Origin: Arenicellales bacterium
GTDB taxonomy: Bacteria > Pseudomonadota > Gammaproteobacteria > Arenicellales > Poriferihabitantaceae
Assembly: GCA_028285825.1 (NCBI GenBank)
Contig: JAPYNK010000185.1
Location: 1 to 39,143 of the forward strand
DNA length: 39,143 bases
Direction: 5' to 3'
Shown: piece by piece, positions 1-39,143 of the stretch
How positions within the stretch are numbered: the stretch's first letter is position 1
Layout: each line of letters starts with the position of its first letter
The notes under the pieces: generated by a model
The model's input: the letters and a program-made list of their open reading frames with translations, nothing else
Told to the model about the DNA's origin: nothing
The model's database searches: none
Made by a program: the position numbers and the translations under genes

Positions 1-213
<213 letters not shown>

Positions 214-239
214 CGAACGAAACATGACCGCTTCGTCTA

Positions 240-1340
240 ATGATCATCAAGAAGATTGAAACATATGCGACGGAAATGGTTGGATTCGTCAGGGTAACCA
301 CTGATACCGGGGATTTTGGCTGGGGACAGGTATCCCCCTACAATGCTGACATCACCTGTCTCATCCTGCATCGACAAGTCGCTCCACATGCTTTGGGTGA
401 AGACATATCCGACGTGCTCGCACTGGTGACCCGCATTACGGAACTTGAACATAAATTCCCGGGTTCATATCTAAGGCGTGCTCTGGCTGGTCTGGATACG
501 GCAATCTGGGATTTACAGGGTCAAATCAGGGAATTGCCGGTTTGCGCATTAATTGGAGGTACCCCGGGACCTGTCCGTGCCTATGCTTCATCAATGAAAA
601 GAGAGATCAAGCCAGAACTGGAAGTCGCCCGCCTACTGGAACTCGCCGACAAGAAGGGCTTTGATGCATTCAAGATCCGCATTGGCTCCGAATGCGGGCA
701 TGATGCCGATGAGTGGCCGGGCAGAACTGAAAAAATGATCGAAACCATGAATCGGGCATTCGGGAGTCAATCGGCACTTCTTGCTGATGCCAATTCCTGC
801 TACTCTCCCTCGCAGGCAATCATTACCGGAAAAATGCTCGAAGATGCCGGGTTCTGCCATTTCGAGGAACCCTGTCCCTATTGGGAATTTGAACAAACCC
901 GTATGGTGCGCGAATCCCTGAACATTGACATCGCGGGAGGAGAGCAGGAATGCGGGTTATCGGGGTGGCGTCGCATGATCGATGAACATGTTGTCGATAT
1001 CGTGCAGCCGGACATCTGCTATACCGGAGGACTATCCCGAACTTTGGAAGTGGCCAAGATGGCTGCAAGCAGGGGACTTCCCTGCACACCTCATTCTGCA
1101 AATCTTTCGATGGTGACCTTGTTTACAATGCATCTGTTGCGTGCGATTCCCAATGCCGGAAAATACCTGGAACTCTCAATAGAAGACCATGACTACTACC
1201 CTTGGCAAGAGAGCCTCTTCACCGAAAACCCGTATCGGCTTGATGATGGATGCGTGACCGTTCAAGATGCTCCTGGATGGGGCGTTGAAATTAACCATGA
1301 GTGGCTGAATCAGGCAGCCTTCTACGTCAGTTCAGCATGA
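240..1340 (+). CDS. Mandelate racemase/muconate lactonizing enzyme family protein (enolase superfamily)
   Basis: This 366-residue protein has the two enolase-superfamily domains: an N-terminal capping domain (about 1-120) and a beta/alpha barrel. Visible catalytic elements are a K-x-R pair at 145/147 (FKIRIG), metal ligands D183 (LADAN), E209 (FEEP) and E235 (GGEQE), and the Asp-His dyad D258 (QPDI) and H285 (TPHS). This set fits the mandelate racemase subgroup, which abstracts a proton alpha to a carboxylate in acid-sugar dehydration or racemisation/epimerisation. K-x-R instead of K-x-K is the unusual part. The stop overlaps the ATG of the next gene (ATGA at 1337-1340), so the two are translationally coupled. 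Pairing with an FAD amine oxidase suggests an amino-acid or betaine substrate rather than a sugar acid, but that is inference. Confidence 0.9.
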   Translation: MIIKKIETYATEMVGFVRVTTDTGDFGWGQVSPYNADITCLILHRQVAPHALGEDISDVLALVTRITELEHKFPGSYLRRALAGLDTAIWDLQGQIRELPVCALIGGTPGPVRAYASSMKREIKPELEVARLLELADKKGFDAFKIRIGSECGHDADEWPGRTEKMIETMNRAFGSQSALLADANSCYSPSQAIITGKMLEDAGFCHFEEPCPYWEFEQTRMVRESLNIDIAGGEQECGLSGWRRMIDEHVVDIVQPDICYTGGLSRTLEVAKMAASRGLPCTPHSANLSMVTLFTMHLLRAIPNAGKYLELSIEDHDYYPWQESLFTENPYRLDDGCVTVQDAPGWGVEINHEWLNQAAFYVSSA

Positions 1341-2653
1341 CAGACCGGATTTTTTCACGGGATTACGTGAGTAGCCCCTACTGGTGGGAACGAACACCCC
1401 GTCCGAAATTTCAGGATTGCCCACTCCCAAAATCATCCGACGTTGTGATTCTGGGTTCCGGGTACACGGGACTGTCGGCAGCTATCCAGACCACTCGGCA
1501 TCATTTGCAAACCGTGGTCCTTGATGCAGAAGATGCAGGCTGGGGATGCAGTACCCGAAACGGCGGACAAGTCGGCACAGGCATCAAGGCGTCCTACCCG
1601 GAACTCTGCCGGCAATTTGGCGACGATGAAGCAACAGCCCTGATCGAGACTGGCAGGAGGTCGGCGCAATGGGTCGAGGACTTTATTCAGGAAAACAAGA
1701 TTGATTGTGATTATCAGAATTCAGGGCGTTTTCATGGAGCCCACTCGCCGCATGAATTTCGACACATGTGCAAAACTCTTGATGAGACGCCAGCAGCATT
1801 GAGAACGGGAGCCTTTACGATCAGTGCCGAACAGCAGAGAGCAGAAATCGGTTCGGACTACTACTGCGGCGGCATAGTCGACCCCGCATGCGCCTCGATT
1901 GATCCGGCCCGTTATCACCGCGGGATGTTGAATCTGGCGGTCCAGCAGGGATGTCAGATTATCACCCGCTGTCCGGGCACCAACATCCAGAAACAAGGCG
2001 GCATCTTTACGGTTTCGACACCCAAAGGCACGATTCAGACACGGGACGTGATTGTTGCAACCAATGGATACACCGGAAACTCTACCCCTTGGATGCAGAG
2101 ACGGATTATTCCAATCGGCTCATACATTATCGCTACGGAGCCACTGACTGAAGGAATGATCAATGAACTGTTACCGACCAACCGCATGATCACTGATACA
2201 CTGAAATTGGTTGTCTATTATCGAGCCTGCCCCGAGCGAAGAAGAATCCTGTTTGGCGGACGCGTCTCAATCAGCGAGACGGAGCCGGCCATCAGCGCAC
2301 CAAAACTCAGACAATTGATGCTCGACCGGTTCCCGTCAGTTTCCCATATCCGGATTACGCACTCATGGATGGGGTTTGTGGCCTATACCTTCGACAAATT
2401 TCCACACCTGGGCATACATGATGGAGTGCATTATTGCATGGGATACTGCGGTTCGGGCATCTCGCTGTCGAGCTATCTTGGTGCAAGGACGGGGCTCAAG
2501 GTGGCTGGACAGCCTGACTACGAGAATCCCCTCGACAGACATGAATTCAAAGGGCGCCTTTATTATCAGGGAAACCCCTGGTTCCTGAAACCCTCGGTGT
2601 TCTACTACCGAGTCCGAGATCGGTTATCGAGCCGAAAAAACAGGAAAGGATGA
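1337..2653 (+). CDS. FAD-dependent amine/amino-acid oxidoreductase (DAO family, PuuB-like)
   Basis: The 438-residue protein starts at the ATG that overlaps the upstream stop (ATGA). A GTG at 1301 would extend it but lies inside the previous gene. The N-terminus has the dinucleotide-binding fold VVILGSGYTGLSAA (residues about 36-49), then an acidic strand end and the conserved WGCSTRNGGQ segment typical of gamma-glutamylputrescine oxidase and D-amino-acid dehydrogenase relatives. The C-terminal part has HYCMGYCGSGISLSSYLG, the second FAD contact. It should oxidise a C-N bond of a primary or secondary amine or N-methyl amino acid in the cytoplasm. Coupling to an epimerase-like enzyme and proximity to a GMC oxidoreductase point to catabolism of an amine or betaine. 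The true substrate is unknown. Confidence 0.88.
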   Translation: MTDRIFSRDYVSSPYWWERTPRPKFQDCPLPKSSDVVILGSGYTGLSAAIQTTRHHLQTVVLDAEDAGWGCSTRNGGQVGTGIKASYPELCRQFGDDEATALIETGRRSAQWVEDFIQENKIDCDYQNSGRFHGAHSPHEFRHMCKTLDETPAALRTGAFTISAEQQRAEIGSDYYCGGIVDPACASIDPARYHRGMLNLAVQQGCQIITRCPGTNIQKQGGIFTVSTPKGTIQTRDVIVATNGYTGNSTPWMQRRIIPIGSYIIATEPLTEGMINELLPTNRMITDTLKLVVYYRACPERRRILFGGRVSISETEPAISAPKLRQLMLDRFPSVSHIRITHSWMGFVAYTFDKFPHLGIHDGVHYCMGYCGSGISLSSYLGARTGLKVAGQPDYENPLDRHEFKGRLYYQGNPWFLKPSVFYYRVRDRLSSRKNRKG

Positions 2654-2665
2654 GAATTGGATGAG

Positions 2666-2791
2666 TTACTGCTTGCGGCGGAACCTGCGTTTTGTACGCT
2701 CATCAAGACCACGAAATAACCAGCCCATCGCAAAGCCGACCAATGCAACCATAATCAGCAGTCCCAGAAGTTCTGTAATCAGGTAAATCAT
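2666..2791 (-). CDS. Possible small single-pass membrane protein (41 aa)
   Basis: Reading from ATG at 2791 gives a 41-residue peptide: a hydrophobic helix (about residues 2-27, rich in Leu, Ile, Val and Gly) followed by a strongly basic tail (DERTKRRFRRKQ). This is the usual layout of bacterial small membrane proteins with a cytoplasmic C-terminus. The open frame extends upstream to 2926, but that part looks non-coding and lies at or ahead of the transcription start predicted by the promoter at 2926-2956. No good ribosome-binding site is visible before 2791. It is convergent with the FAD oxidoreductase, whose stop is 12 bases away. I do not recognise a family. Confidence 0.4.
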   Translation of the reverse strand: MIYLITELLGLLIMVALVGFAMGWLFRGLDERTKRRFRRKQ

Positions 2792-3202
2792 GATGAGTGC
2801 TTGTATTTCGATAACCTCACATGCGCCGCACGTGACCTTGATTAACCACGCCTTGACAGGGTGTGGTGATTTAGCGACTTTGCCAAAAGCAGATTGAGCC
2901 TCGGTTGCCTGTCTTGCCTGGGACAATTATATACTTATATGCCCAATCAGTATCAAATCACTCAAGATGATGCGTGTCGGCTATTGAGGCACCGGAGCAT
3001 TCAGCATTGCAATGGATTAAAATTCGCAATTCGGAAATTGTACCACCAGCAAACCATTCCATGATGTTCACCCAATAGATATTGCCACCAGTACTGGCAG
3101 AGAATCACAGCCTTTCGCATGCAGGGCTTCGGCTGGGTCCAATCAGGACCTGGCTGGTTTGATCTTGAGGCTCATTGATATTTTAAAGAACAATTATTCC
3201 AC
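2792..3202. other. 411-bp non-coding gap before the GTP cyclohydrolase gene
   Basis: Apart from the leftward promoter, this stretch holds a small hairpin, GGTCC-AATCA-GGACC at 3136-3150, about 50 bases before the ribA start and without a T-run. I looked for an FMN (RFN) riboswitch because ribA follows, and did not see its conserved multi-stem core. No Shine-Dalgarno sequence precedes the ATG at 3203. Confidence 0.5.
2926..2956 (-). promoter_or_regulatory. Sigma-70-like promoter reading leftward
   Basis: On the minus strand TTGATA (2951-2956) is followed after 17 bases by TATATA (2928-2933), which runs into TATAAT (2926-2931, 19-base spacing). Transcription would begin near 2920 and read into the small membrane protein with a leader of about 130 bases. 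This is the main support for that small gene being expressed. Confidence 0.45.
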
Positions 3203-4033
3203 ATGTTTACCTATCTCAATCCATCTGTTCGACAAAAACTGATTGATCAAGGTCATTTATTCAGGATCAATGAAGTTGGCGAGTCTCTGGATATCGACAT
3301 GCCTTCAAATCGAGGACAATTGACCATAAACCTGCTCGGCCCAATCCCGCTGCCCTTATCGATTTCCAGCAGGCAATGTCAGGTCAACTGGTATGCTGCA
3401 GTCAGAGGAACCGAACTCGATGCAGCGGAAGAACTCGCTGAAAAGCTCCGACAGAACGACGGACAAAACCTGTTTGCCAGCCTGGCCAAGCCGATGGCCG
3501 TTAACAGTGTACTCATTGTAGGCGAAGCACTGGAAGCGGACGACCCGCTGGTCCGAGTTCACTCAAACTGTCTGACGGGAGATGTGTTCGGTTCTCTTCG
3601 CTGTGAATGCGGGCCACAGCTGAACACGGCCATTCAGGCCATGAATGAAGAGGAAACGGGTGGAGTCATCATTTACATGGCTGGACATGAGGGCCGCGGT
3701 ATCGGGTTATGGGCGAAGGCAGCCACCTACCTCCTTCAGGATGCGGGAGAGGACACCTATGAGGCCAACCAGTCTTTGGGGTTGCCGGCAGATTCCAGGG
3801 ACTTTTCCGATGCGGCCGCCCTTCTTCTCCACTTTCTCGGCAACCGCCCAATGCGGTTGCTCACCAACAACCCGAAAAAATTCGATGATCTGACCAAGGC
3901 GGGTCTGACCAAAATGACCATGCAAAAACACATTACCGGGGTTACGCCATGGAACCGAAAATACCTATATGCCAAAAAGGCATGGGGGCATCATATCCAT
4001 GACCATGACCTGGACCAGGGACACAGCCAGTAG
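3203..4033 (+). CDS. ribA: GTP cyclohydrolase II (RibA-like) with extended N-terminal half
   Basis: GTP cyclohydrolase II opens GTP to the pyrimidine precursor of riboflavin. The C-terminal 160 residues carry the family set: zinc cysteines C123, C134 and C136 in HSNCLTGDVFGSLRCECG, the GRGIGL segment with catalytic R165, the D197/R199 pair in ADSRDF, and MRLLTNNPKK. Two features are odd. The protein is 276 residues against about 200 in E. coli, because some 65 extra residues (about 45-110) separate the start of the fold from the zinc motif. The usual RQEGRGIGL reads GHEGRGIGL, and the following NK is AK. It may be a diverged paralogue rather than the riboflavin enzyme. It abuts the ybaK-like gene (TAG directly followed by ATG), implying an operon. 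Confidence 0.8.
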   Translation: MFTYLNPSVRQKLIDQGHLFRINEVGESLDIDMPSNRGQLTINLLGPIPLPLSISSRQCQVNWYAAVRGTELDAAEELAEKLRQNDGQNLFASLAKPMAVNSVLIVGEALEADDPLVRVHSNCLTGDVFGSLRCECGPQLNTAIQAMNEEETGGVIIYMAGHEGRGIGLWAKAATYLLQDAGEDTYEANQSLGLPADSRDFSDAAALLLHFLGNRPMRLLTNNPKKFDDLTKAGLTKMTMQKHITGVTPWNRKYLYAKKAWGHHIHDHDLDQGHSQ

Positions 4034-4552
4034 ATGTGTACAGTTTCACAGCCAGAAGACATCCCAGTGACTGAGACGCTCAAATCAAGCACACAAAGAG
4101 TTCAGGCCTACCTGAACTCCAGAGGACTTGACCTGAAGGTTCGACAAATTCCCGCGACCACGCGTACCGCGGCTGAGGCCGCAAAGGCAGTCTCTTGTGA
4201 TATTTCATGCATTGCCAAATCGCTCATTTTCCGAACTTGCGACAGTCAGAAACCAGTACTGATTATTGCATCAGGAAGCAATCGGGTCGATTTGAAGAAG
4301 GCCGGAGAAGTGATCGGCACCAAGCTGGAACAGGCGGATGCCGACTTTGCCCGGAAACACACCGGTTATGCAATCGGCGGAATACCCCCAATCGCCCATG
4401 CCGGGACGATCGCCACCCTGCTCGACCGGGACCTGATGAAAAAGCCGGTGATCTGGGCAGCCGCAGGAACACCGAATTCCCTGTTTTCGCTTGCGCCCGA
4501 TGAGCTGCAGGATCTCACCGGTGCCGAATGGGTTGCGATTGCCGAAGATTGA
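4034..4552 (+). CDS. YbaK/EbsC-family aminoacyl-tRNA deacylase
   Basis: This 172-residue protein matches the YbaK/ProX/INS domain, which hydrolyses mischarged aminoacyl-tRNAs (for example Cys- or Ala-tRNAPro) in trans. Supporting features are the conserved catalytic-type lysine in CIAKSLIF (K62), the VLIIASGSNRVDLKK segment, GYAIGGIPPIAH and the C-terminal LIWAAAGTPNS-like strand (VIWAAAGTPNSLF). Those elements sit in the family order, and the length fits apart from an N-terminal tail of about 18 residues. The ATG follows the ribA stop with no gap. A GTG near 4070 is an alternative start that would remove most of the tail. The partner prolyl-tRNA synthetase is not nearby. Confidence 0.88.
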   Translation: MCTVSQPEDIPVTETLKSSTQRVQAYLNSRGLDLKVRQIPATTRTAAEAAKAVSCDISCIAKSLIFRTCDSQKPVLIIASGSNRVDLKKAGEVIGTKLEQADADFARKHTGYAIGGIPPIAHAGTIATLLDRDLMKKPVIWAAAGTPNSLFSLAPDELQDLTGAEWVAIAED

Positions 4553-4569
4553 GACTCTGGGGCTCAATC
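4547..4569. repeat. Inverted repeat between convergent genes
   Basis: GATTGAG and CTCAATC flank a nine-base spacer and overlap the 3' ends of the deacylase gene and the opposing MDR oxidoreductase gene. There is no T-run on either strand, so intrinsic termination is weakly supported. It may only dampen read-through between convergent units. Confidence 0.3.
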
Positions 4570-5676
4570 TGAGGGAGGTATCAGAACCAGGTTACCGACA
4601 TGGTTCTTCCTGAGAAATTCCTCCTGGGCCTCGCGAATATCGCCTAAATCATATTGCCGGTAAACAGCCGGTACCAACTGATTGCTGTTGGCAAGTTCCA
4701 TGAGTGCGGGCATGGTTTCCCTCGAATAGATGGTTGAACCAAAAAAAGAAAGGTTTTTCAGATACAGGGTGCGCAAGTCCAGTTGCACCATGGGTCCAGC
4801 AATGGCGCCAGCCACCACATAACGCCCCCCTCTGTTGAGCATGTCCAGACATGCCGCAAATGCATCCCCTCCCACAACGTCAGCAACGACCGAATATCCG
4901 CCCTTGCTTCCGGCCGATAACGCCGCTGCATGCAGATCACTGCCATGACGATCCACGGTGTATCTCGCCCCGAACTCGACAAGCTGTGCATGTTTCTCGC
5001 GAGAAGCAACTGCCGTTACTTCAGCACCCAGAAGACTCCCGATCTGCACCAGAAACGAACCAACACCACCTGAAGCACCCGTTACAAGAAGCCGGTCTCC
5101 CTGTCCTACTCCCGCCAGCATCAACATGTTCATCGCAGTACCTCCTGAACAAGGAAGTGTCGATAACTGGCTATCTTCGAGCTGGCACTCCTGCCCGACG
5201 GGCAAGGCATTGACTGCAGGCAGCCGCAAATACTGGGCAAATCCACCATCAAATTCTGCGCCCAGCAAGCCTAGGGGCTCCAGAAAGTCATCGCTGTCCG
5301 ATGCATGCCAATAAGGATCACATACTACCCGTTGGCCGATCCTCTCCGGAGCAATTCCAGCACCTACAGCCTCAATGACTCCAGCGACATCCATTCCCTG
5401 AATTCTTGGAAACCTGATATCACCGGACCAGCCGCCCATTCCGTTGCTCTCTGTCTGTTCTTCGGTCTCGGCCCAGTCACGGGTGCCGGTCCTGACAGAT
5501 GGGTTGTACCAACCGGTCCGAGTATTGATGTCGGTATTGTTCATTCCACAGGCAAGAACCTTAACCAGCACTTCATCTGGTCCGGGGTTGGGGATGGGTG
5601 CCCGGTCGGTGTACTCAAGCTGATCGAATCCTCCATAGCCCTTTAGATAGACTGCATGCATTGTCCTGGGGCGCAT
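4564..5676 (-). CDS. MDR-superfamily NADP-dependent oxidoreductase (quinone reductase/zinc-less ADH type)
   Basis: The protein has the medium-chain dehydrogenase/reductase layout: a GroES-like N-terminal half (YGGFDQLEY, VLVKVLACGMNNTDINTR, PRIQGMDVAGVIEAVG) and a Rossmann half with TGASGGVGSFLVQIG near residues 199-213, the NADP-binding loop of quinone-reductase-like members. The structural-zinc cysteine cluster is absent and N47/D49 replaces the catalytic-zinc Cys region, so it is probably zinc-independent. I chose ATG 5676 (370 aa) because GGAG lies 10 bases upstream; ATG 5706 lacks a ribosome-binding site. A 23-residue insertion around 62-85 is longer than in simple quinone reductases. 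It is the last gene of the leftward run after the HAD gene. Substrate unknown. Confidence 0.88.
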   Translation of the reverse strand: MRPRTMHAVYLKGYGGFDQLEYTDRAPIPNPGPDEVLVKVLACGMNNTDINTRTGWYNPSVRTGTRDWAETEEQTESNGMGGWSGDIRFPRIQGMDVAGVIEAVGAGIAPERIGQRVVCDPYWHASDSDDFLEPLGLLGAEFDGGFAQYLRLPAVNALPVGQECQLEDSQLSTLPCSGGTAMNMLMLAGVGQGDRLLVTGASGGVGSFLVQIGSLLGAEVTAVASREKHAQLVEFGARYTVDRHGSDLHAAALSAGSKGGYSVVADVVGGDAFAACLDMLNRGGRYVVAGAIAGPMVQLDLRTLYLKNLSFFGSTIYSRETMPALMELANSNQLVPAVYRQYDLGDIREAQEEFLRKNHVGNLVLIPPSD

Positions 5677-5715
5677 AATGGCTTTACTCCATGCCCATGA
5701 ATTCAAGAGATCGCA

Positions 5716-6339
5716 TCAAAGAATACCATAATCCATCAGTGTCCGGTACAGTTGTCTCGGATCCCTGAACACAATTCCATTCCAACCCCGATTGACTGCT
5801 GCCAATACATTTTCTTCTCGATCATCGATGAGTACGGTTTTCTTCGGATTCAGGGTAAATTGCTGCTCTGCCCATGCGTAGATCTCGGGTTCCGGCTTCA
5901 ACAGACCACAATCACCCGACAGCAACACGCCATCGAACAACTCAATAAATGGCATTTTTGGTCTTGCCCTCTCGAATTCGTCTCTTCCCCAGTTGCCCAA
6001 GACATATAGCCAGTGCCCCCGTTCCTTGATCTCTTCTGCAACGGCTACCGAACCTGATATCACGCCAACGAACATCTCATCCCATCTTGCCCAGTACGCC
6101 GAGATTTCGTCTTTCCATTCCGGAAAACGATGTTTCAGGCGTTCAAGCAGTGGTTCGATCGGCATCCCTCTGCTAATCTCAGCCTGGGTTGAAGGGCCAA
6201 GAACATAATTTACAATTTGCTCAAGATCCCGACCCGAATGACCACATAGAGGACCATACAACGCCTTGACATTCCATTCCACGAGCACGCCGGCTACGTC
6301 AAACACAAACGCCAATTCACGATTCGGTAACTTAACCAT
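5716..6339 (-). CDS. HAD-superfamily hydrolase with atypical motif II
   Basis: A 207-residue haloacid-dehalogenase-fold protein close to the YihX/epoxide-hydrolase-N group. Motif I is FDVAGVL with nucleophile D14 (family form FDxGGVL). Motif III is K148 in LLKPEPEIY and motif IV is the DD pair 172-173 in VLIDDREEN. Motif II, normally S/T-N in YxLSNW, reads LYVLGNW, so the phosphate- or substrate-binding Ser/Thr is Gly at 115; A16 also replaces the first Gly of motif I. Family members are usually sugar-phosphate or nucleotide phosphatases; with the motif II change, activity may be altered. It lies 17 bases downstream of mltB and 39 bases before the MDR gene start, in the same leftward run. Confidence 0.87.
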   Translation of the reverse strand: MVKLPNRELAFVFDVAGVLVEWNVKALYGPLCGHSGRDLEQIVNYVLGPSTQAEISRGMPIEPLLERLKHRFPEWKDEISAYWARWDEMFVGVISGSVAVAEEIKERGHWLYVLGNWGRDEFERARPKMPFIELFDGVLLSGDCGLLKPEPEIYAWAEQQFTLNPKKTVLIDDREENVLAAVNRGWNGIVFRDPRQLYRTLMDYGIL

Positions 6340-6356
6340 TTTCCCTGAATATGACG

Positions 6357-7346
6357 CTAAAGTCGTTTTTCAATCTCCTCGGCCAGCTCAGCCACCGCCA
6401 TCGAATAATTGATACTGTTGTTATACCGAGTAATAACATATAGATTATTGAAGGCTACGATGTGTTGGTATTCACCATTGTCCAGGGTTAATCTAACCAG
6501 TGCCGCTTTCCGGCTGCCCTGCCCTGAGTTAAACTGAACGCCTAAACTGATGAGATATTCCACTGCATGCTGTGGTTTGGCACTCTTCCCAACCAGTGCC
6601 AGGGCATTCTCAGATAAATTCCCCGGCACATCCGAATAGATTTCCTGTCCTGCCTTCCATCCGTGATTTACAAGATAGTTGGCAACACTGCCGATCGCAT
6701 CTTCGACCTCATTGACCAGATCCCGAATACCATTTCCGTTAAAATCCACCGAGTGGTTTTCATAGCTTGAGGGCATGAACTGGGGGATGCCGATTGCCCC
6801 TGCAAAGGAACCGTAAACAGAGTCTGGCTCAATGCTTTCCCGTCTCGCCAGATTCAGAAACATCCGCAATTCCTGCTTGAAATACTTGCTTCGCCTGGGA
6901 TACGCGGCGGTCAGGGTCACCAAACTGTCGAGTACATTGGAGTTTCCCTTGCGTTTGCCATAGTGGGTTTCCACACCAATGATTGCAACAATCACGGAAG
7001 CGGGCACGCCATACTCGGCCTCGGCCCTGCTCAGACTCTCCTTGTGTCTGTTCCAGAATTCAATCCCGTTTCTGATTCGTCTGTTGTTGATGAATAGTTT
7101 TCTGTATTGGTGCCAGGGAACTGCCTTCCATTGCCTATCCATCAATTCCAGGGTTTTGTTATTGATTGTTGCAGACTCGATCACCTCCCGCAACTCATCT
7201 TGCGGATAGCCATCTTCCTCGATCATGGTCTGAACCAAGTCTTCCAGTTCGGGATAGTCGCTGATATTCAGTGCCAACGCACTTTCCGTCACAAGACATA
7301 GCAGAGTGGCAAAAAAACAGGCAAGAAATTTTTCACATGCAGTCAT
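6357..7346 (-). CDS. mltB: Membrane-bound/periplasmic lytic murein transglycosylase B
   Basis: MltB cleaves the MurNAc-GlcNAc bond of peptidoglycan with 1,6-anhydro product formation. The 329-residue protein has a signal peptide (about 1-26, ending SALA) without a lipobox at the cleavage site, so this copy looks soluble periplasmic. The catalytic Glu is E126 in IIGVETHYG. The sugar-binding loop is GSFAGAIGIPQFMPSSY (179-195), and the EF-hand-like loop DFNGNGIRDL follows at 201-210 as in Slt35. The C-terminal ITRYNNSINYSMAVAELA strand is also typical. It is 13 bases downstream of rodA, so a wall-cutting enzyme is expressed with the wall-building ones. Confidence 0.95.
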   Translation of the reverse strand: MTACEKFLACFFATLLCLVTESALALNISDYPELEDLVQTMIEEDGYPQDELREVIESATINNKTLELMDRQWKAVPWHQYRKLFINNRRIRNGIEFWNRHKESLSRAEAEYGVPASVIVAIIGVETHYGKRKGNSNVLDSLVTLTAAYPRRSKYFKQELRMFLNLARRESIEPDSVYGSFAGAIGIPQFMPSSYENHSVDFNGNGIRDLVNEVEDAIGSVANYLVNHGWKAGQEIYSDVPGNLSENALALVGKSAKPQHAVEYLISLGVQFNSGQGSRKAALVRLTLDNGEYQHIVAFNNLYVITRYNNSINYSMAVAELAEEIEKRL

Positions 7347-7359
7347 ATCAAGGCCCGAT

Positions 7360-8451
7360 TCAATGTGACTTTATTCTCTGTGAAATGCTCATCAGGATGC
7401 CGAACCCAATCATCAGGGTTACGATTGAAGTGCCGCCATAGCTAATGAAGGGCAACGGTATGCCGACCACTGGCAAAATGCCTGAAACCATCCCTATATT
7501 CACGAATACATAGGTAAAAAATGTAAAGGAAAAACCTCCCGCCAACAGTTTCGAGTAAGTGTCTTCAACGCAAATGCCAATCCAGAAACCACGCACGACC
7601 AGCAACAGGTAAAGCAGCATGAGCAGGATAAAGCCCCCCAGTCCAAACTCTTCACTCATGACCGAAAAAATAAAATCGGTACTTCGTTCTGGAATGAATT
7701 CCAGCTGCGATTGCGTTCCCGACAGCCAGCCCTTGCCACCAACCCCACCGGAACCGATCGCAATCATGGATTGTACCGCGTGATAGCCGGCTCCAAGCGG
7801 ATCCGACCAGGGATCAAGCAGGGTTAATATGCGTTCCTTTTGGTAGTCGTAGAGAACCGTATTCCAGACAAGGGGAGCCGACACTGCCCCAACCGCTCCC
7901 ACGGCAAGAATGATCTTCCAGCTAATTCCTGCCATGAAGATAACAATCGATCCCGATACCGCAATCAGAATGGCCGTTCCGAGATCAGGCTGCAGAATCA
8001 CCAGGGTACAGGGAACCGCGATGGAAAGCACTGCCAGAAAGATCTTCACACCGCGTGGCACCATGGAATGACTGGTCATAATCCATGCCGCCATCATCGG
8101 CACCGTGATTTTCATGATCTCGGAAGGTTGAAAGCGCAGAATCCCAAGATCAATCCATCGTTGCGCACCTTTCCCGACAATCCCAAAAGCCAACACCAAG
8201 ATCAATAGCAGAATACCGATCAAATACAGAAACAACGACATGGTCGATAGTGTGGAAATTGAAATTTGCGAGACAACATACATCGCTATCAAGGCAATGA
8301 CTATGCGACCGGAATGCTTGATCAGCAAATCAGCATTCTCCCCACTTGCGCTGTACAGAATAATCAACCCCAGACTGCAAACCAGCAAAATGCCGGACAA
8401 CAATGGATAATCCAGAGTCGAAAATATCGATTTTTGCTCTGAGTCCATCAC
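7360..8451 (-). CDS. rodA: Rod shape-determining SEDS glycosyltransferase RodA
   Basis: RodA polymerises lipid II into glycan strands and works with PBP2 in the elongasome. The 363-residue, about ten-helix protein has the SEDS signature elements: LGLIILYSASG in the first helices, GAQRWIDLGILRFQPSEIMKI in the loop after helix 4, LQPDLGTAILI, the large periplasmic loop with GSGGVGGKGWLSGTQSQLEFIPE and FIFSVMSEEFGL, and the C-terminal PLPFISYGGTSIV. All are in family order and full length. The start codon lies three bases after the PBP2 stop region, so the pair is coupled. Confidence 0.97.
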   Translation of the reverse strand: MMDSEQKSIFSTLDYPLLSGILLVCSLGLIILYSASGENADLLIKHSGRIVIALIAMYVVSQISISTLSTMSLFLYLIGILLLILVLAFGIVGKGAQRWIDLGILRFQPSEIMKITVPMMAAWIMTSHSMVPRGVKIFLAVLSIAVPCTLVILQPDLGTAILIAVSGSIVIFMAGISWKIILAVGAVGAVSAPLVWNTVLYDYQKERILTLLDPWSDPLGAGYHAVQSMIAIGSGGVGGKGWLSGTQSQLEFIPERSTDFIFSVMSEEFGLGGFILLMLLYLLLVVRGFWIGICVEDTYSKLLAGGFSFTFFTYVFVNIGMVSGILPVVGIPLPFISYGGTSIVTLMIGFGILMSISQRIKSH

Positions 8452-8454
8452 CTG

Positions 8455-10338
8455 TCAAGCCTCATTAATGGTGGTTACATCAACATCCGATGCAAACAAA
8501 TTCAAGCGCTCCAGCAAATAGTAGTCGATCAATCGCCGCGCGATAGGTGCGGCCACTTTACTGCCGCTACCCCCATGTTCAATGACAACGGAAATTGCAA
8601 TTTTAGGGTCATCGAGCGGTGCAAAGCCCACAAACAGTGAATGATCCCGATATTGTTTCGGTGTGTCATCTTCATCATAGCTTTGTCCCTGCGGGATTCC
8701 CACCACTTGTGCGGTCCCTGTCTTACCGGCCATTTCATATTGCATGTCAGTGCGAATGCCTCTGGCCGTACCGTTTTCACCATGCACCACTCGACGCATG
8801 CTCTCAATCACCTCATCGTAAAACTTGTCCTCTTTCAACTCGACTTGTTCTTGTTCCGTAACCACTGACGATTCGGGCTGCTGCGTAATTGGGTTTTCTG
8901 TCATCTTCAGTAAATGCGGGGCAATCGCGACACCCCGATTAGCCAGAATTGCGGTTACTGAAGCGAGTTGAACGGGAGTCATCAGCATGTAGCCTTGCCC
9001 AATGCCCGCATTCACCGTATCCCCGGGAAACCAGGGCCGGTTTCTGGCTGTTCGTTTCCACTCCATGCCCGGCATCAAGCCCGAACGTTCACTAGGCAGG
9101 TCAATCCCCGTTTTCTGGCCAAATCCAAATCGCATCAGGCCTTCCTGCAAGCGGTCAATCCCGAGGCGGGTAGCCAGATTGTAGTAATACACGTCGCAGG
9201 AGCGCTCAATCGCAGAATGCCCGTCCACTAGACCATGCCCGGTTCTTTTCCAGCAACGATACCGTCTATTGCTGTTGGGCAAACTGTACCAACCCGGACA
9301 GTAGACCTTTCGATCATGCTCAAACCCATGATCAAGACCGACCAGCGAAATAAACCCCTTGATTGTTGAACCCGGCGCATACTGTCCATAGATCGAGCGG
9401 TTGAACAGGGGTTTCTGCTCGGAATCATTCAACAGCGAATACTGGCTCTGCGAGATACCGTTGACAAACAGGTTTGGATCATAGCCCGGGGCACTGGCCA
9501 GGGCGAGCACTTCCCCCGTACCGGGATCAATCGCGACAACCGCCCCTTCATAGCCATCGAGCGCTGCCATGGCCTCTTTCTGAAGCATGATGTCCAGGCT
9601 GAGATGCAGGGTCTGCCCGGAATTGGGCAACTCCTGCCTGAGATGCCGGACAATACGTCCATGTGCATTCATTTCAACCTGCGAATGACCCGGCTCACCC
9701 TTCAGGGTTTTTTCATACTGGGACTCGATTCCGGTCTTTCCGATATGCGATATTCCGTTATATTCTCCCCGCTCATTGACCTGTTCCCGATCATCAACGC
9801 TGATCCGCCCGACATAGCCCACAATATGTGCAGCCAGATCGCCATACGGGTAATCACGCTGAAGGTTAACCTTTAATTCAACGCCGGGAAACCGGTGTTG
9901 ATTGACGGAAAATATCGCAACCTGCTCATCGGTCAGGCTGGTCTTGAGCGTCTGTCGTTCAAAGGAAGGCCGAAACTTGAGAATGGCCTTCAACGCCTCA
10001 ATGTCAGCCGGAACCAACTCGACCAGATGGCTCAATTCCTGCAGGGAACGATCCAGATCCGGAATGCGGTCAGGCTGTATTTCGAGATTGAAGACGCGAA
10101 CATTATGTGCCAGAACCTCTTCATTGCGGTCAAGAATCAGTCCCCGGACCGGTTCAAGGGGTACCCTGTCTATGTGATTTTCCTGGGACAGCAATTCGAA
10201 ACGGTCGTGCTGGGCAATCTGCAAATAGGCAACCCGGACAAACAGGACAAGTGACAGCAAGGCTATCAACAGCAGGATCAGAAAAAACCGCACCTCCAGC
10301 ACATGCTGATCGATTTCGTTTTCTCCGGCCCTGCTCAT
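8455..10338 (-). CDS. mrdA: Penicillin-binding protein 2, peptidoglycan D,D-transpeptidase
   Basis: PBP2 crosslinks lateral wall and is the partner of RodA. Starting at ATG 10338, which overlaps the mreD stop (ATGA), gives 627 residues with a 16-residue cytoplasmic tail before the single transmembrane helix (about 17-40), matching E. coli spacing. An upstream ATG at 10431 would add 31 residues inside mreD. Pedestal elements GLILDRN and the transpeptidase motifs are intact: SxxK at 324-327 (APGSTIKG), the second motif S380-C-D, and KTG at 539-541 (AGKTGTAQ). The WFPGDTVNAGIGQGYMLMTP segment is also typical. It lies within mreBCD-mrdA-rodA. Confidence 0.97.
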   Translation of the reverse strand: MSRAGENEIDQHVLEVRFFLILLLIALLSLVLFVRVAYLQIAQHDRFELLSQENHIDRVPLEPVRGLILDRNEEVLAHNVRVFNLEIQPDRIPDLDRSLQELSHLVELVPADIEALKAILKFRPSFERQTLKTSLTDEQVAIFSVNQHRFPGVELKVNLQRDYPYGDLAAHIVGYVGRISVDDREQVNERGEYNGISHIGKTGIESQYEKTLKGEPGHSQVEMNAHGRIVRHLRQELPNSGQTLHLSLDIMLQKEAMAALDGYEGAVVAIDPGTGEVLALASAPGYDPNLFVNGISQSQYSLLNDSEQKPLFNRSIYGQYAPGSTIKGFISLVGLDHGFEHDRKVYCPGWYSLPNSNRRYRCWKRTGHGLVDGHSAIERSCDVYYYNLATRLGIDRLQEGLMRFGFGQKTGIDLPSERSGLMPGMEWKRTARNRPWFPGDTVNAGIGQGYMLMTPVQLASVTAILANRGVAIAPHLLKMTENPITQQPESSVVTEQEQVELKEDKFYDEVIESMRRVVHGENGTARGIRTDMQYEMAGKTGTAQVVGIPQGQSYDEDDTPKQYRDHSLFVGFAPLDDPKIAISVVIEHGGSGSKVAAPIARRLIDYYLLERLNLFASDVDVTTINEA

Positions 10339-10841
10339 CAGTCGTTCCGCGAATCGGGATGAATCCATGCCTTGCCAAGAATGACTCGTAAAAATGGCCA
10401 TATCAATCCGGCCACAATGACCGATTGCCAATTCAGCATGGAGAATTCATATCCGAAAGCCAGATGGTTGAGCCAGAATTCAAATCCCATGACAAACAGG
10501 CAAAGCGCCATGACAAAAAAGCATTGGAGCCACAGGGGATAATTCAGCGCCCTCGGAGTGACCATAGACACAATAAGTGCAGCCACCGCGAAACTCAAGG
10601 CATGCTGCCCCAAAATCGTCAGGTTGAGAATATCCAGCAGCAACCCGACGCACCATGCCGTAAACATGCTGAACCGGTCAGGCGCAACCAGACACCAGTA
10701 GATCACGATCAGCAATACCCAATTCGGAATCATGGACTGTATGGATTCTTGATAATTCAACATGCTGAGCAGAATTGCGAAAAAAAACGTGCCCATAATC
10801 ACGATTTCCGGATTTCCCCCTGATGGTTTGTCACTCGCCAT
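10338..10841 (-). CDS. mreD: Rod shape-determining protein MreD
   Basis: A 167-residue integral membrane protein with about five hydrophobic helices, the size and topology of MreD, which links MreC to the elongation machinery. The family shows little motif conservation; support comes from PDRFSMFTAWCVGLLLDILNLTILGQHAL, where the GLLLD-x8-GQHAL pattern is characteristic, and from its place between mreC and mrdA. Its start overlaps the mreC stop by 11 bases and its stop overlaps the mrdA start. Confidence 0.94.
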   Translation of the reverse strand: MASDKPSGGNPEIVIMGTFFFAILLSMLNYQESIQSMIPNWVLLIVIYWCLVAPDRFSMFTAWCVGLLLDILNLTILGQHALSFAVAALIVSMVTPRALNYPLWLQCFFVMALCLFVMGFEFWLNHLAFGYEFSMLNWQSVIVAGLIWPFLRVILGKAWIHPDSRND

Positions 10842-11697
10842 CGTCGGCCACCTTATGCCCTTCCACTTCGTCCTGATGCTGTTCCGAGGTCCACAGCAAG
10901 AGAACGTTCTTGATGTATTTCACACTGACTGCAGTCTCAACGCTGACTTGCAGAAAGGGGCGCGTTGTATCCTTCAATACTTCTGTAACGGTCCCGACCG
11001 GATAGCCGGCAACAAATCGATCTCCCATCCCGGAGGTGACCAGTTTATCACCAACCCGAATATCCGCTTCGAGTTCAAGATAGGGCAATCTGATTTGGCC
11101 GGGTATTCCCGTGCCCACTCCGATAGTGAGCAGGCCATTTCTGACAACCTGTACAGGAAGGCCTTGAGCAACATGGCTAAGCAGCATAACCACGCTCCGC
11201 TGAAACCCGACCTCGGTAATTTGTCCAACCACGCCATTGTCGGATACTGCCGGCTGACCGACATAAACGCCCGATTCAAACCCTTGATCAATGACAATCT
11301 GCTGGCTGACCGGATTGCCATCTGCGATGATGATGTTCGCCAGCAACAGCTCCCCACGATCCTTGACCGATGTCGAGAGCAATCTCGACAGCCTCTCGTT
11401 TTCCTGCCGGATTGCCTCGTATTGCTGTATTTGAACCCGTAACGCCATGTTTTCTTCTTCAATCTTCCTGTTTTGCTCCTGCAGGGTCGCCTTGTCCTGA
11501 AGCAATTCTGCCATTGCGGAAATTCTGGATTGCGCATTCACGACCAAGTCGAAGGGCTGGCGCATGATCGTGCCAACAATCTTGACCGGATGGAAGAGTT
11601 CCGTCTTGCTGTCAAGAACCAACAGTCCAACAGACAGAATCAGGAGCAAGGAAAATTGGTAGAACGGAGAACTCAGGGTTCTGATCATGCTGCCCAC
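10831..11697 (-). CDS. mreC: Rod shape-determining protein MreC
   Basis: A 288-residue bitopic protein: one transmembrane helix (about 12-28), a coiled coil (about 60-105, rich in Glu, Gln and Leu) and the periplasmic beta domains with VVIDQGFESGVYVGQPAVSDNGVVGQITEVG and SGMGDRFVAGYPVGTVTEV, both classic MreC segments. MreC binds PBP2 and activates RodA-PBP2. ATG 11688 (three residues in) is an equally good start. About 140 bases separate it from mreB, more than elsewhere in this operon. Confidence 0.96.
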   Translation of the reverse strand: MGSMIRTLSSPFYQFSLLLILSVGLLVLDSKTELFHPVKIVGTIMRQPFDLVVNAQSRISAMAELLQDKATLQEQNRKIEEENMALRVQIQQYEAIRQENERLSRLLSTSVKDRGELLLANIIIADGNPVSQQIVIDQGFESGVYVGQPAVSDNGVVGQITEVGFQRSVVMLLSHVAQGLPVQVVRNGLLTIGVGTGIPGQIRLPYLELEADIRVGDKLVTSGMGDRFVAGYPVGTVTEVLKDTTRPFLQVSVETAVSVKYIKNVLLLWTSEQHQDEVEGHKVADDGE

Positions 11698-11838
11698 CCT
11701 ATTTCTACCCTACAGTGTGGCACTGGTTATGATTCAAGGTCTCAAATGGGGCTCCGGTTCGAATCAATCTAGCCACTGAAAAATATTGAGCCATTGACCC
11801 ACAAGACACATGATTGACGTCTTGAATTGCCGGCGAGG

Positions 11839-12900
11839 TCAATATTCAGCTGAATACAAATCGCTCAGAGTATCGACCTCTTCCAGGGCCCTTCCACACC
11901 CCCTGACCACACATGTCAGCGGATCATCTGCCACCACCACAGGCAATCCCGTATCTTCCATGATACGCCGGTCGATATCCTTGATCAATGCACCCCCGCC
12001 TGCAATCACAATTCCACGTTCGCCGATGTCGCCACTGAGTTCGGGGGGTGTTCTCTCCAGGCCGGCGCGTACCGCCCAGATGATTTCCTCGATTTGTGGA
12101 TTGATGGCTTCATAAACTTCGTTGCTGGTAACCACCAGACTGCGAGACATCCCTTCCGCAATATCCCGGCCCTTGACCTCCAGTTCGGAATGGTCGGAAT
12201 CGGACCAGGCTACGGCAATCGATTTCTTTATGCGCTCGGCTGTCGCCTCGCCTATCAGTGTTCCATGACGACGTTTTATGAATTCAATAATGGAAGAGTC
12301 AAACGAGTCACCCGCAACACGCAATGAACTTGAATAAACCATCGACCCCATGGACAGTACGCCAATTTCAGTGGTTCCCCCACCGATATCAACCACCATG
12401 AGGCCGGTTGGCTCAGCAACCGGAAGATTTGCACCGATCGCGACGGCTATCGGCTCTTCAATCAGGAATGCCTCCCGGGCTCCGGCATTGATCGCCGACT
12501 CGCGAATCGCCCTTCTTTCGACTTGCGTCGAGCCGCAGGGAACGCAGATGATGATTCGTGGAGAAAAAAACCAGCGGTAGTTCTGGACTCGGCGAATGAA
12601 GTACTTGAGCATGTCCTCGGTGACTCGGTAATTGGCGATCACGCCCTCCTTCATGGGGCGGATAGCCTTGATCGAGCCCGGGGTTCGTCCCAGCATTTTC
12701 TTTGCCTCCAGCCCAACTGCCAGAATACTCTGCCTGTTACCGCCCGAAAAATTTTCCTTGATGGCGACCACTGAAGGCTCATCAAGAACGATACCCTTTT
12801 TTCTGACATATATGAGGGTGTTTGCCGTGCCAAGATCGATAGCCATATCGCTTGAAATTGAAACGATTCCTGACAGCATATTGGATATCATGCGTCTCAT
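11839..12900 (-). CDS. mreB: Actin-like cell-shape protein MreB
   Basis: MreB polymerises under the inner membrane and orients lateral wall synthesis. The ATPase-fold motifs are intact: phosphate-1 AIDLGTANTLIYV, IIICVPCGSTQVERRAI, phosphate-2 LMVVDIGGGTTEIGVLS, GEATAERIKK and the adenosine motif ERGIVIAGGGALIKDID. It ends with LTCVVRGCGRALEE, where CG replaces the common GG. Three in-frame ATGs (12900, 12891, 12879) are possible; 12879 would match the length of the E. coli amphipathic N-terminus best, and none has a clear ribosome-binding site. It is first in the leftward cell-shape operon. Confidence 0.97.
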   Translation of the reverse strand: MRRMISNMLSGIVSISSDMAIDLGTANTLIYVRKKGIVLDEPSVVAIKENFSGGNRQSILAVGLEAKKMLGRTPGSIKAIRPMKEGVIANYRVTEDMLKYFIRRVQNYRWFFSPRIIICVPCGSTQVERRAIRESAINAGAREAFLIEEPIAVAIGANLPVAEPTGLMVVDIGGGTTEIGVLSMGSMVYSSSLRVAGDSFDSSIIEFIKRRHGTLIGEATAERIKKSIAVAWSDSDHSELEVKGRDIAEGMSRSLVVTSNEVYEAINPQIEEIIWAVRAGLERTPPELSGDIGERGIVIAGGGALIKDIDRRIMEDTGLPVVVADDPLTCVVRGCGRALEEVDTLSDLYSAEY

Positions 12901-13206
12901 GATGACATAGGTAATTTCATTGTATGTGCTAAGGCATGTCTCTAATGTCTACTGCAGGCATGGTTTCAGTGCTCTGCCAATCCTCTGGAGCAACTGACGA
13001 AAACAAAAATGCAAACTGACCGCCTATCTCAGTAATTATATCCTAAATTGCAACTTACAAAGTTACGATTATTCAACCATAAGTTTTAATTTTCACAGCA
13101 ACTACATGAGTAAATGGCTGGTAGTGGCCCAGTTTGGAAATGAGTCCTTGATGCAGAGCAAAACTGGTACAATACCCTTTAATACTATTCATCTTCAGAG
13201 AGAACA
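12901..13206. other. Divergent intergenic region between mreB and the secreted-protein gene
   Basis: This 306-bp AT-rich stretch must hold the promoters for the mreB operon (leftward) and the secreted-protein gene (rightward). AGAGAGAA just before ATG 13207 is a weak ribosome-binding site. TTGATG near 13149 and TACAAT near 13169 are promoter-like but only 14 bases apart, so I do not call a promoter. No dyad of note was seen. Confidence 0.4.
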
Positions 13207-13923
13207 ATGAAACTTCTACGAACACTCACCCCCCCCCCTCATAAATTAACAGCCCTCCTGCTGCTGGCAATGCTGGCCGGGCCTGCGGTGGCGCAGCAGG
13301 CGAGCCTCGGCATAACCGGCTCGATAGCAAATGGTACAGTTATCGAGGAAATGTCCTGCGCCGACAACGTGATCAATGTTCAGTTGAGACAAGCTCGCTC
13401 ACAACCAACAACCGTCCACGTGTTCGCCATCACCCGGAGTGGGCCGGGCCGGCTCGCGCCCGACTTTGACGTCAACATCATCAGTAATGGCGGACCGGTG
13501 ATAATTCCGCAGAACTCCATTGCCCCTGTCAACACCGGCATCTGCTGGCGCAATGACATTATCGAGGGCAACCCCAGTGAAGTCGAGGTCGTCATCGCCA
13601 ACGGCCCCGGCTACACCGTCCACCCGAGAGAAGGCAGGTTTAATTTCTCGATCTTTGATATGGACAACTGCAGCACGCCGGCCGACACTCCCGGCGGCGT
13701 GGTCTGGAAGGAGAACCCCGACTGCCGCTGTTCGACGGAGAGCCTGAATGACGAGGTGAGGCGGTATTCAAGGCGCGAAACCACCGTCACCCATAGAGGT
13801 GTTACGACCACGCACACCCAGGAAGACCAATGGTACCACCAGACCCTGAGAAACCTGGCCGGTCAGTTTTCCGATCCGTCCTATCTCTATTGCCCGGAAT
13901 CACCCTGGAGGGGACTGCCCTGA
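13207..13923 (+). CDS. Unrecognised secreted protein with a C10 tract in its signal peptide
   Basis: A 238-residue protein with a Sec signal peptide: basic start, hydrophobic LTALLLLAMLAGP and cleavage at AVAQQ (about residue 30). The mature part begins with a beta-rich domain (about 31-150: SLGITGSIANGT, VIEEMSCADNVINVQL, VHVFAITRSGPG) and ends in a Cys- and polar-rich tail with a repeated Thr/Arg stretch (YSRRETTVTHRGVTTTHTQE). Six cysteines in the mature part suggest disulfides and an extracytoplasmic location. I do not recognise a family. Codons 8-11 contain ten consecutive C bases, so a one-base slip would shift the frame right after the start. Base composition looks more G+C-rich than the neighbouring mre genes, and the gene has its own terminator. 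It reads as a recently acquired single-gene unit. Confidence 0.8.
   Translation: MKLLRTLTPPPHKLTALLLLAMLAGPAVAQQASLGITGSIANGTVIEEMSCADNVINVQLRQARSQPTTVHVFAITRSGPGRLAPDFDVNIISNGGPVIIPQNSIAPVNTGICWRNDIIEGNPSEVEVVIANGPGYTVHPREGRFNFSIFDMDNCSTPADTPGGVVWKENPDCRCSTESLNDEVRRYSRRETTVTHRGVTTTHTQEDQWYHQTLRNLAGQFSDPSYLYCPESPWRGLP
13229..13238 (+). repeat. Homopolymeric C10 tract inside a coding region
   Basis: Ten consecutive cytosines fall in codons 8-11 of the secreted-protein gene (Thr-Pro-Pro-Pro). Tracts of this length are hypermutable by slipped-strand mispairing in many bacteria, and one placed this early would switch expression off. Confidence 0.9.
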
Positions 13924-13954
13924 CCGCATGCTGACGCGGCAGCGCAGGGAACAG

Positions 13955-13977
13955 GGGCGGCTTTCAGCCGCCCTTTT
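13955..13977 (+). terminator. Rho-independent terminator of the secreted-protein gene
   Basis: A perfect seven-base-pair G+C stem (GGGCGGC / GCCGCCC) with a TTTCA loop is followed by TTTT, 31 bases after the stop codon. It is the clearest intrinsic terminator in the window. Confidence 0.85.
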
Positions 13978-14047
13978 CCGTGAAGGGACCCATAGTTGTC
14001 AAGCCGGGCCACTGCCCAGAACCAGGACTGCCTTGACCCTTTGAACG

Positions 14048-14692
14048 TCATTTGGCTTGCCCACCCCCAGTCTCGACCGAGGACTTGCAGTTTCCCTCAA
14101 GCAACTGCCTGGCAAGCTCGGGTTTTCTGCTTTTTTCGCCAAGCCATATTGCAAGGAACAGGTCCACGTCCTGATTTAATGCTCCAACCGGCTCTCCGTT
14201 AAAGAAGAACTCCAGAATGTTTTCACTGACTCGCCAGGCGGTAAAGCGATCACCCTTGGAAACCCCTCGCATAATTTCCTCAAGTCTCAGCCTGACTGAC
14301 TTGAAATCAGATTTGGGTCGATTTGAAATCCGCGCCATTTCCGAAATCGACGCCCAGACCAGGTCATGCCGGGAGAATTCGTAATCATAGATTAGAGTCA
14401 GTCCGTAATCAGCTTCCGATACGGTTTTCGAATCACTCCATAGTTCTGCTCGATAGAGCCGAAAAAACAGCCATTTGTAACTGGCACATCCTTTTGGGGC
14501 ATGTGCTTCGACCCGGCCACTGTATTCCGGATGCCGATCGCCTGCAAAAGCCAGCGTGAAACACAACAGCAAACAGGGGACAAGGCTCCGAAACCGAATA
14601 TGACGGTTAATGCGTGCCCGCAATGTCGCTTCCGGTTGCCGTATCCGGACAGCTTGCGACCTCTGGTCTCGATGATCGGAAATTATTTCCAC
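14048..14692 (-). CDS. Chalcone-isomerase-like periplasmic protein
   Basis: The product resembles the bacterial chalcone-isomerase-like family, small secreted proteins of unknown activity: a signal peptide (RFRSLVPCLLLCFTLAFAGD), then YKWLFFRLYRAELW and LIYDYEFSRHDLVWASISEM, the usual first beta strands and helix. The start is undecided: GTG at 14692 has no ribosome-binding site, whereas TTG at 14623 has GGAAG five bases upstream and would give a normal-length signal peptide (191 aa). It is the last gene of the NTF2-SDR-FAD-DUF1365-methyltransferase-DUF2878 operon, where such a gene is a regular companion. The Ser-Val-Glu-Thr-Gly-Gly-Gly tail is not conserved. Confidence 0.75.
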   Translation of the reverse strand: MEIISDHRDQRSQAVRIRQPEATLRARINRHIRFRSLVPCLLLCFTLAFAGDRHPEYSGRVEAHAPKGCASYKWLFFRLYRAELWSDSKTVSEADYGLTLIYDYEFSRHDLVWASISEMARISNRPKSDFKSVRLRLEEIMRGVSKGDRFTAWRVSENILEFFFNGEPVGALNQDVDLFLAIWLGEKSRKPELARQLLEGNCKSSVETGGGQAK

Positions 14693-14783
14693 TGGGTCAT
14701 GTCAACCGCACAAAATTAAAGTGGCAGGTTTACCCCAGGCAAGCGAATCAGCAGGCGTGCACAAGGGATCACGGTTTGGCACC

Positions 14784-15314
14784 TTATGGCTGACACTCAA
14801 GTTTGGGCCTGTTGTTCGCGGCCTCCCATCGACCGACAAAATTCGAAAGAATCAATGCATGGGCAATCCAGATCATGCCCAGAGCCGCGATGGACTGCAT
14901 GCGCTCCAGACCAAACTCGACATCGGTGAAACGCACCCCAACCACATAACTCAGGGGTCCGCCAACAATGCAGAATGCGATAAACAGCAGACGTTTTCGA
15001 ATCAAGGGCCGCAAAGACCACGGCAAGGTCATGGAAAAAAGCAGCCACAAGGTAACCATCCAGAAAGGCGGGACCACCAACCCGCTGGGATAAACCAGCA
15101 AGCCAAAATAACCCATGAGGGTGTCGCCGAAGAACCCCAGAAGCATCGTTGCTGCAATCAGCAATGCATCCTGTACTCCGGTGTAGAACCACTTGCCGTA
15201 GATTAGCAGTGCAGCCAGGGCGCAGATCATGGCCATAGTATTGCCATAGAGGACAACCAGCACCCATCCAAGCTGGAACTTCACGGCATTGGCAATGATG
15301 TGTGCCACCTGCAA
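14784..15314 (-). CDS. DUF2878 integral membrane protein
   Basis: A 176-residue membrane protein with five or six hydrophobic helices. ANAVKFQLGWVLVVLYG at the N-terminus and FFGDTLMGYFGLLVYPSG in the middle fit DUF2878, a family of unknown role found almost only beside DUF1365, CFA-like methyltransferase and FAD oxidoreductase genes. The start is TTG 15314, immediately after the preceding stop, or GTG 15308; no ATG is available. It may act in the inner membrane on the lipid product of the cluster, but that is inference from context. Confidence 0.78.
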   Translation of the reverse strand: MQVAHIIANAVKFQLGWVLVVLYGNTMAMICALAALLIYGKWFYTGVQDALLIAATMLLGFFGDTLMGYFGLLVYPSGLVVPPFWMVTLWLLFSMTLPWSLRPLIRKRLLFIAFCIVGGPLSYVVGVRFTDVEFGLERMQSIAALGMIWIAHALILSNFVGRWEAANNRPKLECQP

Positions 15315-16254
15315 TCAGGTTTTAACCATGACAATTTGTGCTGCACCAATTGCATTCTCGTCGAACCCGCCTTCGCAGTAGGCCAGATAGAATTGCCACA
15401 TGCGCATGAACCGGTCATCAAAACCCATGGCAGAAATCCGTTCTGAATTAGCCATGAAACGATTTCGCCAATGGCGCAGTGTCTCTGCATAATCCGCACT
15501 GATGTCTTCGAGATACTTCATTTGGAGGCGAGTATGCTTTCCGGCAGTGCCCAGGATCGACTCAAGTGATGGAAGCCCGCCTCCCGGAAAGATGTAACGC
15601 TGAATGAAATCCACACCATTTCGGGCAGCTTCATATCTTTGCTCGGGCATGACGATGGCCTGCAACAAGAGTTTTCCTCTGAATGCCAGCAATTCATTGC
15701 ATTTGGCAAGATAGGTCGAAAGATACTACCGCGGATGAGTACATCATGTGCTTATCAAGGAAAGCGGCAAAAAACTCATTCCCTAAATCGTAGTGCGCAC
15801 GGATATTACGTTTTGATCCGGTGATTGTATTGGCAGCCAGTCGATGTCTGTGTCGTTCGATGGAATGCACCAAACCGGATATCGCTCCGCCCAGACGTCT
15901 GAACCTTGGCAAATTCCGACATAAAAGCCGGACGACCGCTGGCAGGTCAGGACTTGTCCAGTATCCGCTCATGAAGGCCTCTCCGGCCCCGATCGAGGCA
16001 TTCAGCACCACCATCCGGTACATATCCATGTTCTTGACCACAATCATCGCATGAATGCCATCTTCAGAGGATGGGTCGCCAAACATGTAGGATGCATTCG
16101 GTTCTTCCAGACGCAGACTGCCACCCTCCAGTGAATCAAGGAATGCAAAGACTGAACGGCGAGCCAGTTTGGCTGAAATACCGCCTTTACCGAGTTTCGA
16201 ATTGGGCAGCAGCGTATCGTGCACGACCTTGTTGACAATTTCATCGGCTTTCAT
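15315..16254 (-). pseudogene. CFA-type SAM-dependent fatty-acid methyltransferase, internally deleted and frameshifted
   Basis: Two adjacent frames encode the two ends of one cyclopropane-fatty-acid-synthase-like protein. The first (15694-16254) carries the N-terminal region through the conserved HYDLGNEFFAAFL and MMYSS, then stops after ten unrelated codons. The second (downstream in another frame, 15315 to about 15720) resumes at TYLAKCNELLAFRGKLLLQA and continues through FIQRYIFPGGGLPS to a normal C-terminus (YCEGGFDENAIG). What is missing is the middle of about 120-130 residues, with the SAM-binding EIGxGWGG motif and the bicarbonate/active-site region. The junction lies at about 15715-15731 and changes frame. 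The family methylates or cyclopropanates unsaturated phospholipid acyl chains. No catalytic product is possible from this allele. Flanking genes are intact and tightly spaced. Confidence 0.88.
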
Positions 16255-16260
16255 CAGATA

Positions 16261-17046
16261 TCAGCTCTCCTCAGGGCGAGGTTGAATCTGGTCATGTGGC
16301 GGACTTTGGGTCTTGGGATGAGGATAAACCGGCACCCTCTTCAAACGCAGTTTCAAGGCTTGCCAATAGATACCCAATCCTGCTTTCATGCTCATTGAAG
16401 GCTGGCGAAAGACTAATCCGCTCATTCGGGGCAAGTTCATCTGAACACGCTCAAGAACCAGGGTGGCATCCGTCTCGCAACCGGAAGACCGGTGATTTTC
16501 AAGGTGAAAGAAAAGTCTGGATTCTGGCGAGCGAAAACGGCAGTTATAGGTCATGTCCATCGGATGGAACGGTGAGACGTGCATGCGTTTTGCAAAGCGA
16601 TCATTCTGATTTCGGGATTGCGGTTCTGATCGAACGACATATAGAATTTTTTCGCGCCACGGCGTGTTGGTGACCTGCAGGACCAGATATCGCAATTGAT
16701 CGCTGCTGTCATCGCAGTAGAAAATCGAGATCGGGTTCATTGCAAATCCCCAGTAACGAAGATTCGTGAGCAGCCGAATGCGTCCATCAGGACGCCATCC
16801 GGTTTCTGATTCTACCGTGTCCCGGATCATTTCAGGCAAGGGTTGGGCAGGGTCTCCCGCATAGTCACTGCGCCTGAACCAACCCAAAGCAGGATTTCGG
16901 GCACTCAATACTCCCGGGATATTCAACTCCTTCTCTACCGTTGCAAGATCAAGAAGCGGCATCATGACCCGATAGCGAAATTCATGCTCAACCGGAGTGA
17001 AGCGGCGATGTCGAATAATTCCGCGGTAGAGTGCCGATCCCGTCAT
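16261..17046 (-). CDS. DUF1365 family protein
   Basis: A 261-residue protein with the DUF1365 hallmarks: SALYRGIIRHRRFTPVEHEFRYRVMMPLLDL at the N-terminus, the central RLLTNLRYWGFAMNPISIFYC, VTNTPWREKILYV, and KRMHVSPFHPMDMTYNCRF. The family is of unknown biochemistry but is a constant companion of the FAD oxidoreductase and CFA-like methyltransferase. In alphaproteobacteria such clusters are tied to methylated or furan fatty acids and to the singlet-oxygen response. Its start overlaps the FAD oxidoreductase stop (ATGA) and seven bases separate its stop from the methyltransferase start. Confidence 0.92.
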   Translation of the reverse strand: MTGSALYRGIIRHRRFTPVEHEFRYRVMMPLLDLATVEKELNIPGVLSARNPALGWFRRSDYAGDPAQPLPEMIRDTVESETGWRPDGRIRLLTNLRYWGFAMNPISIFYCDDSSDQLRYLVLQVTNTPWREKILYVVRSEPQSRNQNDRFAKRMHVSPFHPMDMTYNCRFRSPESRLFFHLENHRSSGCETDATLVLERVQMNLPRMSGLVFRQPSMSMKAGLGIYWQALKLRLKRVPVYPHPKTQSPPHDQIQPRPEES

Positions 17047-18332
17047 AGCTCATCTGCCCCGAGTGCTTGAGAAACTTTCAAGGCACTCACTACTCCATCT
17101 TCATGAAAGCCATTGCCGCACCAGGCTCCGCAGAACCAGGTGTTCCGCGTGCCATTGGTCCAAGTAAGATCTTGCTGTGCCTTGACGCTGTCTTCCCCGA
17201 ACTGCGGATGGGCATAATTGTAGCTAGCCAGTATTTGTCTCTCATCAATATGTCTGCTGCCATTCACGGTTACGCACAGGGGCCGCGAAGAGACAATGCC
17301 CTGCAGCAAATTCATATTGTAAGTGAGAACCGGCTGCTGGCTTTCAGTACCATCCAGAAGATAGTTCCAGCTTGCCCAGGCCCGTTTTTGCATCGGCATC
17401 ATCCTCGAATCAGTATGCAGCACCACGTGGTTGTCTCGATAGGGTATGGCACGCAGCATTTCCTTTTCCCGGGTGGTTGCATCCTTGATGATGTTGCAGG
17501 CTTGATCGCTATGACAAGCCAATACAACATGCTCATACTCAACCCTGTCCTGTCCAGTTAATACACTTACCTTGCCGGATTCTCGCATGATGGCCTGAAC
17601 CTTTGCTGACATGCGAATACTGGACTTGAAAGGTTCGATTAATGGACCAATGTAGTTTCTTGATCCACCCACAATGGTACGCCAGTTTGGTCTATCCCTG
17701 GTTTCAAGGAGCCCATGATTGATGAAGAAGCGGATAAAGAACAGTGCGTTGAATTCCCGGATCTGCGAAATCGGTGATGACCATATCGCAGAAGCCATGG
17801 GAAGGATATATCCTGATTTGAAGGTTTCGCCATACCCACCCATATCGAGATAGGTCTCAAGCGACAAGTCTGGCTGAATTGACCGTGCTTCATAATCATG
17901 TCTGGCACGCTTGCCGAAACGCTTGATGTCAATCAGCATGCCGAGAAACTTGCGATTCATCAGGTTTCTTCGTTCGGCAAACAGCCCATTCAGGCCCGAA
18001 CCCGCATATTCGAAAATTCCGGCTGGATGCGATGAAGATAGCCGCGTGCGTGATCCGGCATGTCGGGTAGTGACGCTAAAGCCCATCCTGGTTGAACGCC
18101 ATGGAACACCAAGGCGATCAACCAGACGATTGAAATTTGGATAAGTACGGTCATTGAATACGATAAACCCGGTATCCACCCAGTGTTTCGTTCCATCGAC
18201 TTCGCATTCCACGGTTGCAGTATGTCCGCCCAGTCTATCCGTGCTTTCATAGAGAGTAATGTCGTGTTTCTGATGGAGCAGCCATGCTGCAGTCAAACCG
18301 CTGATGCCGCCGCCAATGATGGCAATCTTCAT
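17043..18332 (-). CDS. FAD-dependent oxidoreductase (amine-oxidase/desaturase-like) of the DUF1365 cluster
   Basis: A 429-residue flavoprotein. ATG 18332 overlaps the SDR stop (ATGA) and places the FAD-binding IAIIGGGISGLTAAWLL at the very N-terminus, followed by YESTDRLGGHTATV, the RxGG variant of amine-oxidase and carotenoid-desaturase folds. WVDTGFIVFNDRTYPN is characteristic of the group next to DUF1365. The C-terminus has WFCGAWCGNGFHEDGVVSALKVSQALG, the second FAD contact. Members are thought to modify fatty acyl chains with the methyltransferase, but the reaction here is not shown by sequence. Distinct from the PuuB-like protein at 1337. Confidence 0.93.
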   Translation of the reverse strand: MKIAIIGGGISGLTAAWLLHQKHDITLYESTDRLGGHTATVECEVDGTKHWVDTGFIVFNDRTYPNFNRLVDRLGVPWRSTRMGFSVTTRHAGSRTRLSSSHPAGIFEYAGSGLNGLFAERRNLMNRKFLGMLIDIKRFGKRARHDYEARSIQPDLSLETYLDMGGYGETFKSGYILPMASAIWSSPISQIREFNALFFIRFFINHGLLETRDRPNWRTIVGGSRNYIGPLIEPFKSSIRMSAKVQAIMRESGKVSVLTGQDRVEYEHVVLACHSDQACNIIKDATTREKEMLRAIPYRDNHVVLHTDSRMMPMQKRAWASWNYLLDGTESQQPVLTYNMNLLQGIVSSRPLCVTVNGSRHIDERQILASYNYAHPQFGEDSVKAQQDLTWTNGTRNTWFCGAWCGNGFHEDGVVSALKVSQALGADEL

Positions 18333-19099
18333 TCCCGACGCACCATGCGCTGACCGATTTTCAGTCGAAAATTTTCCGGCAGCAAGCTCATGAATCGAAG
18401 CGGCCAAATCAATCTTCTCGGGAACTCGATACGCCGATTGCCCCTCTCGATTCCTGTCAATACAATGCTCGCCGCCTGCCCTGGACTCATCAGGAACGGC
18501 ATGGGAAAATCGTTACGCTGTGTCAGCGGGGTATCAACAAAACCGGGGAGCACCATGGTGATTGCAATGCCTTCATGAACCAGGTCCAGGGCCAGGGACT
18601 CCAGCATGCTGACTAAGGCCGCTTTTGACGCGCCATAGGCTTCGGCTCGTGGCAGTCCGGTGATGGCGGAAGCGCTACTTATACCCACGATATTAGGTGA
18701 CTTTTGCGACTTGCGCAAAGCAGGCAGAGCGGCTTCCACCGAGCGGGACAATCCGAATACATTGACATTGAACATGCGTTCGACGACATTGGTATCGAAA
18801 TTACGGGTATCGACATATTCGCAATCACCGGCACAGAGAACCGCCATATCAAGACCGGCTTCCAGTTTGCCCAGCTCATCTCGCAACAAGCCAGTGGACG
18901 ATGCTTCGGAAATATCTGCCGCAAGTACAGTCGTGGAACAATCGAGTGAACCAGCTAGATCCACCAGATTCTGCCGGTTACGTGAAGTCAGGATCAGATG
19001 GTTTCCACGCTCTGCCAAGCCAAGGGCAAGAGCGCGTCCGATTCCGGAAGAGGCTCCTGTAATCCAGACTGTTTGATCCTTGATGACTGTTCTTGCCAC
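18329..19099 (-). CDS. Short-chain dehydrogenase/reductase of the DUF1365 cluster
   Basis: A 256-residue classical SDR: cofactor motif TGASSGIG at 14-21, LDMAVLCAGD in the NNAG position (here CAG), catalytic Ser in GISSAS (141-142), Y155 and K159 in YGASKAA, and VLPGFVDTPLT. I set the start at GTG 19099, six bases after the NTF2-like stop, because it puts the Rossmann motif at the usual distance; the open frame upstream to 19183 lies inside the neighbour. The stop overlaps the next start. Probably an NAD(P)-dependent reductase acting on a lipid intermediate, inferred from context only. Confidence 0.9.
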   Translation of the reverse strand: MARTVIKDQTVWITGASSGIGRALALGLAERGNHLILTSRNRQNLVDLAGSLDCSTTVLAADISEASSTGLLRDELGKLEAGLDMAVLCAGDCEYVDTRNFDTNVVERMFNVNVFGLSRSVEAALPALRKSQKSPNIVGISSASAITGLPRAEAYGASKAALVSMLESLALDLVHEGIAITMVLPGFVDTPLTQRNDFPMPFLMSPGQAASIVLTGIERGNRRIEFPRRLIWPLRFMSLLPENFRLKIGQRMVRRE

Positions 19100-19104
19100 G
19101 ACAG

Positions 19105-19587
19105 TCAGATTCTCTTCTTGAACTGCTTGAAGAAGAGCCTGATCAAGGGAACATGGCGAAACAATCCTTCCGTATTGTCCCAAAAATCCTGATGCAGGAC
19201 AACTTTGCCCTCTTCATCAAGGCGGATGTGGGACATTCCCAGCGATTTTGTGTGCAGGAGTTTGCCAAGCAACTTCAACCCGGTTTCCATATACCATTGG
19301 ACGAAGTAGTCGTTCCCATCCTGGAGAACTCGATCATAGATGATACGACTGTGATCGAGGTGCCTGCCTGTCGCTTCCATGTAGGCGGCCAGTTCATCAA
19401 GATCCCGAATGACTTTCAGGGTATCGCTGAAATACGGATTCGCGGCGTACACTTCGCGCACCCTGAGTGCGATATCCTGGCATTTCAGGTCTGAAAACAG
19501 TTCCAGAAATTTTGTCAGCCGGCCATCATGGTTCATATTGCCGATCGACAGTAACGGGTCATTCTGATCTTTTGAATTCATGCGCAT
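19105..19587 (-). CDS. NTF2/SnoaL-like protein of the DUF1365 cluster
   Basis: A 160-residue protein of the nuclear-transport-factor-2-like fold. The C-terminal half shows the familiar pattern of these cluster proteins: YAANPYFSDTLKVIRDLDELAAYM, WYMETGLKLLGK, GMSHIRLDEEGKVVLHQDFWDNTEGLFRHVPLIRLFF. ATG 19587 or 19581 fits the family length; the open frame runs back to 19821 but that part has no family resemblance. It heads the leftward operon and is separated from the SDR by five bases. Its substrate or partner is unknown; in similar clusters it is simply co-transcribed. Confidence 0.87.
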   Translation of the reverse strand: MRMNSKDQNDPLLSIGNMNHDGRLTKFLELFSDLKCQDIALRVREVYAANPYFSDTLKVIRDLDELAAYMEATGRHLDHSRIIYDRVLQDGNDYFVQWYMETGLKLLGKLLHTKSLGMSHIRLDEEGKVVLHQDFWDNTEGLFRHVPLIRLFFKQFKKRI

Positions 19588-20008
19588 GCAAGTCTGCCGG
19601 TATACTGCTGGATAGGCGTCTTGGGTATGAGGCTGATTGTGATCTGGCTTGTTTGCGGTCATCTGTTTGCTGCATGTGGCTGGCTGGCCAGACATGCACA
19701 GAACCGCCGACCTTTCATGGCAATACCTGATGCAGGCACTGTTCGCAGAATAAAATGTTCCCGGCATGAGAAATGCCTGCTTCACACTGAGATGAAGGGT
19801 GCAAATCCTCGTTCTCCGCAAGGGCGTGATCGATGGCTAGTCGGGCCCTCAATCGGAAACGGGCCCCCTACCTGTTACTGGAAAAATTCCCGCTGCGATT
19901 TTCCGCAACAATCACTTGAAAGTATGATAGATTCCGTAGGACTTTTTCCGATCATTGAATACTCGTTGGCGCAATGGACGTGCTTCAACCTTAACCCAAA
20001 AACATGCA
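19588..20008. other. Divergent intergenic region between the lipid operon and gatC
   Basis: About 420 bp must contain promoters for the leftward NTF2-headed operon and for gatCAB. TATGAT at 19922-19927 with TTTCCG 17 bases upstream is a weak rightward promoter candidate. I searched the leftward strand for the RpoE-ChrR type ECF promoter (TGATCC-like -35) expected for this operon and did not find a convincing one. A rightward frame with a lipobox-like start (from 19621) is listed under rejected items. Confidence 0.4.
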
Positions 20009-20296
20009 ATGTCGCTAAACCCGGATCAAATCCAGCAACTTGCCCGGCTGGTACGACTCAAGTTTACTGAAAACGAAGCCGATGATTTTTCTGGTCAGCT
20101 CAACGACATCATCAGGATGGTCGAACAGATGAATCAGGTCGATACAGACCCTATTCAACCGATGTCCCATCCTCAGGATATGAAACTCCGGATGCGCGCA
20201 GACACGGTCACTGAAACCGATCAACACGAGAAGCTTCAGTCCGGGGCACCTGCGTCCGATTCCGGTCTTTATCTAGTCCCTCGGGTGGTTGAATAA
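20009..20296 (+). CDS. gatC: Asp-tRNA(Asn)/Glu-tRNA(Gln) amidotransferase subunit C
   Basis: The 95-residue protein starts at ATG 20009 with [22 protein letters not shown], the GatC N-terminal helix, and continues with [25 protein letters not shown], the diagnostic GatC segment. It ends with [11 protein letters not shown]. GatC wraps around GatA and stabilises the GatCAB complex, which converts Glu-tRNAGln and Asp-tRNAAsn to the amidated forms. gatA starts four bases after its stop. Confidence 0.96.
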
Positions 20297-20300
20297 AGAC

Positions 20301-21755
20301 ATGGAATGCCGCACTGTTTTAGAGCATTCAAAAGCTCTAAGGGGGAAAGAATATTCAAGTCTTGAGTTAACTCAAGCGATGCTGGAACGCGCACAATCCT
20401 GTGCAAGTCTCAATGCATACATCACATTGAGTCCCGAAGTGGCACTGAAGCAGGCCAGCACCGCGGACAAATTGATTGGCAAAGGCAAGGCAGGCCCACT
20501 GACCGGCATACCGCTGGTGCACAAGGACCTCTTCTGTACAAAAGACGTACGAACAACATGCGGATCACGAATTCTGGATAATTTCATCTCGCCATACAAT
20601 GCGACTTTGGTTGAAAAGCTTCAGCAGGCTGGAATGGTAATGCTGGGAAAAGCCAACATGGATGAATTTGCGATGGGGTCCTCAACCGAAAACAGCTACT
20701 ACGGCCCAACCCGCAATCCATGGGATCATGAACGGGTTCCGGGAGGCAGTTCTGGCGGGTCTGCTGCCGCTGTTGCCGCAAGGCTTGCGCCCGTCGCAAC
20801 AGGCACGGATACCGGTGGATCAATCCGACAGCCGGCGGCATTATGTGGATTAAGCGGAATCAAGCCCAGCTATGGGCGAGTATCCCGCTATGGAATGGTT
20901 GCCTTCGCTTCTTCGCTGGATCAGGGTGGAGTCATGGCTCTGACTTCAGAAGACTGTGCATACGTCCTTCAAGCCATTAGCGGATTTGATGAAAAGGATT
21001 CGACTTCAGTCAATCAAGCGGTGCCTGATTACATCCATTCGCTTTCGGAACCGATATCGGGAAAGATAATCGGATTGCCCAGGGAGTTTTTTGCCGATGG
21101 CGTTGACAAACCAGTAAGTCAAGCCATCAGGGAGTCTATTTCGGTACTTGAGCAGTTGGGTGCCAGGATAGTCGACATTGAATTGCCCAACAGTGCTGCA
21201 GCCATCCCCTGTTACTATGTGCTGGCGCCCGCTGAAGCATCTTCCAACCTGGCTCGCTTTGACGGTGTTCGCTATGGACACCGGGCATCCGAATACAGCG
21301 ACATCGTCGATATGTACGAATCAACTCGATCAGAAGGTTTCGGCCCTGAAGTCAAGCGCAGGCTACTGATTGGAGCTTATGTGCTGTCGATCGGATATTT
21401 TGAGGCCTACTATGTCAAGGCACAGAAACTGCGCCGTTTGATTGCCGATGATTTCTCGAAGGCTTTTGAACAGTGTGATGTCATTGTTGGCCCCACCACT
21501 CCAACCACTGCTTTTCCAATTGGCCAGAAAACGGATGACCCTGTGCAGATGTACCTAAATGACATATTCACCAACTCGGCCAATCTGGCCGGACTGCCAG
21601 CGATGTCCATACCGTCCGGTTTCGACAATCAGGGGCTTCCGATTGGATTGCACTTGATCGGAAAATATCTTGATGAAGCAACCATTCTGAATATTGCCCA
21701 TCAGTATCAGTTGCATACGGATTGGCATCAACGAATTCCAGAGGGATACGCCTGA
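20301..21755 (+). CDS. gatA: Asp-tRNA(Asn)/Glu-tRNA(Gln) amidotransferase subunit A
   Basis: GatA hydrolyses glutamine to supply ammonia to GatB. The 484-residue protein has the amidase-signature triad: K75 (LVHKDLF), S150 ([12 protein letters not shown]) and S174 ([12 protein letters not shown]), spaced as in S. aureus GatA. Other signatures are [32 protein letters not shown] and the C-terminal [12 protein letters not shown] used ATG 20301; a TTG at 20289 would overlap gatC. The stop overlaps the gatB start (TGATG). Confidence 0.97.
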
Positions 21756-23188
21756 TGCAGTGGGAGCCGGTGATTGGACTTGAAGTCCATGTCCAGCTGA
21801 TGACGAACAGCAAGTTGTTCAGCGGTGCATCAATTGCATATGGTGCCCAAGCAAACCACCAGGCTTGTCCGGTCAGCGTAGCATTGCCCGGCGTTCTTCC
21901 AGTCATGAATCTTGAGGCCGCCAGATTGGCAGTCTGTTTCGGACTGGCCATCGGGGCCAGTGTCGAAAAGCGCTCCGTTTTCGAGAGAAAGAACTACTTT
22001 TATCCTGATCTACCCAAAGGCTACCAGATCAGCCAGTACAAGCACCCGATCGTGAGTGGTGGGAGCCTCACAATCGAAACTGGGGGATCGGACGAGAAGA
22101 TGATCGGCATTACCCGCGCGCACCTTGAGGAGGATGCCGGAAAATCCCTGCATGAAAATTTCCATGGCATGACGGGCATTGACTTAAACCGGGCCGGCAC
22201 ACCACTTCTGGAAATTGTTTCAGAGCCGGACATGCGCTCAGCCGATGAAGCAGTCGCGTACCTGAAGAAACTCCATACGCTGGTCCGATATTTCCGGATT
22301 TCCGATGGGAACATGCAGGAGGGATCATTCCGATGTGATGCCAATGTATCCATACGCCCAAAGGGCGCCGAAGGATTTGGAACACGGACTGAACTAAAAA
22401 ACATCAATTCTTTCCGTTTTGTGGAAAAAGCGATCAATTTTGAAATTCAGCGACAGATCGAGATTCTGGAGGATGGCGGCGCAATCATCCAGGAGACCCG
22501 CCTGTATGACTCCGAACGTAATGAGACGCGCCCCATGCGGAGCAAGGAAGATGCTCAGGACTATCGATACTTCCCGGATCCAGACCTGCCGGAGATGATA
22601 CTGGATGACGAATTCATCGAACGGGTTCGGGCTTCCTTGCCCGAGTTGCCTCATCACCGAAAATCGAGATACGAACAGGCGTTCTCCCTATCCTCATCCG
22701 ATGCCGAGAAACTGCTTCGGGACAGGGATACTGCAGATTTTTTCGAGCGGGTCTGTGCACGATCAAAAAGCGATCCGAAAACCATAGCGAACTGGATAAA
22801 TGGGGAACTGGCAGCACTGCTCAACGAACGAAATATCGAGATTGCCGGCTCCCCAGTCGACAGTGATCGATTTGCGGCTTTACTGGATCGCATAGCCGAC
22901 AAGACCCTCTCCGGAAAAATGGCCAAGGAAGTACTGGCACATCTGGCAAATGATGAGTCGGACGTTGACACCATTATTGAAAGCAGGGGATTCAAGCAAA
23001 TTACTGACAGCAGCGAAATCGAGCGACTGGTTGCAGAAGTCCTTGATGCCAATGCCCCACAAGCTCAACAATATCGGGAGGGAAATCAAAAGGTTTTTGG
23101 GTATTTGATGGGTCAGGTCATGAAAGCCACAAACGGCAAGGCCGACCCTGGGCAGGTTAACCGGATATTACGCAATCTGCTTGAGTGA
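21755..23188 (+). CDS. gatB: Asp-tRNA(Asn)/Glu-tRNA(Gln) amidotransferase subunit B
   Basis: GatB activates the tRNA-bound Glu or Asp with ATP and transfers ammonia. The 477-residue protein starts at ATG 21755 with [14 protein letters not shown], followed by [52 protein letters not shown] and [12 protein letters not shown]. It ends with the YqeY-like tRNA-binding tail [26 protein letters not shown]. All hallmark segments are present at full length. The tRNA-Arg gene follows 32 bases later. Confidence 0.97.
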
Positions 23189-23211
23189 ACCGGCTTCGCC
23201 TGGTTTATAAT
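23181..23211 (+). promoter_or_regulatory. Candidate promoter for tRNA-Arg
   Basis: TATAAT at 23206-23211 sits nine bases before the mature tRNA 5' end, with TTGAGT at 23181-23186 (19-base spacing) overlapping the gatB 3' end. The perfect -10 and short leader suit a tRNA gene; the -35 spacing is loose. Confidence 0.45.
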
Positions 23212-23220
23212 TTCGTATGC

Positions 23221-23297
23221 GGGCCCGTAGCTCAGTTGGATAGAGTATCTGGCTTCGAACCAGGTGGTCGGGGGTTCGAATCCCTCCGGGCCCGCCA
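23221..23297 (+). tRNA. tRNA-Arg, anticodon TCG
   Basis: A 77-nt cloverleaf folds fully. The acceptor stem GGGCCCG pairs with CGGGCCC, then come discriminator G and encoded CCA. The D arm is GCTC/GAGT, the anticodon stem TCTGG/CCAGG encloses loop CTTCGAA, and the T arm GGGGG/CCCTC carries TTCGAAT. The anticodon at positions 34-36 is TCG, reading CGA and other CGN codons by wobble, so it charges arginine. Confidence 0.96.
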
Positions 23298-24077
23298 TGC
23301 CTCTCGCTCGATGGCAATGGAGTATCGGAACATGGATGCGGTCTTCGACAGATTAACCTCTTAGTTTGTGAAACCGATTCAACCCGGTCGAGATTCTGGC
23401 TTTTAATTGACATGGGTTGCGTAGAATTTACCTCATGCCATGAATCATGCTTGAGTGAGGCAAGATTCATCACTTTACTATTTCGTCGAGGCCCTGACCC
23501 GATTGGACAGGGTCTCCAACCTCGAACAACCTGCCGGGGGCAAACCCTCTGATTCGTCAGGCCCCTGTCCGTCTTTGGCCTCAGCTCCTCCAGTCGGGAA
23601 TTTTCGGGTCAGGCAGTGTTTGGGCTGGTTCTTGCCGGTACCCGCGACGATCCATCTCCGGTTTGGATATGCTCTGTTTCCTGATTTCCTCCGGGAGTTG
23701 AAACATCCAAATCCATTTTGCCGCCTTTTACAATGGCAGATGGGTTGGTTGCGTCAGTCAGCATGAAATACTGGCGGGTTGGCCTCCGTTGGTCTCCTGC
23801 GAGTCGCTTTTGCAAAAACTCTTCTCTCTCCTGTATAATCCCCGAAGACTGAACAGTATGGACTAAGAGAAAAAAAATAATACCCCGAATCAATATGACA
23901 TGTTGTCTTCTGAGCAGATTTTCCAAAATTGTAGCCCCGAGTAAAAGCACTGCTTATCGAACCACACACGGTTACAGGCATCCACGACATTGCTGAGAGC
24001 CGAAAAAGTCGACTTGTGCCTTGTGTCCAATGCTGGTCGGACTATCCATGCATGCGGTCTCGACACAGAGCCAGGTG
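23298..24077. other. 780-bp non-coding stretch between tRNA-Arg and the AAA+ ATPase gene
   Basis: This is the longest gene-free stretch. I see a small dyad CCCTG/CAGGG (around 23493-23513), an AGGCC/GGCCT dyad (around 23561-23585), a good rightward promoter near 23810-23839 and an A8 run near 23872. No convincing protein gene lies on either strand, and I found no second copy of the tRNA 3' end that would mark an integration site. It looks like accessory or eroded DNA. Confidence 0.5.
23811..23839 (+). promoter_or_regulatory. Sigma-70-like promoter upstream of the AAA+ ATPase gene
   Basis: TTGCAA is followed after about 18 bases by a perfect TATAAT at 23834-23839. Transcription would start near 23846 and run through a leader of about 230 bases to the ATPase gene. 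Positions of the -35 are good to a base or two. Confidence 0.45.
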
Positions 24078-25304
24078 ATGAACATTGAACAGAAAACACG
24101 GCTGGAGTCCTTCCTCAGACAAACGGAAGGTGCGCCGCCGCCCGTGTTTGTCGGAAGGACAGAAGTACTTGAGGATCTGGCTCTGTCGGCTGGTCAGGTT
24201 TGGCAAAGCACTGGAACCGGGGGACACGGCGCCGCCAAGTCCACCCGTATCCTCCATGGCGCACCGGGTGCAGGCAAGAGTTCGATTTTGTCAGAAATTC
24301 TAAACATTTCTCTTGCCCGAGCCGATGACCATTCTGCCGCTCGCGTAGTGCTGGTGAGCAGTAGCCTGTTGGAGGAGGACCTATCCATCGTACTCGAACT
24401 GCTGCTTGATGCCGGACGGGCAAAGCAGCGCGAATGGATCGAAACTGCCCGCAACATATGGAAAGGAGGCAAACAGGATATACGGTCGGTCAGGGTTGCC
24501 GGTACCGGTCTGGATCTGGGCCAGTACAAAATCGAGGGCATCGGTGCCCTCGCCCGCAAGATACCAGGCGAGAAATGGGAACGACCAGTCCTGCTCGCTA
24601 TTGACGAAGCTCAGAATTTACCCCCGGACAGGAACTCCCCGCACGGTCTTGTCCTCAGGGCGCTCCATGATGGCGATACCGGTTTGCCGATCACGCTGGT
24701 GCTGGCCGGGCTGGGAGATACCAAGTCTCGAATCGCAGACATGGGCCTTACACGCATCTCGCCCACACAACAGCACAGCATCGGGGGTTTTCCGGTTGAG
24801 GAAACCACAGAATTCATGGTCGGATCCTGCGCCTATTTCGGGATCGATTTGTCGGATGCCACTAAACAGGAGATCGACAGGCTGGCCCGGAATTGCGATG
24901 GGTGGCCGCGACATCTGCACCATTCTCTGCAAGCGCTGGGTATTGAGGCTCTAAAGGTTGGCGGCAATCTCGGGGAGGCGAACTGGGACAATATTCACAT
25001 GGAAGCCGCAAACCGAAGAGATGGCTATTACATGGATCAGTATTCCGGGAAAATGCGGGACGCCAAGAATATGACCATTGGAGTGATGGCTGAACTAGAC
25101 CACAATCCTGGCCGTGCCGAAATCAAGAAGTTGATGAAGTCATTGCATTCATTGGATGCCGAGACATATTGCTTTCCACCTTTCATGAATGCCGATTCGT
25201 TCTTCGACCACCTGCTGCACCAAGGGGCGTTGCAGGACATGGGAGATGACTGCTTCGCCTGTCCGATCCCTTCTTTTCGAACCTACCTCCTCAAACAAGC
25301 ATGA
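24078..25304 (+). CDS. Orphan AAA+ ATPase with C-terminal winged-helix-like domain
   Basis: A 408-residue protein from ATG 24078. ATG 24048 or 24030, or TTG 24021, could extend it; none has a good ribosome-binding site. An N-terminal VFVGRTEVLEDL box precedes Walker A GAPGAGKSS (61-69), Walker B VLLAIDEAQN (171-180), a sensor-1-like TLVLAGLGDT (206-215) and a sensor-2 arginine in DGWPRHLHHSLQAL. The layout resembles ORC/Cdc6- and STAND-like ATPases. The last 60 residues (SFFDHLLHQGALQDMGDDCFACPIPSFRTYLL) look like a winged-helix domain that could bind nucleic acid. No partner gene is beside it: 780 bp of non-coding DNA lie upstream and 463 bp downstream. Such solitary ATPases occur in accessory regions, and a role in mobile-element control or defence is possible but unproven. 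Confidence 0.82.
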   Translation: MNIEQKTRLESFLRQTEGAPPPVFVGRTEVLEDLALSAGQVWQSTGTGGHGAAKSTRILHGAPGAGKSSILSEILNISLARADDHSAARVVLVSSSLLEEDLSIVLELLLDAGRAKQREWIETARNIWKGGKQDIRSVRVAGTGLDLGQYKIEGIGALARKIPGEKWERPVLLAIDEAQNLPPDRNSPHGLVLRALHDGDTGLPITLVLAGLGDTKSRIADMGLTRISPTQQHSIGGFPVEETTEFMVGSCAYFGIDLSDATKQEIDRLARNCDGWPRHLHHSLQALGIEALKVGGNLGEANWDNIHMEAANRRDGYYMDQYSGKMRDAKNMTIGVMAELDHNPGRAEIKKLMKSLHSLDAETYCFPPFMNADSFFDHLLHQGALQDMGDDCFACPIPSFRTYLLKQA

Positions 25305-25767
25305 TAGCTCAGATATGACCTATCGAGTATTACCTTCGAAAGCGAAAAGTAGGAGATGGATGCAAAGGCCCATACGGTACAAATCGAGTCAAGTTTTTTT
25401 CATGGCGGCGACTGCATTCCAAGCATGTAATTTCCTCCGAGGGGAAATTGCCCGGGCGGTCTCCGTATCCAGAAAATATCTAAAAAACGACCCTTAGCCG
25501 CTAGAGGACTTGCCAATCAAATTTTACAATCTCAGCAAACTCCCACAGCCAGCGTCACTCACTTAAAACAGCCCCAATTCAATGCAGTAGTCCGCTCTGG
25601 CATTCGCGGTCTTGTCCGATGAAATTCAAGGATGGTTATAGAGGTACAATCGGATAGAAAAACGATAGCTGCCGGATGAATCCCATCTCACAAACTACTT
25701 TCAGCCACAACTCAAAATATTTCCAGTTTTCCCCGGCCTGCAGGCTGTAGTAAAATCCCTGGCATAA
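25305..25767. other. 463-bp non-coding stretch between the AAA+ gene and asd
   Basis: No supported gene. A nearly perfect hairpin, AATTTCCTC-CGA-GGGGAAATT, lies at 25429-25449 but has no T-run. Because the downstream asd lacks its proper first exon-equivalent residues, the right edge of this stretch (about 25760-25800) is the likely breakpoint of an insertion or deletion. Confidence 0.45.
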
Positions 25768-26871
25768 ATGGCACGGGGCAAATTAAAGGCAAGCAAATGG
25801 GCGCGCCATTCAGATCTGGATTATGTCGAGGAACTGGTGCTGTACTCGACATCACAGGCCGGTCAACCGGGGCCCGAATTGGCCAACACCAGACCAATCC
25901 TGGCTGATGCCATGGACCTTGAATCCCTGAACACTCTGGACGTCATCATTAGTTGTCAGGGTGGAAACTACACTCAGGAAATACATGCTCCGCTTCGCGA
26001 TATGGGCTGGCAGGGATACTGGCTTGACGCCGCATCCACACTGCGCATGGACAACAGCTCGACCATCGTACTGGATCCCCTCAATCAATCCAGGATCAAG
26101 CAGAATCTGGTGAAGGGACAACGGGATTTCATTGGCGGAAACTGCACTGTAAGCCTGATGCTCATGGCCCTTCATGGCCTGTTCAAGGCAAACCTGGTCG
26201 AATGGATAACCGCAATGACCTATCAGGCAATCTCAGGCGGAGGCGCACAGCAGATGCGGGAATTGCTTATCCAGATGGGGGAAATTCACGAACAAGCCTC
26301 CCCCCTGCTTCGCTCACGGGAAAGTTCCATTCTCGACATTGACAGCCGAATTGACGAATATCTCAATTCAGGTGCCTTAACCACGAGTACCATCGGTCAT
26401 CCACTGGCGAATAACCTTCTGCCCTGGATTGACATCGATCTCAACAATGGAACCGGACGCGAAGAATGGAAGGGCTATGCGGAAACCAACAAAATCCTGG
26501 GCAGGGAAGACAACCCAGTCCCCATTGAAAGCACCTGTGTCCGAGTAGGCACATTCCGATGCCACAGCCAGGCATTTACCATCGCATTATCGCAAGATGT
26601 GGGCATTGATGAACTTGCCGAAATCATGGGACAGGCAAACCGGTGGGTCAAGGTCATTCCAAACAATAGGCAGGATACGCTCCAATCCCTAACTCCGGCC
26701 GCAGTCAGTGGTTCCATGGACATTGCAGTTGGCCGAATTCGAAAAACAGATTTCAACAGCAAGATGATGACTGTATTTACGGTCGGAGATCAGCTGTTAT
26801 GGGGCGCCGCTGAACCGCTCCGGCGCATGCTTCGCATTCTGTCTGAACGCCATGAATTCGAAGACGACTAG
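25768..26871 (+). CDS. asd: Aspartate-semialdehyde dehydrogenase lacking its NADP-binding N-terminus
   Basis: From YSTSQAGQ (residue 26) onward this is a textbook proteobacterial Asd, the enzyme that reduces aspartyl phosphate for Lys, Met, Thr and diaminopimelate. It has SCQGGNYT, GYWLDAASTLRM, catalytic C126 in GGNCTVSLML, SGGGAQQMREL, EEWKGYAETNKIL, the RCHSQAFT His, and FTVGDQLLWGAAEPLRRML. The N-terminus is wrong: E. coli Asd begins with a beta strand and GWRGMVGS that bind NADP, and that segment is absent. About nine residues are missing and the first 15 here do not align. TAA directly precedes the ATG, and neither other frame upstream shows the motif. The allele is probably non-functional, or translation starts at a damaged junction. 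Confidence 0.85.
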   Translation: MARGKLKASKWARHSDLDYVEELVLYSTSQAGQPGPELANTRPILADAMDLESLNTLDVIISCQGGNYTQEIHAPLRDMGWQGYWLDAASTLRMDNSSTIVLDPLNQSRIKQNLVKGQRDFIGGNCTVSLMLMALHGLFKANLVEWITAMTYQAISGGGAQQMRELLIQMGEIHEQASPLLRSRESSILDIDSRIDEYLNSGALTTSTIGHPLANNLLPWIDIDLNNGTGREEWKGYAETNKILGREDNPVPIESTCVRVGTFRCHSQAFTIALSQDVGIDELAEIMGQANRWVKVIPNNRQDTLQSLTPAAVSGSMDIAVGRIRKTDFNSKMMTVFTVGDQLLWGAAEPLRRMLRILSERHEFEDD

Positions 26872-26936
26872 TTTCCTGCCCCGTCTCTTTGGAATCACTC
26901 ATTTGAGCAGTCGAAATCCGAAACCCGGGCGACAAT

Positions 26937-26953
26937 AACAGGTCAGACCTGTT
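26937..26953. promoter_or_regulatory. Perfect 17-bp palindrome, GntR/FadR-type operator candidate
   Basis: AACAGGTC-A-GACCTGTT is an uninterrupted odd-length palindrome lying 66 bases after the asd stop and about 200 bases before serA. Its GTC-N-GAC centre and flanking AA/TT match the layout of FadR-subfamily GntR operators, though the usual TGGT is AGGT. No T-run follows, so it is not a terminator. Confidence 0.4.
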
Positions 26954-27156
26954 TGGCACAGACTTGATAACCTGTGCTTAACCCAGCCACAGCGTAAAAC
27001 GACGCATTTTTGAGTCGATCTCAATTCTAATCTTTGGTAGAATTTGCGGCTTGATTCGCCACCGAGACAAACCCGGCTCACGAGCGAATCTTGAGCCATG
27101 ATTCCGAAGATGCTCTTGTCACAAACCACACTCTCAATCCCTGACCCTATGCTCAC

Positions 27157-28116
27157 ATGAAAATTCTTATTGCTGACAGTTTTCCGTCAAGTCACTTCGA
27201 GTCATTTGTCGAAGCAGGTCATGAGGTCACCCTGCAACCTGAACTGGATTCCGATTCCCTGCCAGAGGCAATCGAGGCCAATGAAGTTCTTGTGGTGCGC
27301 AGCACCCGTGTCAATGAAAACACCCTGAAAAGGGGCAAGGCACTCAAACTGGTAATCCGAGCCGGCGCCGGCACCAACACGATCGACAAGGAGTGTGCAG
27401 CATCCATGGATATCAGTGTCTGCAACGTTCCGGGAGCCAATTCCAGAGCCGTTGCCGAATTGGTCATGGGGCTAATCCTCTCCATTGACCGGCGGATTCC
27501 GGATAATGTCACGGATGCCAGACAAGGGGTCTGGGACAAGAAAAAATACTCGATCGCTCGCGGACTGGCCGGCCAAAACCTCGGCATTCTGGGAATGGGT
27601 GCTATTGGATTTGCCGTCGCTGAACGAGCCCGGGGATTCTCGATGAATGTCCATGCGGTCAGCAAGCCCGGGCGTTCACCCGATGCCTCGAACCGGATCA
27701 GCTCCTCCGGCATTATCCAGCTCGACACTCAGCATGAACTGCTTGAAACCTGTGACATTGTTACGCTTCACATGCCGGCAACGGCAGGCACTCGTCGCAT
27801 GGTGAATCAGGAGTTCTTGTCAAAAATGAAACGGGGAGCAATGCTGATTAACACTTCAAGAGGCGAACTGGTTGACGAGAGCGCGCTGATTGATGCCATG
27901 AATCATCGTGGCATCCGGGCGGGTCTTGATGTCTACGAAAATGAACCGGCAGCCGGCGATAAAACCTTCAAGTCTGAAATCTTCTCCCACCCTTCAGTTT
28001 ACGGTACTCACCACATTGGCGCATCAACCGAACAGGCCCAGACAGCAGTTGCAGATGGTGTTCTGGCTATTGTGGAGGCCTACATGAAGGGCAAACTGAT
28101 CAACCGGGTTAACTGA
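27157..28116 (+). CDS. serA: D-3-phosphoglycerate dehydrogenase, short form
   Basis: A D-isomer-specific 2-hydroxyacid dehydrogenase of 319 residues. NAD motif LGILGMGAIG (142-151), catalytic R235 (INTSRGELVDE), E263 (LDVYENEP) and H286 (THHIGAST) are all present. RAGAGTNTIDKE (68-79) is typical of phosphoglycerate dehydrogenases. There is no C-terminal ACT domain, so serine feedback through ACT is not expected. Placement directly before serC supports the first step of serine synthesis. The product ends with NRVN, the usual end of short SerA proteins. Confidence 0.92.
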   Translation: MKILIADSFPSSHFESFVEAGHEVTLQPELDSDSLPEAIEANEVLVVRSTRVNENTLKRGKALKLVIRAGAGTNTIDKECAASMDISVCNVPGANSRAVAELVMGLILSIDRRIPDNVTDARQGVWDKKKYSIARGLAGQNLGILGMGAIGFAVAERARGFSMNVHAVSKPGRSPDASNRISSSGIIQLDTQHELLETCDIVTLHMPATAGTRRMVNQEFLSKMKRGAMLINTSRGELVDESALIDAMNHRGIRAGLDVYENEPAAGDKTFKSEIFSHPSVYGTHHIGASTEQAQTAVADGVLAIVEAYMKGKLINRVN

Positions 28117-28158
28117 TGGCGAGCAATCCTGAACCCGCAAAAACCTGAAAACACCTGA

Positions 28159-29244
28159 ATGAATAAGCGAGCCCATAACTTTAGTGCAGGCCCCTGCACC
28201 CTCCCCCTGGAATGCCTCGAAGAGGCCCAGCAGGAGTTTGTCGACTATCAAAACTCGGGCATGTCCCTGATCGAGATGAGCCATCGAGGCAGGCATTTCA
28301 TGGAAATTGCCGAACAGGCCGAGAGTCTCTGCAGGGAAGTGTTCGGAGTGCCTGACGGTTTCAGTGTGCTGTTCCTGCAGGGTGGAGCCATACTCCAATT
28401 CTCGATGGTTCCGATGAACCTGCTCACCCCGGGCAGCAGGGCCGCTTATGTCAACTCGGGATCCTGGGCCAAGGGTGCAATCACCGATGCGAAGGAATAC
28501 GGCGATGTATACGAAGCCTGGAGCGGTGAATCTTGCGGCTTCACCAGAATGCCGAATACCGAGGAGCTCGATCTACGGCACAATACCCGGTATCTGCACA
28601 TCACTACCAACGAAACGATTGGCGGAATTCGATTTCCGTCATGGCCGGATGTTGACGTACCTCTAATCGGAGACATGTCTTCTGAATACATGTCCAGACC
28701 CGTGGATTGGGAGAAATTCGACCTGATCTATGGCGGAGCTCAAAAAAACCTCGGGCCTGCCGGCCTGTGTGTCGTGTTTGTGCGCAAGTCCATTCTCGAA
28801 AATGCCAATAGGAACCTCGGCAGATACCTGAGATATGACATTCATGAATCAAAATCCTCAATGTTCAATACGCCACCGGTCTTTGCGATATACATGTTTG
28901 GGAAAGTCCTCAAGTGGATGGAAAAAGAAGGTGGCCTGAGTGCCATGCAAAAAAATGCCGCCGAAAAATCCTCACTGCTCTACGGGACGATTGATCAAAG
29001 TGCCGGCTACTACCGTTGTCCGGTCGATCTGGCGTGTCGCTCTCACATGAATGTGGTGTTCCGATTGCCCAATGATGAACTCGAGCAGCAGTTCTTGAAA
29101 GAAGCAGCCGAACTGGATTTGATGAATCTCAAGGGTCACCGTAGCGTGGGCGGTTGTCGTGCAAGCATCTACAACGCCATGCCAGTCTCAAGCGTTGAAC
29201 ACCTGAAGGCCTTCATGCACGATTTTTCCGCTCGTAACGGATAA
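28159..29244 (+). CDS. serC: Phosphoserine aminotransferase
   Basis: A 361-residue fold-type I PLP aminotransferase that makes phosphoserine from 3-phosphohydroxypyruvate; the same enzyme serves PLP synthesis. It begins with AHNFSAGPCTLPLECLEEAQ, includes MSLIEMSHRGRHF and FLQGGAILQFSMVPMNL, and has the PLP lysine K196 in YGGAQKNLGPAGL. The end is GHRSVGGCRASIYNAMP, the SerC signature. It lies 42 bases after serA and 4 bases before the DUF1015 gene. Confidence 0.97.
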   Translation: MNKRAHNFSAGPCTLPLECLEEAQQEFVDYQNSGMSLIEMSHRGRHFMEIAEQAESLCREVFGVPDGFSVLFLQGGAILQFSMVPMNLLTPGSRAAYVNSGSWAKGAITDAKEYGDVYEAWSGESCGFTRMPNTEELDLRHNTRYLHITTNETIGGIRFPSWPDVDVPLIGDMSSEYMSRPVDWEKFDLIYGGAQKNLGPAGLCVVFVRKSILENANRNLGRYLRYDIHESKSSMFNTPPVFAIYMFGKVLKWMEKEGGLSAMQKNAAEKSSLLYGTIDQSAGYYRCPVDLACRSHMNVVFRLPNDELEQQFLKEAAELDLMNLKGHRSVGGCRASIYNAMPVSSVEHLKAFMHDFSARNG

Positions 29245-29248
29245 CCCC

Positions 29249-30487
29249 ATGCCCCGGATTTCCGCATTCGATTCCTGGCTGGTCAGGCAACAGCATGCGT
29301 CCACGACCGTCGCCCCTTCCTATGACGCCGTCTCGGCCAGGGAACGTCAGAAGTTCGCTCGCGAGAATCCCGGGAATTTTCTGAACGCAATGCGTCTCCT
29401 GGAGGATTTTCGGGATGATGAGCGCCCCGAACGCGGCGAACTGCTACGCCTGAACAGGCAGGTGCTTGACCGATTGCTGGAAAGTGATTCATTCGAGTAT
29501 CAATCCGAACCATCCCTGTTTCTGTATCAACTGGATACAGGCTCACATGTACAGACCGGGCTAGTTTGCGAGGTACCGGTTGATGAATACGATAGCGGCA
29601 ACATACGCAAACACGAAGAGACGCTGATCGACAAGGAATCCCTGTTAGTGAACTACCTCAAAGTGGTTGGTGTTTCGTCAAGTCCTATCTGTCTCACCTA
29701 TTCTCGATGTCCGTCCATTGACAGACTGATCGCCCAAATCTGTGACAAGCCGGCCACCCTCGACTTCCAGAGCTTTGACGATGTAGAGCAGCGAATCTGG
29801 CAAATCCAGGATCCGAATATCCAGTCCTGCTTTATTGATCTTTTCTCGAATGTGGAAGTGACTTATCTGACGGATGGGCATCACCGCGCAGCATCGGGAA
29901 GCCGCTTTAGCAAAGCCATGAGGGCTGAATCGGGCAGGCAGGCCCCCTCGTCAACACAAAAATTACTGGTAGCCCTGTTTCCCGACAATCAACTCAGGCT
30001 GCTGCCCTTTCACCGCGGTGTCCGTGACCTGAACGGCAAGACCCCACGGCAGATTCTGGGAGAACTGGAAAATGATTTCTCGATTGCCCGTGTTGAACAG
30101 GATGATTTCGTCTCCTCTCATCACGGTGAGTTCGGCCTCTATCTTGAGAATGCCTGGCACAAGCTCGAGTTCAGGCATGACATCAGCAAATTTGCCAACC
30201 CGGTCAATCAGTTGGATGCGGCCATACTGCAGAACTATATTCTTGAACCGGTATTCGGAATTGAGGAAAGTCGCAATGACTCAAGACTTGATTATATTCC
30301 CGATGTGGGTGGGGCTGCCGCAATACTCGATAAGGTTACTGAAGGCTGGCCAGTGATTCTGGTAATGCATGCAGCCTCCATTGAGCAACTGATGGCGGTG
30401 GCAGATGCGAATGAGTTGATGCCCCCGAAATCCACCTATTTTGACCCCAAGACGAGATCCGGGATTTTTGTTTGCAAAAGAGGTTAA
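29249..30487 (+). CDS. DUF1015 family protein with a DGHHR motif
   Basis: A 412-residue cytoplasmic protein matching DUF1015: VAPSYDAVS near the N-terminus, NIRKHEETL (118-126), VTYLTDGHHRAAS (204-216) and the C-terminal PPKSTYFDPKTRSGIF. DUF1015 genes commonly sit beside serA and serC in bacteria, as here with 4 bases to serC. The DGHHR motif resembles that of ParB/sulfiredoxin-fold serine kinases such as archaeal SerK and staphylococcal SbnI, which phosphorylate free L-serine. A serine-kinase or serine-sensing role is therefore a reasonable hypothesis, not an established one. No phosphoserine phosphatase (serB) is in the window. Confidence 0.88.
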   Translation: MPRISAFDSWLVRQQHASTTVAPSYDAVSARERQKFARENPGNFLNAMRLLEDFRDDERPERGELLRLNRQVLDRLLESDSFEYQSEPSLFLYQLDTGSHVQTGLVCEVPVDEYDSGNIRKHEETLIDKESLLVNYLKVVGVSSSPICLTYSRCPSIDRLIAQICDKPATLDFQSFDDVEQRIWQIQDPNIQSCFIDLFSNVEVTYLTDGHHRAASGSRFSKAMRAESGRQAPSSTQKLLVALFPDNQLRLLPFHRGVRDLNGKTPRQILGELENDFSIARVEQDDFVSSHHGEFGLYLENAWHKLEFRHDISKFANPVNQLDAAILQNYILEPVFGIEESRNDSRLDYIPDVGGAAAILDKVTEGWPVILVMHAASIEQLMAVADANELMPPKSTYFDPKTRSGIFVCKRG

Positions 30488-30506
30488 TCCCCTTTGAGAC
30501 TTTTCC

Positions 30507-31589
30507 GTGCGGCCTGACATTCTTCCCCTCGAACGATCCAACCAGTTTTGCAGGGAAAACAATCTGAGCGTTCCGATTCTCCTGTCGCCTATGGCAGGGG
30601 CCTGTCCTCCGGCATTATCGATTGCCGTCGGGAAGGCAGGTGGCATGGGGGCTTGTGGAGTTTTACTCATGGAACCGGAAGCAATCGGGGAGTGGATGCG
30701 GGAATTTCGATCTGCATGCCGTGGTCCGGTCATGTTGAACAACTGGATTCCTGATCCGGTACCGGTGCCCGACCCATTGCGTGAGGCTGCTGTGCGAAAT
30801 TTTCTTGAACGATTCGGACCCAAAATCCCGGATGGCATTGAACAGAAACAGCCACCCGATTTTGCGGAGCAGTGTGAAGCCATGCTGAACGCTCGGCCTG
30901 ACGTCATTTCCTCGATTATGGGCTTGTTCAAACCCGGCTTCGTGAAACGGATAAAGGAGGCAGGCGTCAAATGGTACGCAACAGTCACCACAGTCGGCGA
31001 AGCGGTCGAAGCCGCAGCAGCAGGCGCAGATGTGGTGATCGCCCAGGGAATGGAGGCTGGAGGACACCGCGGTGCTTTTGATGCCGAAAATGCATCCGAG
31101 CGGATGGTCGGCCTAACATCCCTGGTCCCTGGAGTCGTTGATGCAGTTGATGTACCGGTAGTCGCTGCGGGCGGGATCGCAGATGGTCGCGGTGTGGCCG
31201 CTTCATTAGCCCTGGGAGCCTCTGGGGTTCAGATTGGAACGGGGTTCCTTCGTTGTCCGGAAGCTGGCATACCCACCGCCTGGGCTGATGCCATTGGACT
31301 GGCCCGACCCGAAGATACGATTGGCACCCGTGCTTTTTCCGGGCGTTACGGTCGATCATTGCGAACCACTTATGCGGAACACGCAAATCGACCCAATTCT
31401 CCAAATCCTTCTCCCTACCCGATTCAACGGGCTCTGACACAGTCCATGCGGGATGACGCCAATCGAACGGGGGACATTGGTCGCATACAGGCTTGGGCAG
31501 GTCAGTCGGCCGGCCTGGCACAAGCAGGCAGTCCTGCCGAGTTGATTGGAGACATTTGGCCAGAAGCACAACGGATTCTTGGGTGCTAG
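30507..31589 (+). CDS. Nitronate monooxygenase (2-nitropropane dioxygenase family)
   Basis: An FMN TIM-barrel protein of 360 residues starting at GTG 30507, 19 bases after the DUF1015 stop. The N-terminus has VPILLSPMAGACPPALSIAVGKAGGMGA. The catalytic His is H187 in AQGMEAGGHRGA, the class I signature. FMN phosphate-binding glycines are in VVAAGGIADGRGVAASLALGA and VQIGTGFL. It oxidises alkyl nitronates to nitrite plus carbonyl compounds, usually for detoxification. The physiological link to serine genes is unclear. It is convergent with prmC, 17 bases away. Confidence 0.92.
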   Translation: MRPDILPLERSNQFCRENNLSVPILLSPMAGACPPALSIAVGKAGGMGACGVLLMEPEAIGEWMREFRSACRGPVMLNNWIPDPVPVPDPLREAAVRNFLERFGPKIPDGIEQKQPPDFAEQCEAMLNARPDVISSIMGLFKPGFVKRIKEAGVKWYATVTTVGEAVEAAAAGADVVIAQGMEAGGHRGAFDAENASERMVGLTSLVPGVVDAVDVPVVAAGGIADGRGVAASLALGASGVQIGTGFLRCPEAGIPTAWADAIGLARPEDTIGTRAFSGRYGRSLRTTYAEHANRPNSPNPSPYPIQRALTQSMRDDANRTGDIGRIQAWAGQSAGLAQAGSPAELIGDIWPEAQRILGC

Positions 31590-31606
31590 GCAGTTCGTCT
31601 CGAACA

Positions 31607-32512
31607 TCAACCCGGAATCGGGGTGTCGGCATTACCTGGTTTCCTTCTGCCCTGTGCATGATCTGGCCATTCCGGCCTTCTTCCGAGGCTTACCCGATCA
31701 TGACCCATGAGGTCTTTTTCTGAATGAATGTCAACAAATCGGGCATTAGCCATCATCGCCTGAATTGGCATGACCTGGTCATAAGCGTGTTCCAGTATCA
31801 GCCACCCCCTGGGGTGTAGGTAGCCGGAGGCTGCCGATACAATCTGCCTGACGGCGTCCAGGCCATCCTTGCCCGCGATTAGGGCTGATTCAGGTTCATG
31901 CTGCAATTCCGGTGTTTTGAGATGCGGATCACCGGAGGCGACATACGGGGGATTTGAACAAATCAGGTCGAATCTTCCGCTTTCCAGTCCAGAGAACCAA
32001 TCCGCCTTTTTCAGATTGACGCTGGTACATTCGTGTTTTTCCAGATTGATGCCTGCGACCGCCAGTGCATCCTGCGAAATATCGGTTGCAGTGACCGTGG
32101 CGTCCGGCAATTCCGAGGACAAGGCGATCGCAATCGCCCCACTCCCCGTACCCAGTTCGAGAATGGCAGGAGATTGAAACCTTCGAGCGCAGCGCAGGAC
32201 CGCCTCGACAAGGATTTCGGTTTCTGGCCGAGGCACCAGCACCCGTGAGTCAATATACAGGTCTTTTGACCAGAACTGCCGAGAATTCGTGAGGTATGCA
32301 ACTGGAATGCCGCGTTTTCTGGAATCAATCAATTCCCGAAAACGCATCTCATCCTGATCCTTGATTAATGTTTGTCCGTTGGATATTAGCCAAGCATCGT
32401 CAACCCGCAATGCGTGTTTGAGCAATACCCACACGTCAATATCCGGGCTGGATGAATTCGCCAGGCTCTTTGATGACCAGTGAAGCAGCTCTTTAACTTT
32501 CACCCGCTGCAT
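31607..32512 (-). CDS. prmC: Peptide chain release factor N5-glutamine methyltransferase
   Basis: PrmC methylates the Gln of the GGQ motif in release factors. The 301-residue protein has the N-terminal helical domain (1-80), RVLVPRPETEILVEA, SAM motif I LELGTGSGAIAIAL (118-131), TDISQDALAVA and the catalytic SNPPYVA (186-192). The last about 20 residues (from EWPDHAQ on) are a polar extension not needed for activity. It lies nine bases after prfA, the substrate gene, in the common hemA-prfA-prmC order. Confidence 0.97.
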   Translation of the reverse strand: MQRVKVKELLHWSSKSLANSSSPDIDVWVLLKHALRVDDAWLISNGQTLIKDQDEMRFRELIDSRKRGIPVAYLTNSRQFWSKDLYIDSRVLVPRPETEILVEAVLRCARRFQSPAILELGTGSGAIAIALSSELPDATVTATDISQDALAVAGINLEKHECTSVNLKKADWFSGLESGRFDLICSNPPYVASGDPHLKTPELQHEPESALIAGKDGLDAVRQIVSAASGYLHPRGWLILEHAYDQVMPIQAMMANARFVDIHSEKDLMGHDRVSLGRRPEWPDHAQGRRKPGNADTPIPG

Positions 32513-32520
32513 CGAATTCG

Positions 32521-33618
32521 TTAGTCTGACTCATTAATCATGGACAGCATTTCAGCCCGATATTCAACGCTCAGGGGATCGACAATCATGTCGAGCTGTC
32601 CGGACAGGACATCATCAAGCTTATAGAGTGTCAGGTTAATCCTGTGATCTGTGACTCGCCCCTGCGGATAATTGTAGGTGCGGATTCTTTCCGAGCGATC
32701 ACCGCTGCCGACAAGGGATTTGCGGGTGCTTGCCTGTTCTTCATTCTGCCTGTCGATTTGATCCTGCAGCAAACGGGTGCGAAGCACTCCCATGGCTCTC
32801 GCCAGATTTTTATGCTGCGAGCGTTCATCCTGGCACTCGACAACAATGCCTGTAGGCAAATGGGTGATTCGAATAGCCGAATCGGTCTTGTTGACATGCT
32901 GGCCGCCCGCGCCAGAAGCTCGAAACTTGTCGATTCTCAACTCTTCATTACTGATCCTGATTTCATCTATCTCTTCCGCCTCCGGCATCACTGCAACAGT
33001 ACATGCCGAGGTATGAATTCGTCCCTGGGATTCGGTTTCGGGGACACGCTGAACCCGGTGTGCTCCAGACTCGAACTTGAGTTTTGAATAAGCACCCTGC
33101 CCCTCGATTCTGCTGATGATCTGCTTGTACCCGCCATGCTCTCCTTCACTTTTGCTGATGATTTCCAAGGTCCATTTTTGGCTCTCGGCATAGGCATGGT
33201 ACATGCGAAACAGGTCGCCCGAGAACAATGCAGCTTCATCACCACCGGTGCCGGCACGGATTTCAAGAAAAAGATTGCGTTCGTCGTTAGGGTCTTGGGG
33301 TAGCAGCAAAACCTGGATGGTTTCAAGGCTCTGTTCAAGTCTGGAATCAATTTCAGAACATTCTTCGCGCACTATTTTCAGGATGTCGGGATCGCTGTCG
33401 GCGAGGAGTTCTTCCAGGGATTCCCGCTCGCCTTCAAGTTCCTGATAGTTTTCGAAGGCTGTAACAATCGAGGCAATTCGAGCCAATTCCAGAGTGTGCC
33501 TGCGATACTGATCACCGCCAAATTCCGTATCCGGATCAGCAAGAAGTGCGTTCAATTCCTCATACCGATCCGTAATCTGGGCGAGTTTTTGACGTGTTGA
33601 CGCCTTCATGACTGGCAA
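32521..33618 (-). CDS. prfA: Peptide chain release factor 1
   Basis: RF1 releases peptides at UAG and UAA codons. The 365-residue protein has the GGQ motif at 238-240 ([16 protein letters not shown]) and [14 protein letters not shown]. The stop-codon-reading loop [22 protein letters not shown] contains the P-x-T tripeptide as PET (193-195); E. coli has PAT. The loop marks it as RF1 rather than RF2 (SPF). ATG at 33609 is an alternative start three residues in. It is 17 bases downstream of hemA. Confidence 0.97.
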
Positions 33619-33635
33619 TTCGGCTATTGGGGGTT

Positions 33636-34883
33636 TTAAAGCTTGAACAGCCGCTTGGCATAGCCAGCGGTTATGTGATCGCCATCTTCTTCGAGATGGC
33701 GCAATGTCTGGCTTGGCTTGTGTGCAAACTTATTGGTTAGATCCCGAGCCATATGCTCCAGTATTTCATCGGGATCAGATCCTGCCTTCAACTTCTTCCT
33801 TGCCTTTTCGAGCTCTTCGGCCATCATCTTGTCCAGATCCTCTCGCAGGGAACGAATCACTGGAACGGACTGCAATGAACGTTTCCAGCGCATGAACTTG
33901 ACCACCTGCAAATCAATGATGTTTTCTGCCTGTTCCGCGGCCTGTTGGCGTATCCCCCTATTTTCCCTGACCAAGTGTTCCAGATCATCAATCGTGTACA
34001 GGTAGGCATCCGGTAATTGACTAACCTCGGGCTCAATATCTCTCGGTACTGCCAGATCCAGGAGAAACATTGGACGGCGACGTCGTTCCCTGAGGGCATT
34101 TTCAATTGCACCCTTGCCAAGTATCGGCAATGTGCTTGCCGTCGATGAAACCACAATATCGGCCCCTGACAGGCGATTGGGCACCTCGGAAAGGCTGATC
34201 GCCTCACTGCCGATCTCCTCGGCAATGACTTCTGCCCGTCCCACTGAACGATTCGCGATAATGATATGCTTGACGCGATTTTTCTTGAGGTAGCGAGCCA
34301 CCAGCTCTATGGTATCTCCGGCACCGATCAGCAGAACATTCTGTTCACTGAGATCAGAATAGAGTTGTTTGGCCAGGTTAACGCCCATATTTGCAACCGA
34401 CACCGCATTCTCTCCAATGGCCGTGTCTGTCCTGACTTGCTTGGCAACATGAAAGGCGTGCTGAAACAGTCGATTCAGAACTTTACCTGTCGTACCATGG
34501 CGGATTGCCGCATGAAATGCACTTTTCATCTGGCCCAGGATCTGAGGCTCGCCCATAACCATGGAATCAAGACCCGAGGCAACCCTAAAAGTGTGTCGCA
34601 CTGCCTGATCATCCGGAAAGTTGTACAGGACATTACCCAGTTCCCCTGACTTGAGACCACTGTGGCTTTTCAGCCACTCCATGACGGGTATGGGCTCATT
34701 CGACTCCTGTCCGCAGTAGATTTCGGTTCGATTGCAGGTTGAGAGAATTGCGGCCTCACTTACACTGTCTGTCTGCTTCAAGTCCTTGAGAGCATCCTCA
34801 ATCGAATCCGGGGCGAAGGCAGCCCTTTCCCGAATTTCTATCGGTGCTGTCTGGTGGTTCAGCCCAATGGCCAGGAGATGCAT
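33636..34883 (-). CDS. hemA: Glutamyl-tRNA reductase
   Basis: HemA makes glutamate-1-semialdehyde, the first committed step of C5-pathway tetrapyrrole synthesis. The 415-residue protein has [18 protein letters not shown], the catalytic C50 in [25 protein letters not shown], the NADPH motif [16 protein letters not shown], and the C-terminal dimerisation helices (from about 310). It is the first gene of the leftward hemA-prfA-prmC operon. Confidence 0.97.
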
Positions 34884-34963
34884 TGTTGCTCGAGTCGGAT
34901 AATAATGAATGAAAGGCTCGAATCAGATTGATCAGGCCCCATTAAACCAAAGCGGTCAAACCG

Positions 34964-34992
34964 TAATAACATGGTGTTGTCAACATGTATTA
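34964..34992. repeat. Imperfect inverted repeat upstream of hemA
   Basis: TAATAACATG and CATGTATTA form arms around GTGTTGTCAA, with one bulged base. Nested inside is GTTG-T-CAAC (34976-34984). It sits about 80 bases upstream of the hemA start, downstream of the proposed hemA promoter, and could be a regulator site or an RNA hairpin in the hemA leader. Confidence 0.3.
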
Positions 34993-35006
34993 CACGCCAC
35001 ATTGCT

Positions 35007-35037
35007 ATTATAATGGCAGTCATGTACATGGTTGCAA
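35007..35037 (-). promoter_or_regulatory. Candidate hemA promoter
   Basis: On the minus strand TTGCAA (35032-35037) is followed after 19 bases by TATAAT (35007-35012). The start would be near 35000, giving a leader of about 115 bases that includes the inverted repeat at 34964-34992. Confidence 0.35.
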
Positions 35038-35337
35038 TAGTCAAGCAGTCCCGAGCAGAACACGGCATGCCCTTTGCCTGCCCCCTTCGTAATCACTTCC
35101 TTGACAGTTCTGCCGTCGGGGTGAGGATTGCCCCCCTTTCGCTGAATGCAAAAACCGCCTGTTTTTGAACGTGAATCTTCCATCCCCGGTTCCGGCATTT
35201 TCACAAATGGCAAGTGAAGGATCATTACCATGTTTTAGCTTGAATTTAGCAAAACCAGAAATGCAATTCCCGTTATAATCATTTCGACAACTTTGAATGT
35301 CATCTTGCCTACCCGACGGTTACTCCGCTACCACTCA

Positions 35338-37158
35338 ATGACTTTTCCGTCTTCTTTTCATGGGATCTGTTTTCGGCTTGTGATCCTTTTTCTCCCGCTT
35401 GGCTTGCTCGCTGGCTGCCAGACATCCTATACTGACCCAGCCGAAAGATCAGAATCACATCCGTCTGAAAGTGTTGGACAAGTTGATTTTGAGAACTACG
35501 AGTACTCATCTCAAGACAAGCTGCTGACGGACATTCTTGCCGGCGAAATTGCAAATGAGCAGGGGCAGCAAGCCCGGGCTCTGGAGTTCCTTTCCAGGGC
35601 AGCCATGAATTCAAGAGACAGACAGCTCATTATGCAGGCCTTTCAGCTCGCAATTGAAACCAAGGATTATGAGCGGGCCATCGAATTGGCGACACTTTAC
35701 CTGGAGATTGATCCCGACAACCCAAGGGGCAGCATTATGCTTGCCAACCCGTATTTCAAGCTCGGCAAGACCGACGAGGCCATCGAGATTATTCGAAAGG
35801 GCATTCTGGCATTATCCAGGGAAGACTTTGCTACGCTGAGAGCAACCGCCGTGTTTTTGTCCAGCCAGCCCGGCGGTGCCATGCTCGAGGACTATCTGGC
35901 ACATATGCGACAATATGATGATGACGCAAGGATCATTCTGGTATCCGCTCAACTCGCGTTTCAGCTCGACAACCGGGAGAGATTTTCAGAGTTGATTGAC
36001 GAAACGCTCAGTCTGGACCCTGACTGGGAATCGCCGGCCGTATTGAAACTGTCCGCCATGATTGAACAGGACTCCGATTCCGTATTGACCTATGCCAGAG
36101 AGCACCTGGCCCGGTTTCCCGAGCAGAAGCTGTTCCGCATTACCTATGCAGATGTCTTGATCAACATGGATTTCGAGGATCTGGCTCTGGCTCAAGCAAG
36201 GCTGATACTGGAAGATGACCCGGAATATCTGGATGCACTGATCATGGCTGGATCACTGCTGTTTGAACAGGATAGTGATGAATCCAGACCCCTGCTTCAG
36301 AAGTACATCGAACTTGGCGGGATTGACCCGCAGGCGGTTTTCTATCTTTCGGAAATGGCCAAACGGGAAAAAGACTACAGGGAAGCGCTCAATCAACTCT
36401 ACAGCATTGGCACCAACAGCCGGTTTTATCTGGAGGCCAGAATACGGATTGGCAGAATTTACGAGGAACGAGACGGAACCGAGGCGGGCATCAAGTATCT
36501 GGATGGAATTGCAATTCAGGGTCAATCCGAGTTGCTGCGCATTGTGCTCGAGAAGGACCGAATGTATCAGGATGTTGGCAATTATGAAGAATCGCGAGCA
36601 TTACTGGATGACATATTGTACCGAGAGCCCGAGAATGCGAGATTGCTGTATCGGCGGGGGTTGCTGTTTTCAAATATGGATTTGCTGGATCTGCATGAAA
36701 TCGACATGCGCAAGGTTATTGAACTGGAGCCCGACAATGCTTATGCCTACAATGCGCTGGGCTATGTTCTTGCCGACAAAACCGATCGTCTGGAGGAGGC
36801 TTATGACCTGATCAGTCATGCAATGGAATTAAGGCCCGATGACCCCTATATCATCGATAGCCTTGGCTGGGTATATTACCGTTTAGGGAACAATGAGCTT
36901 GCCATTCAATATCTGACCGAGGCGTCCGAGTTGCTCTGGGATGCCGAAATTGTTGCACATCTTGGTGAAGTCCTGTGGATCAACGATCAAAGACAGGAGG
37001 CCAGTGAGTTGTGGGACCGGGCACTTGAGGATTTTCCCGACCACCCCGTCCTCAACGAGACGGTCGAGCGGTTGCGAGAAGTCAATAGCGGCATACTTTC
37101 CCTTTCGACTCGACAATATGCCCAGAACATCAAGTTCTGGCAACGCATGATCGCCTGA
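35338..37158 (+). CDS. TPR-repeat outer-membrane-type lipoprotein (PA4667-like)
   Basis: From ATG 35338 the 606-residue protein begins with a lipoprotein signal peptide ending in LLAGC, so Cys near residue 27 is the lipidation site. The rest is alpha-helical with tandem tetratricopeptide repeats: clear ones are ALEFLSRAAMNSRDRQLIMQ, YERAIELATLYLEIDPDNPR, and near the C-terminus AYAYNALGYVLADKTDRLEE and PYIIDSLGWVYYRLGNNELA. Gammaproteobacteria such as Pseudomonas keep a TPR gene of this kind immediately upstream of lolB and ispE, as here (20 bases to lolB). It is probably a periplasmic scaffold for envelope proteins; its partners are not known from sequence. A TTG at 35293 could extend it but spoils the signal peptide. 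Confidence 0.88.
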   Translation: MTFPSSFHGICFRLVILFLPLGLLAGCQTSYTDPAERSESHPSESVGQVDFENYEYSSQDKLLTDILAGEIANEQGQQARALEFLSRAAMNSRDRQLIMQAFQLAIETKDYERAIELATLYLEIDPDNPRGSIMLANPYFKLGKTDEAIEIIRKGILALSREDFATLRATAVFLSSQPGGAMLEDYLAHMRQYDDDARIILVSAQLAFQLDNRERFSELIDETLSLDPDWESPAVLKLSAMIEQDSDSVLTYAREHLARFPEQKLFRITYADVLINMDFEDLALAQARLILEDDPEYLDALIMAGSLLFEQDSDESRPLLQKYIELGGIDPQAVFYLSEMAKREKDYREALNQLYSIGTNSRFYLEARIRIGRIYEERDGTEAGIKYLDGIAIQGQSELLRIVLEKDRMYQDVGNYEESRALLDDILYREPENARLLYRRGLLFSNMDLLDLHEIDMRKVIELEPDNAYAYNALGYVLADKTDRLEEAYDLISHAMELRPDDPYIIDSLGWVYYRLGNNELAIQYLTEASELLWDAEIVAHLGEVLWINDQRQEASELWDRALEDFPDHPVLNETVERLREVNSGILSLSTRQYAQNIKFWQRMIA

Positions 37159-37178
37159 TCTACGCCCCGGAAATCAGA

Positions 37179-37841
37179 ATGCAACCATCCCGCTGGGCAA
37201 CATTTCTTCTGTTGCTGGCTCTGTCTGGCTGTACCACTGCCCCTCCTTTTCTGGAAGACCGAGAAGGACTGTCGATAAAGGAACGGTGGCTGTTGCAGCA
37301 ATCCACCAACCGGACAATTTCCGAGTGGCGGCTCAAGGGCAAGCTTTCCGTCAAGGCAGGCACCAAGGGTGAGTCATCGACCCTTCAATGGACTTTTTCG
37401 GATACAGTACAACACATCCAGCTTTACGGGCCGCTTGGAAGTGGTAGAGTAATCGTCAATGTTGAACCGGGCCGGGCAATACTGAAAGATTCGAAGGGTC
37501 GGGTCATTGAAGGGATGAACGCAGAAGAAGTGCTGCATGAACGTCTAGGATGGCACGTACCCTTCGAAGAACTCTCGTGGTGGTCGAGAGGGCTTCCCGA
37601 CGTCAATTCAACAGGGATTGAGATTGATGGGGACGGGTTGCTCAAACGTCTCAGTCATGGAATCTGGGAAGTTGAATATCTTGAGTACTCGAGAGTGGAT
37701 TCGTTTCTTCTCCCCAAACGTCTGGAGATAATCTCGGAGCCCGGCAAGATCAAGACCTATGACAAAAGAGGCAATTACATAGGCGATCAGTTACGACTCA
37801 TAGTCATTATCAGTCGCTGGAACGATATCGTTGAAGGATGA
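37179..37841 (+). CDS. lolB: Outer-membrane lipoprotein insertion factor LolB
   Basis: LolB receives lipoproteins from LolA and inserts them into the outer membrane. The 220-residue protein has a lipoprotein signal (LLLLALSGC, lipobox Cys at about 18). The LolB core follows: EWRLKGKLSVKAGTKGESSTLQWTF, the IQLYGPLGSGRVIVNV strands, GWHVPFEELSWWSRGLP, and a C-terminal PKRLEIISEPGKIKTYDKRG segment. GGAA precedes the ATG by about 7 bases. Its stop overlaps the ispE start (ATGA), the usual gammaproteobacterial arrangement. Confidence 0.95.
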   Translation: MQPSRWATFLLLLALSGCTTAPPFLEDREGLSIKERWLLQQSTNRTISEWRLKGKLSVKAGTKGESSTLQWTFSDTVQHIQLYGPLGSGRVIVNVEPGRAILKDSKGRVIEGMNAEEVLHERLGWHVPFEELSWWSRGLPDVNSTGIEIDGDGLLKRLSHGIWEVEYLEYSRVDSFLLPKRLEIISEPGKIKTYDKRGNYIGDQLRLIVIISRWNDIVEG

Positions 37842-38683
37842 AAAACGCACCAAGCGCAAAGACAGGGCTACGAATCTTCTCTCCCGCCAAGATCAATCTG
37901 TTTCTGCATGTAACGGGAAGGCGCTCGGACGGATACCACAATCTGCAGACAGTATTCCAGTTTTTGACGCTTCACGACATCGTCGAAATCGAATTGACCG
38001 AGAGTGGAGCCATCGAGCGAATTGACCGGCATGACTTTGAATTGCCGGATATTGATCTGACTGTTCGGGCAGCCGGGTTGATTCGTGAATATACAAAGCT
38101 CGACAACCTCCCGGGGGTACGGATTACGCTTACGAAAGCCATACCCAGCGGTGCTGGCATGGGAGGCGGGAGTTCGAATGCTGCTGCTGTTCTGGTCGGT
38201 CTTAACCGCCTCTGGGGACTTGATCTTGATGAGAGCTCCCTGCTCTATCTTGGCTCTCGGCTTGGTGCAGATGTGCCAATTTTCATCAAGGGGAGTGCGA
38301 GTTGGGCGGAGGGTGTTGGAGATATGCTTACTGACTGCAATCCGCCAGAGAGATGGCATGTACTCTGGATTCCGGATTGCCATGTATCAACAAAAGATGT
38401 TTTTGAACACCCTGACCTGAATCGCAATGACCGAATGATCACGGTTCAGGATTATTTTCAAGGCCGTTACGGCAATTCATTGGAACCGGTGGTCAGGACG
38501 CTGTTCAAGCCAGTTGATGATGCACTTTCGGCTCTGAATCATTATGGAAAACCCCAGCTTAATGGCAGTGGCTGTTCAGTGTTTTTGCCCTGCGACAGCT
38601 TTAAGGAAGCCAAGTCGGTTGCCTCTTCCGTGAAAGTGCCGACCGTTTCGTCTCCCTCTTGCCTGAATTCGGCAATGTATTGA
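37838..38683 (+). CDS. ispE: 4-(cytidine 5'-diphospho)-2-C-methyl-D-erythritol kinase with replaced C-terminus
   Basis: IspE is the GHMP kinase of the MEP isoprenoid pathway. The first 265 or so residues are canonical: FSPAKINLFLHVTGRRSDGYH (catalytic-type K18), the ATP loop IPSGAGMGGGSSNAAA (102-117), LGADVPIF, and the C-terminal glycine loop PQLNGSGCSVFLPCDSFKEA. After VASS the protein continues for 17 residues that are simply the antisense of the opposing SRPBCC gene, and the usual final helix/strand (about 20-25 residues, FVAKG...PL in E. coli) is missing. The join is at about 38615-38632. Because ispE is normally essential, either the tail is dispensable or the join is not biological. 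Confidence 0.9.
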   Translation: MKNAPSAKTGLRIFSPAKINLFLHVTGRRSDGYHNLQTVFQFLTLHDIVEIELTESGAIERIDRHDFELPDIDLTVRAAGLIREYTKLDNLPGVRITLTKAIPSGAGMGGGSSNAAAVLVGLNRLWGLDLDESSLLYLGSRLGADVPIFIKGSASWAEGVGDMLTDCNPPERWHVLWIPDCHVSTKDVFEHPDLNRNDRMITVQDYFQGRYGNSLEPVVRTLFKPVDDALSALNHYGKPQLNGSGCSVFLPCDSFKEAKSVASSVKVPTVSSPSCLNSAMY

Positions 38684-39000
38684 CCCTCGAATCGGTCAAC
38701 TGCTTCAGATTTCAGGACCAGCCTGTTTGGCGGTGATTTTTCGACAAGTTGAAACCGGACTGTCATTCTCGATTTTTCCAGTGTTTCAGTCCAGCTCTGC
38801 CGGTCCTGTGACATCTCGACACGAACAACATCCGAGCGCCAATTCGATTGACTCTCAAAATCCGTATACACTTCCCAAACGGCATTGATTGGTGCATCAA
38901 ACCTTGTCTCGACTGTGGTTCGAGTGGTTGCAGGCATCAATAACACAGCGACTACTGAGAGCCCGATTAGAAGAACGACAATAAGTAGAGCCAGATTCAT
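38542..39000 (-). CDS. SRPBCC-family protein, C-terminally truncated
   Basis: The protein begins with a transmembrane helix (about residues 3-21, LALLIVVLLIGLSVVAVLL) and then a START/Bet v1-like (SRPBCC) lipid- or ligand-binding domain: TVETRFDAPINAVWEVYTDFESQSNWR, MTVRFQLVEKSPPNRLVL, EGQYIAEF. After GTFTEE the expected long C-terminal helix of about 35 residues is absent; the remaining residues are antisense ispE. GGAG lies eight bases before the ATG and a TATAAT (39057-39062, minus strand) lies 57 bases upstream, so the 5' end looks genuine. Without the C-terminal helix the fold would be incomplete. Function unknown; members bind hydrophobic ligands. Confidence 0.75.
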   Translation of the reverse strand: MNLALLIVVLLIGLSVVAVLLMPATTRTTVETRFDAPINAVWEVYTDFESQSNWRSDVVRVEMSQDRQSWTETLEKSRMTVRFQLVEKSPPNRLVLKSEAVDRFEGQYIAEFRQEGDETVGTFTEEATDLASLKLSQGKNTEQPLPLSWGFP

Positions 39001-39056
39001 TGGTCAAACTCCATGGAGAGAATTTCAGTGCGATGCCTTGTCATGAAAAAACGAGA

Positions 39057-39062
39057 ATTATA
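39057..39062 (-). promoter_or_regulatory. Candidate -10 element for the SRPBCC gene
   Basis: A perfect TATAAT on the minus strand lies 57 bases before the ATG, preceded by TTGG; no -35 at ideal spacing was seen. The last 80 bases of the window otherwise hold no gene that I can support. Confidence 0.3.
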
Positions 39063-39143
39063 ACCAATAGTGCTCGAACAACAGGCAGGGGTTCCCTGTG
39101 AAAACAAGCCTTGCCTTTCGACTGCGAAATCATGATAATGATT

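Follow-up and report, generated by a model that had tools for sequence, protein, structure and literature searches.

A chimeric join between convergent ispE and SRPBCC genes in a draft Arenicellales genome, very probably a local misassembly

At one end of a contig from an Arenicellales bacterium, ispE and a convergent SRPBCC-family gene have a tail-to-tail overlap of 142 bp, and each appears to finish in the antisense strand of the other. We asked whether this arrangement belongs to the organism or to its assembly. The window (the whole stretch of DNA analysed, 39,143 bp) is all of contig C96 of draft genome G000, which comprises 2.28 Mb in 238 contigs and is 81% complete. A real junction would mean that an essential enzyme of isoprenoid synthesis functions with a tail taken from antisense DNA.

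Alignment to congeners placed the break within a few bases. With blastn (query 37301-39143), the left match, covering lolB-ispE, ends at 38620, and the right match, covering antisense SRPBCC, restarts at 38617, 523 bp short of the contig end. These breakpoints were seen in G002 and G003, on one contig each, and in G006, on two contigs. The break falls at identical positions in alignments to independent genomes, so the junction is not a chance resemblance. The 4 bp common to both flanks (Table 1) are an apparent overlap. The IspE reading frame (37838-38683) encodes IspE in residues 1-261 and antisense SRPBCC in residues 262-281, its last 20. The SRPBCC frame (complement of 38542-39000) encodes SRPBCC in residues 1-128 and antisense ispE in residues 129-152, its last 24. 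The initial annotation had described two convergent genes that lose their 3' ends at a single point and an SRPBCC protein that ends in antisense ispE residues, and both descriptions held. It was also right about the antisense origin of the IspE tail, which it had put at 17 residues.

Table 1 Features at the ispE/SRPBCC junction and conserved genes with drop-outs elsewhere in the draft genome.
Feature	Location	Strand	Evidence
Genuine ispE body (residues 1 to about 260)	37838..38616	+	TIGR00154 227 bits; 59-73% identity to congeners; dN/dS about 0.1-0.2
Very probable false join, GGTT	38617..38620	.	blastn breakpoints vs G002, G003, G006
Probable artificial ispE tail (antisense SRPBCC codons and stop)	38621..38683	+	Opposite-strand match to congener SRPBCC
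SRPBCC-family gene body, residues 1-128, genuine	38617..39000	-	PF10604 35.5 bits; 73-81% identity to congeners; dN/dS about 0.13-0.23
Probable artificial SRPBCC tail (antisense ispE codons and stop)	38542..38616	-	ORF list and congener alignment
Formate dehydrogenase alpha, cut	G000 C16 (L109)
Homoserine dehydrogenase, cut	G000 C28 (L122)
Transketolase, cut	G000 C32 (L126)
RNase E, shorter loss	G000 C9 (L102)
Other conserved genes with 130-370 bp drop-outs	G000 C38 (L132), C53 (L146)

Upstream of the break, IspE scores above the cut-off of the TIGR00154 equivalog model (139 bits) and matches profile positions 6-269 of 294. The match is not full length: the last 25 profile positions are unmatched, and the E. 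coli protein is likewise matched only up to residue 258 of 283. For the ispE, lolB and SRPBCC bodies, pairwise comparison of the window with congeners gives a dN/dS of about 0.1-0.2, the same level as between one congener and another. The three bodies are therefore under ordinary purifying selection, with no decay beside the junction.

The same locus in relatives shows what is missing. In G002 and G003, lolB, ispE and a convergent SRPBCC gene lie in the same order and orientation as in the window, and this is the normal gene order in part of the genus. Unlike the window, both congeners keep native 3' ends, with an intergenic region of 137 bp (G003) or 178 bp (G002) between the genes. Beyond the break, IspE of G003 continues for 24 more residues and its SRPBCC protein for 36 more. 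The window is short by 327 bp against one of these two congeners and by 368 bp against the other. G006 also has both genes with complete 3' ends, on two contigs (L048 and L049). The same junction with conserved tails was found in no independent genome, being absent from all six congeners examined. A same-species relative was not found among the named genomes, and the contig scan returned only Pseudoxanthomonas and Rhodanobacter, at 46-48%. G002 carries in addition a second, broken SRPBCC copy on contig C4 (L057 1350-1612; 71% protein identity, one stop).

Could the organism itself have lost the segment? In this account a recent deletion at 0-4 bp of microhomology took away the 3' ends of both genes together with the DNA between them, leaving an IspE that works with an accidental 20-residue tail and an SRPBCC gene that is a fresh pseudogene. 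The join is indeed sharp, with at most 4 bases in common. Both frames stay open until a stop soon past it, and bodies without decay are compatible with a recent event. IspE is expected to be essential as an enzyme of the MEP pathway, and it should be so here because ispE is single copy in G000 and IspG was found, so that the pathway is present; this weighs against a replaced tail. The same type of join also cuts many unrelated genes in G000 alone, mostly out of frame. We consider such a deletion very unlikely. It is just as improbable that the cell holds a working IspE whose last 20 residues come from the antisense strand of its neighbour, in overlapping convergent genes with no intergenic region.

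The recurrence of such joins carries most of the argument. We compared about 530 kb of unmasked G000 sequence with about 0.9 Mb of G002, of which about 173 kb aligned. The ispE junction is not alone: over the aligned 173 kb, G000 has 11 sharp direct joins at which it is short by 134-368 bp, ranging from 10 bp of overlap to 27 unaligned bases at the join. No inverted sharp join was found in the same 173 kb. A twelfth difference spans 6.3 kb and may be an insertion in G002. In the opposite direction there were five differences (274-2,289 bp), none of which cuts a conserved gene in two. The lengths missing from G000 vary little and are comparable to the insert size of paired reads.

Several of these drop-outs lie within conserved genes (Table 1). 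A symmetric ortholog scan found 6 internally cut conserved genes among 289 in G000, none among 274 in G002 and none among the 57 of a small control from other congeners (Fisher p = 0.03 and 0.01). Five of the six cut genes in G000 are frameshifted. Three cut genes were searched in 25 genomes, and full-length matches in congeners were continuous. Homoserine dehydrogenase is split in G000 alone; formate dehydrogenase alpha is continuous in six of six congeners, and a 628-residue protein is continuous in G001, G002, G003, G005 and G006. It is not plausible that an organism would carry so many frameshifted core genes while selection on its gene bodies stayed normal; a defective assembly is plausible. 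The initial annotation had proposed a deletion that took the intergenic region and both 3' ends. A segment is indeed missing relative to congeners; a genuine deletion with a replaced kinase tail fits poorly with drop-outs of 134-368 bp that recur through G000 and are seen in none of the congeners.

We therefore read the ispE/SRPBCC junction as, very probably, a local misassembly, that is, a scaffold gap that was falsely closed or stripped. Both flanks are genuine and are neighbours in relatives, with a piece missing between them, and the same defect recurs through G000 and not in its relatives. A local assembly error is far likelier than a deletion because similar drop-outs recur in G000, several of them within conserved genes, and none occur in congeners. 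Most likely, the real genome resembles its congeners here: ispE is complete, as is the convergent SRPBCC gene, and an intergenic region separates them. The assembler or a later step would have eliminated a short gap close to the contig end, by closing it or squeezing it out. Two sequences really about 330-370 bp apart would then have been abutted, creating two artificial chimeric 3' ends. The step responsible may have been the wrong joining of ends linked by paired reads, or the removal of runs of N. The joins are direct and short, with almost no overlap, and the sampled G000 contigs contain no N gaps (eleven short contigs were masked whole), which suggests a wrongly closed or N-stripped gap. 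The fragmentation and completeness of the draft suggest that it comes from a metagenome assembly.

Other technical origins were weighed against this misassembly. Had a repeat been collapsed in a de Bruijn graph, a shared k-mer would be expected, and there is none. A chimera formed by multiple displacement amplification before sequencing would also leave a short complementary sequence at the join. In such chimeras, complementary sequence of 2-21 nt was reported in over 70% and inversions made up more than 85% (Lasken and Stockwell 2007, PMC1855051). The G000 joins resemble them in having few bases in common and a loss of the intervening sequence; they differ in that all are direct. With over 85% expected to be inverted, none inverted in the sampled assembly and missing lengths so narrow, we give an amplification chimera next to no credence.

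A further alternative is that the end of contig C96 is chimeric and includes DNA from another, related organism. SRPBCC shows less synonymous divergence from congeners than ispE and lolB do, as such a chimera might show. However, other genes of the contig vary just as widely in divergence: 43% of same-size windows on the same contig (2,846 codons) have a ratio as low, and the gene order on both sides of the join matches that of G002 and G003. The gene-by-gene and sliding-window comparisons of divergence led us to reject a contig end from another organism, which we regard as extremely improbable.

The preferred reading, a local misassembly, has precedent. Local errors in metagenome assemblies are described as a source of wrong protein-coding sequences in databases (Chen et al. 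2020, PMC7111523). As read here, the G000 junction is like those errors: a short false join through which a draft acquires incorrect coding sequence. They were recognised by missing read support, whereas the G000 join was recognised by comparison with congeners; joins like the one in G000 also recur throughout its assembly within a narrow range of sizes, unlike the published cases.

Assembly of the 3' region of ispE may be difficult in this genus, as the assemblies of G001 and G006 are interrupted there too. G001 has a 10-N gap inside the ispE tail (L052 1898-1907). In G006, one contig ends and the other begins just past ispE, with about 19 nt common to both. In G005, ispE and SRPBCC lie on separate contigs. 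Between the two genes, G002 has a hairpin (L047 1884-1926) with a stem of about 15 bp (-30.6 kcal/mol over 71 nt, z -6.2), which is likely a bidirectional terminator. No comparable hairpin was seen in G003 or in the tested part of G006. As the sole cause of the gap the hairpin was rejected, being strong in G002 but missing in G003 and the tested part of G006.

We searched the rest of the assembly for the missing ends, using the congener missing segment and the complete congener SRPBCC protein as queries. The window was the only match, so neither missing 3' end was found elsewhere in the assembly. The smallest G000 contigs seen are about 2.6 kb, and a shorter fragment could have dropped out of the assembly. 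The search for prs had a different outcome: tRNA-Gln(TTG) followed by prs is intact on contig C177 (L001 792-1845), without ispE upstream. Loss of prs along with a deletion was accordingly rejected. After prs, C177 carries apparent rplY/ctc and pth genes. The expectation of a tRNA and prs after ispE was off target here, since G002 and G003, and probably G006, have the convergent SRPBCC gene there and no tRNA. In G010, from the wider family, tRNA-Gln follows ispE at a distance of about 1.5 kb, near the arrangement that had been expected. Given the order in G010, the old neighbourhood has been broken up in this genus.

The junction is almost certainly a data-quality warning and not a biological novelty. 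G000 appears to have lost pieces of 130-370 bp, unmarked by N, at a rate of about one in every 15-20 kb of comparable sequence. What look like gene fusions, truncations or pseudogenes in this genome should not be taken as biology without the reads. Errors of this kind are invisible to completeness and contamination scores.

Two minor features of the window were also recorded. At 35001-35279, the window has about 265 bp extra relative to the same intergenic place in congeners. An imperfect direct repeat of 14 nt (ATTGCTATTATAAT / ATTCCCGTTATAAT) borders this segment, which is single copy in G000 and was not found in the six congeners. Near the contig end, positions 39105-39140 match C46 4884-4919 of G000 over 36 bp at 86% identity, and both copies lie near the ends of their contigs.
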